A stretch of DNA of 48,037 nucleotides. Source: Halieaceae bacterium (GTDB lineage Bacteria; Pseudomonadota; Gammaproteobacteria; Pseudomonadales; Halieaceae). The first letter of the stretch is position 1. Every line of letters starts with the position of its first letter. The notes beneath the pieces were generated by a model, which saw nothing but the letters and a program-made list of their open reading frames with translations, was not told the DNA's origin and ran no database searches. Positions 1 to 48,037 of the stretch are shown piece by piece. The stretch covers positions 18,017 to 66,053 of the forward strand of contig JAHEEV010000009.1 in assembly GCA_024640505.1 (NCBI GenBank), in the 5' to 3' direction. The position numbers and the translations under genes are program-made.

Positions 1-1
1 C

Positions 2-1189
2 CTCGAGCAGGGTGTGGAAGCGGGGCTGGAGAGTGGCCTTGAGGAAACCGTTGCCGATGCGGCCGAGGAGAAGCTGGAGAGCGAGATCGACGAGATCCTC
101 GAGCGGATCGAGAGTGATTTCGAGGTCGATGAAGGCAGGATCCAGAAGGGCCAGTGGCTGGTCATGGCCGAACCCGAGGTCTTCGAGCAACTGGCGAAAG
201 AGGGTTATCTTTTCGATACGGTTACCGAACTTCCGGGTATGGGGTTGCGTCTTGCGGAAGTTGCGGCCCCGTCAAGTTTTGACATCAGCGCGGTGCGACA
301 GGGCGTCGTCGATGTGGTCGGCAGTGACCGGGCGGAGGTCGATCTTAACCACATCTACACAGCGGGTAACCCCGACTCATCTGCCGAATCGGATCAGGGC
401 GTGCAGCCCAGGGTTGCGATGCCACTGCCTGCCGATGCAGATCAGCTTCCCCTGCGCATCGGCATGATCGACAGCCAGGTGGATGTTACACACCCCGCTC
501 TGCGCAGCGCCCACATCTCCAGCAAATCCTTTGCTCCCGCCGGCTCAGTGCTGCCTGAATTTCACGGGACAGCCGTCGCTTCGATCATCGCGGCCAGCGA
601 CACGGACTTCCGTGGGCTGGCGCCGAATGCGGAGCTGTATGCTGCCGCGGTATTCGAGCAGGACGCTGTACGTGGCGAGATTGCGAGTACCGTCAGCCTG
701 GTCAGGGCACTGGACTGGCTGATCTCCTCCGGCGTCGATGTGGTCAACATCAGTCTTGCCGGTCCGCCCAACCGCTTGCTGGAAACAGCGCTCAAGCGGG
801 CGGCTGAGCATGATGTGATGATCCTTGCAGCTGCCGGCAATGGCGGGCCCGTAGCCCAGCCGATGTATCCGGCGGCCTACGATTCGGTCGTGGCGGTGAC
901 CGCCGTGGATGCGGCTGGGCAGGTTTTTCGGCTGGCCAACCGTGGCAAGTACCTGGATCTGTCCGCCCCGGGCGTCGGCATGCTGCATGCCAGGGCGGGT
1001 GGTGGCTACACTGCCTCGTCCGGAACATCCTTCGCCGTGCCGTTTGCGGCCACTGCTGCCGCGCGATTGCGCCAACTGCAACCGGGACAGGATGTGCTGA
1101 AGCTGCTGATCGAATCGGCCAAGGATCTCGGCCCACCCGGGCGTGACGATATTTACGGTTATGGCCTGGTGCGCCCCGCCAATTCCTGA
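2..1189 (+). CDS. S8 family serine peptidase (subtilase), 5' partial
   Basis: Subtilisin-type protease. Numbering from the GTG at 14, the catalytic triad is visible: Asp153 in GMIDSQVD, His184 in FHGTAVAS, Ser339 in SSGTSFAVP, with the oxyanion Asn276 in AAAGNGG. About 140 residues precede the catalytic domain; the first 45 are acidic and helical (possible coiled coil) and the rest resembles a subtilase propeptide-like lead-in. The reading frame stays open to the left edge of the window, so the true start is probably upstream and GTG 14 is only the first possible start seen. No signal peptide is visible in what remains. The protein ends shortly after the catalytic Ser subdomain, so it has no C-terminal extension. 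Fold and active site are certain; substrate and location are unknown. Confidence 0.9.
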   Translation, partial: LEQGVEAGLESGLEETVADAAEEKLESEIDEILERIESDFEVDEGRIQKGQWLVMAEPEVFEQLAKEGYLFDTVTELPGMGLRLAEVAAPSSFDISAVRQGVVDVVGSDRAEVDLNHIYTAGNPDSSAESDQGVQPRVAMPLPADADQLPLRIGMIDSQVDVTHPALRSAHISSKSFAPAGSVLPEFHGTAVASIIAASDTDFRGLAPNAELYAAAVFEQDAVRGEIASTVSLVRALDWLISSGVDVVNISLAGPPNRLLETALKRAAEHDVMILAAAGNGGPVAQPMYPAAYDSVVAVTAVDAAGQVFRLANRGKYLDLSAPGVGMLHARAGGGYTASSGTSFAVPFAATAAARLRQLQPGQDVLKLLIESAKDLGPPGRDDIYGYGLVRPANS

Positions 1190-1192
1190 CTA

Positions 1193-1254
1193 CGAGCGCC
1201 TGCTAGCCAGCGCCTCATTACCAGCGCCTCATTACCAGCGCCTGCTTACCAGCG
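1193..1254. repeat. 14-bp tandem repeat across the end of the barrel gene
   Basis: The unit CCAGCGCCTCATTA occurs exactly at 1207-1220 and 1221-1234. A variant with CTGCTTA follows at 1235-1248, then a partial unit CCAGCG, with a degenerate copy just before (AGCGCCTGCTAG). The third unit supplies the TAA stop codon (minus strand) of the outer-membrane barrel gene. Stops therefore recur in the array, and slippage here would leave the encoded C-terminus unchanged. Confidence 0.85.
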
Positions 1255-2247
1255 GTAGATGAATCGCGTGCCCAGAATATTCTGAATGTAGTCGACGGGT
1301 TCGTAGTTCGAGTCGTAGTCGGCATAACTGTAATAGAACTGCATTGAGCCGCCGGCCCAGACCGGGATTTCATAGTCTGCACGCCACCGGTGGCGCTGGT
1401 CGTGGCGCTTCTCGCCAATGCTCTGGTTTACGCTGCTGTAATCGCGATCCTCATAACGCCACGCCAGCTCCAGCTTGGTCATCCTCGAAAACAGTTCGAA
1501 TCGCTGGATATAGCGCAGTTTCAAACCCTGAGACTGGTAATCGAGGCTGTCTTCGACGGCGTCCTCGTCCCGGTATCGATACCCCAGGTTGAAGTAGGTG
1601 CGCAGGCCCCGCAGGAAGTAGTAAAGATCACCCTCGCCGGAATGGGTCTTGGCATCCCGCTCGGGGCTGTTTTCGATGGACTTGTCGGAATAAACGTAGG
1701 CACCGCGGGCGTACCACTTGCGTGATATGAATCCCGAGAGGGCAGGTGAAATTCGGTACAGCTCCAGGAATTTCTCATTGTCCAGCCGGGAATGGATATA
1801 GAACGCGGTCAGGTTGGAATCGATTTTGTCCAGGTCGAGCGCAAAGTCAGCGCCCAGGACGTGAGTCTGGCGGTTTACCTCGGAAAACTCCCGGTAGTCG
1901 CTCCGGCTATAATCATAGGTCAACGCCAGTTCCGTTTTCCCGGTGAGTTGTTGCTGGACACCCACGCCCAGGTCTGTGGTAAGCGCATAATCACTCTGGC
2001 TGCTAGCCTGATCCACTTCTTCCACCGACACGTTGCTGTCGTACTCGGCGCCTATCGCAAGATTGGCGGAAAATTCAGGCCCGGTGGCGGGGCTGGCCGG
2101 TTCGTCCGCGGCATAAGCGGATGGCACCATCATGGCCAGGGGAACGGCCCAGATCAGGGTTAGGTATGCTGTCAGGCACAGCAAACCTGGCCGGCCTTCG
2201 GCACCCGTTTGCGGTATTGAAGATCCGGGTTTGCTGCGAGAGGTCAA
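1246..2247 (-). CDS. outer-membrane beta-barrel protein
   Basis: A 333-residue protein with an N-terminal hydrophobic export segment (about residues 22-47, ending in AYAADEP). After that come alternating amphipathic strands rich in Tyr, Asp and Arg (for example LALTYDYSRSDY, FNLGYRYRDED, MQFYYSYADYDSNY). The chain ends in FIYRW, a terminal aromatic residue as in BamA-assembled barrels. It resembles the C-terminal barrel of surface-lipoprotein assembly modifiers or exopolysaccharide-export barrels, but has no TPR domain, so I do not name a family. It converges on the subtilase gene with only a short repeat array between them, and its upstream region is shared with the divergent CBS gene. Export and barrel fold are well supported; cargo is unknown. 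Confidence 0.75.
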   Translation of the reverse strand: MTSRSKPGSSIPQTGAEGRPGLLCLTAYLTLIWAVPLAMMVPSAYAADEPASPATGPEFSANLAIGAEYDSNVSVEEVDQASSQSDYALTTDLGVGVQQQLTGKTELALTYDYSRSDYREFSEVNRQTHVLGADFALDLDKIDSNLTAFYIHSRLDNEKFLELYRISPALSGFISRKWYARGAYVYSDKSIENSPERDAKTHSGEGDLYYFLRGLRTYFNLGYRYRDEDAVEDSLDYQSQGLKLRYIQRFELFSRMTKLELAWRYEDRDYSSVNQSIGEKRHDQRHRWRADYEIPVWAGGSMQFYYSYADYDSNYEPVDYIQNILGTRFIYRW

Positions 2248-2510
2248 GAGGCCATGGTCCGGAGATTACTGCAGAGATGGTTCGATGCTGTCACGGTTTG
2301 ATAACTTCTACCCTGTGGTCGCCTGTTACGGGGTGCAGCTGGCGCCACCCTCTCCCGTATGCGCCATTGTAACCGAAGTGGCATCCCCCGCCATATTCGC
2401 CCGCCGTCGTTCTCTGCTAACATAATGCTTCGGGGATTCCTTTCCGGTGCAGATGGCCCGGGTGAAGCTGCGGGTCCCGGTGAATCAGCCATTTTATGCG
2501 GGAAGCCAAC

Positions 2511-2942
2511 ATGCCTCAGCCCTCCACGATCAATGATTGTATGCGACGCAAGCCCATGACCATCCATGTTGATGCCAACCTGGTGGAGGCCATCGAGATC
2601 ATCGTCGAATACAAACTGACCGGTCTCACCGTGACGGATAGCGATGGCCATCCCGTGGGAATCCTCTCCGAGCTGGATTGTATGCAGGCGATCCTGACCG
2701 CCATTTATAATGACGGGGATCCGGAGCATGCCATGGTGCGAAATGCCATGTGCGATGAACTCAATGTCTGCAAACCCACGGATAGTATCGTTGAGGTCGC
2801 GCAAGCCATGCTCAGCACCCGCCAACGCCGCCGCCCTGTAATCGAGGACGGTAAACTGGTGGGTCAGGTCAGTTCCAGCAACATCCTCTGGGCACTGATG
2901 GAGCACTCCCGGCGGAAAGTCTACGCCGGTCGCAAGAAGTAG
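2511..2942 (+). CDS. CBS-domain protein (two CBS repeats)
   Basis: A 143-residue protein made almost entirely of a CBS pair: repeat one at about residues 8-65 (CMRRKPMTIHVDANLVEAIE...GILSELDCM) and repeat two at about 75-130 (ELNVCKPTDSIVEVAQAML...VGQVSSSNIL). CBS pairs usually bind adenosine nucleotides or regulate partner proteins. I chose the ATG at 2511 because GGGAAG lies at suitable spacing; an in-frame ATG at 2496 would add five residues. The C-terminus is basic (SRRKVYAGRKK). It stands between a divergent barrel gene and the lipase gene, 13 bases upstream of the latter. The ligand is not predictable from sequence. Confidence 0.85.
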   Translation: MPQPSTINDCMRRKPMTIHVDANLVEAIEIIVEYKLTGLTVTDSDGHPVGILSELDCMQAILTAIYNDGDPEHAMVRNAMCDELNVCKPTDSIVEVAQAMLSTRQRRRPVIEDGKLVGQVSSSNILWALMEHSRRKVYAGRKK

Positions 2943-2955
2943 TTTTCCCGCCGCT

Positions 2956-3720
2956 GTGCCTGCCAACCAAGCTCTAGCTGGGTCCCGGCGTGCGCATTGG
3001 ACGTGCGCCATGTGCTTGTTGCTTGTCGCATGTCGCATGCCCGGAGCACTGGCCGATATACCGCTGCGGCATGAGTCCTGTGTCATCCTGCTCCATGGCC
3101 TGTGGCGGACCGAGCTGTCGATGAAGGCCGTGGAGTGGAAACTGGGTGACTCCGGCTTTGAAGTGGTGAACCTGTCCTATCCCTCCCTCAGCCATCCCAT
3201 CGAGGAACTGGCTGTCATGGCGGTGGAAGAGGGGATGCGCGAGTGCCGGGAGCGTGGCATGGAGCGGATTCATTTTGTCACCCATTCGTTGGGGGGTATC
3301 CTCGTCCGGCAGTACCTTACCATAGGGGATATTCCCGGACTGGAACGGGTGGTGATGCTGGGCCCACCCAGCCAGGGAAGCCAGGTGGCGGACTTCGTTC
3401 ATTCATTCGAATTCCTGCATCCGCTGGAACCCGAGGCAATCGAACAACTCGGCACGGGCGAGGCCTCGATTCCCCGTCGACTGGGGGCGGCCAGGTTCGA
3501 GCTCGGTGTAATAGCCGGAACGGCCAATCGGCGCAGCCTGTTACCGGGGTTTCCCGATGAATCAGGAGATGGCACGGTCACGGTCGCGGAGACCGTGGTG
3601 CCCGGTATGCTGGATTTCCTGGAAATGCCGGTCAGCCACACGTTCATGATGTGGAACGACGACGTGATAGAGCAGGTGATCTACTTCCTGGACCACGGCT
3701 ACTTCGACCGCAGCGGATGA
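2956..3720 (+). CDS. exported lipase/esterase-like alpha/beta hydrolase
   Basis: Alpha/beta-hydrolase with an oxyanion-type HGLWR motif near residue 47, nucleophile Ser111 in THSLGGI, probable acid Asp205 in GDGTV and base His228 in VSHTF. This is the layout of the triacylglycerol-lipase/PGAP1-like group. The N-terminus has a hydrophobic stretch MCLLLVAC followed by GALAD. LVAC could be a lipobox (Cys26), or ALA-D a signal peptidase I site. The GTG at 2956 gives a normal signal-peptide n-region; an ATG at 3010 would start directly in the hydrophobic core and is less likely. The stop lies one base from the stop of the convergent LssY_C-like gene, so the two transcripts must overlap or end inside each other. 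Confidence 0.8.
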   Translation: MPANQALAGSRRAHWTCAMCLLLVACRMPGALADIPLRHESCVILLHGLWRTELSMKAVEWKLGDSGFEVVNLSYPSLSHPIEELAVMAVEEGMRECRERGMERIHFVTHSLGGILVRQYLTIGDIPGLERVVMLGPPSQGSQVADFVHSFEFLHPLEPEAIEQLGTGEASIPRRLGAARFELGVIAGTANRRSLLPGFPDESGDGTVTVAETVVPGMLDFLEMPVSHTFMMWNDDVIEQVIYFLDHGYFDRSG

Positions 3721-3721
3721 T

Positions 3722-4999
3722 TCAGGGGCCGGTCACACCGGTGGTGTAGGGTGACAGGTCGATGACATCGATTTCGTCCAGCCCCGTCGGCTCGCCCGTT
3801 ACCCACAGTACCACCCGCAGTCCATCGGTGAAGTAGGGATCGCCGGTCAGGTTGCCCCTGGGCTCGTCGTAGGGGGCAGCGCCGACGCCGCCCACGTAAC
3901 CGAAGCGCTTCAGCGACTGGGCATACGCCAGATCCTCCACCAGGAATTCGCGCGTCTCGTCAACCTCGGGGTCGATCTTGTGGGTGGTAATTGTTTTCCA
4001 GGTCAGGCGGACACCGATATCGCGGCTGATCTGACCGATCCACACCGGTGCCCCCTCGTAACGGAGCGGCGTAAGCCAGATACGCAGGTGATTGCGCTCG
4101 TTGATACTGGAGCGGGCCCGCTGCATCGCGGCGTCCTGAGGGCGGCCGAACACGTACAGCGCGCTCACGGGCGAGTAGCGGTAGGCTCCACCCGTCACTG
4201 CCGATGCCGCCGTTTTCACCAGTGAAGCGCCGTAAATGGTCTCGGTCTCGTCCCAGCCGGCACGCATAAACGCGTAGTACATGTCCTTGATTTCACCGAT
4301 GAACACCAGGTTCAGCGGATCGCCCTTGTTTTCGCCCTTCTTGTCCCTGACACAACAGGGCAGTGCCTCCAGTTCAGCGACCAGCTGTTCGAGGTTGACG
4401 TGTTTTATCTCGGATTCAGGGTACATGCCCTGAATGTCCACCTCATAGTGATCCAGCTTCAGGCCGGGAACCGGCACGAAGAAGCTCATCATGTGGGGCG
4501 GACCATCACCGATAACGTCTACATTGAAGGATTTGGTACCCTCGTCGACGCGGCTGAAAATATAGCCCGACTGGATGCTGTTCGGTGCCACAGTCAACCG
4601 GACAATACCCCGCCGTTCCATGTCTTCGCTCTGGCTTTCGTCGGCACGCGTCCTGACTCGGTTGGCCGTTTCGCGCGCTGTGAAATATCCCGAGTCGAGT
4701 CCCATGGGCGTCAGGATGACCGCATTTTCGCTGCTATTTTCAACCTGTACCCAGACAGGTTGAACGTTCCTGCTGTAAAGGTCGACACCGAATATTTTCC
4801 GGGTCTCATCCGCGCTTGGCACGGCAGTGGCAACCGTCAGGTTTCTGTCCGTTTGAATGTGCAGCCGGTCATTGGGTGGCGCGACCTGCTTGCCCTGAAA
4901 GAGCGCGCGTTCCTCCTGCGCGACCGCGACCATCGACAGCGTGATGACGGCCAGGAGTGGAAGCAGCCAAAGCCTTCCCCCGGGCAAGGATCTGCTCAT
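3722..4999 (-). CDS. LssY_C-domain-like exported protein, copy 2
   Basis: A 425-residue protein with a signal peptide (LLPLLAVITLSMVAVAQ). It is a clear paralogue of the upstream gene: both share the block TAVPSADET/TAVPDADET, then DLY...QPVWVQVEN/QPVWLKIEN, a Cys-Cys pair (ALPCCVRD versus LGCCATD), NLVFIGE/NIVLVGT, and a C-terminal YFTDG segment. The second half (GRPQDAAMQRARSSINERNH...PVWIGQISRDIGV) matches my memory of the LssY C-terminal domain, named from a Legionella secretion-linked locus. Its ATG overlaps the upstream stop by four bases (ATGA), implying translational coupling. Biochemical function is unknown; envelope location is inferred from the signal peptide and the neighbours. 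Confidence 0.7.
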   Translation of the reverse strand: MSRSLPGGRLWLLPLLAVITLSMVAVAQEERALFQGKQVAPPNDRLHIQTDRNLTVATAVPSADETRKIFGVDLYSRNVQPVWVQVENSSENAVILTPMGLDSGYFTARETANRVRTRADESQSEDMERRGIVRLTVAPNSIQSGYIFSRVDEGTKSFNVDVIGDGPPHMMSFFVPVPGLKLDHYEVDIQGMYPESEIKHVNLEQLVAELEALPCCVRDKKGENKGDPLNLVFIGEIKDMYYAFMRAGWDETETIYGASLVKTAASAVTGGAYRYSPVSALYVFGRPQDAAMQRARSSINERNHLRIWLTPLRYEGAPVWIGQISRDIGVRLTWKTITTHKIDPEVDETREFLVEDLAYAQSLKRFGYVGGVGAAPYDEPRGNLTGDPYFTDGLRVVLWVTGEPTGLDEIDVIDLSPYTTGVTGP

Positions 5000-6375
5000 G
5001 GGCCTGCCTCCTGTGCAGGACGACGGCGCTGGACTCCGTAAATGACCTCACCTTCATCCAGAGCCCGGGGTTCTTCAGACAGAAATACAACGGCTCTGAA
5101 GCCATCGGTGAAATAGACCGCGCCGCCAAAACTGGTGCGTGGGCTCTCCAGGGTTGATCTCCCGGCTCCGGACACGTAGCCGGCCTTGCGCAGCGAACCG
5201 TTATACCAGAGATTCTGGAACAGGAAACGCTGCGCGCTGTCGATATCGGCGGTCACACTTTCCCTCACAAAAAAAGACCGTAAAGCAGATTCATTTTCGG
5301 AACGTTGGGCAATCAGGTCGCCCAATGCGGAATCAGCCTTGGTCCAGTAGTAAACCTGCGCCACCCAGACCGGCTCCGATTCGACCCGCCAGGGGGCCAT
5401 CCACAGTTGCAGCTGTATGGTCTCGTTGCCGTCCTGGCGATATTTGCGGAAGATGGCATCGGGCGGCCGTCCCCTGAAGTGTTGTTTGCGGGCTCTGTCG
5501 GCGACGCCCTTGGCGCCTGATGTTTCCAGCCAATCGCCGCGCAGCATCGAGCGACGCACGGCGCGTCCGGTGCCGACCAGTACTATGTTGAAAGCGCCGC
5601 CTTCCAGTTCACCGCTCGGGTCTGTGGCACAGCAGCCCAGCTCACCTTCCAGCACAACCTTCAACTGTTGCGGGTTGAGCTGGCGGATTTCCGACTCACT
5701 GTAAAGCGTATCGAAATCCACGTTCATGAAGTCCGCCACAAAGCCGGGCAGCGGGACGAAGAAGGTAAAATCGTAAGCGGTCCCGTCGCTGAATACGTTC
5801 AGGTTGAAGCCCTTGGTGCCGGGGCGCAGATTGGTGAATACCAGGCCGCTGCGGGTCTCCCCGGCAGGGATACGTCGGGGCATACTGTTCTGGTAGAACC
5901 ACCGCTCCATATCCCGGTAGCCTTCGCCACTGAATTGCTTGCGGTTCATGTAGGCGACTTCTATCGGGGAGAAATAATTCCGGTCGACGCTCCAGGTCGT
6001 CATTCGCGCCGGGGAGGTGCCCCGGTTTTCAATTTTCAGCCAGACGGGCTGTATGCCCTGCGCGTAGAGATCCAGGCCAGTCAGGGCCTTCGTTTCATCC
6101 GCGTCGGGCACGGCTGTCGTTACCATCAGGTGGCCTTCCTGCTGGCTGACAGATCGGTCGAGAAAACCGGCGGATTCTACAGCGACGCCCTGGTAGGGGC
6201 GGCTGGCGCAGGCGGTCAGCAGGAACGCCAGCAACCCGAGCAACGTGGCGACTCTGTAACGGGCCGGACCGTGAAGGGAAGATCGCGGCACTATCACACC
6301 GGGGGCGAACAAGGCGCCACGGGTTGATTCCCGTGACCTGGTCAAAGATATCCCAACCGTCTCGCTAGTCGTCAT
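4996..6375 (-). CDS. LssY_C-domain-like lipoprotein, copy 1
   Basis: A 459-residue protein whose hydrophobic segment ends in a lipobox, LLTAC at about residues 52-56. That leaves a long n-region of about 40 residues if the first ATG is used, so an internal start is possible, although no strong ribosome site picks one. It is paralogous to the downstream gene along most of its length. The C-terminal half carries GRPPDAIFRKYRQD, QLQLWMAP, PVWVAQVYYW and YFTDGF, as in copy 2. The ionic RDIG-type motif of copy 2 is replaced by TKADSALGD, so copy 1 looks more diverged. It starts seven bases after the ClsC-like gene and overlaps copy 2 by four bases. The three form one minus-strand transcription unit. 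Confidence 0.7.
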   Translation of the reverse strand: MTTSETVGISLTRSRESTRGALFAPGVIVPRSSLHGPARYRVATLLGLLAFLLTACASRPYQGVAVESAGFLDRSVSQQEGHLMVTTAVPDADETKALTGLDLYAQGIQPVWLKIENRGTSPARMTTWSVDRNYFSPIEVAYMNRKQFSGEGYRDMERWFYQNSMPRRIPAGETRSGLVFTNLRPGTKGFNLNVFSDGTAYDFTFFVPLPGFVADFMNVDFDTLYSESEIRQLNPQQLKVVLEGELGCCATDPSGELEGGAFNIVLVGTGRAVRRSMLRGDWLETSGAKGVADRARKQHFRGRPPDAIFRKYRQDGNETIQLQLWMAPWRVESEPVWVAQVYYWTKADSALGDLIAQRSENESALRSFFVRESVTADIDSAQRFLFQNLWYNGSLRKAGYVSGAGRSTLESPRTSFGGAVYFTDGFRAVVFLSEEPRALDEGEVIYGVQRRRPAQEAGP

Positions 6376-6382
6376 ATAAGGC

Positions 6383-7954
6383 TCAGTACTGATCTTTGGG
6401 GCCGAGCTTCATCAGCACGTTCATGACTCGCTGCATGCCATCCCGGGCGGGTTGCGTGGTTGTGGTTTCCTCGCTGTTCTGCCAGAAGACGTCGCCGTCT
6501 TCATCCAGTTGCACATGCCAGGAATTTTCTCCCTGCATGTTCCGCTCAATGATTTTCGCCAGATCCTCCGCCAGTTCCGGAGAATCAACGAATGCGCCCA
6601 TCTCGGTATTGATTTGGGCCGAGCGAGGATCGAGATTCATGGAGCCTATGAACGCATACCGCCGATCCACCACGGCACACTTGCTGTGCAGGCCACTGAA
6701 TTCGGCGCTGATCGGCGCGACATCCACGACCGTTTGTTGAATTGCGGGATCCGAACGAAACTCGTGCAGCTCGACGCCGGCGCGAATGAAGTCATCCCGC
6801 CAGGGCTCGTAATGGCTGTTGACCGCGGGTACGTCATGTGAGGCCAGGGAGTTGGTGAGCATGCCGACCTTTACACCCTTTGCGGTCAGCCCCTGCATGA
6901 AGTCCACGGCCTGCTGGGAGGGGATGATGTAGGCGTTCTGGACCAGCAGCTCTTTCTCGGCGAGTTTGAAAAAATTGAACATGCTGGATATGACACTCTG
7001 GTCGATCTGTTCCTCTGTGGCTTCATCGTATACCAGTTGACTGCGGCCGATGCGGAGCTCACCGGCATAGGCTTGCACCTGCGCTGACCAATCCTGTGGC
7101 TTGCGCGGAAAGGAGGACAACTCGGGTGCGGTCGCAACTTTGGACCGGATGTTACGCCACTGCTCCTGTGCGGAGGCCTGATCGGGCTCTGTGGTGAGAT
7201 TGTCGGCTGACACGACCCACTTGCTGTTCCAGAATTTGTCGAACATGGCGTTCGACTGCTGCGCAATGTGGCCGATTCCGAACAGGTCCGTATCGTGAAA
7301 ATTGTAGATTTCGTTGAGGCCGAAATAGTGATCCCCGATATTGCGACCGCCAATGATCACTGCCCGGCCGTCCACGATCATCAGTTTGTCATGCATACGG
7401 GTGTTCAGTCGCTCCATTTCTGCGACCATCTCACCGAGTCGGTCAGCCATGGTGCTGCGGGACTTCCAGGGGTTGAAGATGCGAAATTCGATATTGGGCT
7501 GGGCATGCATATTGGCGATGAACTGGTCGTGGCCATGCAGGATCAGGTCGTCGACGATGAGCCGGACTCTCACACCCCGGTCAATCGCGGCCAGTATGGC
7601 CCGTTCCAGAAGCAGAAAACCACTGAAGTCGGGATACCAGAGATAGGTCTGGATATCGAGTGACGTCGTTGCGGAATCTATCAGGGCGAGGCGCCAGTAG
7701 AGCCCGTCGCGACTGCTGTCCAGAACGCGGAAACCGGAGTATTCCTCACCGTGCTCGGACTGGATGGTCGCGGCAAGATCTGCCAGCAGGCCGGTGGTCG
7801 CGGGTGGCTGGGCGAAGCTGTCTGCCTGCTGCTGGATTTCGTCCTTGAGGCTGGCGCTGCTGCACCCCGTCAGAAAGGCCAGAATAAGAACGAAGAGTGA
7901 TGCGAACGGTAGGCGGGCCCTGCCTCTCTTGTGTACAGCCGGACATTTGCTCAC
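6383..7954 (-). CDS. phospholipase D/cardiolipin synthase-like lipoprotein (ClsC type)
   Basis: A 523-residue phospholipase D superfamily protein with both HKD motifs: His188-x-Lys190-x4-Asp195 in RMHDKLMIVDG, followed by GGRNIGDHYF, and His423-x-Lys425-x4-Asp430 in LHSKCAVVDR, followed by GSMNLDPRS. The N-terminus has a signal with lipobox FLTGC (Cys31), so it is probably a periplasm-facing lipoprotein. Length, spacing and the GGRNIGD/GSMNLDPRS wording fit the ClsC (YmdC) branch, which makes cardiolipin by phosphatidyl transfer; other PLD-type hydrolases of similar layout exist. It is first in a three-gene minus-strand unit with the two LssY_C-like proteins. Confidence 0.87.
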   Translation of the reverse strand: MSKCPAVHKRGRARLPFASLFVLILAFLTGCSSASLKDEIQQQADSFAQPPATTGLLADLAATIQSEHGEEYSGFRVLDSSRDGLYWRLALIDSATTSLDIQTYLWYPDFSGFLLLERAILAAIDRGVRVRLIVDDLILHGHDQFIANMHAQPNIEFRIFNPWKSRSTMADRLGEMVAEMERLNTRMHDKLMIVDGRAVIIGGRNIGDHYFGLNEIYNFHDTDLFGIGHIAQQSNAMFDKFWNSKWVVSADNLTTEPDQASAQEQWRNIRSKVATAPELSSFPRKPQDWSAQVQAYAGELRIGRSQLVYDEATEEQIDQSVISSMFNFFKLAEKELLVQNAYIIPSQQAVDFMQGLTAKGVKVGMLTNSLASHDVPAVNSHYEPWRDDFIRAGVELHEFRSDPAIQQTVVDVAPISAEFSGLHSKCAVVDRRYAFIGSMNLDPRSAQINTEMGAFVDSPELAEDLAKIIERNMQGENSWHVQLDEDGDVFWQNSEETTTTQPARDGMQRVMNVLMKLGPKDQY

Positions 7955-8038
7955 GATTTTTTATCCTTATTTGAAACGGGCACGACTTACGAAATCAGTA
8001 GTAACAAACAGGGTGACCTGCGTCAATAGAATGGCCGA

Positions 8039-8629
8039 CTATCCGACGACTCCTGACGCGGGGCAATGTGACTGACTCCGTCGGCACGCCACCATATGCT
8101 CGACATTCCTCCCCGCGAGCCACCCCGGGTAACCGTAGGCGGCATACTCTCTTTCGCGACGTTCCCGGTCAGGGTCGGTTACCACGGTAATCGCGCCGAT
8201 GGTGTCAATATAGTCTTTGGGTAAATCGAACTCCAGGGCGCCTGCCATGACGTGGTGCCGGTACCAGCAGTAGGGCTGAAGCGTGTCGTCGATATCGGTG
8301 GCGTAGTAGGTGAGGGCATCGCTGCGGGTACCGTCGTATAGCGTCACGGTGACCCGCTTTTCCTCGTAGCCTGCGCCAAGGCCTTCGATCCGGTCCAGCA
8401 CTTTCTTGCCTGCCAGGGGCAGATCGAACAGGACGCCGACCAGGTGGCCAGGGCCGTTGGTAAAGTGAGCATCGCATTTTCCCGAGCCATCCCGGCCGCG
8501 TTTATGGAAGCGCAATTCGTGGCCCGGCAATTCAGCGCGGCCGATGGGCGACGCCTCAGGCACCCGGGCCTGCAGTCGGCGCAGGGACATGTTGGAGCCG
8601 TAGGCGAGGTAGCGTATCAATTCATTCAT
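8039..8629 (-). CDS. gamma-glutamylcyclotransferase-like (AIG2/GGCT) protein
   Basis: A 196-residue protein with the GGCT-fold signature YLAYGSNMS at residues 8-15, the substrate loop that binds the gamma-glutamyl group. A Glu in the catalytic position follows (Glu82 in LDRIEGLGAGYEE), and there is a YWCYRHH-like pocket region (PYCWYRHHVMAGALEF). Family members release 5-oxoproline from gamma-glutamyl compounds. Short 5' and 3' gaps show no operon partners: the neighbour downstream on this strand is the ClsC-like gene and the neighbour upstream is divergent. Substrate is not predictable. Confidence 0.85.
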   Translation of the reverse strand: MNELIRYLAYGSNMSLRRLQARVPEASPIGRAELPGHELRFHKRGRDGSGKCDAHFTNGPGHLVGVLFDLPLAGKKVLDRIEGLGAGYEEKRVTVTLYDGTRSDALTYYATDIDDTLQPYCWYRHHVMAGALEFDLPKDYIDTIGAITVVTDPDRERREREYAAYGYPGWLAGRNVEHMVACRRSQSHCPASGVVG

Positions 8630-8747
8630 GGGAGGGGATATTATCCTACCTGGATTGGGGTGGTAAACGATCGGGAATTGACCGGTTTGGTTTCCCGGTC
8701 GGTGATGCTACATTGGGCGGCTTCTGGCCACTGCGACAGGATGATAA

Positions 8748-9512
8748 ATGATGAGAAAGGCTTTAACCCAGGCCGGACTGGCACTGGTCTGTACGCTCTT
8801 TTTAGGGGGTTTTGCCCTCGCGGAAACCCTGCGGGTTGGCCTGTCCGCCGATTACCCGCCACTGCACTACCGGCAGGATGGCCGGATCGTCGGCATCGAG
8901 GTGGATAATTCGCGCGCGGTAGGCGAAATCATCGGCCGCCGGGTCGAGTTGGTGGTATTGCCTTTCGAGGGGTTGATTCCCGCCCTGAAAGCGGGGGACA
9001 TCGATGTAATCATGTCCGGCATGAGCGTGACGCCCGAGCGCAGTGCGCAGGTCTATTTCACCGAGCCCTACATGCAGGTCGGGCAGATGGCCATCATGCA
9101 TCGTGACAAGGTCGGCCGCTACTCCCAACCCTGGTCAATATATCGCGAGGGCGTGCGTATCGGCGTGGAACCGGGAACCACCGGTGCGGCGTTTGCAGAG
9201 CGCGAGCTGAAAGATGCAGAAATCAGTGTGTACTCCGACCCCGGAGCAGCTTTCGGCGCGCTGCGCAGGGACGAGATCGACCTCTATATCCACGATGCCC
9301 CGACCAGTTGGCAGCTGGCGAATTCCACCGAGAACGGGGATCTGCTCAGCCTCTACTCCCCGCTCACCGAGGAGATGCTGGCCTGGGCGGTTCGTCCCGA
9401 GGACGGTGCGCTGGCGGGCGAACTCAACAGGGCCCTGAAACTGATGAAATCCAACGGTACCTTGCAGTACATTCTCAATCGCTGGATCCCGGTCAAGGTC
9501 GAGGTCCGCTGA
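8748..9512 (+). CDS. periplasmic amino-acid-type substrate-binding protein
   Basis: A 254-residue family-3 solute-binding protein. It has a signal peptide ending FALA|ETLRV, then the usual first strand RVGLSADYPPLHY, the ligand-loop segment GDIDVIMSGMSVTPERSAQVYFTEPY and the GVEPGTTGAAFAERE hinge region. The conserved Arg of the amino-acid site appears in SVTPERSAQV. ATG ATG begins at 8748 after an ACAGGA sequence. No permease or ATPase gene is next to it, so it is an orphan binding protein that may serve a distant transporter or act as a sensor input. The ligand is probably a polar amino acid or related acid. Confidence 0.85.
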   Translation: MMRKALTQAGLALVCTLFLGGFALAETLRVGLSADYPPLHYRQDGRIVGIEVDNSRAVGEIIGRRVELVVLPFEGLIPALKAGDIDVIMSGMSVTPERSAQVYFTEPYMQVGQMAIMHRDKVGRYSQPWSIYREGVRIGVEPGTTGAAFAERELKDAEISVYSDPGAAFGALRRDEIDLYIHDAPTSWQLANSTENGDLLSLYSPLTEEMLAWAVRPEDGALAGELNRALKLMKSNGTLQYILNRWIPVKVEVR

Positions 9513-9536
9513 CCCCGCAACGGCGTGACGGCCCCG

Positions 9537-10442
9537 TCAGTCGTTCACGCCGGGAAAGTGGTACTCATGCCCCCACAGGTCGCCCTCGGTGCTGACGGTG
9601 GGTACGTGGTTCTCCCAGTCGATGAGCAGGCCGTCGTAGCCGTATTCCACCGCGATGCCGCCGGGAGCGAGCACGTAGAAGGAGCACATGTTGTCGTTCA
9701 CATGCCGGCCCAGAGTGGCCAGATAGGGCAGCCCGGCCTGCTTCACCCGATCCATGGCCTTGCCCACCTCATCCATGCTCCCGACCTCCACCATCATATG
9801 CACCACGCCGGCGGGGTGGGGGCCGTTAAACAGGGCGAGGGAGTGCTGCCGGGGATTGTTCGCATGCATGAAGGTGATCTGTACGCCCTCCATACCCGGC
9901 GGGTAGAGGGTGTCGGTGATGCCCAGCCCGAGCAGATCCGTATAGAAAGCGATCGTTGCTTCGGTCTCCGGGGCTGGCAGCACGAGATGGCCGAAACCCA
10001 GGTCTCCGGTCTGTTGGTAGCTGGTGACGAAACCGGGTACGCCTGCGGCGGAATTGAGGGGGATGTAATCCAGTTCCCGGCCATGGTAGAGCTCGATCGT
10101 ATTACCTGAGGGATCCTGTACGGACGCGAAAGCGGTCACACAGCGACGGGCGGCCTCTTCACTGGAGCCGGGCGCCACCGTGTGCCCCGCGCCGGACAGG
10201 GCGTCGCAGGCAGCCTGCCAGTCAGCTTCGGAACGGAATTCCAGTCCCGCTGCCAGCAGCCTGTCGCCGTCGCCCGGTTCGATCATGAAGCGGAAGGGGT
10301 GGTCGTCCATGCGCAGGAATCGCGCTCCCTGTGTATCCTCGCGGGAAGCCTCCATCAGGCCCAGTACGCTGGTGCCGAACTCCATCCAGGCAGCGGTATC
10401 CGATGCCTCGATTCTCAAATATCCCGCGGCGGTGACTGACAT
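9537..10442 (-). CDS. type I extradiol ring-cleaving dioxygenase (BphC/HsaC-like)
   Basis: A 301-residue two-domain vicinal-oxygen-chelate protein. The C-terminal domain keeps the whole type I extradiol active site in order: iron ligands His152 (GFGHLVL), His215 (VVHMMVEV) and Glu266 (AVEYGYDG), plus acid/base residues His200 (RQHSLALFN), His247 (GRHVNDN) and Tyr256. The N-terminal domain (residues 1-125) is the non-catalytic repeat. Such enzymes cleave catechols next to the two hydroxyls, as in biphenyl (BphC) or steroid ring A (HsaC, TesB) degradation. The gene is divergent from the DUF35/thiolase-fold run, 266 bases away, which suggests shared control. The true catechol is unknown. Confidence 0.87.
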   Translation of the reverse strand: MSVTAAGYLRIEASDTAAWMEFGTSVLGLMEASREDTQGARFLRMDDHPFRFMIEPGDGDRLLAAGLEFRSEADWQAACDALSGAGHTVAPGSSEEAARRCVTAFASVQDPSGNTIELYHGRELDYIPLNSAAGVPGFVTSYQQTGDLGFGHLVLPAPETEATIAFYTDLLGLGITDTLYPPGMEGVQITFMHANNPRQHSLALFNGPHPAGVVHMMVEVGSMDEVGKAMDRVKQAGLPYLATLGRHVNDNMCSFYVLAPGGIAVEYGYDGLLIDWENHVPTVSTEGDLWGHEYHFPGVND

Positions 10443-10708
10443 CTCGTGTTCTCCTGTGTTGCGTGATCCAGCCCCGGGGACCTCAGGGTCGGGCAGGGCA
10501 GTGTGGCTCCATTATCGTGTATTTCTCTCGCGTGGACAGGCGTGCAGGCCAATTTCTTCTCGGGCTGGTATAAGTAACGCAACCTCTACCGCCAATCCGC
10601 GAAATGATCTTAAAAGTCACTGCCACCTGATCCCACACGTCATTGAGGCTTGCGCGAGGCTGCACGATACTCTCTCCCCCATCGTGTCAAACAGGGAGGG
10701 CCGCGAGC

Positions 10709-11155
10709 GTGTCGCAGCCGGAAGTCCTCAGCCAGGCGTTCGAGCTTGGTTTTACCTACACCCGTTCCACGGGTCCCGTGGTCGGTCGTTTCCTGACCGA
10801 ACTCAAAAACCGCAGAATCGTCGGCAACCGGGCCAGTGATGGCCGGGTGATCGTGCCGCCCATGGAGTACGACCCCGATACCGCCGCGGAACTGACCGAA
10901 TTTGTCGAGGTGGGTCAGGAAGGTGAGATCGTCAGTTTCGCCTGGGTCAAGCAGCCCAGGGAGGCGCACCCCATGGATAAACCCTTCGCCTGGGCGATGA
11001 TCAGGCTCGACGGGGCAGATATCCCGATGATTCATTGTGTGGCGGCGCAGGCCGAGGGCGACGTGGCCACCGGCGCCCGGGTGCGTGCGGTGTGGGCCGA
11101 TGAAACCCGCGGCTATATCAGTGACATCCGCTGCTTCGAACTGGTCCAGGAGTGA
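10709..11155 (+). CDS. DUF35 OB-fold protein, first copy (no zinc ribbon)
   Basis: A 148-residue DUF35-type protein. It begins with the helical lead FELGFTYTRSTGPVVGRFLTEL and continues into the OB-fold segment EGEIVSFAWVKQ...WAMIRLDGADIPMIHCVA...GARVRAVWAD. The four-cysteine rubredoxin-like knuckle of typical members is absent (the segment reads NRRIVGNRASDGRVIVPP). I set the start at GTG 10709 because GGGAGG lies nine bases upstream; longer readings lack a ribosome site. It is four bases from the second DUF35 gene. DUF35 proteins usually act as obligate partners of thiolase-fold enzymes, shaping the acyl-CoA channel. Confidence 0.83.
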   Translation: MSQPEVLSQAFELGFTYTRSTGPVVGRFLTELKNRRIVGNRASDGRVIVPPMEYDPDTAAELTEFVEVGQEGEIVSFAWVKQPREAHPMDKPFAWAMIRLDGADIPMIHCVAAQAEGDVATGARVRAVWADETRGYISDIRCFELVQE

Positions 11156-11159
11156 TGGT

Positions 11160-11675
11160 ATGAGTGAAGAACAGGACATGATTACCGGCATCGAGGCACC
11201 CATTTACCTCAAGTACAACTTCACCGCGGGGCGGGCCCCGGCGCGCTTCCTGTCCCAGCTGAAGCGGGGGGTCCTGACCGGGCAGCGCTGCCCCAGGTGC
11301 ACCAATGTCTATATACCCCCCCGTGGCTCCTGTGCCGCCTGCGGTATTGCGACCGAGGAGGAAGTGGCGTTGCCCGACAAGGGCACTGTGCAGTCGTTTA
11401 CCATCGTGTCGATACCGATTCCCAATAACCCCATCCAGCCCCCCTACGTCATTGCGAATCTCGTGCTGGACGGGGCCAATATCTCCTTCATCCATCTCTT
11501 GAGTGAATGCGTCAACGAGGAGGTTCATATCGGGCAGCGTATAGAGGCGGTGTGGAAGCCCGAGGAAGAGTGGGATTATGCGATGGACAACATCCGCTAT
11601 TTCAGGCCTATCGACGAGCCGGATGTGCCGGTGGAGATGATCGGCAAAGTACCCGCTTCGGGTTGGGAGGGCTAG
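11160..11675 (+). CDS. DUF35 OB-fold protein with zinc ribbon, second copy
   Basis: A 171-residue DUF35 protein starting at ATG 11160, where the preceding gene ends at 11155. It has the complete layout: an N-terminal helix (KYNFTAGRAPARFLSQLKRG), a zinc knuckle with two CxxC pairs (QRCPRCTNVYIPPRGSCAAC), then the OB-fold (GTVQSFTIVSIPIP...VIANLVLDGANISFIHLLS...GQRIEAVWKPEEE). It is the form that pairs with Ltp2-type aldolases in steroid side-chain degradation. It lies five bases before the first thiolase-fold gene, so the two are probably co-translated as partners. Confidence 0.87.
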   Translation: MSEEQDMITGIEAPIYLKYNFTAGRAPARFLSQLKRGVLTGQRCPRCTNVYIPPRGSCAACGIATEEEVALPDKGTVQSFTIVSIPIPNNPIQPPYVIANLVLDGANISFIHLLSECVNEEVHIGQRIEAVWKPEEEWDYAMDNIRYFRPIDEPDVPVEMIGKVPASGWEG

Positions 11676-11679
11676 CAGG

Positions 11680-12738
11680 ATGAGAGAAATTGCCATAGTG
11701 GCCTTCCACCAGTCGGACTGTATCTCCCACGCGGGCGCTGCCAACGAGGTGGAGCTGATCATGCCCCAGCTGCAGGCGGTCTATGAACAGGTGGGCATTA
11801 AGAACGCCCAGGATGTGGACTTCGTCTGTTCGGGCAGTTGTGATTACCTGCAGGGTGCAGCCTTTGCTTTCGTGTCCGGTGTGGACGCCCTGGGTGCCGT
11901 GCCGCCGATCAAGGAATCTCACGTGGAGATGGACGCGGCCTGGGCCCTGTACGAGGCCATGCTCAAAATCCGCATGGGCCACGCGGATTCCGCCCTGATT
12001 TACGGCTTCGGTAAGTCCTCTCCGGGTGAGCTGCCGATCGTCCTGTCACAGCAGCTGGACCCCTATTATTTGGCGCCCCAGTGGGTGGATACGATTTCCC
12101 TGGCGGCCATGCAGGCACGCATCATGCTCGAGAGCGGCGTAATTTCCGAGCGGGATATGGCGGAGGTCGTATCGCGCTCGCGCCGCAACGCCCGGGATAA
12201 TCCCCACGCACAGCTCAGTGGGGAACTCTCTGCAGACGATGTGCTGGCAGAAGAGACTTACGTTTCGCCCTTGCGCAAGGCGGACATCTGCCCGGTATCA
12301 GACGGCGCGTCGGCAATGATCATCTGTACGCCCGACAAGGCCCGGGCATGGGGTGTGCCCTACGCGTTGATCACCGGGATAGATCACCGCATAGAGACCC
12401 ACAACCTGGGGATGCGCGATCTCACCGATTCGGTTTCCACGCGTCTTGCTGCACAGGGAGCCGGTGTCAACGAGGGACAGGTGGATGTGGCAGAACTCTA
12501 CGCACCTTTCAGCCACCAGGAGATCATCCTGACCCGCGCCCTCGGCCTGGACGCGGGTACCCCCGTCAACCCGAGTGGCGGCGTACTGGCGGGCAACCTC
12601 ATGATGGCATCGGGCTTGTGCCGGATCGGCGAGGTGTTCAACCGCATCATCGCCGGTGAGGCGCAACGGGGGGTGGCCCATGCAACCAGCGGCCCCTGCC
12701 TGCAACACAACCTGGTAACTGTCCTGGAGCGTGCGTAA
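11680..12738 (+). CDS. thiolase-fold protein (SCP2/Ltp-like), probably aldolase-type, A
   Basis: A 352-residue SCP2-thiolase/lipid-transfer-type protein. The region where thiolases carry the acyl-accepting Cys reads SHVEMDAAWALYEAM, with no Cys. The canonical NEAF/HDCF motif is ELYAPFS, putting Tyr274 where thiolases have Asn or His, and the GHP loop reads AGNLMMASG (Asn306). A Cys remains near the C-terminus (SGPCLQHN). Loss of the nucleophilic Cys together with a Tyr at this site is a feature of the Ltp2-type retro-aldolases, which split beta-hydroxyacyl-CoA side chains together with a DUF35 partner. Two DUF35 genes lie directly upstream. Aldolase activity is inferred; the fold is certain. 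Confidence 0.83.
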   Translation: MREIAIVAFHQSDCISHAGAANEVELIMPQLQAVYEQVGIKNAQDVDFVCSGSCDYLQGAAFAFVSGVDALGAVPPIKESHVEMDAAWALYEAMLKIRMGHADSALIYGFGKSSPGELPIVLSQQLDPYYLAPQWVDTISLAAMQARIMLESGVISERDMAEVVSRSRRNARDNPHAQLSGELSADDVLAEETYVSPLRKADICPVSDGASAMIICTPDKARAWGVPYALITGIDHRIETHNLGMRDLTDSVSTRLAAQGAGVNEGQVDVAELYAPFSHQEIILTRALGLDAGTPVNPSGGVLAGNLMMASGLCRIGEVFNRIIAGEAQRGVAHATSGPCLQHNLVTVLERA

Positions 12739-13901
12739 TGGCTGAGTTGGCAGCAGTGGTCGGTATCGGCCAGACGAAATACACCACCAAGCGCGGCGAC
12801 GTATCCATCGCGGGCCTGGTCCGCGAGGCAGCAGTCAACGCCCTGCAGGACGCCGCCCTGGATTGGGACGACATCGACGCCGTCATCATCGGCAAAGCGC
12901 CGGATATGTTCGAAGGCATCGTCATGCCCGAGATCTACCTGACGGACGCGCTGGGCTGCAATGGCAAACCCATGTTGCGTGTCCATACCGCCGGGTCCGT
13001 GGGCGGTTCCACGGCCCTGGTGGCCGCCTCCCATGTGCAGAGCGGCACATTCCGGCGCGTGCTGACGGTGGCTTTCGAAAAGCAGTCCGAATCGAATGCC
13101 ATGTGGGCGCTGTCCACACCACAGCCCTTTTCCGTGCATCTGAACGCCGGGGCGGGGGGGTATTTTGCACCGATTATCCGCGAGTACATTCGGCGCTCCG
13201 GTGCGCCCTATGACGTCGGCATCAAGGTCGCGGTCAAGGATCGCCTGCACGGTGCCCGCAATCCGCTCTCCCATTTGCAGAAACCGGATATCACCATGAA
13301 GGAGGTGGAAGAGTCCTTCATGCTGTGGGATCCCATTCGCTTCCTCGAATCCTGCCCCTCCTCTGACGGCGCCTGTGCCATGGTCATTGCCAACGAGGAG
13401 CTGGCCGGGGAGTCGCCCAAGCCACCGGCCTGGATCCGCGGCGTGGCCATGCGTTCGGAGCCCACCATGTACGCCGGTCGCGAGGAGGTGAGCCCGCAGG
13501 CGGGGCGCGACTGTGCGGCGGATGTCTACCGGCAGGCTGGTATCACCGATCCGCGCAGGGACCTGGACTGCGCCGAGGTCTATGTACCCTTCAGCTGGTA
13601 CGAACCGATGTGGCTGGAAAACCTGGGCTTTGCCCCGGAGGGTGAGGGCTGGAAGCTGACCATGGAGGGGGCGACCTCGCTGGATGAGGGTGGCGACATT
13701 CCCTGGAACTGTTCCGGGGGCGTGCTCTCGTCCAACCCGATCGGCGCCTCCGGCATGATCCGCTTCGCGGAAGCGGCGCGACAGGTCCGCGGTGATGCCG
13801 GCGCACACCAGGTGGAGGGGGCGAAACTGGCCCTGGGTCACGCTTACGGCGGCGGCGCACAGTTCTTTGCCATGTGGGTCGTCGGTGCCGAAAAATCCTG
13901 A
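12738..13901 (+). CDS. thiolase-fold protein (SCP2/Ltp-like), probably aldolase-type, B
   Basis: A 387-residue protein whose ATG overlaps the previous stop (TAATG). It begins like the Ltp group (AAVVGIGQTKYTTKRGD). The active-site Cys position reads VHTAGSVGGSTAL, without Cys. The acid/base motif is EVYVPFS (Tyr282), the GHP loop is SSNPIGASG (Asn333), and the C-terminal CxG of thiolases is replaced by AYGGGAQFF. It therefore lacks every catalytic residue of a normal thiolase but keeps the CoA-site glycines. As with copy A, a DUF35-dependent C-C lyase role is the best guess. With two DUF35 and two such proteins, the operon may encode two heteromers or one four-part complex. Confidence 0.83.
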   Translation: MAELAAVVGIGQTKYTTKRGDVSIAGLVREAAVNALQDAALDWDDIDAVIIGKAPDMFEGIVMPEIYLTDALGCNGKPMLRVHTAGSVGGSTALVAASHVQSGTFRRVLTVAFEKQSESNAMWALSTPQPFSVHLNAGAGGYFAPIIREYIRRSGAPYDVGIKVAVKDRLHGARNPLSHLQKPDITMKEVEESFMLWDPIRFLESCPSSDGACAMVIANEELAGESPKPPAWIRGVAMRSEPTMYAGREEVSPQAGRDCAADVYRQAGITDPRRDLDCAEVYVPFSWYEPMWLENLGFAPEGEGWKLTMEGATSLDEGGDIPWNCSGGVLSSNPIGASGMIRFAEAARQVRGDAGAHQVEGAKLALGHAYGGGAQFFAMWVVGAEKS

Positions 13902-13913
13902 GGGGAACAGACC

Positions 13914-15542
13914 ATGGCCAAACACATTAATCTCGCCGATCTCTTCGAGTTGGTGGCCGACCGGGTGCCGGCCCGCGATGCCCTGGTGTGCGGAGAACAG
14001 CGGGCTACCTTTGGTGAACTGGAACAACGCGCCAACCGGCTTGCTCACTACCTGGCGAAACAGGGCGTTGGGGCAGGGGACCATGTCGGTCTCTACCTCT
14101 ACAACTGTAACGAGTACCTGGAGGGCATGCTCGCCTGCTTCAAGATCCGGGCCGTACCGATCAATGTCAATTACCGCTACGTCGATGAGGAGCTGCTGTA
14201 TATCTTCGACAACGCGGACATGGTGGCGTGCATCCATCACCAGGAGTTCGCACCCCATATCGCCGAGGTGATCGGCTCGGTTCCGGACCTGAGGACGCTG
14301 GTCTACGTTGCCGATGAATCCGGTGCCGATGCGTCCCCTATCGACTCGGTAGAGTACGAGCGCGCCATTGAGGGTCAGGACGCAGACCGTGATTTCCCCG
14401 AGCGAGCCGACGATGACCTGTTCATCCTCTACACCGGCGGCACCACCGGTATGCCCAAGGGTGTGATGTGGCCCCACAAGTCCGTCTTCTACGCCGCCAT
14501 GGGCGGCGGCGGGTGGTTCCATCCCGACGGCGCCATTACAGCACCCGAGCAGATCGCCGACCGGGTTGGCGATTTCCCCATCGTAGGCATGGCTCTGGCG
14601 CCCCTGATGCATGGTGCCTGCTGGTGGTATGCCTGCATTCAGCTCCTGGCCGGGAACAGCGTGATACTCAACCCCCACCACTCGCTGGTGGGTGAGCAGG
14701 TCTGGGATATCGTTGAGCGGGAGAAGGTCAACTCTATCTCCATCGTCGGCGATGCCATGGCCGTACCCCTGCTCGATGCGCTGGAGGCCAACCCGGAACG
14801 CTGGGATCTCAGCTCCGTGTTCAACGTGGGGTCCGGCGGGGCGGTTTTCTCCGAGAGTAAACAGGAGGCGTTCCGTCAGCACTTTCCCAACGTGTTCATT
14901 TCCAACTCCTTCGGCTCCTCCGAGAGCGGCAACATGGGCTTCGACGGCGGCGGCAAGAAGGGCCAGGGCCTGGGCAATGTCGTCAAGAGCGAGTTCATGT
15001 CGGTGATCACGGACGTGGAGGGAGAGCCCCACCGCCATGTGGAACACGGGGAAACGGGTATCTTCGCTCGCAGCGGATATATTCCTGTGGGCTATTACAA
15101 CGACCCGGAAAAAACGGCCCGCACCATCGTCGAGGTGGAGGGCAAACCGTGGCTGTTACTGGGCGATGAGGCCCGCCTGGAGGAGGACGACAGCATCACG
15201 GTTTTCGGTCGCGGTTCCAACTGCATCAATACCGGTGGGGAAAAAGTATTTCCCGAAGAGGTAGAGCAGGCACTCAAGTCGCACCCGGATATTTTTGACT
15301 GCCTCGTGGTAGCCACCCCCGACGAGCGCTTCGGCAGCAAGGTAACGGCGGTGGTGCAGGTTCGCGGCGACGCCCAGCTGGACCTGGCGTCGTTACAGGA
15401 GGAGGCGCGCAAACATATTGCGGGTTACAAGGTGCCGCGGGAACTGCATGTGGTAGACGAAGTGCCTCGCGCCCCCAGCGGCAAGCCCGCCTACCCGAAA
15501 GCGCTGGAAATCGCGCTTTGCGGTGACCACAAGGTCGCGTAA
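13914..15542 (+). CDS. acyl-CoA synthetase (AMP-forming)
   Basis: A 542-residue ANL-superfamily ligase. Motifs in order: the P-loop YTGGTTGMPKG at about residues 172-182, SFGSSESGNMG (A5-like), the hinge region GDEARLEEDD...FGRGSNCINTGGEKVFPEEVE (A8) and the catalytic Lys in APSGKPAYPK at about residue 523 (A10). It activates a carboxylic acid to its CoA ester. GGGGAA upstream is a fair ribosome site, and the gene follows thiolase-fold copy B by 12 bases, so it probably primes the substrate that the DUF35/thiolase-fold and crotonase enzymes process. FadD3- and FadD19-type steroid ligases have this size, but substrate cannot be read from sequence. Confidence 0.9.
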   Translation: MAKHINLADLFELVADRVPARDALVCGEQRATFGELEQRANRLAHYLAKQGVGAGDHVGLYLYNCNEYLEGMLACFKIRAVPINVNYRYVDEELLYIFDNADMVACIHHQEFAPHIAEVIGSVPDLRTLVYVADESGADASPIDSVEYERAIEGQDADRDFPERADDDLFILYTGGTTGMPKGVMWPHKSVFYAAMGGGGWFHPDGAITAPEQIADRVGDFPIVGMALAPLMHGACWWYACIQLLAGNSVILNPHHSLVGEQVWDIVEREKVNSISIVGDAMAVPLLDALEANPERWDLSSVFNVGSGGAVFSESKQEAFRQHFPNVFISNSFGSSESGNMGFDGGGKKGQGLGNVVKSEFMSVITDVEGEPHRHVEHGETGIFARSGYIPVGYYNDPEKTARTIVEVEGKPWLLLGDEARLEEDDSITVFGRGSNCINTGGEKVFPEEVEQALKSHPDIFDCLVVATPDERFGSKVTAVVQVRGDAQLDLASLQEEARKHIAGYKVPRELHVVDEVPRAPSGKPAYPKALEIALCGDHKVA

Positions 15543-15551
15543 TTATTGTCT

Positions 15552-15649
15552 GTAGGAGCCCGGAGCCTGCCCCGCTTTACCGGGTGCTCCGCGGGCGATT
15601 GTTGCGAGCGATTGTACCAGGAACAATCGCTCGCGGAGCGAGCTCCTAC
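15552..15649. repeat. REP/BIME-like inverted repeat
   Basis: The outer arms are GTAGGAGC (15552-15559) and GCTCCTAC (15642-15649). Inside is a perfect 10-bp stem, GAGCGATTGT (15606-15615) with ACAATCGCTC (15623-15632), around a 7-base loop, and a further GCTCCGC/GCGGAGC pairing. The TGTAGGAGC head is typical of REP elements in pseudomonads and relatives. It lies between the ligase and crotonase genes, where it could trim or stabilise the transcript. Confidence 0.75.
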
Positions 15650-15679
15650 GAGGGTTCATACAGAATAGCGGAACGACTC

Positions 15680-16498
15680 ATGCCCGAACTGGATATCAGC
15701 ACCAAGAACTGCATCGTCGAACAGGACGGCCACGTCCTGATCGTCACCCTCAATCGCCCCGAGGCGAAAAACGCCTTCAGCCCGGAGATGCTGCTTGGCA
15801 TGTACAAGGCCTGGCGCCTGCTGGATGAGGACGATGACCTGTACTGCGCCATCCTCACCGCCAACGGCGACACCTTCTGTGCGGGCATGGATCTCAAGGC
15901 GGGTGCTGAGGGCCAGCAGCGCTCCACCGAGGAGTTCATGGAAATCATGGGCAAGGTGCCCAACGTGCACTGGCAGGCCCTGCTCAGGGATAACCGCCCC
16001 CACAAGCCACTGATCCTGGCGGTGGAGGGCTATGCGCTGGCGGGCGGCACCGAGATACTGCAGGGCACCGATATCCGGGTGGCGGCGGAAAATGCCATTT
16101 TCGGCATCACCGAGGTGGCGCGCGGTCTGTATCCCATGTCCGGCTCCACCATTCGCCTGCGGCGCCAGATTCCCTACTGCCTGGCAGCGGAGATGCTGCT
16201 CTGCGCCGAGCATATTACCGCGCAGCAGGCCCTCGACTTCGGACTGATCAACAAGGTAGTTCCGGCAGGGCAGACCCTCGCCGCGGCCAGGGAATACGCG
16301 CAGAAGATCTGTGCTAATGCACCCCTGTCCGTGAAAGCCGTAACCCGCTCGCTGCGTGAGCACCAGGAGTGCATGGGCGAGGAGGATGCCATGGTAGCCT
16401 CCGACGAGCTGGCGGGACCGGTGTTCGCGTCCAACGACGCGAAAGAGGGAATGAAGGCCTTCAAGGAGAAACGGGAGGCGAAATTTACCGGTAGCTGA
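15680..16498 (+). CDS. enoyl-CoA hydratase/isomerase family protein (crotonase A)
   Basis: A 272-residue crotonase starting at ATG 15680. It shows the N-terminal strand LIVTLNRPEAKNAFS, the first oxyanion segment FCAGMDLKAGAEG, the second oxyanion segment YALAGGTEILQGTDIRVA, a catalytic-type Glu in FGITEVARGLYPMSG, and the C-terminal helices KEGMKAFKEKREAKF. This carries one of the two Glu positions of true hydratases; the first is replaced (LQGTD), so hydratase, isomerase or hydrolase activity remain open. A REP-like element separates it from the ligase gene. Probably it acts on the CoA ester formed there. Confidence 0.86.
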   Translation: MPELDISTKNCIVEQDGHVLIVTLNRPEAKNAFSPEMLLGMYKAWRLLDEDDDLYCAILTANGDTFCAGMDLKAGAEGQQRSTEEFMEIMGKVPNVHWQALLRDNRPHKPLILAVEGYALAGGTEILQGTDIRVAAENAIFGITEVARGLYPMSGSTIRLRRQIPYCLAAEMLLCAEHITAQQALDFGLINKVVPAGQTLAAAREYAQKICANAPLSVKAVTRSLREHQECMGEEDAMVASDELAGPVFASNDAKEGMKAFKEKREAKFTGS

Positions 16499-16587
16499 TG
16501 GCGGTGTACGGGATCGAAACGGTCGTTGCGGGCCTATCGCTCCCGTGGCACTCTCCCGGCTCTGTGAAATTGCAATCAGGACCAACG

Positions 16588-17262
16588 ATGACTGAACAGG
16601 CCAGAATTTTCGACGAGGTGGTCGCGGCCCGCCGCTCCCTGCGCGCCTTCCTGCCCGAACCCGTGGATCCCGCGACGCTGGAGGCGGTCTTTTCCGCGGC
16701 CCAGCGAGCCCCCAGTAACTGCAATACCCAACCGTGGATCGTCCATGTGGCCTCGGGCTCTGCGCTGCAGAAACTGCGCGAGGAGATGCCCGGCAAGTTC
16801 ATGAGCGGGGATATCAGCATGGACTTTCCCTACGACGGCAGCTACGAGGGTGTCTACAAGGAACGGCAGTACGGTGCCGCCCAGGCTCTCTATGATTCGG
16901 TGAACATCACCCGGGAGGACAAGGCCGGGCGCCACGAGCAGTTCATGCGCAATTTTGTGTTCTTCGATGCCCCCCACGTGGCTTTCCTGTTCCTGCCGGA
17001 GCCCTTCGGCCTGCGCGAGGCGGCGGATCTGGGCATGTATGCCCAGACCCTGATGCTGGCCATGACCGCTCACGGGCTGGGCAGCTGTCCCCAGACTGCC
17101 CTGAGCTTCCAGGCGGATTTTATTCGCGAACAATTGGGCGTGGCGGCCAGTAACAAGCTGCTGTTCGGTATCTCCTTCGGCCGCCCGGACCCGGAGGCGC
17201 CCGCCAACACCTGCACGACCGATCGGGCGGCGCTGGCCGACACCGTGACATTTCACCAGTAA
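16588..17262 (+). CDS. nitroreductase-family FMN oxidoreductase A
   Basis: A 224-residue nitroreductase-fold protein. The FMN phosphate-binding start is seen in ARRSLRAFLPEPVD, followed by AQRAPSNCNTQPWIVHV, and the second FMN segment is MTAHGLGSCPQTAL. I used ATG 16588, which has CAGGA eight bases upstream; an earlier in-frame ATG at 16498 would add 30 unlike residues. It lies 15 bases before crotonase B, inside the catabolic run, so it more likely reduces a pathway enone or quinone-type intermediate than a nitro compound. Substrate unknown. Confidence 0.87.
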   Translation: MTEQARIFDEVVAARRSLRAFLPEPVDPATLEAVFSAAQRAPSNCNTQPWIVHVASGSALQKLREEMPGKFMSGDISMDFPYDGSYEGVYKERQYGAAQALYDSVNITREDKAGRHEQFMRNFVFFDAPHVAFLFLPEPFGLREAADLGMYAQTLMLAMTAHGLGSCPQTALSFQADFIREQLGVAASNKLLFGISFGRPDPEAPANTCTTDRAALADTVTFHQ

Positions 17263-17277
17263 CAGGCCGCAAGGATT

Positions 17278-18039
17278 ATGACGGATACCATTCTCACAGA
17301 AAACCGCGACGGCGTGCTGGTGGTGACGCTCAACCGGCCGGAAAAGAAAAACGCGATAAGTAACGCAATGTGGCGGGGGATCCGCGATATTTTTTCGTCT
17401 GCAGCCGAGGACCGTGGCGTGGCCTGTGCGTTGCTCTGCGGTGCCGGCGACAACTTCTGCTCCGGCGTAGATCTGGCCAGCTTTACCGACGAGCCGGGAG
17501 GGGAGCACCCGTTCGAGGCAGCGGCCAGGGCGGTTGCCGATTTCGACAAGCCGCTGGTGGCGGCGGCGCAGGGAGTGGCCATCGGCGGTGGTGCCACCGT
17601 ACTGTTCCACGCGGACATCGTCTACGTGGGCGAGAGCCTGCGCCTGCGCCTGCCCTTCGCCAGCCTCGGGCTGGCACCCGAATGGGCCAGCAGCTACATG
17701 CTGCAGGCCAACATCGGGGCCCAGCGGGCGGCAGAGCTCTTCTACACGGCCGAGTGGGTGGACGCCGACAAGGCGCTGAACTGCGGTATCGCCGCCGACG
17801 TGCTGCCGGACGCCAACCTGTTCGATCACGCGCTGGCCAAGGCGGAAGAGATTGCCCAGTGGCCCGTGAATGCGCTGCGCGAGATCAAGCGCTGCCTGCG
17901 CATGCACCACAGTGAAGCTATCGACGCGGCCTTCGGGGCGGAGCAGGCCGCCATGGCGCGCCAGGCGGGCTCGCCGGAGAATATCGAGGCCATCACTGCC
18001 TTCATGGAAAAGCGCAAGCCCGACTTTCGCAATCTTTAG
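17278..18039 (+). CDS. enoyl-CoA hydratase/isomerase family protein (crotonase B)
   Basis: A 253-residue crotonase. Conserved parts are VVTLNRPEKKNAIS, the oxyanion segment NFCSGVDLASFTDEPGG and a second segment GVAIGGGATVLFHADIVYVG. The C-terminal ENIEAITAFMEKRKPDF is typical of the family. The catalytic Glu region reads LRLPFASLGLAPEWASSYML, so the usual hydratase Glu (FxxPE) is Ala/Ser here and Glu is displaced to PEWAS. This places it nearer the peroxisomal enoyl-CoA isomerase (PECI) type. It is the last gene of the plus-strand catabolic run and is followed by the 31-bp hairpin. Confidence 0.86.
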   Translation: MTDTILTENRDGVLVVTLNRPEKKNAISNAMWRGIRDIFSSAAEDRGVACALLCGAGDNFCSGVDLASFTDEPGGEHPFEAAARAVADFDKPLVAAAQGVAIGGGATVLFHADIVYVGESLRLRLPFASLGLAPEWASSYMLQANIGAQRAAELFYTAEWVDADKALNCGIAADVLPDANLFDHALAKAEEIAQWPVNALREIKRCLRMHHSEAIDAAFGAEQAAMARQAGSPENIEAITAFMEKRKPDFRNL

Positions 18040-18127
18040 CGGAGTTAGCGCAGCCTCACGGACGCCTCGCACCGCTTTTGGCTGCAATAAACCCTTGTCT
18101 TTGGTTTCACGGCTACGATCGTGCGAA

Positions 18128-18202
18128 GGGCCCGAGTGCGGATACAATTTTCACCCGCGAGTATCGGGGAAGCGGGTGAAAATTGTATCCGCGCTCGGGC
18201 CC
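18128..18202. terminator. 31-bp near-perfect hairpin between convergent genes
   Basis: The left arm 18128-18158 and right arm 18172-18202 pair over 31 bases with a single T/G mismatch, around a 13-base loop. Each arm has a G+C-rich outer part (GGGCCCGAG), an A+T-rich middle (ATACAATTTTCA) and a CCCGC inner end. It lies 88 bases after crotonase B and 21 bases before the stop of the convergent RibBA-type gene, so it could end transcripts from both sides. There is no T-run, and the arms are far longer than normal terminators, so a mobile-element remnant or RNA-stability role is possible. Confidence 0.6.
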
Positions 18203-18223
18203 GGTAGCAGGGGCCTCCTCGTT

Positions 18224-19339
18224 TCAGGGCTGCACGAAATCCGTCACTTCCAGATTGAAGCCGGAGAGGGCATTGAAGTGCACCGGCGCGGACATCAGGC
18301 GCATCTTGCCAACGCCCAGACGCTTGAGGATCTGGGATCCGGTACCGATCAGGCGGTAGTTCTGCACGCCTTGTGAGCTGCCCGGACCGGTGATCGTCAG
18401 CGGTTCCGGGAACTGGATCACCTCCTCCAGGCTCTGCTCTGCGCTCACGGGCTGGTTCAGCATCACTACCACGCCACAGCCTTCCCGGGCGATGGTTTCC
18501 ATGGCCAGGCGGTAGGACCACCCGGGGTCCGCCCCCTCGATCCGGGTGGCCAGCACGTCGCGCAGGGTATTGATGGCCTGTACGCGCACCAGGGTCTCAT
18601 TCTCCTCGCGGATCTCACCGCAGGTCATTGCATAGTGCACACTGTCGTCAATCAGGTCGAGGAAGGTGTGCAGTTCGAACTGACCGAATTCAGTGTCCAC
18701 CAACTTGCTGTTGCGCAGTTCCACCGACTGCTCATGGAGGGCGCGGTATTCGATCAGGTCGGCGATGGTGCCCATGCGCAGGCCATGCCTGGCGCCAAAC
18801 TCTTCCAGTTGCGGTCGGCGTGCCATGGTGCCGTCCTCATTCATGATCTCGACGATCAGGGCGGCGGGTTCGAAACCCGCCATCCGCGCCAGGTCCACGC
18901 CGGCCTCGGTGTGTCCTGCCCGGCGCAGCACCCCCCCGGGTTTTGCCACCAGGGGGAAGATATGCCCCGGCTGCTGGATGTCCGAGGGTTTGGCGTTGGC
19001 CGCAATGGCCTGCTGCACAGTATGAGCGCGCTGGATGGAGCTGATGCCCGGTCCCTTGCGCTCGGCCGCGTCGATGGAGACGGTGAAGTTGGTCTCATGC
19101 TGGGAGCGGTTGTCCCGCACCATCAGCGGCAGCTGCAGCTGGCGGGCGCGCTCCTCGGTAATGGGCATGCAGATCAGGCCGCAGGCCTCGCTGGAGAAGA
19201 ACGTGATGATCTCCGGCGTGACCGCCTCGGCGGCCACGATAAGGTCGCCCTCGTTCTCGCGGTCTTCGTCATCCATGAGAATGACCATCTTGCCTGCACG
19301 GATATCGTCGAGGAGATCCGGGATGCTGCTCAGTGCCAT
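18224..19339 (-). CDS. ribB: 3,4-dihydroxy-2-butanone 4-phosphate synthase with degenerate GTP cyclohydrolase II domain
   Basis: A 371-residue RibBA-type protein. The N-terminal RibB half (about 1-200) has the acidic metal motif DDEDRENEGDLI, the RDNRSQHETNFTVSIDA segment and the signature RRAGHTEAGVDLARMAG, so it should convert ribulose 5-phosphate to the riboflavin precursor. The C-terminal RibA half (about 205-371) lacks the three zinc cysteines: where RibA has HSSCLTGD..RCDC this has RVQAINTLRDVLATRIEGAD. It is probably inactive as cyclohydrolase, as in Pseudomonas RibBA-like proteins. An AAAGGA site precedes ATG 19339. No other rib genes are near, which suggests a second copy serving flavoenzymes of this locus. 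Confidence 0.9.
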   Translation of the reverse strand: MALSSIPDLLDDIRAGKMVILMDDEDRENEGDLIVAAEAVTPEIITFFSSEACGLICMPITEERARQLQLPLMVRDNRSQHETNFTVSIDAAERKGPGISSIQRAHTVQQAIAANAKPSDIQQPGHIFPLVAKPGGVLRRAGHTEAGVDLARMAGFEPAALIVEIMNEDGTMARRPQLEEFGARHGLRMGTIADLIEYRALHEQSVELRNSKLVDTEFGQFELHTFLDLIDDSVHYAMTCGEIREENETLVRVQAINTLRDVLATRIEGADPGWSYRLAMETIAREGCGVVVMLNQPVSAEQSLEEVIQFPEPLTITGPGSSQGVQNYRLIGTGSQILKRLGVGKMRLMSAPVHFNALSGFNLEVTDFVQP

Positions 19340-19366
19340 GTCAGTCCTTTAGCCACGGGTTTGGTG

Positions 19367-19388
19367 GGAGCGGAACCGGGTCCGCTCC
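19367..19388. terminator. hairpin between thiolase and ribB-type genes
   Basis: GGAGCGGA (19367-19374) pairs perfectly with TCCGCTCC (19381-19388) around a 6-base loop. It lies between two minus-strand genes, after the thiolase stop and before the ribB-type start. No T-run follows, so it is at most an attenuating or mRNA-processing hairpin. It does not resemble an FMN riboswitch. Confidence 0.35.
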
Positions 19389-19438
19389 GGGAGAGCGCTT
19401 ACGTTGCAATCCATCGCCCCCTTCCAGGTCCTGCAAAT

Positions 19439-20620
19439 CTAGATCAGTTCGATGCCGACTGCGGTGGCCTCGCCGCCGCCGATGCACAGGGCCGCCACGC
19501 CGCGTTGTTTGCCGTACTGTTTCAGGGCGTACATCAGGCTGACAATAATGCGTGAGCCGGTGGAACCGATGGGATGGCCCTGGGCGCAGGCGCCGCCGTG
19601 CACGTTGACTTTGGCGTGGTCCAGTCCCAGATCCCGCATAGCCAGCATGGTCACCATGGCGAAGGCCTCGTTGATTTCGAACAGGTCAACATCTTCTGCA
19701 GCCCACCCGGTTTTTTCGAACAGTTTGTTCATGGCGCCGATGGGGGCAGTAGTAAATGCCTCAGGTGCCTGACTGTGACGGCTGTGGGCCACGATGCGTG
19801 CCATGGGTTTGAGGTGGCGGGCTTCGGCCTCTGCGCCGCTCATTAGAATAAGGGCACTGGCGCCATCGGAAATAGAACTCGAGTTGGCGGCGGTGATCGT
19901 CCCTTCCTTGGCGAAGGCGGGTCGCAGTGCAGGTATCTTGTCGACGGCGGCCTTGTGGGGCTGCTCGTCGTCCTTGACCACGGTCTCTCCCTTGCGGCTG
20001 CGCACTGTCACCGGCGCCGTTTCTGCCTCCAGGTAGCCTTCTTCAATGGCCCGCTTCGCGCGGGTCAGGGACTCGATGGCGAAGGCGTCCATCTCCTCGC
20101 GCGTGAGGCCGCGCTCGTCGGCTGTCTCCTGGGCGAAGGTCCCCATTGCCCGGCCGGTGTAGGCATCCTCCAGGCCGTCGAGGAACATGTGATCGTACAT
20201 GCTGGTGTGGCCCAGTCGCACACCACTGCGTGCGCCCATCAGGATGTGCGGGGCATTGCTCATGCTCTCGAGTCCACCGCAGACTGCGATCCTGTTGGTA
20301 CCGGCGACGATACTGTCGTAGCCGAAGATGGTCGCCTGCATGCCGCTGCCACAGGCCTTGTTCACCGTCACGGCACCGCTGGATTTCGGGATGCCTGCGC
20401 CAATGGCCGCCTGGCGTGCGGGACACTGTTTCAAACCGGCGGGGAGCACGCAGCCCATGAAAACCTCATCGATATCCGCGGCATCCACGCCACTGCGCTG
20501 CACGGCTGCGGCGATGGCGGTGCTGGCGAGTTCGGTTGCGGGCACGGACGAAAGGCTGCCCTGCAGGCCGCCCATAGGCGTGCGTGCGCCGTCCACGATA
20601 ACTACTGAATCTTGACTCAT
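19439..20620 (-). CDS. acetyl-CoA C-acyltransferase (biosynthetic/degradative thiolase)
   Basis: A 393-residue canonical thiolase. It keeps all catalytic residues at their textbook spacing: nucleophile Cys90 (VNKACGSGM), the NEAF motif (EINEAFAMV), His349 in CAQGHPIGSTG and Cys379 in ALCIGGGEA. Its length matches PhaA/AtoB-type enzymes. It makes or cleaves beta-ketoacyl-CoA with free CoA. It reads away from the AraC-family gene and toward ribB, with 99 bases between. In contrast with the two Cys-less thiolase folds in this locus, it can carry out the closing thiolysis step. Confidence 0.92.
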   Translation of the reverse strand: MSQDSVVIVDGARTPMGGLQGSLSSVPATELASTAIAAAVQRSGVDAADIDEVFMGCVLPAGLKQCPARQAAIGAGIPKSSGAVTVNKACGSGMQATIFGYDSIVAGTNRIAVCGGLESMSNAPHILMGARSGVRLGHTSMYDHMFLDGLEDAYTGRAMGTFAQETADERGLTREEMDAFAIESLTRAKRAIEEGYLEAETAPVTVRSRKGETVVKDDEQPHKAAVDKIPALRPAFAKEGTITAANSSSISDGASALILMSGAEAEARHLKPMARIVAHSRHSQAPEAFTTAPIGAMNKLFEKTGWAAEDVDLFEINEAFAMVTMLAMRDLGLDHAKVNVHGGACAQGHPIGSTGSRIIVSLMYALKQYGKQRGVAALCIGGGEATAVGIELI

Positions 20621-20783
20621 GTTTTAACTCCGTCTTTTGGGCGATGCCTTCCCCGCGTGAGCAGGACGTGGTTTCGCAGGCTGCCGGGATGGGCGCCTCG
20701 ATCCCGGAAACCAGAGGTGCCGCGGGGGGGGTGAACAAAGGGCGTCAATTCTAGCCGGAGACCCTCACTGTACTCAAGCGGGC

Positions 20784-21821
20784 TCACTTACCCTTCGGGG
20801 CAAATAACTTGCCCCTGACAGCGCCCCGGTACTTCAGGGGAGACATCCCCGCCTGTTCCCTGAACAGCTTGGAGAAATAGCTGGTGTCGTTGAGGCCGAC
20901 CTGCCAGGAGATTTCGCTGACCGACAGGTTGCTGTGGCGCAGCAGATCCCGCGCCTCTGCCATGCGCAGGCGCTGCAGATAGGCCAGAGGGCTCAAGCCC
21001 GTGGCCGAGCGAAACCGGCGGTTCAGGGTGCGGTTACTCAGCCCCAGGTGGTCCGCCAGAGCAGCGATGGAGATCGACCCGGACAGGTTTTCCTGCAGCC
21101 ACAATTGCGCTTCCAGCACGACCTCGTCGTGATGGGAGCTCTGGGGTTCGTTCTGGTAGGCCGCCCCGCGGAACGATTGGCGGATTTCCGGTGAAAACTG
21201 GTTCTCCACGGACCGTGCCACGCGGCTCCCGAACCATTCTTCCACGATGTGTACCATGAGATCGGCGATGGAGTTCACACTGCCGACACAGTAGATGTTG
21301 TCACTCTGGGTGATCAGGTGTTTTTTCTTCAGTTGTACCCCCGGATAGTGACGGGCGAAGGTATCGAAGTAATTCCAGTGTGTGGTGGCGGGTCTGCCCG
21401 TCAAAAGACCCGCCTCGGCCAGCAGGCAACTGGCGGTGCCGACGCTGCAGATCCGCGTATCCCGCGTATTCAGCTCCCTGAGCCGTTGCAGCCACGGCCG
21501 GAAGGCCTTCAGGGTGGGTCGTGGATTGCGCCAGATGGCAGGTAACAGCAGGAGGTCCAGCGGGGGCATCTCCTCATAGGTAATGTCCGGCTGGAGCGTG
21601 ATACCGCTGCCCAGCCGGAGTGTTTCCCCTGTCGGCGCAGCGAGCAGGAAGCGCACCCCGGGGTTGTTCCGGTCGTGCACACGGGCCGTCTGGCTTGCCG
21701 CCTGCAGGATTTCCATGGGCAGGGTGAAGCTCGTGGCCAGGGCATCGGGATAGAGCAGGGCGGCGGCGGTATACATCTGCGGACACTCGGGTGATGACAC
21801 TGTCTGGCAAAAATACCACAT
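20784..21821 (-). CDS. AraC-family regulator with DJ-1/PfpI-like N-terminal domain
   Basis: A 345-residue GlxA/FtrA-type regulator. The N-terminal half is a class I glutamine-amidotransferase-like domain (LLYPDALATSFTLPMEIL...DLLLLPAIW...CSVGTASCLLAEAGLLTGRPATTHW), with Cys in the nucleophile-elbow-like GTASC segment. The C-terminal half holds two AraC helix-turn-helix motifs (ISIAALADHLGLSNRTLNRRF and LSVSEISWQVGLNDTSYFSKLF). The first ATG has no clear ribosome site and nearly touches the inverted repeat at 21825; an ATG at 21776 (MYTAAALLYPD) is a good alternative. It is divergent from the FabY-like gene. Likely targets are the flanking acyl-CoA or ketosynthase genes. Confidence 0.88.
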   Translation of the reverse strand: MWYFCQTVSSPECPQMYTAAALLYPDALATSFTLPMEILQAASQTARVHDRNNPGVRFLLAAPTGETLRLGSGITLQPDITYEEMPPLDLLLLPAIWRNPRPTLKAFRPWLQRLRELNTRDTRICSVGTASCLLAEAGLLTGRPATTHWNYFDTFARHYPGVQLKKKHLITQSDNIYCVGSVNSIADLMVHIVEEWFGSRVARSVENQFSPEIRQSFRGAAYQNEPQSSHHDEVVLEAQLWLQENLSGSISIAALADHLGLSNRTLNRRFRSATGLSPLAYLQRLRMAEARDLLRHSNLSVSEISWQVGLNDTSYFSKLFREQAGMSPLKYRGAVRGKLFAPKGK

Positions 21822-21824
21822 TTT

Positions 21825-21840
21825 ATGTCTTTTAAGACAT
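21825..21840. promoter_or_regulatory. inverted repeat in divergent promoter region
   Basis: ATGTCTT and AAGACAT form a perfect 7-bp inverted repeat around two bases. It is in the 79-base gap between the AraC-family gene and the divergent ketosynthase gene. It could be an operator for that regulator, and would sit over the promoter if the regulator starts at 21776. Clear -35/-10 boxes cannot be assigned. Confidence 0.4.
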
Positions 21841-21900
21841 GGTTGTCGGATTCCCTGAGCCCTAAACTGTTGTCTGGACCAATTTGGAGATCATAGGCCC

Positions 21901-23760
21901 ATGGGCAGGCAGCGCTTACCGGTAATAGTGGGTTTTGGTGGTATCAATGCGGCGGGGCGGGCCTCCGGGCACCACGCCCTGGCGCGGATGGCCTACTCAG
22001 CGTTGCCGAGGGCGGCGCAGGAGCGCACCCTGGCGTCGCTGGCTACTCTGATGGGGGTGGATGATTCCAGGGACCAGGAGCAGTATATTCTCGATCACAC
22101 GCTCATCAGGCGAATCGAGAACAACCACTTCGACGTGGATTCGGTGAGCTGGAACCAGCGCTTTCCCACCGAGAGCAACGGTCATCCCGTCAGTTTCAAT
22201 ATCGCGAAAAAACACCTGCCCGAGGTGATCCCGCCGGACTGGACCGTCCAGCCCAGTTCTGACACGCATGTGAATGTGCAGATCCACGGGCAGCAGGATT
22301 TCCTGCTGCCCACTCATCGGGAATTCGAGGTCAAGGCGGCGGGCCAGCTGCCGACCGGGTTCGATCCCGGTAAGCTCTACCCCTCTCGCAGCCATCCCCG
22401 GGGCCTGCAGATGACCGTTTACGCCGCTTCCGACGCGCTCGGGAGCATCGGCCTGGAGTGGGAGACGATCCGCCGCCATGTGTCTGTGGACCAGGTGAGC
22501 GTCTACGCCGGCAGCGCCATGGGCCAGCTGGACGGTGCCGGGGCAGGCGGCATGATCAAGGCCCGCTACAACGGTCAGCGGGTCACGTCGAAATACTGTC
22601 CCCTGAGCATGGCGGAGATGCCGGCTGATTTCATCAACGCCTATGTCCTGGGCAGCCTGGGATCGACGGGCGCGAGCCTGGGTGCCTGCGCTTCCTTTTT
22701 GTACAACCTGCGCCTGGGGATCGACGACATCCGCAGTGGTCGCGCCCGTGTGGTTTTTGTCGGTTCGGCGGAAGCGCCGATCAACCCCGAGGTCATGGAG
22801 GGGTATGGCGCGATGGGGGCCCTGGCAACTGACAAGGAATTGCGACAGCTGGACGGTATCGATGCAACACGGGAGCCGGATCACCGGCGTGCCTGCCGAC
22901 CCTTTGCGGATAATTGCGGGTTCACTATCGCCGAATCCGCCCAGATGGTGGTGCTGTTTGACGACGAACTGGCCATGCAGCTGGGGGCCACGGTGTTCGG
23001 GGCCGCCGCCCACGTATTCGTCAATGCCGACGGCCACAAGAAATCCATTTCCGGCCCGGGGGTCGGCAACTACATCACCCTGGGGAAGGCCCTGGCCTCA
23101 GCCAGGGCGATCGTGGGCGACCGGGCGCTGCGCAATGGTGGCCTGGTGCAGGCTCACGGCACCGGCACGCCGCAGAACCGGACCACGGAGTCGGAAATCC
23201 TCAGTCGGACCGCCCAGGCCTTCGGTATCGAAAGCTGGCCGGTGGCTGCCCTGAAATGCTATGTGGGTCACTCGCTGGGCTCCGCGTCCGGTGACCAGCT
23301 GAACGCGACACTGGGTATCTGGCGGCATGGCGTGATTCCGGGCATCACCACGATTGACGGGATTGCCGCGGATGTACGCACTGAAAACCTGGCCTTCAGT
23401 AGCGGGCATCGCGAGCTGGATCCCGAACAACAGTACTATGCGGTCATCAATTCCAAGGGTTTCGGCGGTAATAACGCCTCGGCTACCCTGCTCAGCCCGG
23501 CGGCCACCCGCCGAATGCTGCAGTCGCGCTACTCGGCAGAGGAGTGGAAAGCCTGGGAGCGGGCCAACGAGACTGTCCGCGAACAGCAGCAGGCCTACGA
23601 CGACGACATGATCGCCGGCAGGCTGCAACCGGTATACAAGTTCGATCACGGCGTATTGCTGGATGAGGATGTGGAGATGGACTCGCACCGCATTACCCTC
23701 GGCGGGCAATCGGTGGAGCTGGATATCGTGTCCCCCTACGACGATATGGATCCCGGCTGA
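21901..23760 (+). CDS. beta-ketoacyl synthase, FabY-like
   Basis: A 619-residue ketosynthase with a full Cys-His-His triad: Cys263 (GASLGACASFLYN), His419 (VQAHGTGTPQNR) and His457 (LKCYVGHSLGSASG), with Lys452 before it. It is about 200 residues longer than FabB/FabF: an N-terminal extension of roughly 165 residues starting RLPVIVGFGGINAAGR, plus a C-terminal acidic tail. That size and lead-in match my memory of FabY of Pseudomonas aeruginosa, which starts fatty acid synthesis from acetyl-CoA and malonyl-ACP in place of FabH. It heads a plus-strand series to 28068. The reaction is inferred from this resemblance. Confidence 0.83.
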   Translation: MGRQRLPVIVGFGGINAAGRASGHHALARMAYSALPRAAQERTLASLATLMGVDDSRDQEQYILDHTLIRRIENNHFDVDSVSWNQRFPTESNGHPVSFNIAKKHLPEVIPPDWTVQPSSDTHVNVQIHGQQDFLLPTHREFEVKAAGQLPTGFDPGKLYPSRSHPRGLQMTVYAASDALGSIGLEWETIRRHVSVDQVSVYAGSAMGQLDGAGAGGMIKARYNGQRVTSKYCPLSMAEMPADFINAYVLGSLGSTGASLGACASFLYNLRLGIDDIRSGRARVVFVGSAEAPINPEVMEGYGAMGALATDKELRQLDGIDATREPDHRRACRPFADNCGFTIAESAQMVVLFDDELAMQLGATVFGAAAHVFVNADGHKKSISGPGVGNYITLGKALASARAIVGDRALRNGGLVQAHGTGTPQNRTTESEILSRTAQAFGIESWPVAALKCYVGHSLGSASGDQLNATLGIWRHGVIPGITTIDGIAADVRTENLAFSSGHRELDPEQQYYAVINSKGFGGNNASATLLSPAATRRMLQSRYSAEEWKAWERANETVREQQQAYDDDMIAGRLQPVYKFDHGVLLDEDVEMDSHRITLGGQSVELDIVSPYDDMDPG

Positions 23761-23800
23761 GTTCTTCCGGTGCAGGCGCGTATGCTAAGGTGGCGCGCGC

Positions 23801-24613
23801 ATGCCTACCGATACAAACATCCCCGTCCGCTTGCGGATCCCCCGCCTGGACGACCCCCTGCAACTTCTCTTGCACGACGAGCGGGACCGCTTCGTCTCGC
23901 GTCGAATTCGCGAGGAGGGCATCTGGGAACCCTACGAGACCTCACTGCTCCTGGACCTGCTGGCGCCCGGCGGGGTGTTCGTGGACGTGGGGGCCAATCT
24001 CGGTTACTTCTCGATCGTAGCCGCGAGCGCCGTCGGGGAGGGCGGGACGGTGTTTGCCTTCGAGCCCGAGCCGGAGAACTTTCGCCTGCTGCAGGCCAAT
24101 GCCGAACTCAACGGTCTGCAGCCCCGGATTCACGCGGTGCAGGCGGGACTGGCCGCGGGCGATGGTCAGGGGCGGCTTTATCTCAGCGATACCAATCTCG
24201 GGGACCACCGGATTCGAGCGGCCGGCGACGGGCGTGACAGCCTGCCGATCGTGCTCATGGACGGAGGACAGTACCTGGACGGGAGGGTATCGCGGATCGA
24301 TTTGCTCAAGGTGGATACCCAGGGGTCCGAGTACGAGGTCATGCTGGGTCTCATGCCGCTCCTGCGCCGGCTGCCGCCGCCGCTGCGCATCCTCATTGAA
24401 CTGACGCCGCTTTCCCTGCGGCAGTCAGGGGCCTGCGGCCGGGCTCTGGTGGAACTATTGACGTCCCTGGAGACACCCCTGTGGATCGTCGATCATATCG
24501 AGCACCGATTGTCCCCGCACACCGCCGAGGAGCTGGCTCGTTGGTGCGACAACGTGGACGCTGCGCAGGGCGACGAGGGATTCATGAATATCCTGGTGGG
24601 CCCCGCGCCGTGA
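23801..24613 (+). CDS. FkbM-family SAM-dependent methyltransferase
   Basis: A 270-residue methyltransferase with the SAM motif I GVFVDVGANLGYFSI at about residues 57-71, motif II VFAFEPEPENFRLLQANAELN, and RIDLLKVDTQGSEYEVMLG (motif III and the FkbM signature). FkbM-type enzymes usually O-methylate sugars or polyketide hydroxyls. No signal peptide. It is 40 bases after the ketosynthase gene and 67 before the nitroreductase. A role in modifying a lipid or glycan is possible but not shown. Confidence 0.86.
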   Translation: MPTDTNIPVRLRIPRLDDPLQLLLHDERDRFVSRRIREEGIWEPYETSLLLDLLAPGGVFVDVGANLGYFSIVAASAVGEGGTVFAFEPEPENFRLLQANAELNGLQPRIHAVQAGLAAGDGQGRLYLSDTNLGDHRIRAAGDGRDSLPIVLMDGGQYLDGRVSRIDLLKVDTQGSEYEVMLGLMPLLRRLPPPLRILIELTPLSLRQSGACGRALVELLTSLETPLWIVDHIEHRLSPHTAEELARWCDNVDAAQGDEGFMNILVGPAP

Positions 24614-24680
24614 CGGGTTTGGCCCTGGCGCCGCGGTTGCTGCTATCATGCTGCCTGGATTTCCCGCCCGCCGTGATGCC

Positions 24681-25238
24681 ATGAGCGATATTCTGAATTT
24701 CCTGCAAACTCGCAATTCCGCGCCTCGCCTGACGGCACCCGCGCCCGGGCCTGCGGAAATGGAAGCGATCTTCCGCGCCGCGCTGCGCGCGCCGGATCAT
24801 GCCTGGCTCCGCCCCTGGCGTTTTTTGACGATTGCCGGGGATCGCCGCCAGGATTTCGGGCGCCTGCTGGAGGAGTGCCTGCTGATGCGTGACCCGGCTG
24901 CTGACGATGCGGCGCGTGCCAAAGCGCTCAAGGCCCCGCTGCGTGCGCCTCTGCTGGTGATCGTGGTGGCCCGGCTGAGCGAACACCCCAAGGTACCCGT
25001 CCTGGAGCAGCGGCTGTCTGCCGGTTGCGCGGCGCAGGCGATACTGCTGGCAGCGGAGGCTAGCGGTTACGCGGGCATCTGGCGCACCGGTGACGCCGCC
25101 TTCGACCGTAATGTCATGACTGCGCTGGGTCTTGCCGCCCACGAGGAGATCGTTGGCATTCTCTACCTGGGCACCCGCGACGGGGCTGCCAAACCCCTGC
25201 CGGACCTGGATACTGGCGATTTTGTGTCGAGCTGGTAG
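24681..25238 (+). CDS. nitroreductase-family protein B (YdjA-like)
   Basis: A 185-residue small nitroreductase of the YdjA type: MSDILNFLQTRNSAPRLTAP at the start, AALRAPDHAWLRPWRFLTI (FMN and substrate pocket), QRLSAGCAAQAILLAAEASGYAGIWRTG (second FMN segment), and VGILYLGTRDG near the end. ATG 24681 is preferred; the longer in-frame reading lacks the family start. It uses NAD(P)H and FMN; the natural substrate of this group is unclear. It lies between the methyltransferase and the isomerase genes, 37 bases before the latter. Confidence 0.87.
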   Translation: MSDILNFLQTRNSAPRLTAPAPGPAEMEAIFRAALRAPDHAWLRPWRFLTIAGDRRQDFGRLLEECLLMRDPAADDAARAKALKAPLRAPLLVIVVARLSEHPKVPVLEQRLSAGCAAQAILLAAEASGYAGIWRTGDAAFDRNVMTALGLAAHEEIVGILYLGTRDGAAKPLPDLDTGDFVSSW

Positions 25239-25275
25239 TATCCCCCCGCCCATGGTTATTTCAGAGAGACACCTG

Positions 25276-26088
25276 ATGTCCCCCAGCTATGAAACCCTTG
25301 AATTGCAGATCGAGGAGCATGTCGCCACGGTAAGCCTGAACCGTCCGGACAAGGCCAATTCGATGAACGCGCAGCTGTGGGATGATCTCCAGGCCTGTTT
25401 CGAATGGCTGGATGGTGAACCTTCGGTGCGGGTGGTCATTCTCGCGGGCAACGGCAAGCACTTCTGCGCCGGGCTGGACCTGGCCATGTTCGGCGGCCTG
25501 CACGGTGCCTCCAGCGAACCCGCACGACGCAATGAGCATTTGCGCCGCACGGTACTGAAACTGCAGGACAACCTGACCGCCCTGGAGAAGTGTCGCAAAC
25601 CGGTACTGGCTGCCATTCACAGCACCTGTATTGGCGGGGGCGTGGACCTGACCTGCTGCGCCGATATGCGTTATGCCACCGAGGACGCCTATTTTTCCAT
25701 TCGCGAGATCGATATCGGCATGGCCGCAGATGTGGGTACGCTGCAGCGACTGCCCAGGCTGATTGCCCCCGGGGTGGTCAACGAACTCGCCTATACCGGT
25801 CGGAACATGGACGCCGAGGAGGCGCGTGAGCTGGGCTTCGTCAATCGCGTTTTCGAGGACCGGGAGACTATGATGCGCGAGGTTACGGGGATTGCCCGGA
25901 CCATCGCGCGCAAGTCGCCGCTGGCCGTGCGCGGTACCAAAGAGATGCTGATGTACACGCGGGATCATTCGGTGGCCGACGGCCTGAATTTCGTGGCGAC
26001 CTGGAGCGCAGGTATGCTCAGTCAGGCGGATCTGCAGGAAGGTCTCCAGGCGCAGATGGAAAAAAAGCAGGCGCTCTACGAAGATTGA
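25276..26088 (+). CDS. delta(3,5)-delta(2,4)-dienoyl-CoA isomerase-like crotonase
   Basis: A 270-residue crotonase. The oxyanion segment HFCAGLDLAMFGG and the motif block GGGVDLTCCADMRY...FSIREIDIGMAADVGTLQRLP match the dienoyl-CoA isomerase (ECH1) type. Asp124, Glu144 and Asp152 have spacings of 20 and 8 residues, the same as the known catalytic Asp-Glu-Asp of that enzyme. It shifts 3,5-dienoyl-CoA to 2,4-dienoyl-CoA during breakdown of unsaturated fatty acids with odd-numbered double bonds. ATG 25276 has AGAGAGA upstream; ATG 25252 is a possible earlier start. Confidence 0.88.
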   Translation: MSPSYETLELQIEEHVATVSLNRPDKANSMNAQLWDDLQACFEWLDGEPSVRVVILAGNGKHFCAGLDLAMFGGLHGASSEPARRNEHLRRTVLKLQDNLTALEKCRKPVLAAIHSTCIGGGVDLTCCADMRYATEDAYFSIREIDIGMAADVGTLQRLPRLIAPGVVNELAYTGRNMDAEEARELGFVNRVFEDRETMMREVTGIARTIARKSPLAVRGTKEMLMYTRDHSVADGLNFVATWSAGMLSQADLQEGLQAQMEKKQALYED

Positions 26089-26137
26089 TGACCTGCGCTG
26101 AAAACACTGTCCAGGAACCCTTCGTGGAGACCTTGTA

Positions 26138-27070
26138 ATGAAACTGTTGGCGCGGCTGAACCGGCCGTGGGTGCATTTCATTGTGCTGGGTTTCGCCCTG
26201 TTCTATCTGCGGGGGCTGCTTTTTCCGGAACCCAGGCCCGTGGTGGGCCCGATCAATGAAGCCCGGGTGGAGGCGCTGGTCCAGCAGTGGTTCTCCGCTA
26301 CCGGGCGTCCGCCAAGCGAGGAGCAGAAGGCGCGCATGATCGCCGCCGAGCTGGATCGCGACATGCTCTTCCAGCGGGCGCTGGAACTGGAACTGCACCT
26401 CTATGACACGGTGGTGTACCAGCGCCTGTTGCGCAACATGCAGTTTCTGCAGCTCGCCGAGGGCAAGACGGACCAGGAATCCTATGAACAGGCCCTGGAG
26501 ATGCGGCTGCACCTGGGCGACGAGGTCGTGAAACGCCGCATGATCCAGGTGATGGAGCAGCTGTTGCTGGCGGCCAACCCACCGCGGAAGCCCACTGAGA
26601 TGCAGATTGCCGCAGAGTTCGAGGCCCGTCGGGAGGAATTGCGTCGCCCACCCCGGTATACGATCGAGCATATCTATTTCAATCGCGAGCGGGAACCCGA
26701 GATGGAATCCGTGATCGAGACCATCCGGGAACGCGGACTGGGCCCCGAGGAGGCGAGGGAATTGAGCTCGCCCTTCCTGCCCGGCTACCGTTTCAGCAGC
26801 CAGACGCCGGACCAGCTGGCGCGACACTTCGGGGCCGCTTTCGTGATTAACCTGCAGCAGGCCGGGCCCGGGGCCGGTGAATGGACCGGTCCCGTGGCTT
26901 CCACCTACGGCCAACACTATGTGTGGGTGAGCGAGATCGAACCGGCCCGCGATGCCACGCTCGAAGAAGTGCGAACCCTGCTGGTCCGGGACCTAGAATC
27001 CCGTTACCGGGCGGAGGCGCTGCAGGAGAGCATTGCGTCCCTGCGCGAAAATTACGAGGTGATCCAATGA
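26138..27070 (+). CDS. PpiC-like membrane-anchored peptidyl-prolyl isomerase family protein
   Basis: A 310-residue protein with one N-terminal membrane segment (FIVLGFALFYLRGLLF). A SurA/PpiD-like helical domain follows (about 35-160), then a parvulin-like part (about 170-275: YTIEHIYFNRE...SSPFLPGYRF...GEWTGPVASTYGQHYVWVSEIEP). The usual parvulin Gly-Met/Phe core is only weakly kept, so it may be a chaperone without isomerase activity. Its stop overlaps the start of the HupE/UreJ gene by four bases (ATGA). The tight link suggests it helps fold or insert that protein or its partner. Confidence 0.7.
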   Translation: MKLLARLNRPWVHFIVLGFALFYLRGLLFPEPRPVVGPINEARVEALVQQWFSATGRPPSEEQKARMIAAELDRDMLFQRALELELHLYDTVVYQRLLRNMQFLQLAEGKTDQESYEQALEMRLHLGDEVVKRRMIQVMEQLLLAANPPRKPTEMQIAAEFEARREELRRPPRYTIEHIYFNREREPEMESVIETIRERGLGPEEARELSSPFLPGYRFSSQTPDQLARHFGAAFVINLQQAGPGAGEWTGPVASTYGQHYVWVSEIEPARDATLEEVRTLLVRDLESRYRAEALQESIASLRENYEVIQ

Positions 27071-28068
27071 GCACTGCACGCCTGATCGGGGTGCTGGTAC
27101 TGGGCCTGGCAGTGGCCCAGCTGGCCCATGCCCATCGCTTCGCGCCGTCGTTGCTCAAGGTGACCGAAATCGCCGAGAACAGCTACAACATGGTGTGGAA
27201 GACCCCTGCCCAGGGAACCAGCGATGTGCCCCTGCGTCCGACCTGGCCGGAGTCCTGCGAGATTACCAACACCAGCCCGGCGCAACTGGAGGGTACCGGC
27301 AAGGTGAGCAGCTGGCAGATGAACTGCCCGGGGCTCGGTGCCGACGGCCTGGTGGGAGATACGCTCGGCGTGTCCGGTCTCGGCGCCAACCAGGCCTCTG
27401 CCATGGTGATGATCGAGCTGCTGGACGGGCGTCGCTACCAGGAGGTGCTCAACGCCGAGCAACCGGAGTTCGTGGTGCCCGAGGAACCCGGGACGGGGGA
27501 GGTTATGCGCGATTACTCCGTGCTGGGTATCGAGCATATCTGGGGCGGGATCGATCACCTGCTGTTCGTGTTCGGGCTGTTGTTGCTGGTGGGTGGCGGC
27601 ACCCGCCTGCTGTGGACCATCACCGCCTTTACGTTGGGGCACAGCATCACCCTCTCCCTGGTGACGCTGGGCTTTTTCGATTACCCGGTAGCGCTGGTGG
27701 AATTCACCATAGCCCTGAGTATTTTCGTGCTGGCGGTGGAACTGACCCGGACCAGCAGGCACGACATACTATGGCGCAATCCCTGGTGGCTCGCCGGGGG
27801 GTTCGGGCTGCTGCACGGCATGGGGTTCGCGGGGGCGCTGGCGGAAACCGGTCTGCCCCAGGACAACGTACCCCTGGCGCTGTTGTTCTTTAACGTCGGC
27901 ATTGAAATCGGGCAGCTCACATTCATCTTCCTGGTGCTGGCCATCTGGTATCTGGTGCGTCGGCCCCTGGATCCCTGGAAGGACCGCCTGCTGCCGGTGC
28001 CGATCTATATCCTCGGCGCCCTGTCCGCCATGTGGTGTATCGAACGGGGTCTGGAAGTCCTGGCCTGA
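27067..28068 (+). CDS. HupE/UreJ family membrane protein
   Basis: A 333-residue protein with signal peptide (LIGVLVLGLAVAQLAHA|HRF) and about 140 residues of soluble periplasmic domain. A HupE/UreJ membrane domain follows: the motif EHIWGGIDHLLFVFGLLLL, FTLGHSITLSLVTLG, VEFTIALSIFVLAVEL, GLLHGMGFAGAL and NVGIEIGQLTFI. HupE and UreJ are nickel or metal permeases linked to hydrogenase and urease; the DH and HG motifs fit a metal path. No hydrogenase or urease genes are near. The long N-terminal domain marks the variant often linked to a PpiC-like gene, as here. Substrate uncertain. Confidence 0.85.
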   Translation: MSTARLIGVLVLGLAVAQLAHAHRFAPSLLKVTEIAENSYNMVWKTPAQGTSDVPLRPTWPESCEITNTSPAQLEGTGKVSSWQMNCPGLGADGLVGDTLGVSGLGANQASAMVMIELLDGRRYQEVLNAEQPEFVVPEEPGTGEVMRDYSVLGIEHIWGGIDHLLFVFGLLLLVGGGTRLLWTITAFTLGHSITLSLVTLGFFDYPVALVEFTIALSIFVLAVELTRTSRHDILWRNPWWLAGGFGLLHGMGFAGALAETGLPQDNVPLALLFFNVGIEIGQLTFIFLVLAIWYLVRRPLDPWKDRLLPVPIYILGALSAMWCIERGLEVLA

Positions 28069-28092
28069 ACTATTGCGCTATCCTGCAGGCGC

Positions 28093-29118
28093 TCAAAGCT
28101 GCCAGCCCACCCCGGTGGTGACCCCGTAGTCGATCTCCCGGTCCGATTCCGCTTTATTGTCGGTGGAACTCCAGGCGGTGAGGTCCAGAAACAGGTCCTC
28201 GACGATCTCCCACCTCAGCCTGATATCCAGGTCTGTCCGCACCCGACCGCTATCGCTCAGGCTGGGATACAGGTCGAAACTCACGCCGAGATCCAGCTCC
28301 GGCGTATTGAACCGCCAGGCGGCGTAATCGGTAGAGATGAACATCTCCACATCCTGGTCCTCACCCGAGTCGGCGGACTTTTCCGTGATCACCTGCAAGC
28401 CTGAACTGGCCAGCAGCCGGGTCTTGTGGGTATCCAGGAAGTACCGCCCCAGGCCGGCTCCCACGTTGATCCGGTGTTCGAGCCCGAGTTCGTCGTTGTC
28501 CTCATAGCCCGCCCCTAAGATGCGGAAATACCTCGCGCGGTCCGTCCATACGGCGCGGTTCAGGTCGTAGCGATTGCTGCTGGTCGTCTCTTCATTGGTA
28601 TCCGTTATGATGGTGCGGCCGTCCAGCACCGTCCGCGTATACTCGTCTTCATAACTCACATTGCTGGTGAATGAGATCTGACCCACGCCACTCGCCTTGG
28701 TGTAGGAGTAGCCACCCGCGAGGTAGACTTCCAGGCGGCCGATAAATGATTCTTCCACCGGACGCAATTCCACCACCTCCAGCCATTCCAGGTCACGTGT
28801 GCCCCCTTCCTCCTGGACGCGCATCTGCCCCGGACGACCGGCGCTGTCGACTGACCCGAAGAACCGGCCGCCGTCGCTGGTTCGGACCTCATAGAAGTAC
28901 TCGCTGGAGACGTTGGCAATCTCCTGCCATTCGATTTTTACCGTGCCCATGCTGTCGGTTTTCAAATTCAGCAGGCCGCCGTAAAGCTGCTTGATCTCCC
29001 CGGTGAGACGGTCACCGTTATACAGAGTAACGGTGTCGGTCTTGAGATGGGCCAGCACAGGGGGGCTGGTGACAAGCGCCAGGAGGAGGGCGAGGGTGAG
29101 TATCCTAATCTGCTTCAA
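28093..29118 (-). CDS. DUF481 outer-membrane protein
   Basis: A 341-residue protein with a signal peptide (LALLLALVTSPPVLA|HLK). A small N-terminal beta domain, DTVTLYNGDRLTGEIKQL and VKIEWQEIANV (residues about 25-105), resembles an SH3-like repeat. A DUF481 barrel follows from about residue 120 (VYLAGGYSYTKASGVG...GAGLGRYF...DLDIRLRWEI) ending in GVGWQL. DUF481 proteins are salt-induced or unknown outer-membrane barrels. It converges on the HupE/UreJ gene and is divergent from the CrbS-type kinase gene. Confidence 0.85.
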   Translation of the reverse strand: MKQIRILTLALLLALVTSPPVLAHLKTDTVTLYNGDRLTGEIKQLYGGLLNLKTDSMGTVKIEWQEIANVSSEYFYEVRTSDGGRFFGSVDSAGRPGQMRVQEEGGTRDLEWLEVVELRPVEESFIGRLEVYLAGGYSYTKASGVGQISFTSNVSYEDEYTRTVLDGRTIITDTNEETTSSNRYDLNRAVWTDRARYFRILGAGYEDNDELGLEHRINVGAGLGRYFLDTHKTRLLASSGLQVITEKSADSGEDQDVEMFISTDYAAWRFNTPELDLGVSFDLYPSLSDSGRVRTDLDIRLRWEIVEDLFLDLTAWSSTDNKAESDREIDYGVTTGVGWQL

Positions 29119-29270
29119 GACAACCTCCCGATGGTGTGTTTAGTCGTATTCATACTCACTGCCCAGTCTAGTGGATTTTGCCCGGTGATACTCCTCCCGG
29201 GCATAATTTCCTGTCGGGAACGGCCATGCTATGCTGGCCGCAACCTCCGGGAAGCGGACCTCGTCGGTCT

Positions 29271-32200
29271 ATGGTGTCACCCTCCAACCTGCTCAGCCTG
29301 GCCCTGCTCTATATCTGCATCCTGTTTGCGGTGGCCTGGTACGCGGACCGGAATGTCGGGCGTGAGGCTGCCGCAGGCAAAGCAGCCGGCCGCACGTCAC
29401 TGTGGCGCGGAATCGTTTACGCGCTCTCCCTGGCGGTTTACTGCAGTTCCTGGACGTTCTACGGCGCCGTTGGCAGCACCACCGAGTCGGCCTGGAGCCA
29501 CGCGCCCATTTACCTCGGTCCGATCCTGCTTTTCCTGTTCGGCTGGCCTCTGATTCGCCGTCTGCTGGCGGTGGGCGCTCGCAACCGCGTGACTTCGATT
29601 GCCGACTACATCGGTGCGCGCTACGGCAAACGGCAGTCACTGGCGGTGCTGGTCACCCTGGTCGCCACAGCGGCGGTGCTGCCCTACATCGCACTGCAGT
29701 TCAAGGCTCTGGCCCAGGCCTGGACCATCGTTGGCGGTTCCGCCGAAGAAGTGGAGGCCATCGGCGGTGATACCGCCTTGCTGGTTGCGATCATCCTGGC
29801 GGTCTTCACCATCCTGTTCGGTACTCGCCGGCTGGACGGCCGGGAGCGACACCAGGGGGTGATGGCCGCGATCGCGCTGGAATCCCTGGTGAAACTGGTT
29901 GCGTTTATTTCCGTGGCGTTCCTGGCGATCTCCTACCTGCAGGCGGCGCCTCCCGAGGCCCGGCTGCAGGGTGCCAGTCATGCGCTGGGGGAAGTTTCCC
30001 TGTCAGCCGATTTCCTTGCCCGGACTCTGATCAGCGCCCTGGCGATCCTCTGCCTTCCGCGCCAGTTCCACGTGATGGTGGTTGAGGCGCAGGAGCATAC
30101 CGATACGCGCATCGCGCGCTGGTTGTTTCCACTCTACCTGGGTCTGTTCATGCTGCTGGTCGTCCCCATCAGTATCGCGGGGAGCGCCGTTTTCGCCGGT
30201 TCGGGATCCGTCAGTCCGGATGTTTACGTGCAGTACCTGCCGATCGCTCTCCAGTCCGAATGGGTGACGGTAGCGGCCTTCATCGGCGGTATCTCGGCGG
30301 CCACCGGGATGGTCATCGTGGCCACGGTCAGCCTTGCGATCATGATTACCAACGAGTTGATCGCGCCCATCGTCATGCGCCTGAATGCCGATTCCCCGGC
30401 GGCGGTGATGAAACTGGGAGACAGCCTGCGCCGGATCAGGCAATACACCATCGCCGGGATACTTCTCGCCGCCTGGCTGGTAACCCACCAGATCATGGGT
30501 ATTCCCTGGTTGGCGCAGATCGGTTTCATCTCCTTCCTGGCGGCGGCGCAGCTGGCGCCAGCACTGCTGGCCGGACTTTACTGGCGGCGGGCACACGGGG
30601 TGGGGGTGACCTCCGGATTGCTGGCGGGTCTCGCGCTCTGGTTCTACTGCGGTGTGATGCCGGCGATACTGCCCGCGGACAGCAGTCTTCTGCTTGATGG
30701 CCCGCTGGGGATTGCATGGTTACGTCCCATGAGCCTGTTCGGCGTGGAGGGCGAGCACCGGCTCGCCTACGCCACCACCTGGAGCCTGGGTGTCAACCTG
30801 CTCAGCATGGTCGTTCTGTCGCTGCTCCTGCGGCCGTCCCGGGCGGATATCCGCCAGGCGCGGCTGTTCATGGATGAAGCCGGCATCGGCAGCAGTGCGG
30901 GCAACAGTGACTATCAGCTCAGCCTGATCCGGGTCAGCCAGCTGCAGGCCCTGCTGCCGCCCTTCGTCGACCGGCGCCAGCTGGACCGCATGTGGCGGGA
31001 ATTCGAGGATGCCTACCAGCAGCGACTGCTGCCGGGTGACCGGGCCCCGAAATTCGTCGTCAATCGCGTGGAGTCCGTGCTGGCGGAAATCATCGGCACG
31101 ACATCTGCCCACAAGGCGATGGAGCAGCTCGAGAGCAGCCAGCAGCTGGCCTACAGCGACCTGGCCGGCATGGTGACCGATGCCAGCAAACTGCATACCT
31201 TCAACCGGGAACTGCTTGAGACCACGGTGGAGAGTCTGCTGCAGGGGGTATCGGTGGTGGACAAGGAACTGCGCCTTGTGGCCTGGAACAAACGCTACGA
31301 GGAGATGTTCCACTACCCGGAACGCTTTCTCTATGTAGGATGCCCGATCGAGCGGGTCTATCGCTTCAACGCGGAGCGGGGCATTCTCGGTGGCAATCGG
31401 CCGATCGAGGAGGAGGTCGAGAAGCGCCTGGACTGGCTGCGTGAGGGCAGCCCGCACCGGCTCGAACGCATCCTGCCGAATGGCACGGTGGTGGACATTC
31501 ACGGTAACCCTCTGCCCCACGGCGGATTCGTTACCACCTATATCGATATTACCGACTACCGCGACGTGGTTGCCCAGCTCGAGGAAACCAAGCTGGAGCT
31601 GGAGGCCCGGGTGGAGTCGGGCTCACAGACCCTGAGCGAGACCAACGCCCGGCTGCGCCAGGAGAACCGCCTCAGGGCGCAGGTCGAAACGCGTCTGCGT
31701 GACGCCAACCAGACCAAGACCCGGTTCATGTCTGCCACGAGTCATGACCTGTTGCAGCCTATCAATGCTGCCCGCCTGTTTACCGCTGCCCTGAGGCCCC
31801 AGTTGGGGGAAGATGTGGACGGTTCAGCACTGCGCACGGTGGAGCAGATCGACAGTTCACTGCATCGAGCCGAACAGCTGATCGCGGAGTTGCGGGAGAT
31901 AGCGCGGCTCGATTCGGGCAAGCAGATGCCCCGCCGCAGCCATTTTTGTACGGCGGAACTCTTCGCTGCGCTGCTCCGGGAGTTCGAGGCCTCGGCCAGG
32001 ATGAAGGGGTTGGAACTGACCTGCGTTCCCAGCAATCTGTGGTTGTACTCGGACCAGTCGCTGGTCCATCGGATCCTGCAGAACCTGCTGGGTAATGCGG
32101 TCAAGTATACCGACCGCGGCAGGGTGTTGCTCGGGTTACGGCGCCGCAGGGATGGTGCGGAGATCCAGGTGTGGGATACCGGGCCGGGAATTGCAGAGCA

Positions 32201-32801
32201 GGATCGTGTGCGGATCTTCCAGGAGTTCGAGCGCCTGCAGCGTCACGGCACCGGTGGGGAGGAGGGGCTGGGACTGGGGCTCGCCATCGTGCAGCGCTAT
32301 GCGGACCTTCTGGGCCACAGTGTCGTGCTGCAGTCCAGGCCCGGCAAGGGCACGATGTTCTCGGTCAAGGTGACCTACGGCCAGGCACAGGCCCTCGGCC
32401 ACGGACCTGCGGAGGAGGCGGCCGGGCGCGACCTGGAGGGGCTGCGGGTGTTATGCCTCGATAATGACCCCCTGATCCTGGACGGCATGGAACAGCTGCT
32501 GAAAACCATGGGTGCCGACGTTCGGGTGGCGGCCAACCGCGAGCAGTTGATAGCGGCCTTCAGTAACGGCGGACGGCCTGACATCGTGCTGGCCGACTAC
32601 CATCTGGACGATGGCGATACAGGCCTGAATGCCATGCGGGAGACACGGCAGCTGGGTAGTGGAGATACGCCCTGCATTATTATCAGTGCCGACGACAGCG
32701 ATGTGATCCGCGACCGGGCCAAATCGGTGGGCTACCGGTTTCTGCCCAAGCCCGTCAATCCCAGTCGCCTGCGGGCCATGGTACTGGCCCTGACACGCTG
32801 A
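29271..32801 (+). CDS. crbS: SLC5-transporter-fused hybrid sensor kinase (CrbS/MxtR type)
   Basis: A 1176-residue protein. Residues 1-520 form a sodium:solute symporter (SLC5) domain of about 13 membrane segments (for example YCSSWTFYGAVGSTTESAW and GGISAATGMVIVATVSLAIM). A linker and PAS domain (about 645-760: LLQGVSVVDKELRLVAWNKRYEEMF) follow, then a histidine kinase with His825 in SATSHDLLQPINAARLF, N-box LVHRILQNLLGNAVKYTD, G1 VWDTGPGIA and G2 GLGLGLAIVQRY. Last is a receiver with Asp1109 in LADYHLDDG. This is the CrbS/MxtR layout, which senses acetate-type acids. The ATG 29271 start is better than the TTG at 29178. Confidence 0.92.
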   Translation: MVSPSNLLSLALLYICILFAVAWYADRNVGREAAAGKAAGRTSLWRGIVYALSLAVYCSSWTFYGAVGSTTESAWSHAPIYLGPILLFLFGWPLIRRLLAVGARNRVTSIADYIGARYGKRQSLAVLVTLVATAAVLPYIALQFKALAQAWTIVGGSAEEVEAIGGDTALLVAIILAVFTILFGTRRLDGRERHQGVMAAIALESLVKLVAFISVAFLAISYLQAAPPEARLQGASHALGEVSLSADFLARTLISALAILCLPRQFHVMVVEAQEHTDTRIARWLFPLYLGLFMLLVVPISIAGSAVFAGSGSVSPDVYVQYLPIALQSEWVTVAAFIGGISAATGMVIVATVSLAIMITNELIAPIVMRLNADSPAAVMKLGDSLRRIRQYTIAGILLAAWLVTHQIMGIPWLAQIGFISFLAAAQLAPALLAGLYWRRAHGVGVTSGLLAGLALWFYCGVMPAILPADSSLLLDGPLGIAWLRPMSLFGVEGEHRLAYATTWSLGVNLLSMVVLSLLLRPSRADIRQARLFMDEAGIGSSAGNSDYQLSLIRVSQLQALLPPFVDRRQLDRMWREFEDAYQQRLLPGDRAPKFVVNRVESVLAEIIGTTSAHKAMEQLESSQQLAYSDLAGMVTDASKLHTFNRELLETTVESLLQGVSVVDKELRLVAWNKRYEEMFHYPERFLYVGCPIERVYRFNAERGILGGNRPIEEEVEKRLDWLREGSPHRLERILPNGTVVDIHGNPLPHGGFVTTYIDITDYRDVVAQLEETKLELEARVESGSQTLSETNARLRQENRLRAQVETRLRDANQTKTRFMSATSHDLLQPINAARLFTAALRPQLGEDVDGSALRTVEQIDSSLHRAEQLIAELREIARLDSGKQMPRRSHFCTAELFAALLREFEASARMKGLELTCVPSNLWLYSDQSLVHRILQNLLGNAVKYTDRGRVLLGLRRRRDGAEIQVWDTGPGIAEQDRVRIFQEFERLQRHGTGGEEGLGLGLAIVQRYADLLGHSVVLQSRPGKGTMFSVKVTYGQAQALGHGPAEEAAGRDLEGLRVLCLDNDPLILDGMEQLLKTMGADVRVAANREQLIAAFSNGGRPDIVLADYHLDDGDTGLNAMRETRQLGSGDTPCIIISADDSDVIRDRAKSVGYRFLPKPVNPSRLRAMVLALTR

Positions 32802-32814
32802 GTGTGGGGAGGGT

Positions 32815-33411
32815 TCAGTGACCCCCGGCTGCCTCTCCCCAGATCTGCTGCAGTCGCTGGTCCCGCCCGCAATTCCAGCGGTAGTACTTGTAGCGTACGG
32901 GGTTTTTCAGGTAGTAATCCTGGTGATAATCCTCCACCGGCCAGAAGTCCGCGGCATCCCTGATCTCCGTGTATACCGTCTGCTGCGGGAATTGCTGTTT
33001 TACCGCTTGCAGTGAGGCTTCCGCCATCTGCCTCTGCGCTGCCGAAGCCGTGAATATGGCACTGCGGTAGCTGTAGCCCTTGTCACAGAACTGCCCCCGG
33101 TTGTCGAAGGGGTCGATGTTCACCCAGTAGAGGTCCAACAATTCCTGGTAACTGATCGCGGCGGGGTCGTAGGTGATCTCGATGGCCTCAAAATGGCCCT
33201 CGTGGTTGCCCTGGTAGGTCGGGTTTTTCAGGGTGCCGCCGGTGAAGCCTGACACCACGTCCTTCACGCCTGCTACGTCCTGGTAAGCGGATTCCATGCA
33301 CCAGAAGCAGCCCCCGGCGAAGACGGCGGTCGCCGACTCGGCGCGAGCGATCTGGGTGGTTGCGGAAGCCAGTAACAACAGGGTGGTCAGGAAGCGGGAG
33401 CAACGAAGCAT
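32815..33411 (-). CDS. msrA: peptide-methionine (S)-S-oxide reductase MsrA, exported form
   Basis: A 198-residue MsrA with the catalytic Cys35 in FAGGCFWCMESAYQDVAGV, the GHFEAIEITYDP segment with the active-site Glu, DPFDNRGQFCDKGYSYRSAIF, and a C-terminal Cys near 185 for resolution or regeneration. Unlike the usual cytoplasmic form it has a signal peptide (FLTTLLLLASATTQIARA|ES), so it works on oxidised Met in the periplasm. It converges with the CrbS-type kinase gene (13 bases apart), and the CrbR-type gene lies 77 bases upstream on the same strand. Confidence 0.93.
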   Translation of the reverse strand: MLRCSRFLTTLLLLASATTQIARAESATAVFAGGCFWCMESAYQDVAGVKDVVSGFTGGTLKNPTYQGNHEGHFEAIEITYDPAAISYQELLDLYWVNIDPFDNRGQFCDKGYSYRSAIFTASAAQRQMAEASLQAVKQQFPQQTVYTEIRDAADFWPVEDYHQDYYLKNPVRYKYYRWNCGRDQRLQQIWGEAAGGH

Positions 33412-33488
33412 TACAGCGTGCCTTTCAGTCTGGTTGAGGCTGTATAGACTGATATACGCGCCGGTAGTTCAGCCGGCTACGACGGGCG

Positions 33489-34175
33489 TTATGGGGGTGG
33501 CGGCTCGACCAGGTTCTGCGGCGGCTCCACAGAGAGGCTGCTCAGTGCCAGTACCGCCTGGGTGCGGGACTGCACGCCCAGCTTGCGGAAAATTTCGGTC
33601 ATGTGGGCCTTGATGGTGGCCTCTTTCACGTCCAGCTCGTAGGCAATCTGCTTGTTGAGCAGGCCCTCCACCAGCATGGAGGCCACCCTGAACTGCTGCG
33701 GCGTCAGTGTGGAGAGGGCATCCGCCACGTCCAGGGACTGCAGGCTGGCCCCCCTGCCGCCGGCATCCAGGCCGGGATGCAGGCCCCGGGCACCACCCAT
33801 GACCTGTTCGATACAGGCCGCCATATCCGCGACTTCGGCCGACTTGGACAGGAACCCGGCAGCACCGTGGTCGATGGCGCGACGCACGGTTTCAGGGTGC
33901 GAGTTGGCGGAAATCATGATGACCGGCGTCCCGGGGTACTGTCCCACGAACCACGAGAGGGCCGAAAAGCCCAGCGCCCCGGGCATGTGCAGGTCCAGCA
34001 GCAGCAGGTCGATGCCGCGATGCTGCTCGACCTCCCGGTGCAGGTCCACCACACTCGCCGCCTGCAGCAGTTCAGCCTGGGGGTAAAGCTGTGCGATCAC
34101 CTGCTGCAACGCGCCGCGAAACAGAGGGTGATCGTCTGCGATCAGGATTGAGAGCGTACTCGAGCCCACCGGCAA
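33489..34175 (-). CDS. crbR: LuxR-family response regulator (CrbR/ErdR type)
   Basis: A 228-residue NarL/LuxR-type regulator. The receiver holds the acidic pair Asp14-Asp15 (IADDHPLF), phospho-acceptor Asp61 (LLLDLHMPG), and Lys111 (GFLSKSAEV). The C-terminal helix-turn-helix is LTPQQFRVASMLVEGLLNKQIAYELDV with EATIKAHMTEIFRKLGV as recognition helix. Size and form fit CrbR/ErdR/AgmR, the partner of CrbS/MxtR that switches on acetate use. It is divergent from the porin gene, whose promoter region holds the palindromes described at 34323-34364. The partner kinase lies 690 bases away on the other strand, with msrA between. Confidence 0.87.
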   Translation of the reverse strand: MPVGSSTLSILIADDHPLFRGALQQVIAQLYPQAELLQAASVVDLHREVEQHRGIDLLLLDLHMPGALGFSALSWFVGQYPGTPVIMISANSHPETVRRAIDHGAAGFLSKSAEVADMAACIEQVMGGARGLHPGLDAGGRGASLQSLDVADALSTLTPQQFRVASMLVEGLLNKQIAYELDVKEATIKAHMTEIFRKLGVQSRTQAVLALSSLSVEPPQNLVEPPPP

Positions 34176-34322
34176 TATCCTTGTTGTTATGCGGACATTG
34201 TCTCGACCGGGCCATCCCCTGTAAAGGAAAAAAAACGGGCGTAAAGCCCGGATGCAATGCCGGCCCGAAGGGCCCTGGGGGTATCGAGATCAGCCTGGTC
34301 GCCTCTGCCATTGCGGGCATTC

Positions 34323-34364
34323 GACTTTGGTCTAATCCGGGGCTTCCCTTTGACCAAAGTCTAA
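34323..34364. promoter_or_regulatory. paired GAC-N4-GTCTAA boxes upstream of the porin gene
   Basis: Box 1 is GACTTTGGTCTAA (34323-34335) and box 2 is GACCAAAGTCTAA (34352-34364); GACTTTGGTC and GACCAAAGTC are exact inverted copies of each other, 29 bases apart. A GATACT at 34389-34394 can be the -10 box, which centres box 2 near position -42 as expected for an activator next to RNA polymerase. Candidate CrbR binding sites; the identification of the protein is inference. Confidence 0.65.
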
Positions 34365-34436
34365 TGGGTTTTACAACGCGGCAGCGTTGATACTTGGCTC
34401 GCTCGAATAAATACACCTACGTAGGGAGCAGTCACC

Positions 34437-35795
34437 ATGAAAAAAATGAAACCCCTGGCACTCGCCGTTTTAACCGCAAGCGCTCTCGGCAGCACCAATC
34501 TCGCCCTGGCGGGTGGGAGTGCCGCCGTCGATGACCGTATAGCCGCCCTGGAGGCGCAGGTTGCTGAACTGACGGCTATACTGGCCGCCCAGCAGCAGGC
34601 CAATGTGGTTCAGGAAGAGACCATTGCCGCCAACACCGCAAGCATCCAGACCAATGTCGCGGACATCGAGGAAGCCCGCCCCATGGCGAAGGGCACCAAA
34701 TTCACTTACGGCGGTTTTATCCAGCTGGATAGCATTGCGACCGATTACAGTGAAGGTAAGCCTGGCAACAAGCTGATCGACGACTTCCTGGTTGCGTCAC
34801 TGATTCCGGTTGAGCCGGCGGAAGGCAAGGCGGACTCATACAGTTCGTTCAATATGCACGCCAAGACTTCGCGGTTTTTCTTCACCACTGCTACCAACAC
34901 GGATGTGGGCAAGATCTCCAGTCGCATCGAGCTGGATTTCATTCTGAGCGGTTCCGGGGATGAGCGCATCTCCAACTCCTGGAACTCCCGCCTGCGTCAT
35001 GCGTTCCTGAAGTGGGACTATTCCGAGAACAGCTCGATCATGGCCGGCCAGAGCTGGTCGACCTTTTTCAATGTCGGTGCGCTCCCTGACAACCTCGACT
35101 TCGTCGGACCCGTGGGCACGATCTTTGTGCGCCAGCCACAGATCCGCTGGACCATGGGCGGATTACAACTGGCGGTCGAGAACGCCGCCACCCGCCTGAA
35201 CGGCGTCGACTGGGACAATGACCACGAAGGTATTCCCGATCTGATTGCCCGCTACAACGGCAAGTGGGGTGATTTCGGCTGGTCTATCGCCGGCATGACG
35301 CGCGAGTTGAGCTACGAGGACCGATCAGTATCCAGCGTGGAAGGCGCCAACGATTCACAATTCGGCTATGCCCTGAGCCTGGCCGGCAAGTGGATGCTGG
35401 GCGCGAATGACCTGCGCTTCATGTTCAACTACGGCGACGCGCTGGGCCGCTACATGGGCCTCAATATCTTCAACGATGGTTACGTTGATGCCAGCGGCGA
35501 CATCGAGACCATCGACCAGTGGGGCGGGTTCATTGCCTACCGGCAGGTCTGGTCGCCCCGGTGGAACAGCACCTTCTCCTACTCCATGGCCGAGGCGGAC
35601 AACCCCGGTGTGGGCGACTACGCCAGCGCTCTCTCCCTGGCCGAGAGCTACCAGTCCGCGCACGCTTCCCTCAACTACGAGCCGAGCCCCAAGCTGCGTT
35701 TCGGCGGCGAGTTGATCTGGGCTGAAAAGGAACTGGAGGACGGCCGTAGCGGTGATATGAGCCGGTTCCAGTTTGCGGCCAAGTACGCGTTCTAG
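34437..35795 (+). CDS. DcaP-like outer-membrane porin
   Basis: A 452-residue porin of the DcaP trimeric type. Signal peptide ends LALA|GGSAA. A short coiled-coil stalk follows (about 30-80: DDRIAALEAQVAELTAILAA), then the barrel starting FTYGGFIQLDSIAT, with typical segments FNMHAKTSRFFF, RLRHAFLKWDY, IMAGQSWSTFFN and IFVRQPQIRWTM, and a terminal Phe (KYAF). DcaP-like porins let small dicarboxylates and other acids through the outer membrane. GTAGGGAGC provides the ribosome site. It precedes the symporter pair and shares its predicted operators, so it is probably the outer-membrane step of the same uptake route. Confidence 0.87.
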   Translation: MKKMKPLALAVLTASALGSTNLALAGGSAAVDDRIAALEAQVAELTAILAAQQQANVVQEETIAANTASIQTNVADIEEARPMAKGTKFTYGGFIQLDSIATDYSEGKPGNKLIDDFLVASLIPVEPAEGKADSYSSFNMHAKTSRFFFTTATNTDVGKISSRIELDFILSGSGDERISNSWNSRLRHAFLKWDYSENSSIMAGQSWSTFFNVGALPDNLDFVGPVGTIFVRQPQIRWTMGGLQLAVENAATRLNGVDWDNDHEGIPDLIARYNGKWGDFGWSIAGMTRELSYEDRSVSSVEGANDSQFGYALSLAGKWMLGANDLRFMFNYGDALGRYMGLNIFNDGYVDASGDIETIDQWGGFIAYRQVWSPRWNSTFSYSMAEADNPGVGDYASALSLAESYQSAHASLNYEPSPKLRFGGELIWAEKELEDGRSGDMSRFQFAAKYAF

Positions 35796-35807
35796 ACCAA
35801 GGTCTAA
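35793..35807. promoter_or_regulatory. palindromic TAGACC-AA-GGTCTA box before the symporter genes
   Basis: TAGACC AA GGTCTA is a perfect palindrome with a two-base centre, and it contains the GAC-N4-GTCTAA pattern of the two boxes upstream of the porin gene. It overlaps the porin stop codon (TAG at 35793-35795). A TATATT at 35831-35836 would be the -10 box, giving the same spacing (23-24 bases) as in the porin promoter. Candidate CrbR box. Confidence 0.6.
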
Positions 35808-35816
35808 CAGCCAAGC

Positions 35817-35848
35817 GCAGCCCCCCGGCGTATATTCCGGGGGGCTGC
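35817..35848. terminator. 12-bp hairpin between porin and DUF4212 genes
   Basis: GCAGCCCCCCGG pairs fully with CCGGGGGGCTGC around the 8-base loop CGTATATT. No T-run follows. It may partly end porin transcripts; its loop holds the TATATT proposed as the -10 box of the next promoter, so the two readings conflict in part. Confidence 0.5.
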
Positions 35849-35877
35849 ACAAATAAAAACACCTAAGGAGGTGTGCT

Positions 35878-36144
35878 ATGTCCCCCTTGAACGAACAGCA
35901 GGCCCAGGAGTACTGGCGCCGCAACCTGTCCCTGATGGTCAAGTTGCTGGCGATCTGGTTCGTGGTCAGCTATGGCTTCGGCATTCTCCTGGTTGACGTG
36001 CTCAACCAGATCCAGATCGGTGGATACAAACTGGGCTTCTGGTTTGCCCAGCAGGGTTCCATCTACGTGTTCGTAGTACTGATTTTTTACTACGCGAGAA
36101 AAATGGCTGCGCTGGACCGTGAGTTCGGCGTGGAAGAAGAGTAG
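35878..36144 (+). CDS. DUF4212 sodium:solute symporter small subunit
   Basis: An 88-residue protein with two membrane segments (MVKLLAIWFVVSYGFGILL and FWFAQQGSIYVFVVLIFYYA) and the family signature NQIQIGGYKLGFWFAQQGS. It is the small partner of VC_2705-type symporters, replacing YjcH of the E. coli acetate system. A strong AAGGAG site stands eight bases before the ATG. It is 11 bases from the symporter gene. Confidence 0.92.
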   Translation: MSPLNEQQAQEYWRRNLSLMVKLLAIWFVVSYGFGILLVDVLNQIQIGGYKLGFWFAQQGSIYVFVVLIFYYARKMAALDREFGVEEE

Positions 36145-36155
36145 GAGGCCCCGTT

Positions 36156-37892
36156 ATGGATCTTCAAACGTTGACCTATATCGTAGTGGGTGCCACCTTT
36201 GCCCTCTACATCGGTATTGCATTCTGGGCCCGAGCGGGCTCGACCAAGGACTTCTACGTCGCCGGCGGCGGCATCCATCCGGTACAGAACGGCATGGCGA
36301 CTGCCGCGGACTGGATGTCCGCTGCGTCATTCATTTCCATGGCTGGCCTGATCGCTTTGAGTTACGGCGGCTACGGCGGTTCGGTATTCCTGATGGGCTG
36401 GACCGGTGGTTACGTGATCCTCGCCATGCTGCTGGCGCCCTACCTGCGCAAGTACGGCAAGTTCACGGTGCCCGAGTTCATCGGTGATCGCTTCTACTCC
36501 AAATCGGCTCGGGGCGTCGCGGTTATCTGCCTGATCATCTGTTCCGTGACTTACGTAATCGGCCAGATGAAAGGTGTTGGCGTGGCCTTCTCCCGCTTCC
36601 TGGAAGTAGACTATGACACCGGCCTGTATGTGGGCATGACTATCGTATTCTTCTATGCGGTACTCGGTGGCATGAAGGGCATCACCTACACTCAGATCGC
36701 GCAGTACTGCGTTCTGATCCTGGCGTACACCATTCCCGCCATCTTCATCTCGCTGCAACTGACCGGCAACCCGCTGCCGCAGCTGGGCCTGGGAAGCACG
36801 CTGGTCGGCACCGACGTGTACCTGCTGGACAAGCTGGATATGGTGGTAACTGACCTGGGCTTCAAGGAGTACACGACGAATGTGCGATTGAGTACAGTCA
36901 ACATGTTCGCCTACACCTTGTCTCTGATGATCGGTACCGCGGGTCTGCCCCACGTGATTATCCGCTTCTTCACCGTACCGAAGGTGAAGGACGCTCGTTC
37001 CTCAGCGGGCTGGGCACTGGTCTTCATCGCCATCCTGTACACCACTGCCCCGGCTGTGGCTGGTATGGCGCGCCTCAACCTGATGCAGACGATCGAGCCG
37101 GAGCCGGGTAATTACCTCGCCTACGACGAACGTCCTAACTGGTTCAAGAACTGGGAGAAGACAGGTCTGTTGCAGTTTGAAGACAAGAATGGCGATGGCC
37201 TGATCCAGTACAGCGCTAACCCTGAAACCAACGAAATGGTCAAGATCGACAACGACATCATGGTACTGGCTAACCCGGAAATCGCCAAGCTGCCCAACTG
37301 GGTCATCGCACTGGTGGCTGCCGGTGGTCTTGCAGCGGCGCTGTCTACCGCGGCGGGGCTTTTGCTGGCGATCGCCTCGGCGATCTCTCACGACCTGATG
37401 AAGGGTATTTTCACGCCCGACATCCCGGAGAAGACAGAGCTGATGGCAAGCCGGATTGCGATGGCGGGTGCGATCGCAGTGGCGGGTTACCTGGGTCTGA
37501 ATCCACCGGGATTTGCTGCCGGCACAGTAGCCCTGGCCTTCGGTCTGGCCGCCTCCTCGATCTTCCCGGCCCTGATGATGGGTATCTTCTCCAAGGGTGT
37601 GACCAAGGAAGGTGCTATCGCCGGCATGGTTTCGGGTATTGGCGTGACCCTTTTCTACGTGTTTCAACACAAGGGCATCATGTTCATCCCGGGCACTGCT
37701 TTCCTGGGTGACACACCTGCCAACTGGTTCATGGGTATCGAACCCAACGCCTTTGGTTGCGTCGGTGCAGTCGTGAACTTCGCCGTGGCATTCGCTGTGT
37801 CGAAAGTGACGGCTGCGCCGCCCGAACACATTCGGGAACTGGTTGAGCACGTTCGCATACCGGTAGGATCCGGTGAAGCGACCGGCCACTAG
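36156..37892 (+). CDS. actP: cation/acetate symporter, ActP-like (VC_2705 subfamily)
   Basis: A 578-residue SLC5-family symporter with about 13 membrane segments. Typical segments are the start YIVVGATFALYIGIAFWARAG, FYVAGGGIHPVQNGMATAADWMSAASF, GKFTVPEFIGDRFYS and GTAGLPHVIIRFFTV, then a soluble insertion (about 325-375, NLMQTIEPEPGN...DKNGDGLIQY) that is present in the VC_2705 branch and absent from E. coli ActP. It should take up acetate or short acids with Na+. An AGGAGG site precedes the ATG; a strong terminator follows at 37914. With DUF4212 it forms the transport unit of this locus. Confidence 0.9.
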   Translation: MDLQTLTYIVVGATFALYIGIAFWARAGSTKDFYVAGGGIHPVQNGMATAADWMSAASFISMAGLIALSYGGYGGSVFLMGWTGGYVILAMLLAPYLRKYGKFTVPEFIGDRFYSKSARGVAVICLIICSVTYVIGQMKGVGVAFSRFLEVDYDTGLYVGMTIVFFYAVLGGMKGITYTQIAQYCVLILAYTIPAIFISLQLTGNPLPQLGLGSTLVGTDVYLLDKLDMVVTDLGFKEYTTNVRLSTVNMFAYTLSLMIGTAGLPHVIIRFFTVPKVKDARSSAGWALVFIAILYTTAPAVAGMARLNLMQTIEPEPGNYLAYDERPNWFKNWEKTGLLQFEDKNGDGLIQYSANPETNEMVKIDNDIMVLANPEIAKLPNWVIALVAAGGLAAALSTAAGLLLAIASAISHDLMKGIFTPDIPEKTELMASRIAMAGAIAVAGYLGLNPPGFAAGTVALAFGLAASSIFPALMMGIFSKGVTKEGAIAGMVSGIGVTLFYVFQHKGIMFIPGTAFLGDTPANWFMGIEPNAFGCVGAVVNFAVAFAVSKVTAAPPEHIRELVEHVRIPVGSGEATGH

Positions 37893-37913
37893 GGTTTAGT
37901 CTGGTACGTCCTC

Positions 37914-37945
37914 AGGAGGCACCGCTAGCGGTGCCTCCTTTTTTG
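37914..37945. terminator. intrinsic terminator after the symporter gene
   Basis: AGGAGGCACCGC and GCGGTGCCTCCT form a perfect 12-bp stem with a TA centre, followed by a T-run (TTTTTT, then GTTTTA). It lies 22 bases after the actP stop and closes the DUF4212-actP unit. The following three genes must use another promoter. Confidence 0.93.
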
Positions 37946-37993
37946 TTTTACATGTTGCGGTAAGGTCACAGAATGTGTCGGCAGATGCACCTT

Positions 37994-38019
37994 GTAGGAG
38001 CGGTCTCTGACCGCGACAA
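37994..38019. repeat. REP-like element
   Basis: TGTAGGAGC followed by the hairpin GCGGTC-TCT-GACCGC (38000-38014). The head is identical with that of the element at 15552, so the genome probably holds many. It is between the actP terminator and the small membrane protein gene. Confidence 0.7.
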
Positions 38020-38058
38020 TTGACACTCTTTACCGATGCAATCCCACGGCCGATAAAT

Positions 38059-38538
38059 ATGTTCACCAACAAACACGTTATCATCGCAATGATTGTCGCC
38101 CCCATCCTATCGATCCTGGCGTGGATCGCGGTGGGACAGCTCACCGGTGAGAAACCGCACGTAGCCCGTCCCGGACAGTCCTACCCACTGGTGGAGAAGA
38201 GTAACTGCCGCTTCGAGAGCGGTGCTTGCGACCTGGAGAACGAGGAATTCCGCTTGCGCCTGACCTTCCACGAGGGCGACGCCGGTCAGGAGTTTGTGTT
38301 GAGCGCCTCCCACCCACTGCAGGGTGTCGTGCTCAGTGTGGGTGAACCGGACCTGGAAAGCCCGCCGGCTACGATGCGTGCCTCGGATGGTCAGGGTCTT
38401 GAATGGCGTCTGGCCCTGGGTAGCAGGCCCGGTCCGGATCAGCGCATTCGACTGGTGGCCAGGGCGGGGGAGAGTTCCTATTTCGGAGACGCCGGCACCG
38501 TTTTTCTGCAACCCGGTTCGGGCGGGTCAGAGCGATGA
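38059..38538 (+). CDS. small membrane-anchored protein of unknown function
   Basis: A 159-residue protein that I do not recognise. It has one N-terminal membrane segment (VIIAMIVAPILSILAWIAVG), then about 130 residues of extracytoplasmic beta-rich domain containing two cysteines close together (NCRFESGACDLENEEF), likely a disulfide. The start at ATG 38059 lacks a strong ribosome site. Its stop overlaps the next ATG by four bases, so it is coupled to the CNBD-CBS-nucleotidyltransferase gene. In many gammaproteobacteria such a gene stands near the acetate symporter and DUF294 genes. Confidence 0.75.
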   Translation: MFTNKHVIIAMIVAPILSILAWIAVGQLTGEKPHVARPGQSYPLVEKSNCRFESGACDLENEEFRLRLTFHEGDAGQEFVLSASHPLQGVVLSVGEPDLESPPATMRASDGQGLEWRLALGSRPGPDQRIRLVARAGESSYFGDAGTVFLQPGSGGSER

Positions 38539-40475
38539 GCGAACGGCACCCACCGCCGGTCTCATCGGCAACCCATCACGGCCAGCAGGCGCAAGAAGGG
38601 CAGGGGCTTCCTGAACCGGAGATGGCCCATCTGTCAGTCCCTGAACTGGTCCCCATCGCGGAATTCCTGGAGCAGTCGCTGCCCTTCAATGAACTGCCTC
38701 AGCAGGATCTCTACGACACGGTCGACAAAATCATCGTCCAGTACCACTGTCGCGGTGAGGTCTTCAATAGGGAGACAGAGATAAAGGGCCTGCGCATCGT
38801 TCGTAGCGGTGCGGTGGAGATCCGTGATAGCGACAACAAGCTGCTTGACCGGCTGGGGGAGGGGGAGAGTTTCCATATCGGTGGCCTGAACGCGGAGCGC
38901 GGCGAGGTCCAGGCGACTGTCATCGAGGATGTGCTGCTCTATCTACTGCCGGACGAGGCCTACCGCGCATTGCGGGAGCATCACCGCAATTTCGACCGCT
39001 ATTTTTCCAGCCAGCGAAATCGCCGATTGCGCCGCGCCGCCCGCTACCAGCCTGAATCAAACGTGATGCTGCAGGAGGTGAGCACGGTCATGAAAACCGA
39101 CCTGCTTACCGTAAGCCCTGACGATACAGTACAGGATGCGGCACAACTGATGGCGGCCCGCCGGGTATCCTCGGCGTTTGTGGTAGAGAACGGTGAACTG
39201 GCAGGCATAATCACCGACCGCGACCTGCGCGTGCGACTGGTCGCACAGGGACTCCATCACGGAGTCCCCGTGCGGGCCATCATGACCCCTGATCCCGAAA
39301 CCATCGGGGGGTCGGAGAGCATCTTCACCACCACATTGCGAATGACGCAGCGCGGTTACCACCATCTTCCGGTGATGGTGAATGGCGAGCTGAAAGGTAT
39401 TGTCACCACCTCCGACCTGATCCTGGCCAAGCAGGATGACCCGGTTTACCTCGTGCAGCATATTTCGCGTCAGCACGATGTGCCCTCCATCCGCGACCTG
39501 ATCCTGGGCATGGCCAACCTGATGGTCCAGTGGGTCAATTCCGGTATGAAGGCGCAACAGGTGAGCCAGATTCTCACGGCTATTTCCGATGCCGTCACGG
39601 TGCGATTGATACAGCTGGCTGAAGAGAAACTGGGTCCGGCCCCGGTGCCCTGGTGCTGGGCCGGTTTCGGTTCACAGGCGCGTGGTGAACAACTGCTGGG
39701 GGCGGACCAGGACAACGGTATGATCATTGACGACAGTGTCGACGAGGTCCACCTGCCCTGGTACCGGGAAATGGCCGAGTTCGTCTGCGACGGCCTCGAC
39801 GAATGCGGTTATATCTACTGTCCCGGCGGCATCATGGCCAAAACCGACGAGTGGCGCCAATCGCTGGCGACCTGGCAGAAGACGGTGCGCCGCTGGGCTA
39901 CCTCCCCGACGCCTGACGCGGTCATGCGGGTCAGCATATTTTTTGATATACGCGCCGTCTACGGCGACAGCAGCCTTGCCCGCCGCCTGCAGCAAACCAT
40001 GCTGGAACAGGCGTCGAGTAATTCGATTTTCCTGGCCGCCCTGGCGGCCAATGCCCTGGATAGCCGGCCGCCGCTGGGAATTTTCCGCCGGTTCGTGGTG
40101 GACCGGGACGGTGAGCACCGGGATACCGTGGACCTGAAAAAACGTGGGGTGCTCCCGGTGACCGAAATCGTCCGCCTGCATGCCCTGGCCCACAAGATAC
40201 CGGCCGTCAACACCGATGAACGCCTGCAGGCCCTGGCCCACGGCAAACATATGACCATCGTGGACAGTCGCAACCTGGAGGACGCCCTGCATTTTATCCA
40301 GCAGCAGCGTATCAAAAACCAGTGCCAGCAGATCGTCCGGGGTGAAAAAATCACCAATTACCTCAATCCCAGAGACCTGCCGAAGATGGCCAAGGAGCAG
40401 TTGCGCGATGCATTTACCATTATCGACGAGGCCCAGTCCGCAGTCCGACAGACATACCGCGCAGGGCTGGGGTGA
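38535..40475 (+). CDS. CNBD-CBS-DUF294 nucleotidyltransferase-like signalling protein
   Basis: A 646-residue protein with four parts: a cyclic-nucleotide-binding-like domain (about 30-140, GLRIVRSGAVEIRDSDNKLL...GESFHIGGL), a CBS pair (about 180-305, VMKTDLLTVSPDDTVQDAAQLM and AIMTPDPETIGGSESIFTTT), a DUF294 nucleotidyltransferase core with the motif GFGSQARGEQLLGADQDNGMI (shortened here to its key GSQxR...DQDNG, about 375-395), and a C-terminal substrate-binding helical domain. It resembles GlnD in the catalytic motif. Co-occurrence with the acetate symporter and the exonuclease suggests it links cell state to acid uptake; target unknown. Confidence 0.88.
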   Translation: MSERHPPPVSSATHHGQQAQEGQGLPEPEMAHLSVPELVPIAEFLEQSLPFNELPQQDLYDTVDKIIVQYHCRGEVFNRETEIKGLRIVRSGAVEIRDSDNKLLDRLGEGESFHIGGLNAERGEVQATVIEDVLLYLLPDEAYRALREHHRNFDRYFSSQRNRRLRRAARYQPESNVMLQEVSTVMKTDLLTVSPDDTVQDAAQLMAARRVSSAFVVENGELAGIITDRDLRVRLVAQGLHHGVPVRAIMTPDPETIGGSESIFTTTLRMTQRGYHHLPVMVNGELKGIVTTSDLILAKQDDPVYLVQHISRQHDVPSIRDLILGMANLMVQWVNSGMKAQQVSQILTAISDAVTVRLIQLAEEKLGPAPVPWCWAGFGSQARGEQLLGADQDNGMIIDDSVDEVHLPWYREMAEFVCDGLDECGYIYCPGGIMAKTDEWRQSLATWQKTVRRWATSPTPDAVMRVSIFFDIRAVYGDSSLARRLQQTMLEQASSNSIFLAALAANALDSRPPLGIFRRFVVDRDGEHRDTVDLKKRGVLPVTEIVRLHALAHKIPAVNTDERLQALAHGKHMTIVDSRNLEDALHFIQQQRIKNQCQQIVRGEKITNYLNPRDLPKMAKEQLRDAFTIIDEAQSAVRQTYRAGLG

Positions 40476-41143
40476 TGTGGAAAGTGCGACTGCGACGCCT
40501 GCTGTATGCGAAGCGCGTGGCGGGAACAGCGCTGCAGGCCTGTTGGCGCAAGCCCTTGCCATCCACTGGGACCGATTGGCGCCAGGTATCCTTTCTGGCC
40601 GTCGACGCCGAGATGTCATCCCTGGATGTCAATGAAGGGGAACTGCTGAGTGTCGGGTGGGTCTGTGTCGAGAACGGTGCCATCGCGCTGAGCAGTGCCC
40701 GGCACTACCTGATCAGGGCCGAAAAATCCGTGGGCCAGAGCGCCACCATTCACAGTTTGCGCGACTGCGAGTTCGACGAGGCGGATACCCGGGAGGAGGT
40801 TCTGGCGCGGTTTCTCGAGGCCGCCGCAGGCAGAGTCCTGGTTTTCCACAACGCCGCCCTGGATATGGCGTTCCTCAACAGGATCAGCCGGCGTGAATTC
40901 GACGCCCCCGTACTCATGCCGGCAATCGACACCCTGTTGCAGGAGCAACGGCTGCTGCAACGCCGTGAGGTGCCGATCCAGCAGGGCGATCTGCGCCTGC
41001 AGGCATGCCGCGACCGCTACAACCTGCCGCAGTTTCCGGCCCATAATGCCCTGCTGGATGCTTTGGCCACGGCCGAACTGCTGATTGCCATGGCCCGGCA
41101 TCGCAGCGGCGGCGGGGAATTTCCACTGTCGCAACTTCTGTAG
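40472..41143 (+). CDS. DnaQ-like 3'-5' exonuclease (DEDDh)
   Basis: A 223-residue exonuclease with all five DEDDh residues: Asp44 and Glu46 (LAVDAEMSSL), Asp130 (FHNAALDMAFLNR), His190 and Asp195 (PAHNALLDALATAELL). About 40 residues precede the core, basic and short of a domain. The ATG overlaps the stop of the nucleotidyltransferase gene (ATGA), so the two are coupled. It is not the replicative DnaQ, which has a polymerase-binding tail. Its substrate may be short RNA or DNA, or a nucleotide-linked signal made by its partner. Confidence 0.9.
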   Translation: MMWKVRLRRLLYAKRVAGTALQACWRKPLPSTGTDWRQVSFLAVDAEMSSLDVNEGELLSVGWVCVENGAIALSSARHYLIRAEKSVGQSATIHSLRDCEFDEADTREEVLARFLEAAAGRVLVFHNAALDMAFLNRISRREFDAPVLMPAIDTLLQEQRLLQRREVPIQQGDLRLQACRDRYNLPQFPAHNALLDALATAELLIAMARHRSGGGEFPLSQLL

Positions 41144-41246
41144 CGATCCCAAATGCACAGCAAATCGATTTCCCCCGTTGTTGACCGGGCGCAAGAAGCA
41201 GCCCTAAGCTACAGCGCTATCCTGAACAGAATGACCTGACTGAGCC

Positions 41247-41888
41247 ATGACTGACGAGACGCTGCTGGCCCGCATTGACCGACTGGAATCGCTGGACGAG
41301 ATACGCCAGCTCGCGGCCAAATATTCCCTCTCCCTGGATATGCGGGACCTGGATGCCCACGTCAACCTGTTTGCGCCCGATATACGGGTAAGCCGGGAGA
41401 AGACCGGGCGCTGCCATCTCAAGCGCTGGCTGGACGATACCCTGCGCCTGCAGTTTACCGGCACCTCGCACCATATCGGCAACCATATCATCGAATTCGA
41501 TGATGCCGACCATGCCCACGGTGTTGTGTATTCCAAGAACGAGCATGAGACCCCCTGCGACGATGGCGGCACGGAGTGGGTCATCATGCAGATGCTGTAC
41601 TGGGACAATTACCAGCGTATCGATGGCCGTTGGTACTTTCGCCGCCGTCTGCCCTGTTACTGGTATGCGACGGATATCAACAAACCGCCGGTTGGCGAGC
41701 TCAAGATGCGCTGGCCTGACCGGGAGCCGTACGAAGGTGCCTACCACGACCTGTGGCCATCGTGGACGGATTTCTGGGCCACCCCCCCCGCCTCCGATGA
41801 GCCCGAGGTGGCCGCCCCGGCGCCACTCGACCAATTCCTCAACACCATGCGGCGCGGGGCCCCGGAGCCTCGCATTCGCGTCAGGTAA
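41247..41888 (+). CDS. SnoaL-like (NTF2-fold) protein
   Basis: A 213-residue protein with the NTF2-fold/SnoaL_4 layout: an N-terminal helix (ARIDRLESLDEIRQLAAKYSLSLDMRDLD), VNLFAPDIRVS, the HHIGNHIIEFDDADHAHGVVY strand, and WVIMQMLYWDNYQRIDGRWYF. About 70 residues at the end are extra to the fold and rich in Pro and Trp. Such proteins are dehydratases, isomerases or binding proteins in steroid and polyketide-like routes. It lies eight bases before the Old Yellow Enzyme gene, so both may serve one pathway. Confidence 0.82.
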   Translation: MTDETLLARIDRLESLDEIRQLAAKYSLSLDMRDLDAHVNLFAPDIRVSREKTGRCHLKRWLDDTLRLQFTGTSHHIGNHIIEFDDADHAHGVVYSKNEHETPCDDGGTEWVIMQMLYWDNYQRIDGRWYFRRRLPCYWYATDINKPPVGELKMRWPDREPYEGAYHDLWPSWTDFWATPPASDEPEVAAPAPLDQFLNTMRRGAPEPRIRVR

Positions 41889-41896
41889 GGAGAAAC

Positions 41897-42955
41897 ATGG
41901 ACCTGTTTACCCCTGTCAGGCTGGGTGCGCTGGCGTTGCGCAACCGTATCATCATGGCTCCCATGACCCGTTCCCGCGCCGGCTCCGGCGCGGTGCCGAG
42001 CGCGTTAATGGAGGACTATTATCGCCAGCGGGCGAGCGCCGGCCTCATCATTTCAGAGGGTGTAGCCCCCAGCCCCGACGGCATCGGTTATTGCCGCACC
42101 CCCGGTATCTACAACCAGGACCAGGTAGAGGCCTGGCGCCGGGTCACCGACGCAGTCCATGCTGAGGGTGGGCACATCGTGGCCCAGATCATGCACGTGG
42201 GCCGCGTCTCAAACCACTTCAACAAGCCGGCGGGCAGTGAGACTATCGCCCCCTCCGCCATCAGGGCCCGGGGCGAGATTTACACGGACCAGCAGGGCAT
42301 GCAGCCTTTCGATGAACCGCGGGCATTGCTGACGGAAGAAGTCGCTGGCGTTATCGCTCAATACCGCGTGGCGACCGAGAACGCTTATGCGGCTGGCTTT
42401 GATGGCGTCGAGTTGCACTGCACCAGTGGCTACCTGCCAGCCCAGTTCCTCTCGACGGGTACCAACCGGCGCGAGGATGGCTACGGCGGCAGTGCCGGCA
42501 ACCGGGCGCGCTTCGCGCTGGAGGTTTTAGACGCCATGGCTTCTGTCGCAGGCGCCGACCGGGTCGGTATGCGCATCTGTCCCGACAACCCGTTCAATGA
42601 TCTGCAGGACGACGATCCCCGTGAGACCTTCGAGGCGCTGTTATCCGGCGCGGCGGACATGGGGCTGGCCTACCTGCATGCGATAAGGCTTCCCTCCGGG
42701 CGGGTGGATAATATCGCCCTGGCCCGGGAATATTTCGGCAACCGGGTGGTGGGCAATGACAGTTATGGCCTGGAGGAGGCCAATGCGGCAGTTGCCGAGG
42801 GGGGTCTGGCGGCGGTTTCATTCGGTCGGCACTTCATCGCCAACCCGGACCTGGTGGAGCGGTGGCGGCGCGGGGTGGAACTGGCCAGATTCGATCCGGC
42901 CACACTTTATACCCCCGGTGAGCAGGGCTATACCAGTTATCTACCCGTCACCTGA
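41897..42955 (+). CDS. Old Yellow Enzyme-family alkene reductase (NemA-like)
   Basis: A 352-residue FMN enzyme of the OYE family: LFTPVRLGALALRNRIIMAPMTRSRA (Thr24 at the FMN), VAQIMHVGRVS, the substrate motif GVELHCTSGYLPAQFLS, NRREDGYGGSAGNRARF, and the C-terminal phosphate-site segments VVGNDSYG and SFGRHFIANPDLV. His174 and Tyr179 are kept, but the usual Asn of the HxxN pair is Ser177, which may alter how the substrate carbonyl is held. AAGGAGA precedes the ATG. It should reduce activated C=C bonds with NADPH or NADH. Confidence 0.9.
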   Translation: MDLFTPVRLGALALRNRIIMAPMTRSRAGSGAVPSALMEDYYRQRASAGLIISEGVAPSPDGIGYCRTPGIYNQDQVEAWRRVTDAVHAEGGHIVAQIMHVGRVSNHFNKPAGSETIAPSAIRARGEIYTDQQGMQPFDEPRALLTEEVAGVIAQYRVATENAYAAGFDGVELHCTSGYLPAQFLSTGTNRREDGYGGSAGNRARFALEVLDAMASVAGADRVGMRICPDNPFNDLQDDDPRETFEALLSGAADMGLAYLHAIRLPSGRVDNIALAREYFGNRVVGNDSYGLEEANAAVAEGGLAAVSFGRHFIANPDLVERWRRGVELARFDPATLYTPGEQGYTSYLPVT

Positions 42956-42964
42956 AGCAGCCTG

Positions 42965-43660
42965 CTATAAATTGAGGACATGCTCGATGTATTCCAGCTC
43001 TTTGAGACCGATATCCGCGTCAGCCCCGCTACCACCTTCTTCGCCGTCTGCACCGAGTGTGCGGATATCGTGGATGTGAGCGACCGAAATCATGCGTTTG
43101 CGCCAGTAACGGTACGGTCTTCCCCAGGGATCCATCGGTAATTTCTCAAGATAAGCCTCTGGCGGCTTTTGATTACTGGCCGGGTTGTAATCCGCCGGCG
43201 ATATCAGGGCTTGCAGGCCCGGATCCGTTCTTGGCAAGCTGCCATAGTCTGCCTGGTACTCCCGCAGCGCTGCGCTGAGGCTGTCGATGTCGGCGCGGAT
43301 CTGCCGCAGGGTATCGTCTCCCGCGTTCCTGACGGGACCAATGCCCAACACCTGCTGTAGCGCGGCTTCGGGGTCTTCGCTGCAGAATATGCTGCGATCC
43401 GTATCCGAGGGCCGCATCAAAACATCCTCGCCCCTCACGACAAATGGTTTGAATTGGTCACCGCGACCCCATTTGTCGAAGGCGAGATACTCTCCGCAAA
43501 CCGTCTTACCGGGGAAACGATTGATGTCGCGGTACTCGACTTTACCCGAATTGGGCAACTCACTCTCCAGCGAGCGCTTGGCAGTTTCGATGTGGTCTGT
43601 GCAGGCCAGCAGCACCGTAGTACAGGCTGCCAGGACCAGGATGTGTCTTGGGGAATTCAC
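42965..43660 (-). CDS. lipoprotein with GspG-like C-terminal domain
   Basis: A 231-residue protein. The signal has a lipobox-type end (TTVLLACTDH), so the mature chain begins with Cys near residue 20. Residues about 20-110 are unique (GKVEYRDINRFPGKTVCGEYLAF, with a second Cys in IFCSEDP). From about 115 the sequence follows the major type II pseudopilin GspG after its N-terminal helix: QIRADIDSLSAALREYQADYG, DPGLQALISP, YLEKLPMDPWGRPYRYW, LGADGEEGGSGADADI. The pseudopilin leader and hydrophobic helix are missing. It cannot enter a pilus in the normal way, and no secretion genes are near. Confidence 0.8.
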   Translation of the reverse strand: MNSPRHILVLAACTTVLLACTDHIETAKRSLESELPNSGKVEYRDINRFPGKTVCGEYLAFDKWGRGDQFKPFVVRGEDVLMRPSDTDRSIFCSEDPEAALQQVLGIGPVRNAGDDTLRQIRADIDSLSAALREYQADYGSLPRTDPGLQALISPADYNPASNQKPPEAYLEKLPMDPWGRPYRYWRKRMISVAHIHDIRTLGADGEEGGSGADADIGLKELEYIEHVLNL

Positions 43661-43777
43661 AGTGACTCCGGATGCTGATTTCTGGCGGCAGAATTATGGC
43701 CTTATCGCGGCCGATCAACAAGTGGTTACGGAGAGTTCTTCAATCCTCGCGATACCCTCACGTCCAGAAGGGTCTGA

Positions 43778-43798
43778 CAGGGCCATTAGCTGGCCCTG
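43778..43798. terminator. hairpin at the end of the wax ester synthase gene
   Basis: CAGGGCCA (43778-43785) pairs perfectly with TGGCCCTG (43791-43798) around five bases that include the TAA stop of the minus-strand gene. There is no T-run. A Rho-independent terminator is possible but weak. Confidence 0.4.
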
Positions 43799-45462
43799 AC
43801 TTTAGCCTTTGCTTTGGGTTTGGCTTTGGCCTTTGCTTTGGGTTTGGCTTTGGCCGTTGGTTTAGCTTTGGGCTTGGGCTTGGGCGTGGCTTTTGGTTTG
43901 GCCTTGGGTTTGGTCTTTGCCTTCGATTTGGCCGCGGCCTTTGGCTTGGCTTTTGTCTTGGGCTTGGCTTTTGTGGCGGGTTCCGAACCGGTAGCCGCGG
44001 TCGCAGTGGCGGCTCTGCGCTTCGGTGCCTTCCGGCGGCGGCCTGACGCCGTGCGCAACCCGGCAGCATCTTCCAGTTCTACCAGTGCCTCTTCCATGAA
44101 GTCGATCAGTCGCTGCACATGGGGGACCGACTTGCGGCAGGCAATGATGCCAAAATCGAGATTCTCGAAATTACTCACCAGGGTGAAGTTGACCGCCGCG
44201 CCATCGAAGGGAATGGAAACCGGGTACATGCCATCCAGCCTGGCGCCGTTCCAGTAGCGCCGTTCGCGCGGACCGGGGACATTGGATATAACAGTACTGA
44301 ATGCCGGCAAACGATTGCCCAGCCCGGTCAACTGAGTCAACAGCATGGGGGCCTGACTGATTCCCGTGTAAATCTGTATCTCGCGACCGCTCATTCCCTG
44401 GAGCTGCCCTTTGGCAGCATCCATGGACGCTTTGATGGTCCGCATGCGCTTAGCCGGATCGCGCACGTTGGTGGCCAGGTCCACGCACACCATCCCCACC
44501 GCGTTGGCGGAATCGACGTCACCGGATGCCCGCACGGAGACCGGCGCCATGGCTTTCAAAGATTCCTTGGGCAGGGCCCGCTGTTCCTGCAGCTGCTTGC
44601 GCAGAGCGCCGGCACACATAGCCATCACCGCATCATTGAGTGTGCCATCGTAGGCCTTACCGACGGCGCGCACGCGCTCGAAGGGCCAGGACTGTGCCAC
44701 GAAACGCCGCGCCCCGGTGAGCTTGGTGCTCAAGACTGACCGGGGTACCTTGTGAAACGGTACGCTTATCTGGTTATTCCTCCCCATCCAGACGGACGCC
44801 ATCTCCTGCACTGCCTTGGCGACGTTGACCGTACCTCCCAATTGCTCCCGCAGGGCCTCTGCAACCGCGCGGACCTCATCCTCTTTGGGCCGGATCGATT
44901 TGGGCGATTCTGCTTCCAGCTTCTTCTTGTAGGCCTGGAACGCTTCGTAGGAAAACGGCGATGTTTTGACCTTGGTGCGCGCGTTGGTGGAATACATGCT
45001 GCTCATGAGGTGCATGGCCCCGACGCCGTCGATGGCGCAATGGTGCGCTTTGAAATAGGTCGCAAACTGGCGGTTTTGCAGGCCTTCGATCAGGTGCATT
45101 TCCCACAGGGGGCGGGAACGGTCCAGCAGGGTGCCGTGCAGTCGTGAGACCAGTGCGAACAGTTCGCGATAGCGGCCGGGCTGGGGAAGGGCGGAGTGGC
45201 GGATATGGTAGTCCATATCCAGCTCGTCATCTTCTTCCCAGGAAATATTGCCCGCTATGCCCAATGGTCCCGTTCGCAGTTTCTCACCAAACGGCCTGCG
45301 CAACTCCCCGTCGTACTGCAGAACTTCACTCAGCTTGGACAGGAAGGTGGTGTCATCCACATCTTTGGGCAGGGTAAACAGGTTCAATCCCCCGACGTGC
45401 ATCGGGGTACGTCGCGACTCGAGCAACAGGAAGAAAGCATCGGTGACCGGCATTCTACGCAT
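43786..45462 (-). CDS. wax ester synthase/diacylglycerol acyltransferase (WS/DGAT) with Lys-Ala-Pro tail
   Basis: A 558-residue WS/DGAT. The start PVTDAFFLLLESRRTPMHVGGL and the catalytic HHxxxDG at 140-146 (AHHCAIDGVGAMHL) are typical, as are NDAVMAMCAGALRKQL, SNVPGPRERRYWNGARLDGMYPV and the late NFENLDFGIIACR. It esterifies acyl-CoA to fatty alcohols or diacylglycerol, storing wax or fat. The last 65-70 residues are an almost pure Lys/Ala/Pro repeat (KAKPKAKPK pattern), like histone H1-like or PhaF phasin tails, so the enzyme may bind DNA or granules. Start at 45462 or the in-frame ATG at 45453. Confidence 0.92.
   Translation of the reverse strand: MRRMPVTDAFFLLLESRRTPMHVGGLNLFTLPKDVDDTTFLSKLSEVLQYDGELRRPFGEKLRTGPLGIAGNISWEEDDELDMDYHIRHSALPQPGRYRELFALVSRLHGTLLDRSRPLWEMHLIEGLQNRQFATYFKAHHCAIDGVGAMHLMSSMYSTNARTKVKTSPFSYEAFQAYKKKLEAESPKSIRPKEDEVRAVAEALREQLGGTVNVAKAVQEMASVWMGRNNQISVPFHKVPRSVLSTKLTGARRFVAQSWPFERVRAVGKAYDGTLNDAVMAMCAGALRKQLQEQRALPKESLKAMAPVSVRASGDVDSANAVGMVCVDLATNVRDPAKRMRTIKASMDAAKGQLQGMSGREIQIYTGISQAPMLLTQLTGLGNRLPAFSTVISNVPGPRERRYWNGARLDGMYPVSIPFDGAAVNFTLVSNFENLDFGIIACRKSVPHVQRLIDFMEEALVELEDAAGLRTASGRRRKAPKRRAATATAATGSEPATKAKPKTKAKPKAAAKSKAKTKPKAKPKATPKPKPKAKPTAKAKPKAKAKAKPKAKAKVRAS
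43795..43977. repeat. low-complexity DNA coding for the Lys-Ala-Pro tail
   Basis: The plus strand reads as repeated GGCTTTGG/GGTTTGG/CCTTTGCTTTGG units, six- and twelve-base periodic. It encodes the AKPK-type repeats on the minus strand. Synonymous variation is small (AAG/AAA, CCC/CCA, GCC/GCT), so it probably grew by slippage and may vary in length between strains. Confidence 0.85.
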
Positions 45463-45539
45463 GGGCAGACTCCATCTTATTGTTGGGGTTCGGCAAGGGC
45501 ATGAACGGAAGAATAGACCAATCGATCAGGGTAGGGAAA

Positions 45540-47681
45540 TTAATCCTGTCGATCTTTTGTTCGCACCGTCGGGGGCAGGGCGAAGGCGATATAACTGTCA
45601 CCGGTTTTAGTTCCGAGCTTACCGCCACTGCAGGTGACCACGATGTACTGGCGTCCGTCGATCAGGTACGTGGCCGGGGTGGAGTAGCCGGCGGCAGGCA
45701 AATTGTACTGCCACAGGAGCCGCCCACTGGTTTTGTCGAAGATGCGCAACATTTCATCAGAGGTGGCGGCAATGATCAGCAGTCCCCCCGCCGTGACCAC
45801 GGGTCCGCCGTAGTTACGTGTCCCGGTGGGCGGTAGACCCTCGCGGGTAAGTTCCGCATATTCACCCAGTGGTACCTGCCAGACCCGCTTGCCGGTGGCC
45901 AGGTCCATTGCTGTGAGGGTTCCCCAGGGGGGCTTGATGGCGGGATAGTAGCGCTGGTCCACGAACTCATTGTATCCGGCAAAAACGTAGGCGACCTCCT
46001 TGTCGCCAGCGTCGGCGGTCCTGGTGCGGCCAGCGCTGCGGGCATACAGGTAGTCCACCACCGCCTCGAGTTCGTGTCGTGGCAGGTGTCCGAAGGGCAT
46101 CATGCGACCCTTGCCCTCCCTGATCGTTCGCATCGCCTCCCGGCGGTCCACCCGCTCTGCCAGGCCGGTCAGGGCGGGTGCATAGGGATAAAAGCCCTGC
46201 AGGTCGACGCCATGACAGCCGCTGCACTGCCGGCGGAACACAAATTCGCCCACCCCGAGTGTGCTGCCCTTGTCGACTGCCACGGCCTCGATGTTGACCA
46301 GGGCGGGCACCTCCATGGCGTTGATGTAGTAGAGGTTGGTCTGCGGATCGAAAGCGCCGCCGCCCCAGTTGGCGCCACCCGTGAAGCCGGGAAACAGCAG
46401 CGTTTTCTGCAGGCCGATGGGCCGCATGTAGGCGAAGGGTTGTGCAGTGGCAAACGCCTTCCTGGCGTATTCATGCGCTTCCCGGTTGATATCGGTGAGG
46501 TCGCTTTCGCGCAAGGCCTGCCGGGTGAAAGGCTCGGGCAAGGTCACCCTGGGCTGGGTCGGCGATGCCTGCTCGCCGGGAACGGGGGAGGGCGGCACGG
46601 GCACTTCCTCGATGGGGAAGACCGGTTTTCCGGAATCGCGCTCCAGCAGGTAGAGCACACCCTGCTTGGAAGCCTGTGCCAGCATGTCATGGCTTTTGCC
46701 GTTACGGGTCACGGTGACCAGGGTCGGTGCAGAACTCAGGTCCCGGTCCCAGATATCGTGGTGCACCGTCTGGAAATGCCACAGGCGTTTGCCGCTGCGG
46801 GCATCCAGGGCAATGATGCTGTTGCCAAACAGGTTGTCGCCGGCCCGCTGTGATCCGTCGAAATCCGGTGTTGGCGAGCCGGTGGGCACGTAGACCACGC
46901 CGCGTTCTGCATCCAGGCTCAGGCCGGCCCAGGCGTTGGCGCCGCCGGCCGTTTTCCAGGCGTTCTCAGGCCAGGTGTCGTGGCCCGCTTCGCCGGGATG
47001 GGGAATGGTATGGAAGCTCCAGACGAGGCGGCCGCTGAGCACATCGTAGGCGCGGATGTCGCCGGGGGCCGCGCCCGCCGTCTCGGTCACCGCGGAGCCC
47101 ATGATGATGAGGTCGCCGAATACAACCCCCGGGGAGGGCGCGTTGATGCTGATCAATGCCGGGTCGCGACCCAGCCCCTCCCGCAAATCCACCTGGCCGT
47201 CCTTGCCGAAAGAAGCGATGACTTTGCCGGAGGTCGCATCCAGCGCCCTCAGAAAGTGACCGGTGGTGAAGAAGATGCGCTTGCCGGCACGACCTTCCCA
47301 GTAGGTCACGCCGCGCATGTTGGAGAGGCCGACGTGTTGCAGCGGCGGGTCGTGGGTCCAGAGCTCCCTGCCGCTGGCGGCATCCAGGGCGAAGACGTTG
47401 TACAGCGGGTTGCGCCCGTAGAGTACGCCGTCCACCACGATAGGGTTGACCTGAAGCTCGGAGGAGGCTGGCAGCGACTTGCCTGCGGCGCTGGCATACC
47501 GCCAGGCGACCTCCAGTTGACCGGCATTGTCCCGGTCGATCTGGTTCAGTTCGGAGTAGTGGGTATTGCCCTCGTCGCCACCGTAGGTTTTCCAGCCTGT
47601 AAAATCCTGTGTCAGGACGGGCGCGGTGCCGACCGCCAGTACGCACCCGAGCAGCGCCTTCCAGTAGCAGGAAAAATTCAC
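45540..47681 (-). CDS. PQQ-dependent dehydrogenase with inserted cytochrome c domain
   Basis: A 713-residue quinoprotein with signal peptide (LLGCVLAVGTAPVLTQ). The PQQ propeller starts WKTYGGDEGNTHYSELNQI. Repeated tryptophan-docking blades follow (ALDAASGRELWTH, AYDVLSGRLVWSFHT, ALDARSGKRLWHFQTVHHDIWDRD). A cytochrome c domain is inserted at about 470-555, with CSGCH at 486-490 and Met527 or Met528 (GRMMPFGHL) as axial ligand, and the propeller finishes after it (AMDLATGKRVWQVPLGEY). This is the soluble GCD-like type with internal cytochrome. The GTG start overlaps the SDR stop. Electron transfer runs from PQQ via heme; substrate (alcohol, sugar or aldehyde) unknown. Confidence 0.9.
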   Translation of the reverse strand: MNFSCYWKALLGCVLAVGTAPVLTQDFTGWKTYGGDEGNTHYSELNQIDRDNAGQLEVAWRYASAAGKSLPASSELQVNPIVVDGVLYGRNPLYNVFALDAASGRELWTHDPPLQHVGLSNMRGVTYWEGRAGKRIFFTTGHFLRALDATSGKVIASFGKDGQVDLREGLGRDPALISINAPSPGVVFGDLIIMGSAVTETAGAAPGDIRAYDVLSGRLVWSFHTIPHPGEAGHDTWPENAWKTAGGANAWAGLSLDAERGVVYVPTGSPTPDFDGSQRAGDNLFGNSIIALDARSGKRLWHFQTVHHDIWDRDLSSAPTLVTVTRNGKSHDMLAQASKQGVLYLLERDSGKPVFPIEEVPVPPSPVPGEQASPTQPRVTLPEPFTRQALRESDLTDINREAHEYARKAFATAQPFAYMRPIGLQKTLLFPGFTGGANWGGGAFDPQTNLYYINAMEVPALVNIEAVAVDKGSTLGVGEFVFRRQCSGCHGVDLQGFYPYAPALTGLAERVDRREAMRTIREGKGRMMPFGHLPRHELEAVVDYLYARSAGRTRTADAGDKEVAYVFAGYNEFVDQRYYPAIKPPWGTLTAMDLATGKRVWQVPLGEYAELTREGLPPTGTRNYGGPVVTAGGLLIIAATSDEMLRIFDKTSGRLLWQYNLPAAGYSTPATYLIDGRQYIVVTCSGGKLGTKTGDSYIAFALPPTVRTKDRQD

Positions 47682-48037
47682 TTTACGGCCTCACCTCCAT
47701 CCACCGAGAGCACCTGCCCGGTGATGTAGGAAGCCCGGTCGCTGCACAGGAAGCTGACTGCTTCGGCGATCTCGTTCGGTTCTCCGAGGCGCTTCAGGAC
47801 AGGCCGCTTTACCAGAGCTTCAGCGGCCCTGGGTTGCTCTTGCATATAGGCCTCGATCCCGGGTGTGCGAATCACGCCGGGGGAGACTGCGTTGATACGT
47901 ATGCCTTTTGAGCCGTACTCTCCGGCAGAACTCTTCGTCAGTATATTCACGCCGCCCTTGGCAGCGGCGTAGGCGGTATTGAACGCCTGTCCCCGGAGAG
48001 AGGCGTTGGAGGAGATATTGACGATGGCACCGCCGCC
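47678..48037 (-). CDS. SDR-family oxidoreductase, 5' partial
   Basis: The last 120 residues of a classical short-chain dehydrogenase; the reading frame is open to the right edge. It shows the strand GGAIVNISSNAS with the catalytic Ser region, the catalytic pair Tyr/Lys in AYAAAKGG, INAVSPGVIRTPG after the active site, and the C-terminal LSVDGGEAVK. The NAD(P) Gly-rich motif is beyond the window. It overlaps the PQQ-dehydrogenase start by four bases (GTGA), so both are translated together, and the two may oxidise one substrate in turn. Confidence 0.9.
   Translation of the reverse strand, partial: GGGAIVNISSNASLRGQAFNTAYAAAKGGVNILTKSSAGEYGSKGIRINAVSPGVIRTPGIEAYMQEQPRAAEALVKRPVLKRLGEPNEIAEAVSFLCSDRASYITGQVLSVDGGEAVK

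Follow-up and report, generated by a model that had tools for sequence, protein, structure and literature searches.

A Halieaceae counterpart, with split DUF35 genes, of the actinobacterial Rv3521-Ltp4-Ltp3 block, probably for cutting branched sterol side chains

Genes at the locus

The window analysed here, a 48,037-nucleotide stretch of DNA from a Halieaceae bacterium (GCA_024640505.1), contains two DUF35 genes directly upstream of two genes for thiolase-fold proteins (T4 and T3; Table 1), an arrangement already seen in an earlier sequence-only reading of this DNA. The T4 stop and the T3 start have one base (12738) in common. The acyl-CoA ligase that follows belongs to PRK07798, which we take to be the FadD19 family, and is by its position probably a FadD19-like operon partner of the block; in the window's order, 20 of 36 loci have a similar ligase downstream of T3. 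The enoyl-CoA hydratase is EchA19-like only, scoring 326.7 bits against the EchA19 model (cut-off 400), and the divergently transcribed dioxygenase falls under the cut-offs of both HsaC (256.7 bits; cut-off 450) and the BphC-type model TIGR03213 (255.3 bits; cut-off 366). No KstR-like operator (a pattern of our own) was found near the block, the two hits in the window lying at 35.8 kb with two mismatches, and no inverted repeat of eight or more bases was found in 10440-10730.

Table 1. Positions of genes, motifs and residues within the window
Feature	Position	Strand	Description
Extradiol dioxygenase (HsaC/BphC type)	9537-10442	-	Divergent neighbour, context
DUF35a	10709-11155	+	OB-fold DUF35 protein, 148 aa, GTG start
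DUF35a, stretch where zinc ribbon would lie	10814-10900	+	Without Cys
DUF35b	11160-11675	+	Zinc ribbon and OB fold, 171 aa
DUF35b, zinc ribbon	11289-11342	+	Sequence motif Cys44-x2-Cys47-x10-Cys58-x2-Cys61
T4	11680-12738	+	Ltp4-like thiolase-fold protein, 352 aa, PRK07937
T4 Glu83	11926-11928	+	Nucleophile-Cys position, aligned to Cys of 6esq
T4 Tyr274	12499-12501	+	HDCF His position (alignment), variable; motif Tyr274-Ala-Pro-Phe
T4 Asn306	12595-12597	+	GHP His position (alignment)
T3	12738-13901	+	Ltp3-like thiolase-fold protein, 387 aa, PRK08313
T3 Gly86	12993-12995	+	Nucleophile-Cys position, aligned to Cys of SCP2-thiolase 6hsj
T3 Tyr282	13581-13583	+	Proposed catalytic base, aligned to HDCF His; motif Tyr282-Val-Pro-Phe
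T3 Asn333	13734-13736	+	GHP His position (alignment)
Acyl-CoA ligase	13914-15542	+	PRK07798, 664 bits (NCBIfam cut-off 543)
Enoyl-CoA hydratase	15584-16498	+	PRK07799, 337.9 bits (cut-off 316)

Kinship with the Rv3521-Ltp4-Ltp3 block

T4 and T3 scored above the cut-offs of the NCBIfam models PRK07937 (480.1 bits; cut-off 419) and PRK08313 (670.2 bits; cut-off 514), and both models were also matched above cut-off in Tsukamurella and S. clavuligerus, the two actinobacteria tested. Because both families are matched and the gene order is the same, sequence comparison identifies the window set as a split-gene form of the actinobacterial block Rv3521-Ltp4 (Rv3522)-Ltp3 (Rv3523), with which it shares collinear DUF35 domains. 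In the window two DUF35 domains, then Ltp4 and Ltp3, lie on one strand, and the named Actinobacteria keep this order but carry a single fused double-DUF35 protein where the window has two genes. In R. jostii an oxidoreductase that we read as LLM-type precedes the double DUF35, Ltp4 and Ltp3, the same succession as is given for Rv3520c-Rv3523. In strain RHA1 of this species the double-DUF35 gene is RHA1_RS22865 (PMC9782250). R. jostii, Tsukamurella and others served as stand-ins for the M. tuberculosis and R. rhodochrous proteins, and the actinobacterial sample was non-random, comprising the best 80 of at least 586 relatives in a T3 alignment headed by Tsukamurella, plus four plasmid-collection records.

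As far as the contigs reach, the block is present in these 84 actinobacterial loci (best 80 of at least 586, plus four), with T3 in 84 and T4 in 82, and their fetched flanks hold a window-like ligase in 14 and a hydratase in 20. The ligase adjoining the S. clavuligerus block is PRK07798 and that of Tsukamurella is FadD8-like (680.9 bits, under the cut-off of 875). T3 is 63-68% identical to 22 actinobacterial rows and T4 47-56% identical to 30, the rows used for structure predictions. The AlphaFold2 model of T4 (pLDDT 85.7) matched 6et9_C in Foldseek (E 1.4e-28); that of T3 was poor (pLDDT 69.4) and was left out of the fold search. In a tree of 53 rows (both proteins of 20 of 120 loci, the window, eight PDB chains and three paralogues) T3 and T4 each cluster with the actinobacterial copies in clades of 100/100, away from the other thiolase folds and subject to a long-branch warning. 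Family models, tree and gene order establish the orthology; co-occurrence, residue conservation and DUF35 fusion are likewise direct observations. The nearest relatives are Ltp3 and Ltp4 with Rv3521, and not the Ltp2-type enzymes to which the sequence-only reading had compared the set; T3, T4, and Ltp2 with Sal form three separate clades.

The DUF35 pair is fused in all 81 classifiable actinobacterial loci (best 80 of at least 586, plus four) and in 9 of 35 loci of the window's order. In all 90 fused Rv3521-type homologues the best match of DUF35a is the N-terminal domain and that of DUF35b the C-terminal domain, the linkers spanning 10-55 residues (median 25). Mycobacterial Rv3521 is filed as a hypothetical protein and was once suggested to be DNA-binding. 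What is new here is that, judged from these alignments, Rv3521-type proteins consist of a pair of DUF35 domains that line up in order with DUF35a and DUF35b; our literature search found no paper naming both 'Rv3521' and 'DUF35'.

Of 194 genomes of the window's order, 35 hold T3 (E at most 1e-100), and these are also the ones with T4 (E at most 1e-40); neither was found apart. This co-occurrence is also new and, with the recurrence of the block in actinobacterial loci, indicates more than chance. Steroid genes accompany the set: without correction for kinship, an HsaC/BphC-type dioxygenase is found in 33 of the 35 genomes with T4 versus 24 of the 159 others, and an Ltp2-like gene in 25 versus 12, leaving ten T4-positive genomes in which none was found. 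In the window's own genome, one contig combines an Ltp2-like gene with acyl-CoA dehydrogenases and a DUF35 fusion.

Active-site residues and DUF35 partners

In both thiolase folds the nucleophile Cys is replaced, Tyr takes the place of the HDCF His and Asn that of the GHP His, all as the sequence-only reading had it, with the caveat that the Tyr of T4 is variable. In alignments that include the best 80 of at least 586 actinobacterial relatives, T3 Gly86 is present in 120 of 120 rows, Tyr282 in 119 of 119 and Asn333 in 118 of 118 rows with a letter. T4 Glu83 is likewise constant (118 of 118 rows with a letter) and Asp85 invariant, whereas position 274 is Tyr in 41, His in 76, Asn in one and Asp in one of 119 rows and position 306 is Asn in 107 and His in 12. 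Among actinobacterial copies (best 80 of at least 586, plus four) 61 of 82 have His at position 274. Cys340, in the C-terminal loop of T4, is not a family-wide catalytic Cys, because it is kept in 35 of 36 rows with a letter from the window's order and is rare (3 of 82) in the same actinobacterial rows. Because Tyr282 of T3 is invariant whereas T4 varies at position 274, catalysis is more likely to lie with T3, which we take as the likely catalytic subunit. This contrast between T3 and T4 is new, as are the Cys counts of the DUF35 ribbon stretches given below.

DUF35a matches Pfam PF01796 (OB_ChsH2_C; 46.9 bits) and not zf-ChsH2, whereas DUF35b matches both PF01796 and PF12172 (zf-ChsH2), so that of the OB fold and four-ligand zinc ribbon of a ChsH2-type partner DUF35b has both and DUF35a the OB fold only; the lack of a ribbon in the first copy had been recognized before. 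Of 117 rows (best 80 of at least 586 actinobacterial relatives included), 108 lack Cys in the ribbon stretch of DUF35a, eight have a single one and one row has two. The Cys spacing of DUF35b is that of the C4 type described in the accessible text of PMC12329534. This ribbon is kept in some homologues, and the window differs here from the actinobacterial block, in which 60 of 81 rows (best 80 of at least 586, plus four) are without Cys at this place. Loss of zinc in DUF35b gave no signal as a pairing clue when set against Tyr or His at T4 274 (six independent pairs, median sign-test p 1).

The set shares with the Ltp2-ChsH2(DUF35) aldolase (6ok1) the thiolase fold, the Tyr at the HDCF His, a DUF35 partner and presumably the way of working, but it has two DUF35 proteins and two thiolase folds, Asn where Ltp2 has Tyr344 at the GHP place, and Pro for the His of YDHF. 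Membership of the Ltp2 type was rejected on the tree, in which T3 and T4 stand apart from TcLtp2, and by Asn306 and Asn333 at the Tyr344 place. With the Sal-Shy(DUF35) bile acid aldolase (9myr) it has in common the Tyr of the YDCY motif and, in T3, Gly at the nucleophile position; it differs in its separate clade, in having no MaoC fusion and in having Pro276 and Pro284 in place of the catalytic Cys after the Tyr, and assignment to Sal was rejected. The equivalent Tyr is catalytic in both Ltp2 and Sal, according to the available part of PMC12329534. The same portion describes DUF35 and thiolase-fold subunits in one complex for BbsAB (7pxp, benzoylsuccinyl-CoA thiolase), PhlABC (5m3k) and archaeal ACAT/HMGCS-DUF35 (6esq), and for these three describes no second, zinc-free DUF35, which the window has; 7pxp and 6esq retain the nucleophile-position Cys that T4 and T3 are without.

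A proposed heteromeric aldol-lyase and its alternatives

Our data suggest, with a probability of roughly 0.7, that the products of the four genes form a single heteromeric aldol-lyase for C24-branched sterol side chains, with the Rv3521, Ltp4 and Ltp3 block as its actinobacterial orthologue. Rhodococcus genetics, as cited in PMC6273163 and PMC6678751 (accessible text), found Ltp3/Ltp4 to be needed for branched-side-chain (C24) sterols. The four-part complex proposed in the earlier reading would fit the co-occurrence and the DUF35 fusions. A heteromer of Ltp3 and Ltp4 has been put forward before, the review PMC6678751 (available text) calling the two a heteromeric aldol-lyase; no structure or purified-enzyme assay of Ltp3/Ltp4 was found in the portions of the literature accessible to us. 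For this heteromer we infer the complex, T3 as catalyst, the substrate and the bond cut as follows. The FadD19-like ligase would convert the branched side chain to its CoA ester, which would be desaturated and then hydrated by the EchA-like hydratase to a C24-hydroxyacyl-CoA that is not open to beta-oxidation. Tyr282 of T3 would deprotonate the hydroxyl group, whereupon C24-C25 would be cleaved and a short acyl-CoA released. T4 would be the diverged half of a T3:T4 heterodimer, probably non-catalytic or assisting, and one DUF35 would clasp each half, with a zinc ribbon on one of them only.

A more specific form, to which we give slightly less than even odds, is an asymmetric steroid aldolase with a T3:T4 dimer, one zinc-bearing DUF35 and one that is ribbonless in all members examined, a single site at Tyr282, an inert Glu83 half, and Rv3521 as the fused clasp. 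The invariance of Glu83 counts against an inert T4 and could reflect chemistry of its own. T3 also has neither model's second catalytic residue (Pro284 at Sal Cys304; Asn333 at Ltp2 Tyr344), so the asymmetric form, if true, would represent a third catalytic arrangement and the same machine would serve sterol breakdown in a proteobacterial order. This lack counts against the main reading, as do the HsaC and EchA19 scores below cut-off, the co-occurrence counts uncorrected for kinship, the ten T4-positive genomes in which no Ltp2-like gene was found, the small numbers of ligases and hydratases in the fetched actinobacterial flanks, the FadD8-like Tsukamurella ligase and the poor T3 model.

The same kind of enzyme may instead act on a different hydroxyacyl-CoA, from the side chain of a bile acid, a terpenoid or an aromatic compound, which we consider unlikely though not negligible. 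The host genome has P450 matches in 24 stretches and further DUF35-thiolase pairs, and the dioxygenase neighbour fits the HsaC and BphC models about equally. Moreover, ltp3 or ltp4 knockouts of M. neoaurum WIII still made 4-HBC from phytosterols (PMC10398937, accessible part); not every phytosterol route therefore depends on the set, and the result counts against an essential role of ltp3/ltp4. Against another substrate stand the PRK07798-type ligase and EchA19-like hydratase that adjoin the block in the window and at many other loci from the order, the PRK07798 ligase of S. clavuligerus, and the association of the block with Ltp2-like genes.

The sequence-only reading had allowed for one or two DUF35-dependent aldolases, and a steroid retro-aldolase set is still the best reading. 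Two separate aldolases, in which each DUF35 would serve T4 or T3 as independent homodimers on two successive hydroxyacyl-CoA intermediates, are doubtful, because the Tyr is kept throughout in T3 only. The Sal-DUF35 and Ltp2 complexes are heterotetramers that contain a single kind of aldolase each (PMC12329534, available text), and the invariant Glu83 and Asp85 may serve a chemistry proper to T4, both of which favour two enzymes; the joint occurrence of T3 and T4 and the fused DUF35 pairs reported above speak against them. Ordinary thiolases of the SCP2 type on a DUF35 scaffold, for which annotation names (lipid-transfer protein, thiolase domain-containing) and Foldseek fold matches could be cited, are very improbable and were rejected on the missing Cys, as Glu83 and Gly86 replace the nucleophile, Pro the HDCF Cys and Asn the GHP His in the window, with no conserved Cys in the C-terminal loop.

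For a heteromeric aldol-lyase, the comparison offers a candidate Ltp3/Ltp4 partner (the Rv3521-type double DUF35), points to the subunit that is likely active and singles out a residue for mutation; the block itself gives a genetic marker by which branched-sterol breakdown can be traced beyond Actinobacteria. A 2016 survey reported no evidence of Proteobacteria catabolising cholesterol by the 9,10-seco pathway (PMC4810484, in its accessible text), and sponges later yielded cholesterol-degrading gammaproteobacteria (PMC5790920, accessible text). No T4 relatives were found in viral contigs, and in a phylum sample the T4 family was present in 1 of 299, the window's own genome.

A four-gene block matching Rv3521, ltp4 and ltp3

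Two DUF35 proteins (DUF35a and DUF35b) and two thiolase-fold proteins, one Ltp4-like (T4) and one Ltp3-like (T3), are encoded in the window together with a ligase and a hydratase, and the gene coordinates agree with the sequence-only reading, which had placed two DUF35 genes directly 5' of two thiolase folds. T4 and T3 share 31% identity over 190 columns, and DUF35a and DUF35b 29% over 137 columns.

Genes of the block, in window positions
Gene	Position	Strand	Remark
DUF35a	10709-11155	+	first of four near-touching genes
DUF35b	11160-11675	+	second of four near-touching genes
T4	11680-12738	+	third of four near-touching genes
T3	12738-13901	+	fourth of four near-touching genes
acyl-CoA ligase	13914-15542	+	after T3; PRK07798 match
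enoyl-CoA hydratase	15584-16498	+	after ligase; PRK07799 match

Family membership was observed directly for T4 (PRK07937, 480.1 bits, cut-off 419), T3 (PRK08313, 670.2 bits, cut-off 514), the ligase (664 bits, cut-off 543) and the hydratase (337.9 bits, cut-off 316), the last scoring below the cut-off of the EchA19 model (326.7 bits, cut-off 400). Proteins encoded in the same gene order in Tsukamurella and S. clavuligerus also pass PRK07937 and PRK08313; the Tsukamurella hydratase passes EchA19 (428.4, cut-off 400) and the S. clavuligerus ligase PRK07798 (723.7, cut-off 543), while the ligase adjoining the Tsukamurella block is FadD8-like and below cut-off. The available text of PMC6429209 lists M. 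tuberculosis Rv3521 as a conserved hypothetical, ltp4 as Rv3522, ltp3 as Rv3523, fadD19 as Rv3515c and echA19 as Rv3516. On the basis of family models, fixed gene order and the gene names in that text, the set matches Rv3521/ltp4/ltp3; it is real, conserved and of a kind already known. The analysis adds that two DUF35 proteins belong with the Ltp3-Ltp4 pair, that they differ in zinc ligands, that the two thiolase folds are likewise unequal, and that the set is present in a proteobacterial order. Gene content suggests that the host is a gammaproteobacterium of the phylum Pseudomonadota.

Membership of the Ltp2 type was not borne out by phylogeny. In a 53-row tree, which carried the program's long-branch warning, the T3 and T4 clades (100/100 support each) stand apart from a clade (100/100) of TcLtp2, CtSal, 4u4e and an Ltp2-like protein of the window's own genome. 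Structure prediction confirmed the thiolase fold of T4 (mean pLDDT 85.7; Foldseek match 6et9_C, E 1.4e-28, TM 0.89 by query length) and was poor for T3 (pLDDT 69.4). The window also holds a mycosin-like, subtilisin-like protease (14-1189; 146 bits, below cut-off 279).

Active sites and a possible Ltp3-Ltp4 aldolase

Aligned to solved thiolases, T4 has Glu83 and T3 has Gly86 where the nucleophile Cys would be. In the HDCF motif the His is replaced by Tyr274 (T4) and Tyr282 (T3) and the Cys by Pro276 (T4) and Pro284 (T3), while the GHP His corresponds to Asn306 in T4 and Asn333 in T3. The earlier residue reading (no Cys, Tyr274/Tyr282, Asn for the GHP His) was therefore right, neither protein having Cys at the nucleophile or HDCF Cys position. 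Counted along the alignment, Tyr344 of TcLtp2 (6ok1) occupies the GHP His position, and thus neither T3 nor T4 has the Tyr-Tyr pair of Ltp2; both also lack the Tyr-Cys pair of Sal (Tyr302 and Cys304; PMC12329534, available text).

Among the matches listed, and counting rows with a letter at the position, T3 keeps Tyr282, Pro284, Trp287 and Glu289 in 119/119 (of 120 rows), Asn333 in 118/118 and Gly86 in 120/120. Glu83 and Asp85 of T4 are likewise invariant (118/118), whereas its position 274 varies (His 76, Tyr 41, Asn 1, Asp 1; n=119).

As the accessible part of PMC12329534 describes two DUF35 proteins around a dimer in the Sal complex, T3 and T4 may by analogy form a heterodimer flanked by DUF35a and DUF35b. 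Tyr282 of T3 would be the base, judging from the equivalent place in Ltp2 and Sal, and T4 would be a helper, given that its Tyr is not conserved. The proton donor of T3 is a matter of guesswork, with invariant Glu289 or His83, or His368 (116/118 among the matches listed), as candidates. Neighbouring genes and Ltp3/Ltp4 genetics suggest a C24-hydroxylated, C24-branched steroid-CoA as substrate. According to PMC6273163 and PMC6678751, Ltp3 and Ltp4 are required for sterols with branched side chains in R. rhodochrous, and PMC6678751 refers to a heteromeric Ltp3-Ltp4 aldol-lyase cleaving C24-C25. Strains of M. neoaurum WIII lacking either ltp3 or ltp4 nevertheless formed 4-HBC from phytosterols (PMC10398937, in part), which counts against an essential role of Ltp3/Ltp4.

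Zinc and fusion in the DUF35 pair

Both DUF35 proteins match OB_ChsH2_C in Pfam, and the zinc ribbon match is confined to DUF35b, as had been read from the sequence. Among the matches listed, the ribbon stretch of DUF35a is free of Cys in 108 of 117 rows, with a single Cys in eight and two in one; three or more ribbon Cys occur in DUF35b in 23/36 rows from the order (the window's own among them) and in 21/81 actinobacterial rows. In the DUF35 domains compared there, zinc sits in a Cys4 site, or in a Cys3-His site in the case of Shy, the DUF35 partner of Sal (PMC12329534, available text). Measured against these, a DUF35 half that lacks such residues is unusual.

In the 36 loci of the order fetched from the other 34 genomes carrying T4, the DUF35 genes are split in 26 and fused in nine, one contig being too short to judge; with the window counted, the split form accounts for 27/36 loci. 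Two genomes (G165 and G187) have two block copies each, one fused and one split (L053/L062, L054/L061). Among the actinobacterial matches listed, 81/84 loci have the fusion, and the other three lie near a contig end with no readable DUF35. In all 90 fusions listed, the N-terminal domain is the best match of the window's DUF35a and the C-terminal domain that of its DUF35b; the linkers span 10-55 residues (median 25). In Tsukamurella (320 aa) and R. jostii (locus L150, 340 aa), two OB_ChsH2_C stretches lie in a single protein upstream of the two thiolase folds; for S. clavuligerus and the remaining loci, the double domain was called by BLAST.

Rv3521 is mentioned for an intergenic motif (PMC1995591, in part), and the text available of PMC9782250 treats Rv3521-type products as hypothetical and raises DNA binding as a possibility for the homologue in S. 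hirsuta. At L150 3447-4469 we see two ChsH2-type DUF35/OB domains, which are typical of thiolase-fold partners. No mention of Rv3521 together with DUF35 was found in open-licence literature, and subscription papers may say more. The accessible text of PMC10398937 has both ltp4 and DUF35, its DUF35 partner ChsH4 being assigned to another aldolase, Atf1.

Distribution and steroid context

With E thresholds of 1e-40 for T4 and 1e-100 for T3, each protein occurs in 35 of 194 genomes sampled from the window's order, 34 over cut-off in each case, and the two genome lists are identical. Across a phylum sample of 299 genomes, T4 was found nowhere except in the window's own genome. A ligase like the window's accompanies 20/36 loci of the order and a hydratase 18/36; the actinobacterial figures, mostly from 5-kb flanks among the matches listed, are 14/84 and 20/84, the loci being the best 80 of at least 586 relatives plus four plasmid-collection records. 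Ligase and hydratase neighbours are thus a common feature of loci in the order and have a patchy occurrence in the actinobacterial flanks that were fetched. In a MAG named Bifidobacterium breve, an Ltp3 gene (L130) sits on a 3.7 kb contig, likely a stray one of actinobacterial origin in this assembly.

Divergent from the block lies an extradiol dioxygenase with near-equal scores against HsaC (256.7 bits, cut-off 450) and a model for biphenyl-2,3-diol dioxygenase (255.3 bits, cut-off 366), which we therefore call HsaC/BphC-type. HsaC-model matches (E 1e-50 or better, none over cut-off) occur in 33/35 genomes with T4 versus 24/159 others (Fisher p 1.6e-19, uncorrected for kinship), and Ltp2-like genes (E 1e-80 or better) in 25/35 versus 12/159 (p 8.2e-15, likewise uncorrected). 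On contig C119 of the own genome (L070 1161-7306 and 6-1148), an igr-like group includes a pair of acyl-CoA dehydrogenases, an Ltp2-like protein (PRK07855, 556.9 bits, cut-off 469) with YDAF in place of YDHF, a DUF35 domain fused to a presumed MaoC, and a second MaoC-like protein; the two MaoC-like proteins matched no NCBIfam family at the threshold used. The genome's second Ltp2-like gene lies in this group. The 4.2 Mb assembly of this genome has 24 P450-family stretches, some sharing a frame (about 21 genes), which we think many. Another DUF35-thiolase pair, on contig C155 (L068 6196-10639), has as neighbours a Rieske-type oxygenase, called from a weak NCBIfam match, and a protein that we take to be a carotenoid-cleavage-type oxygenase.
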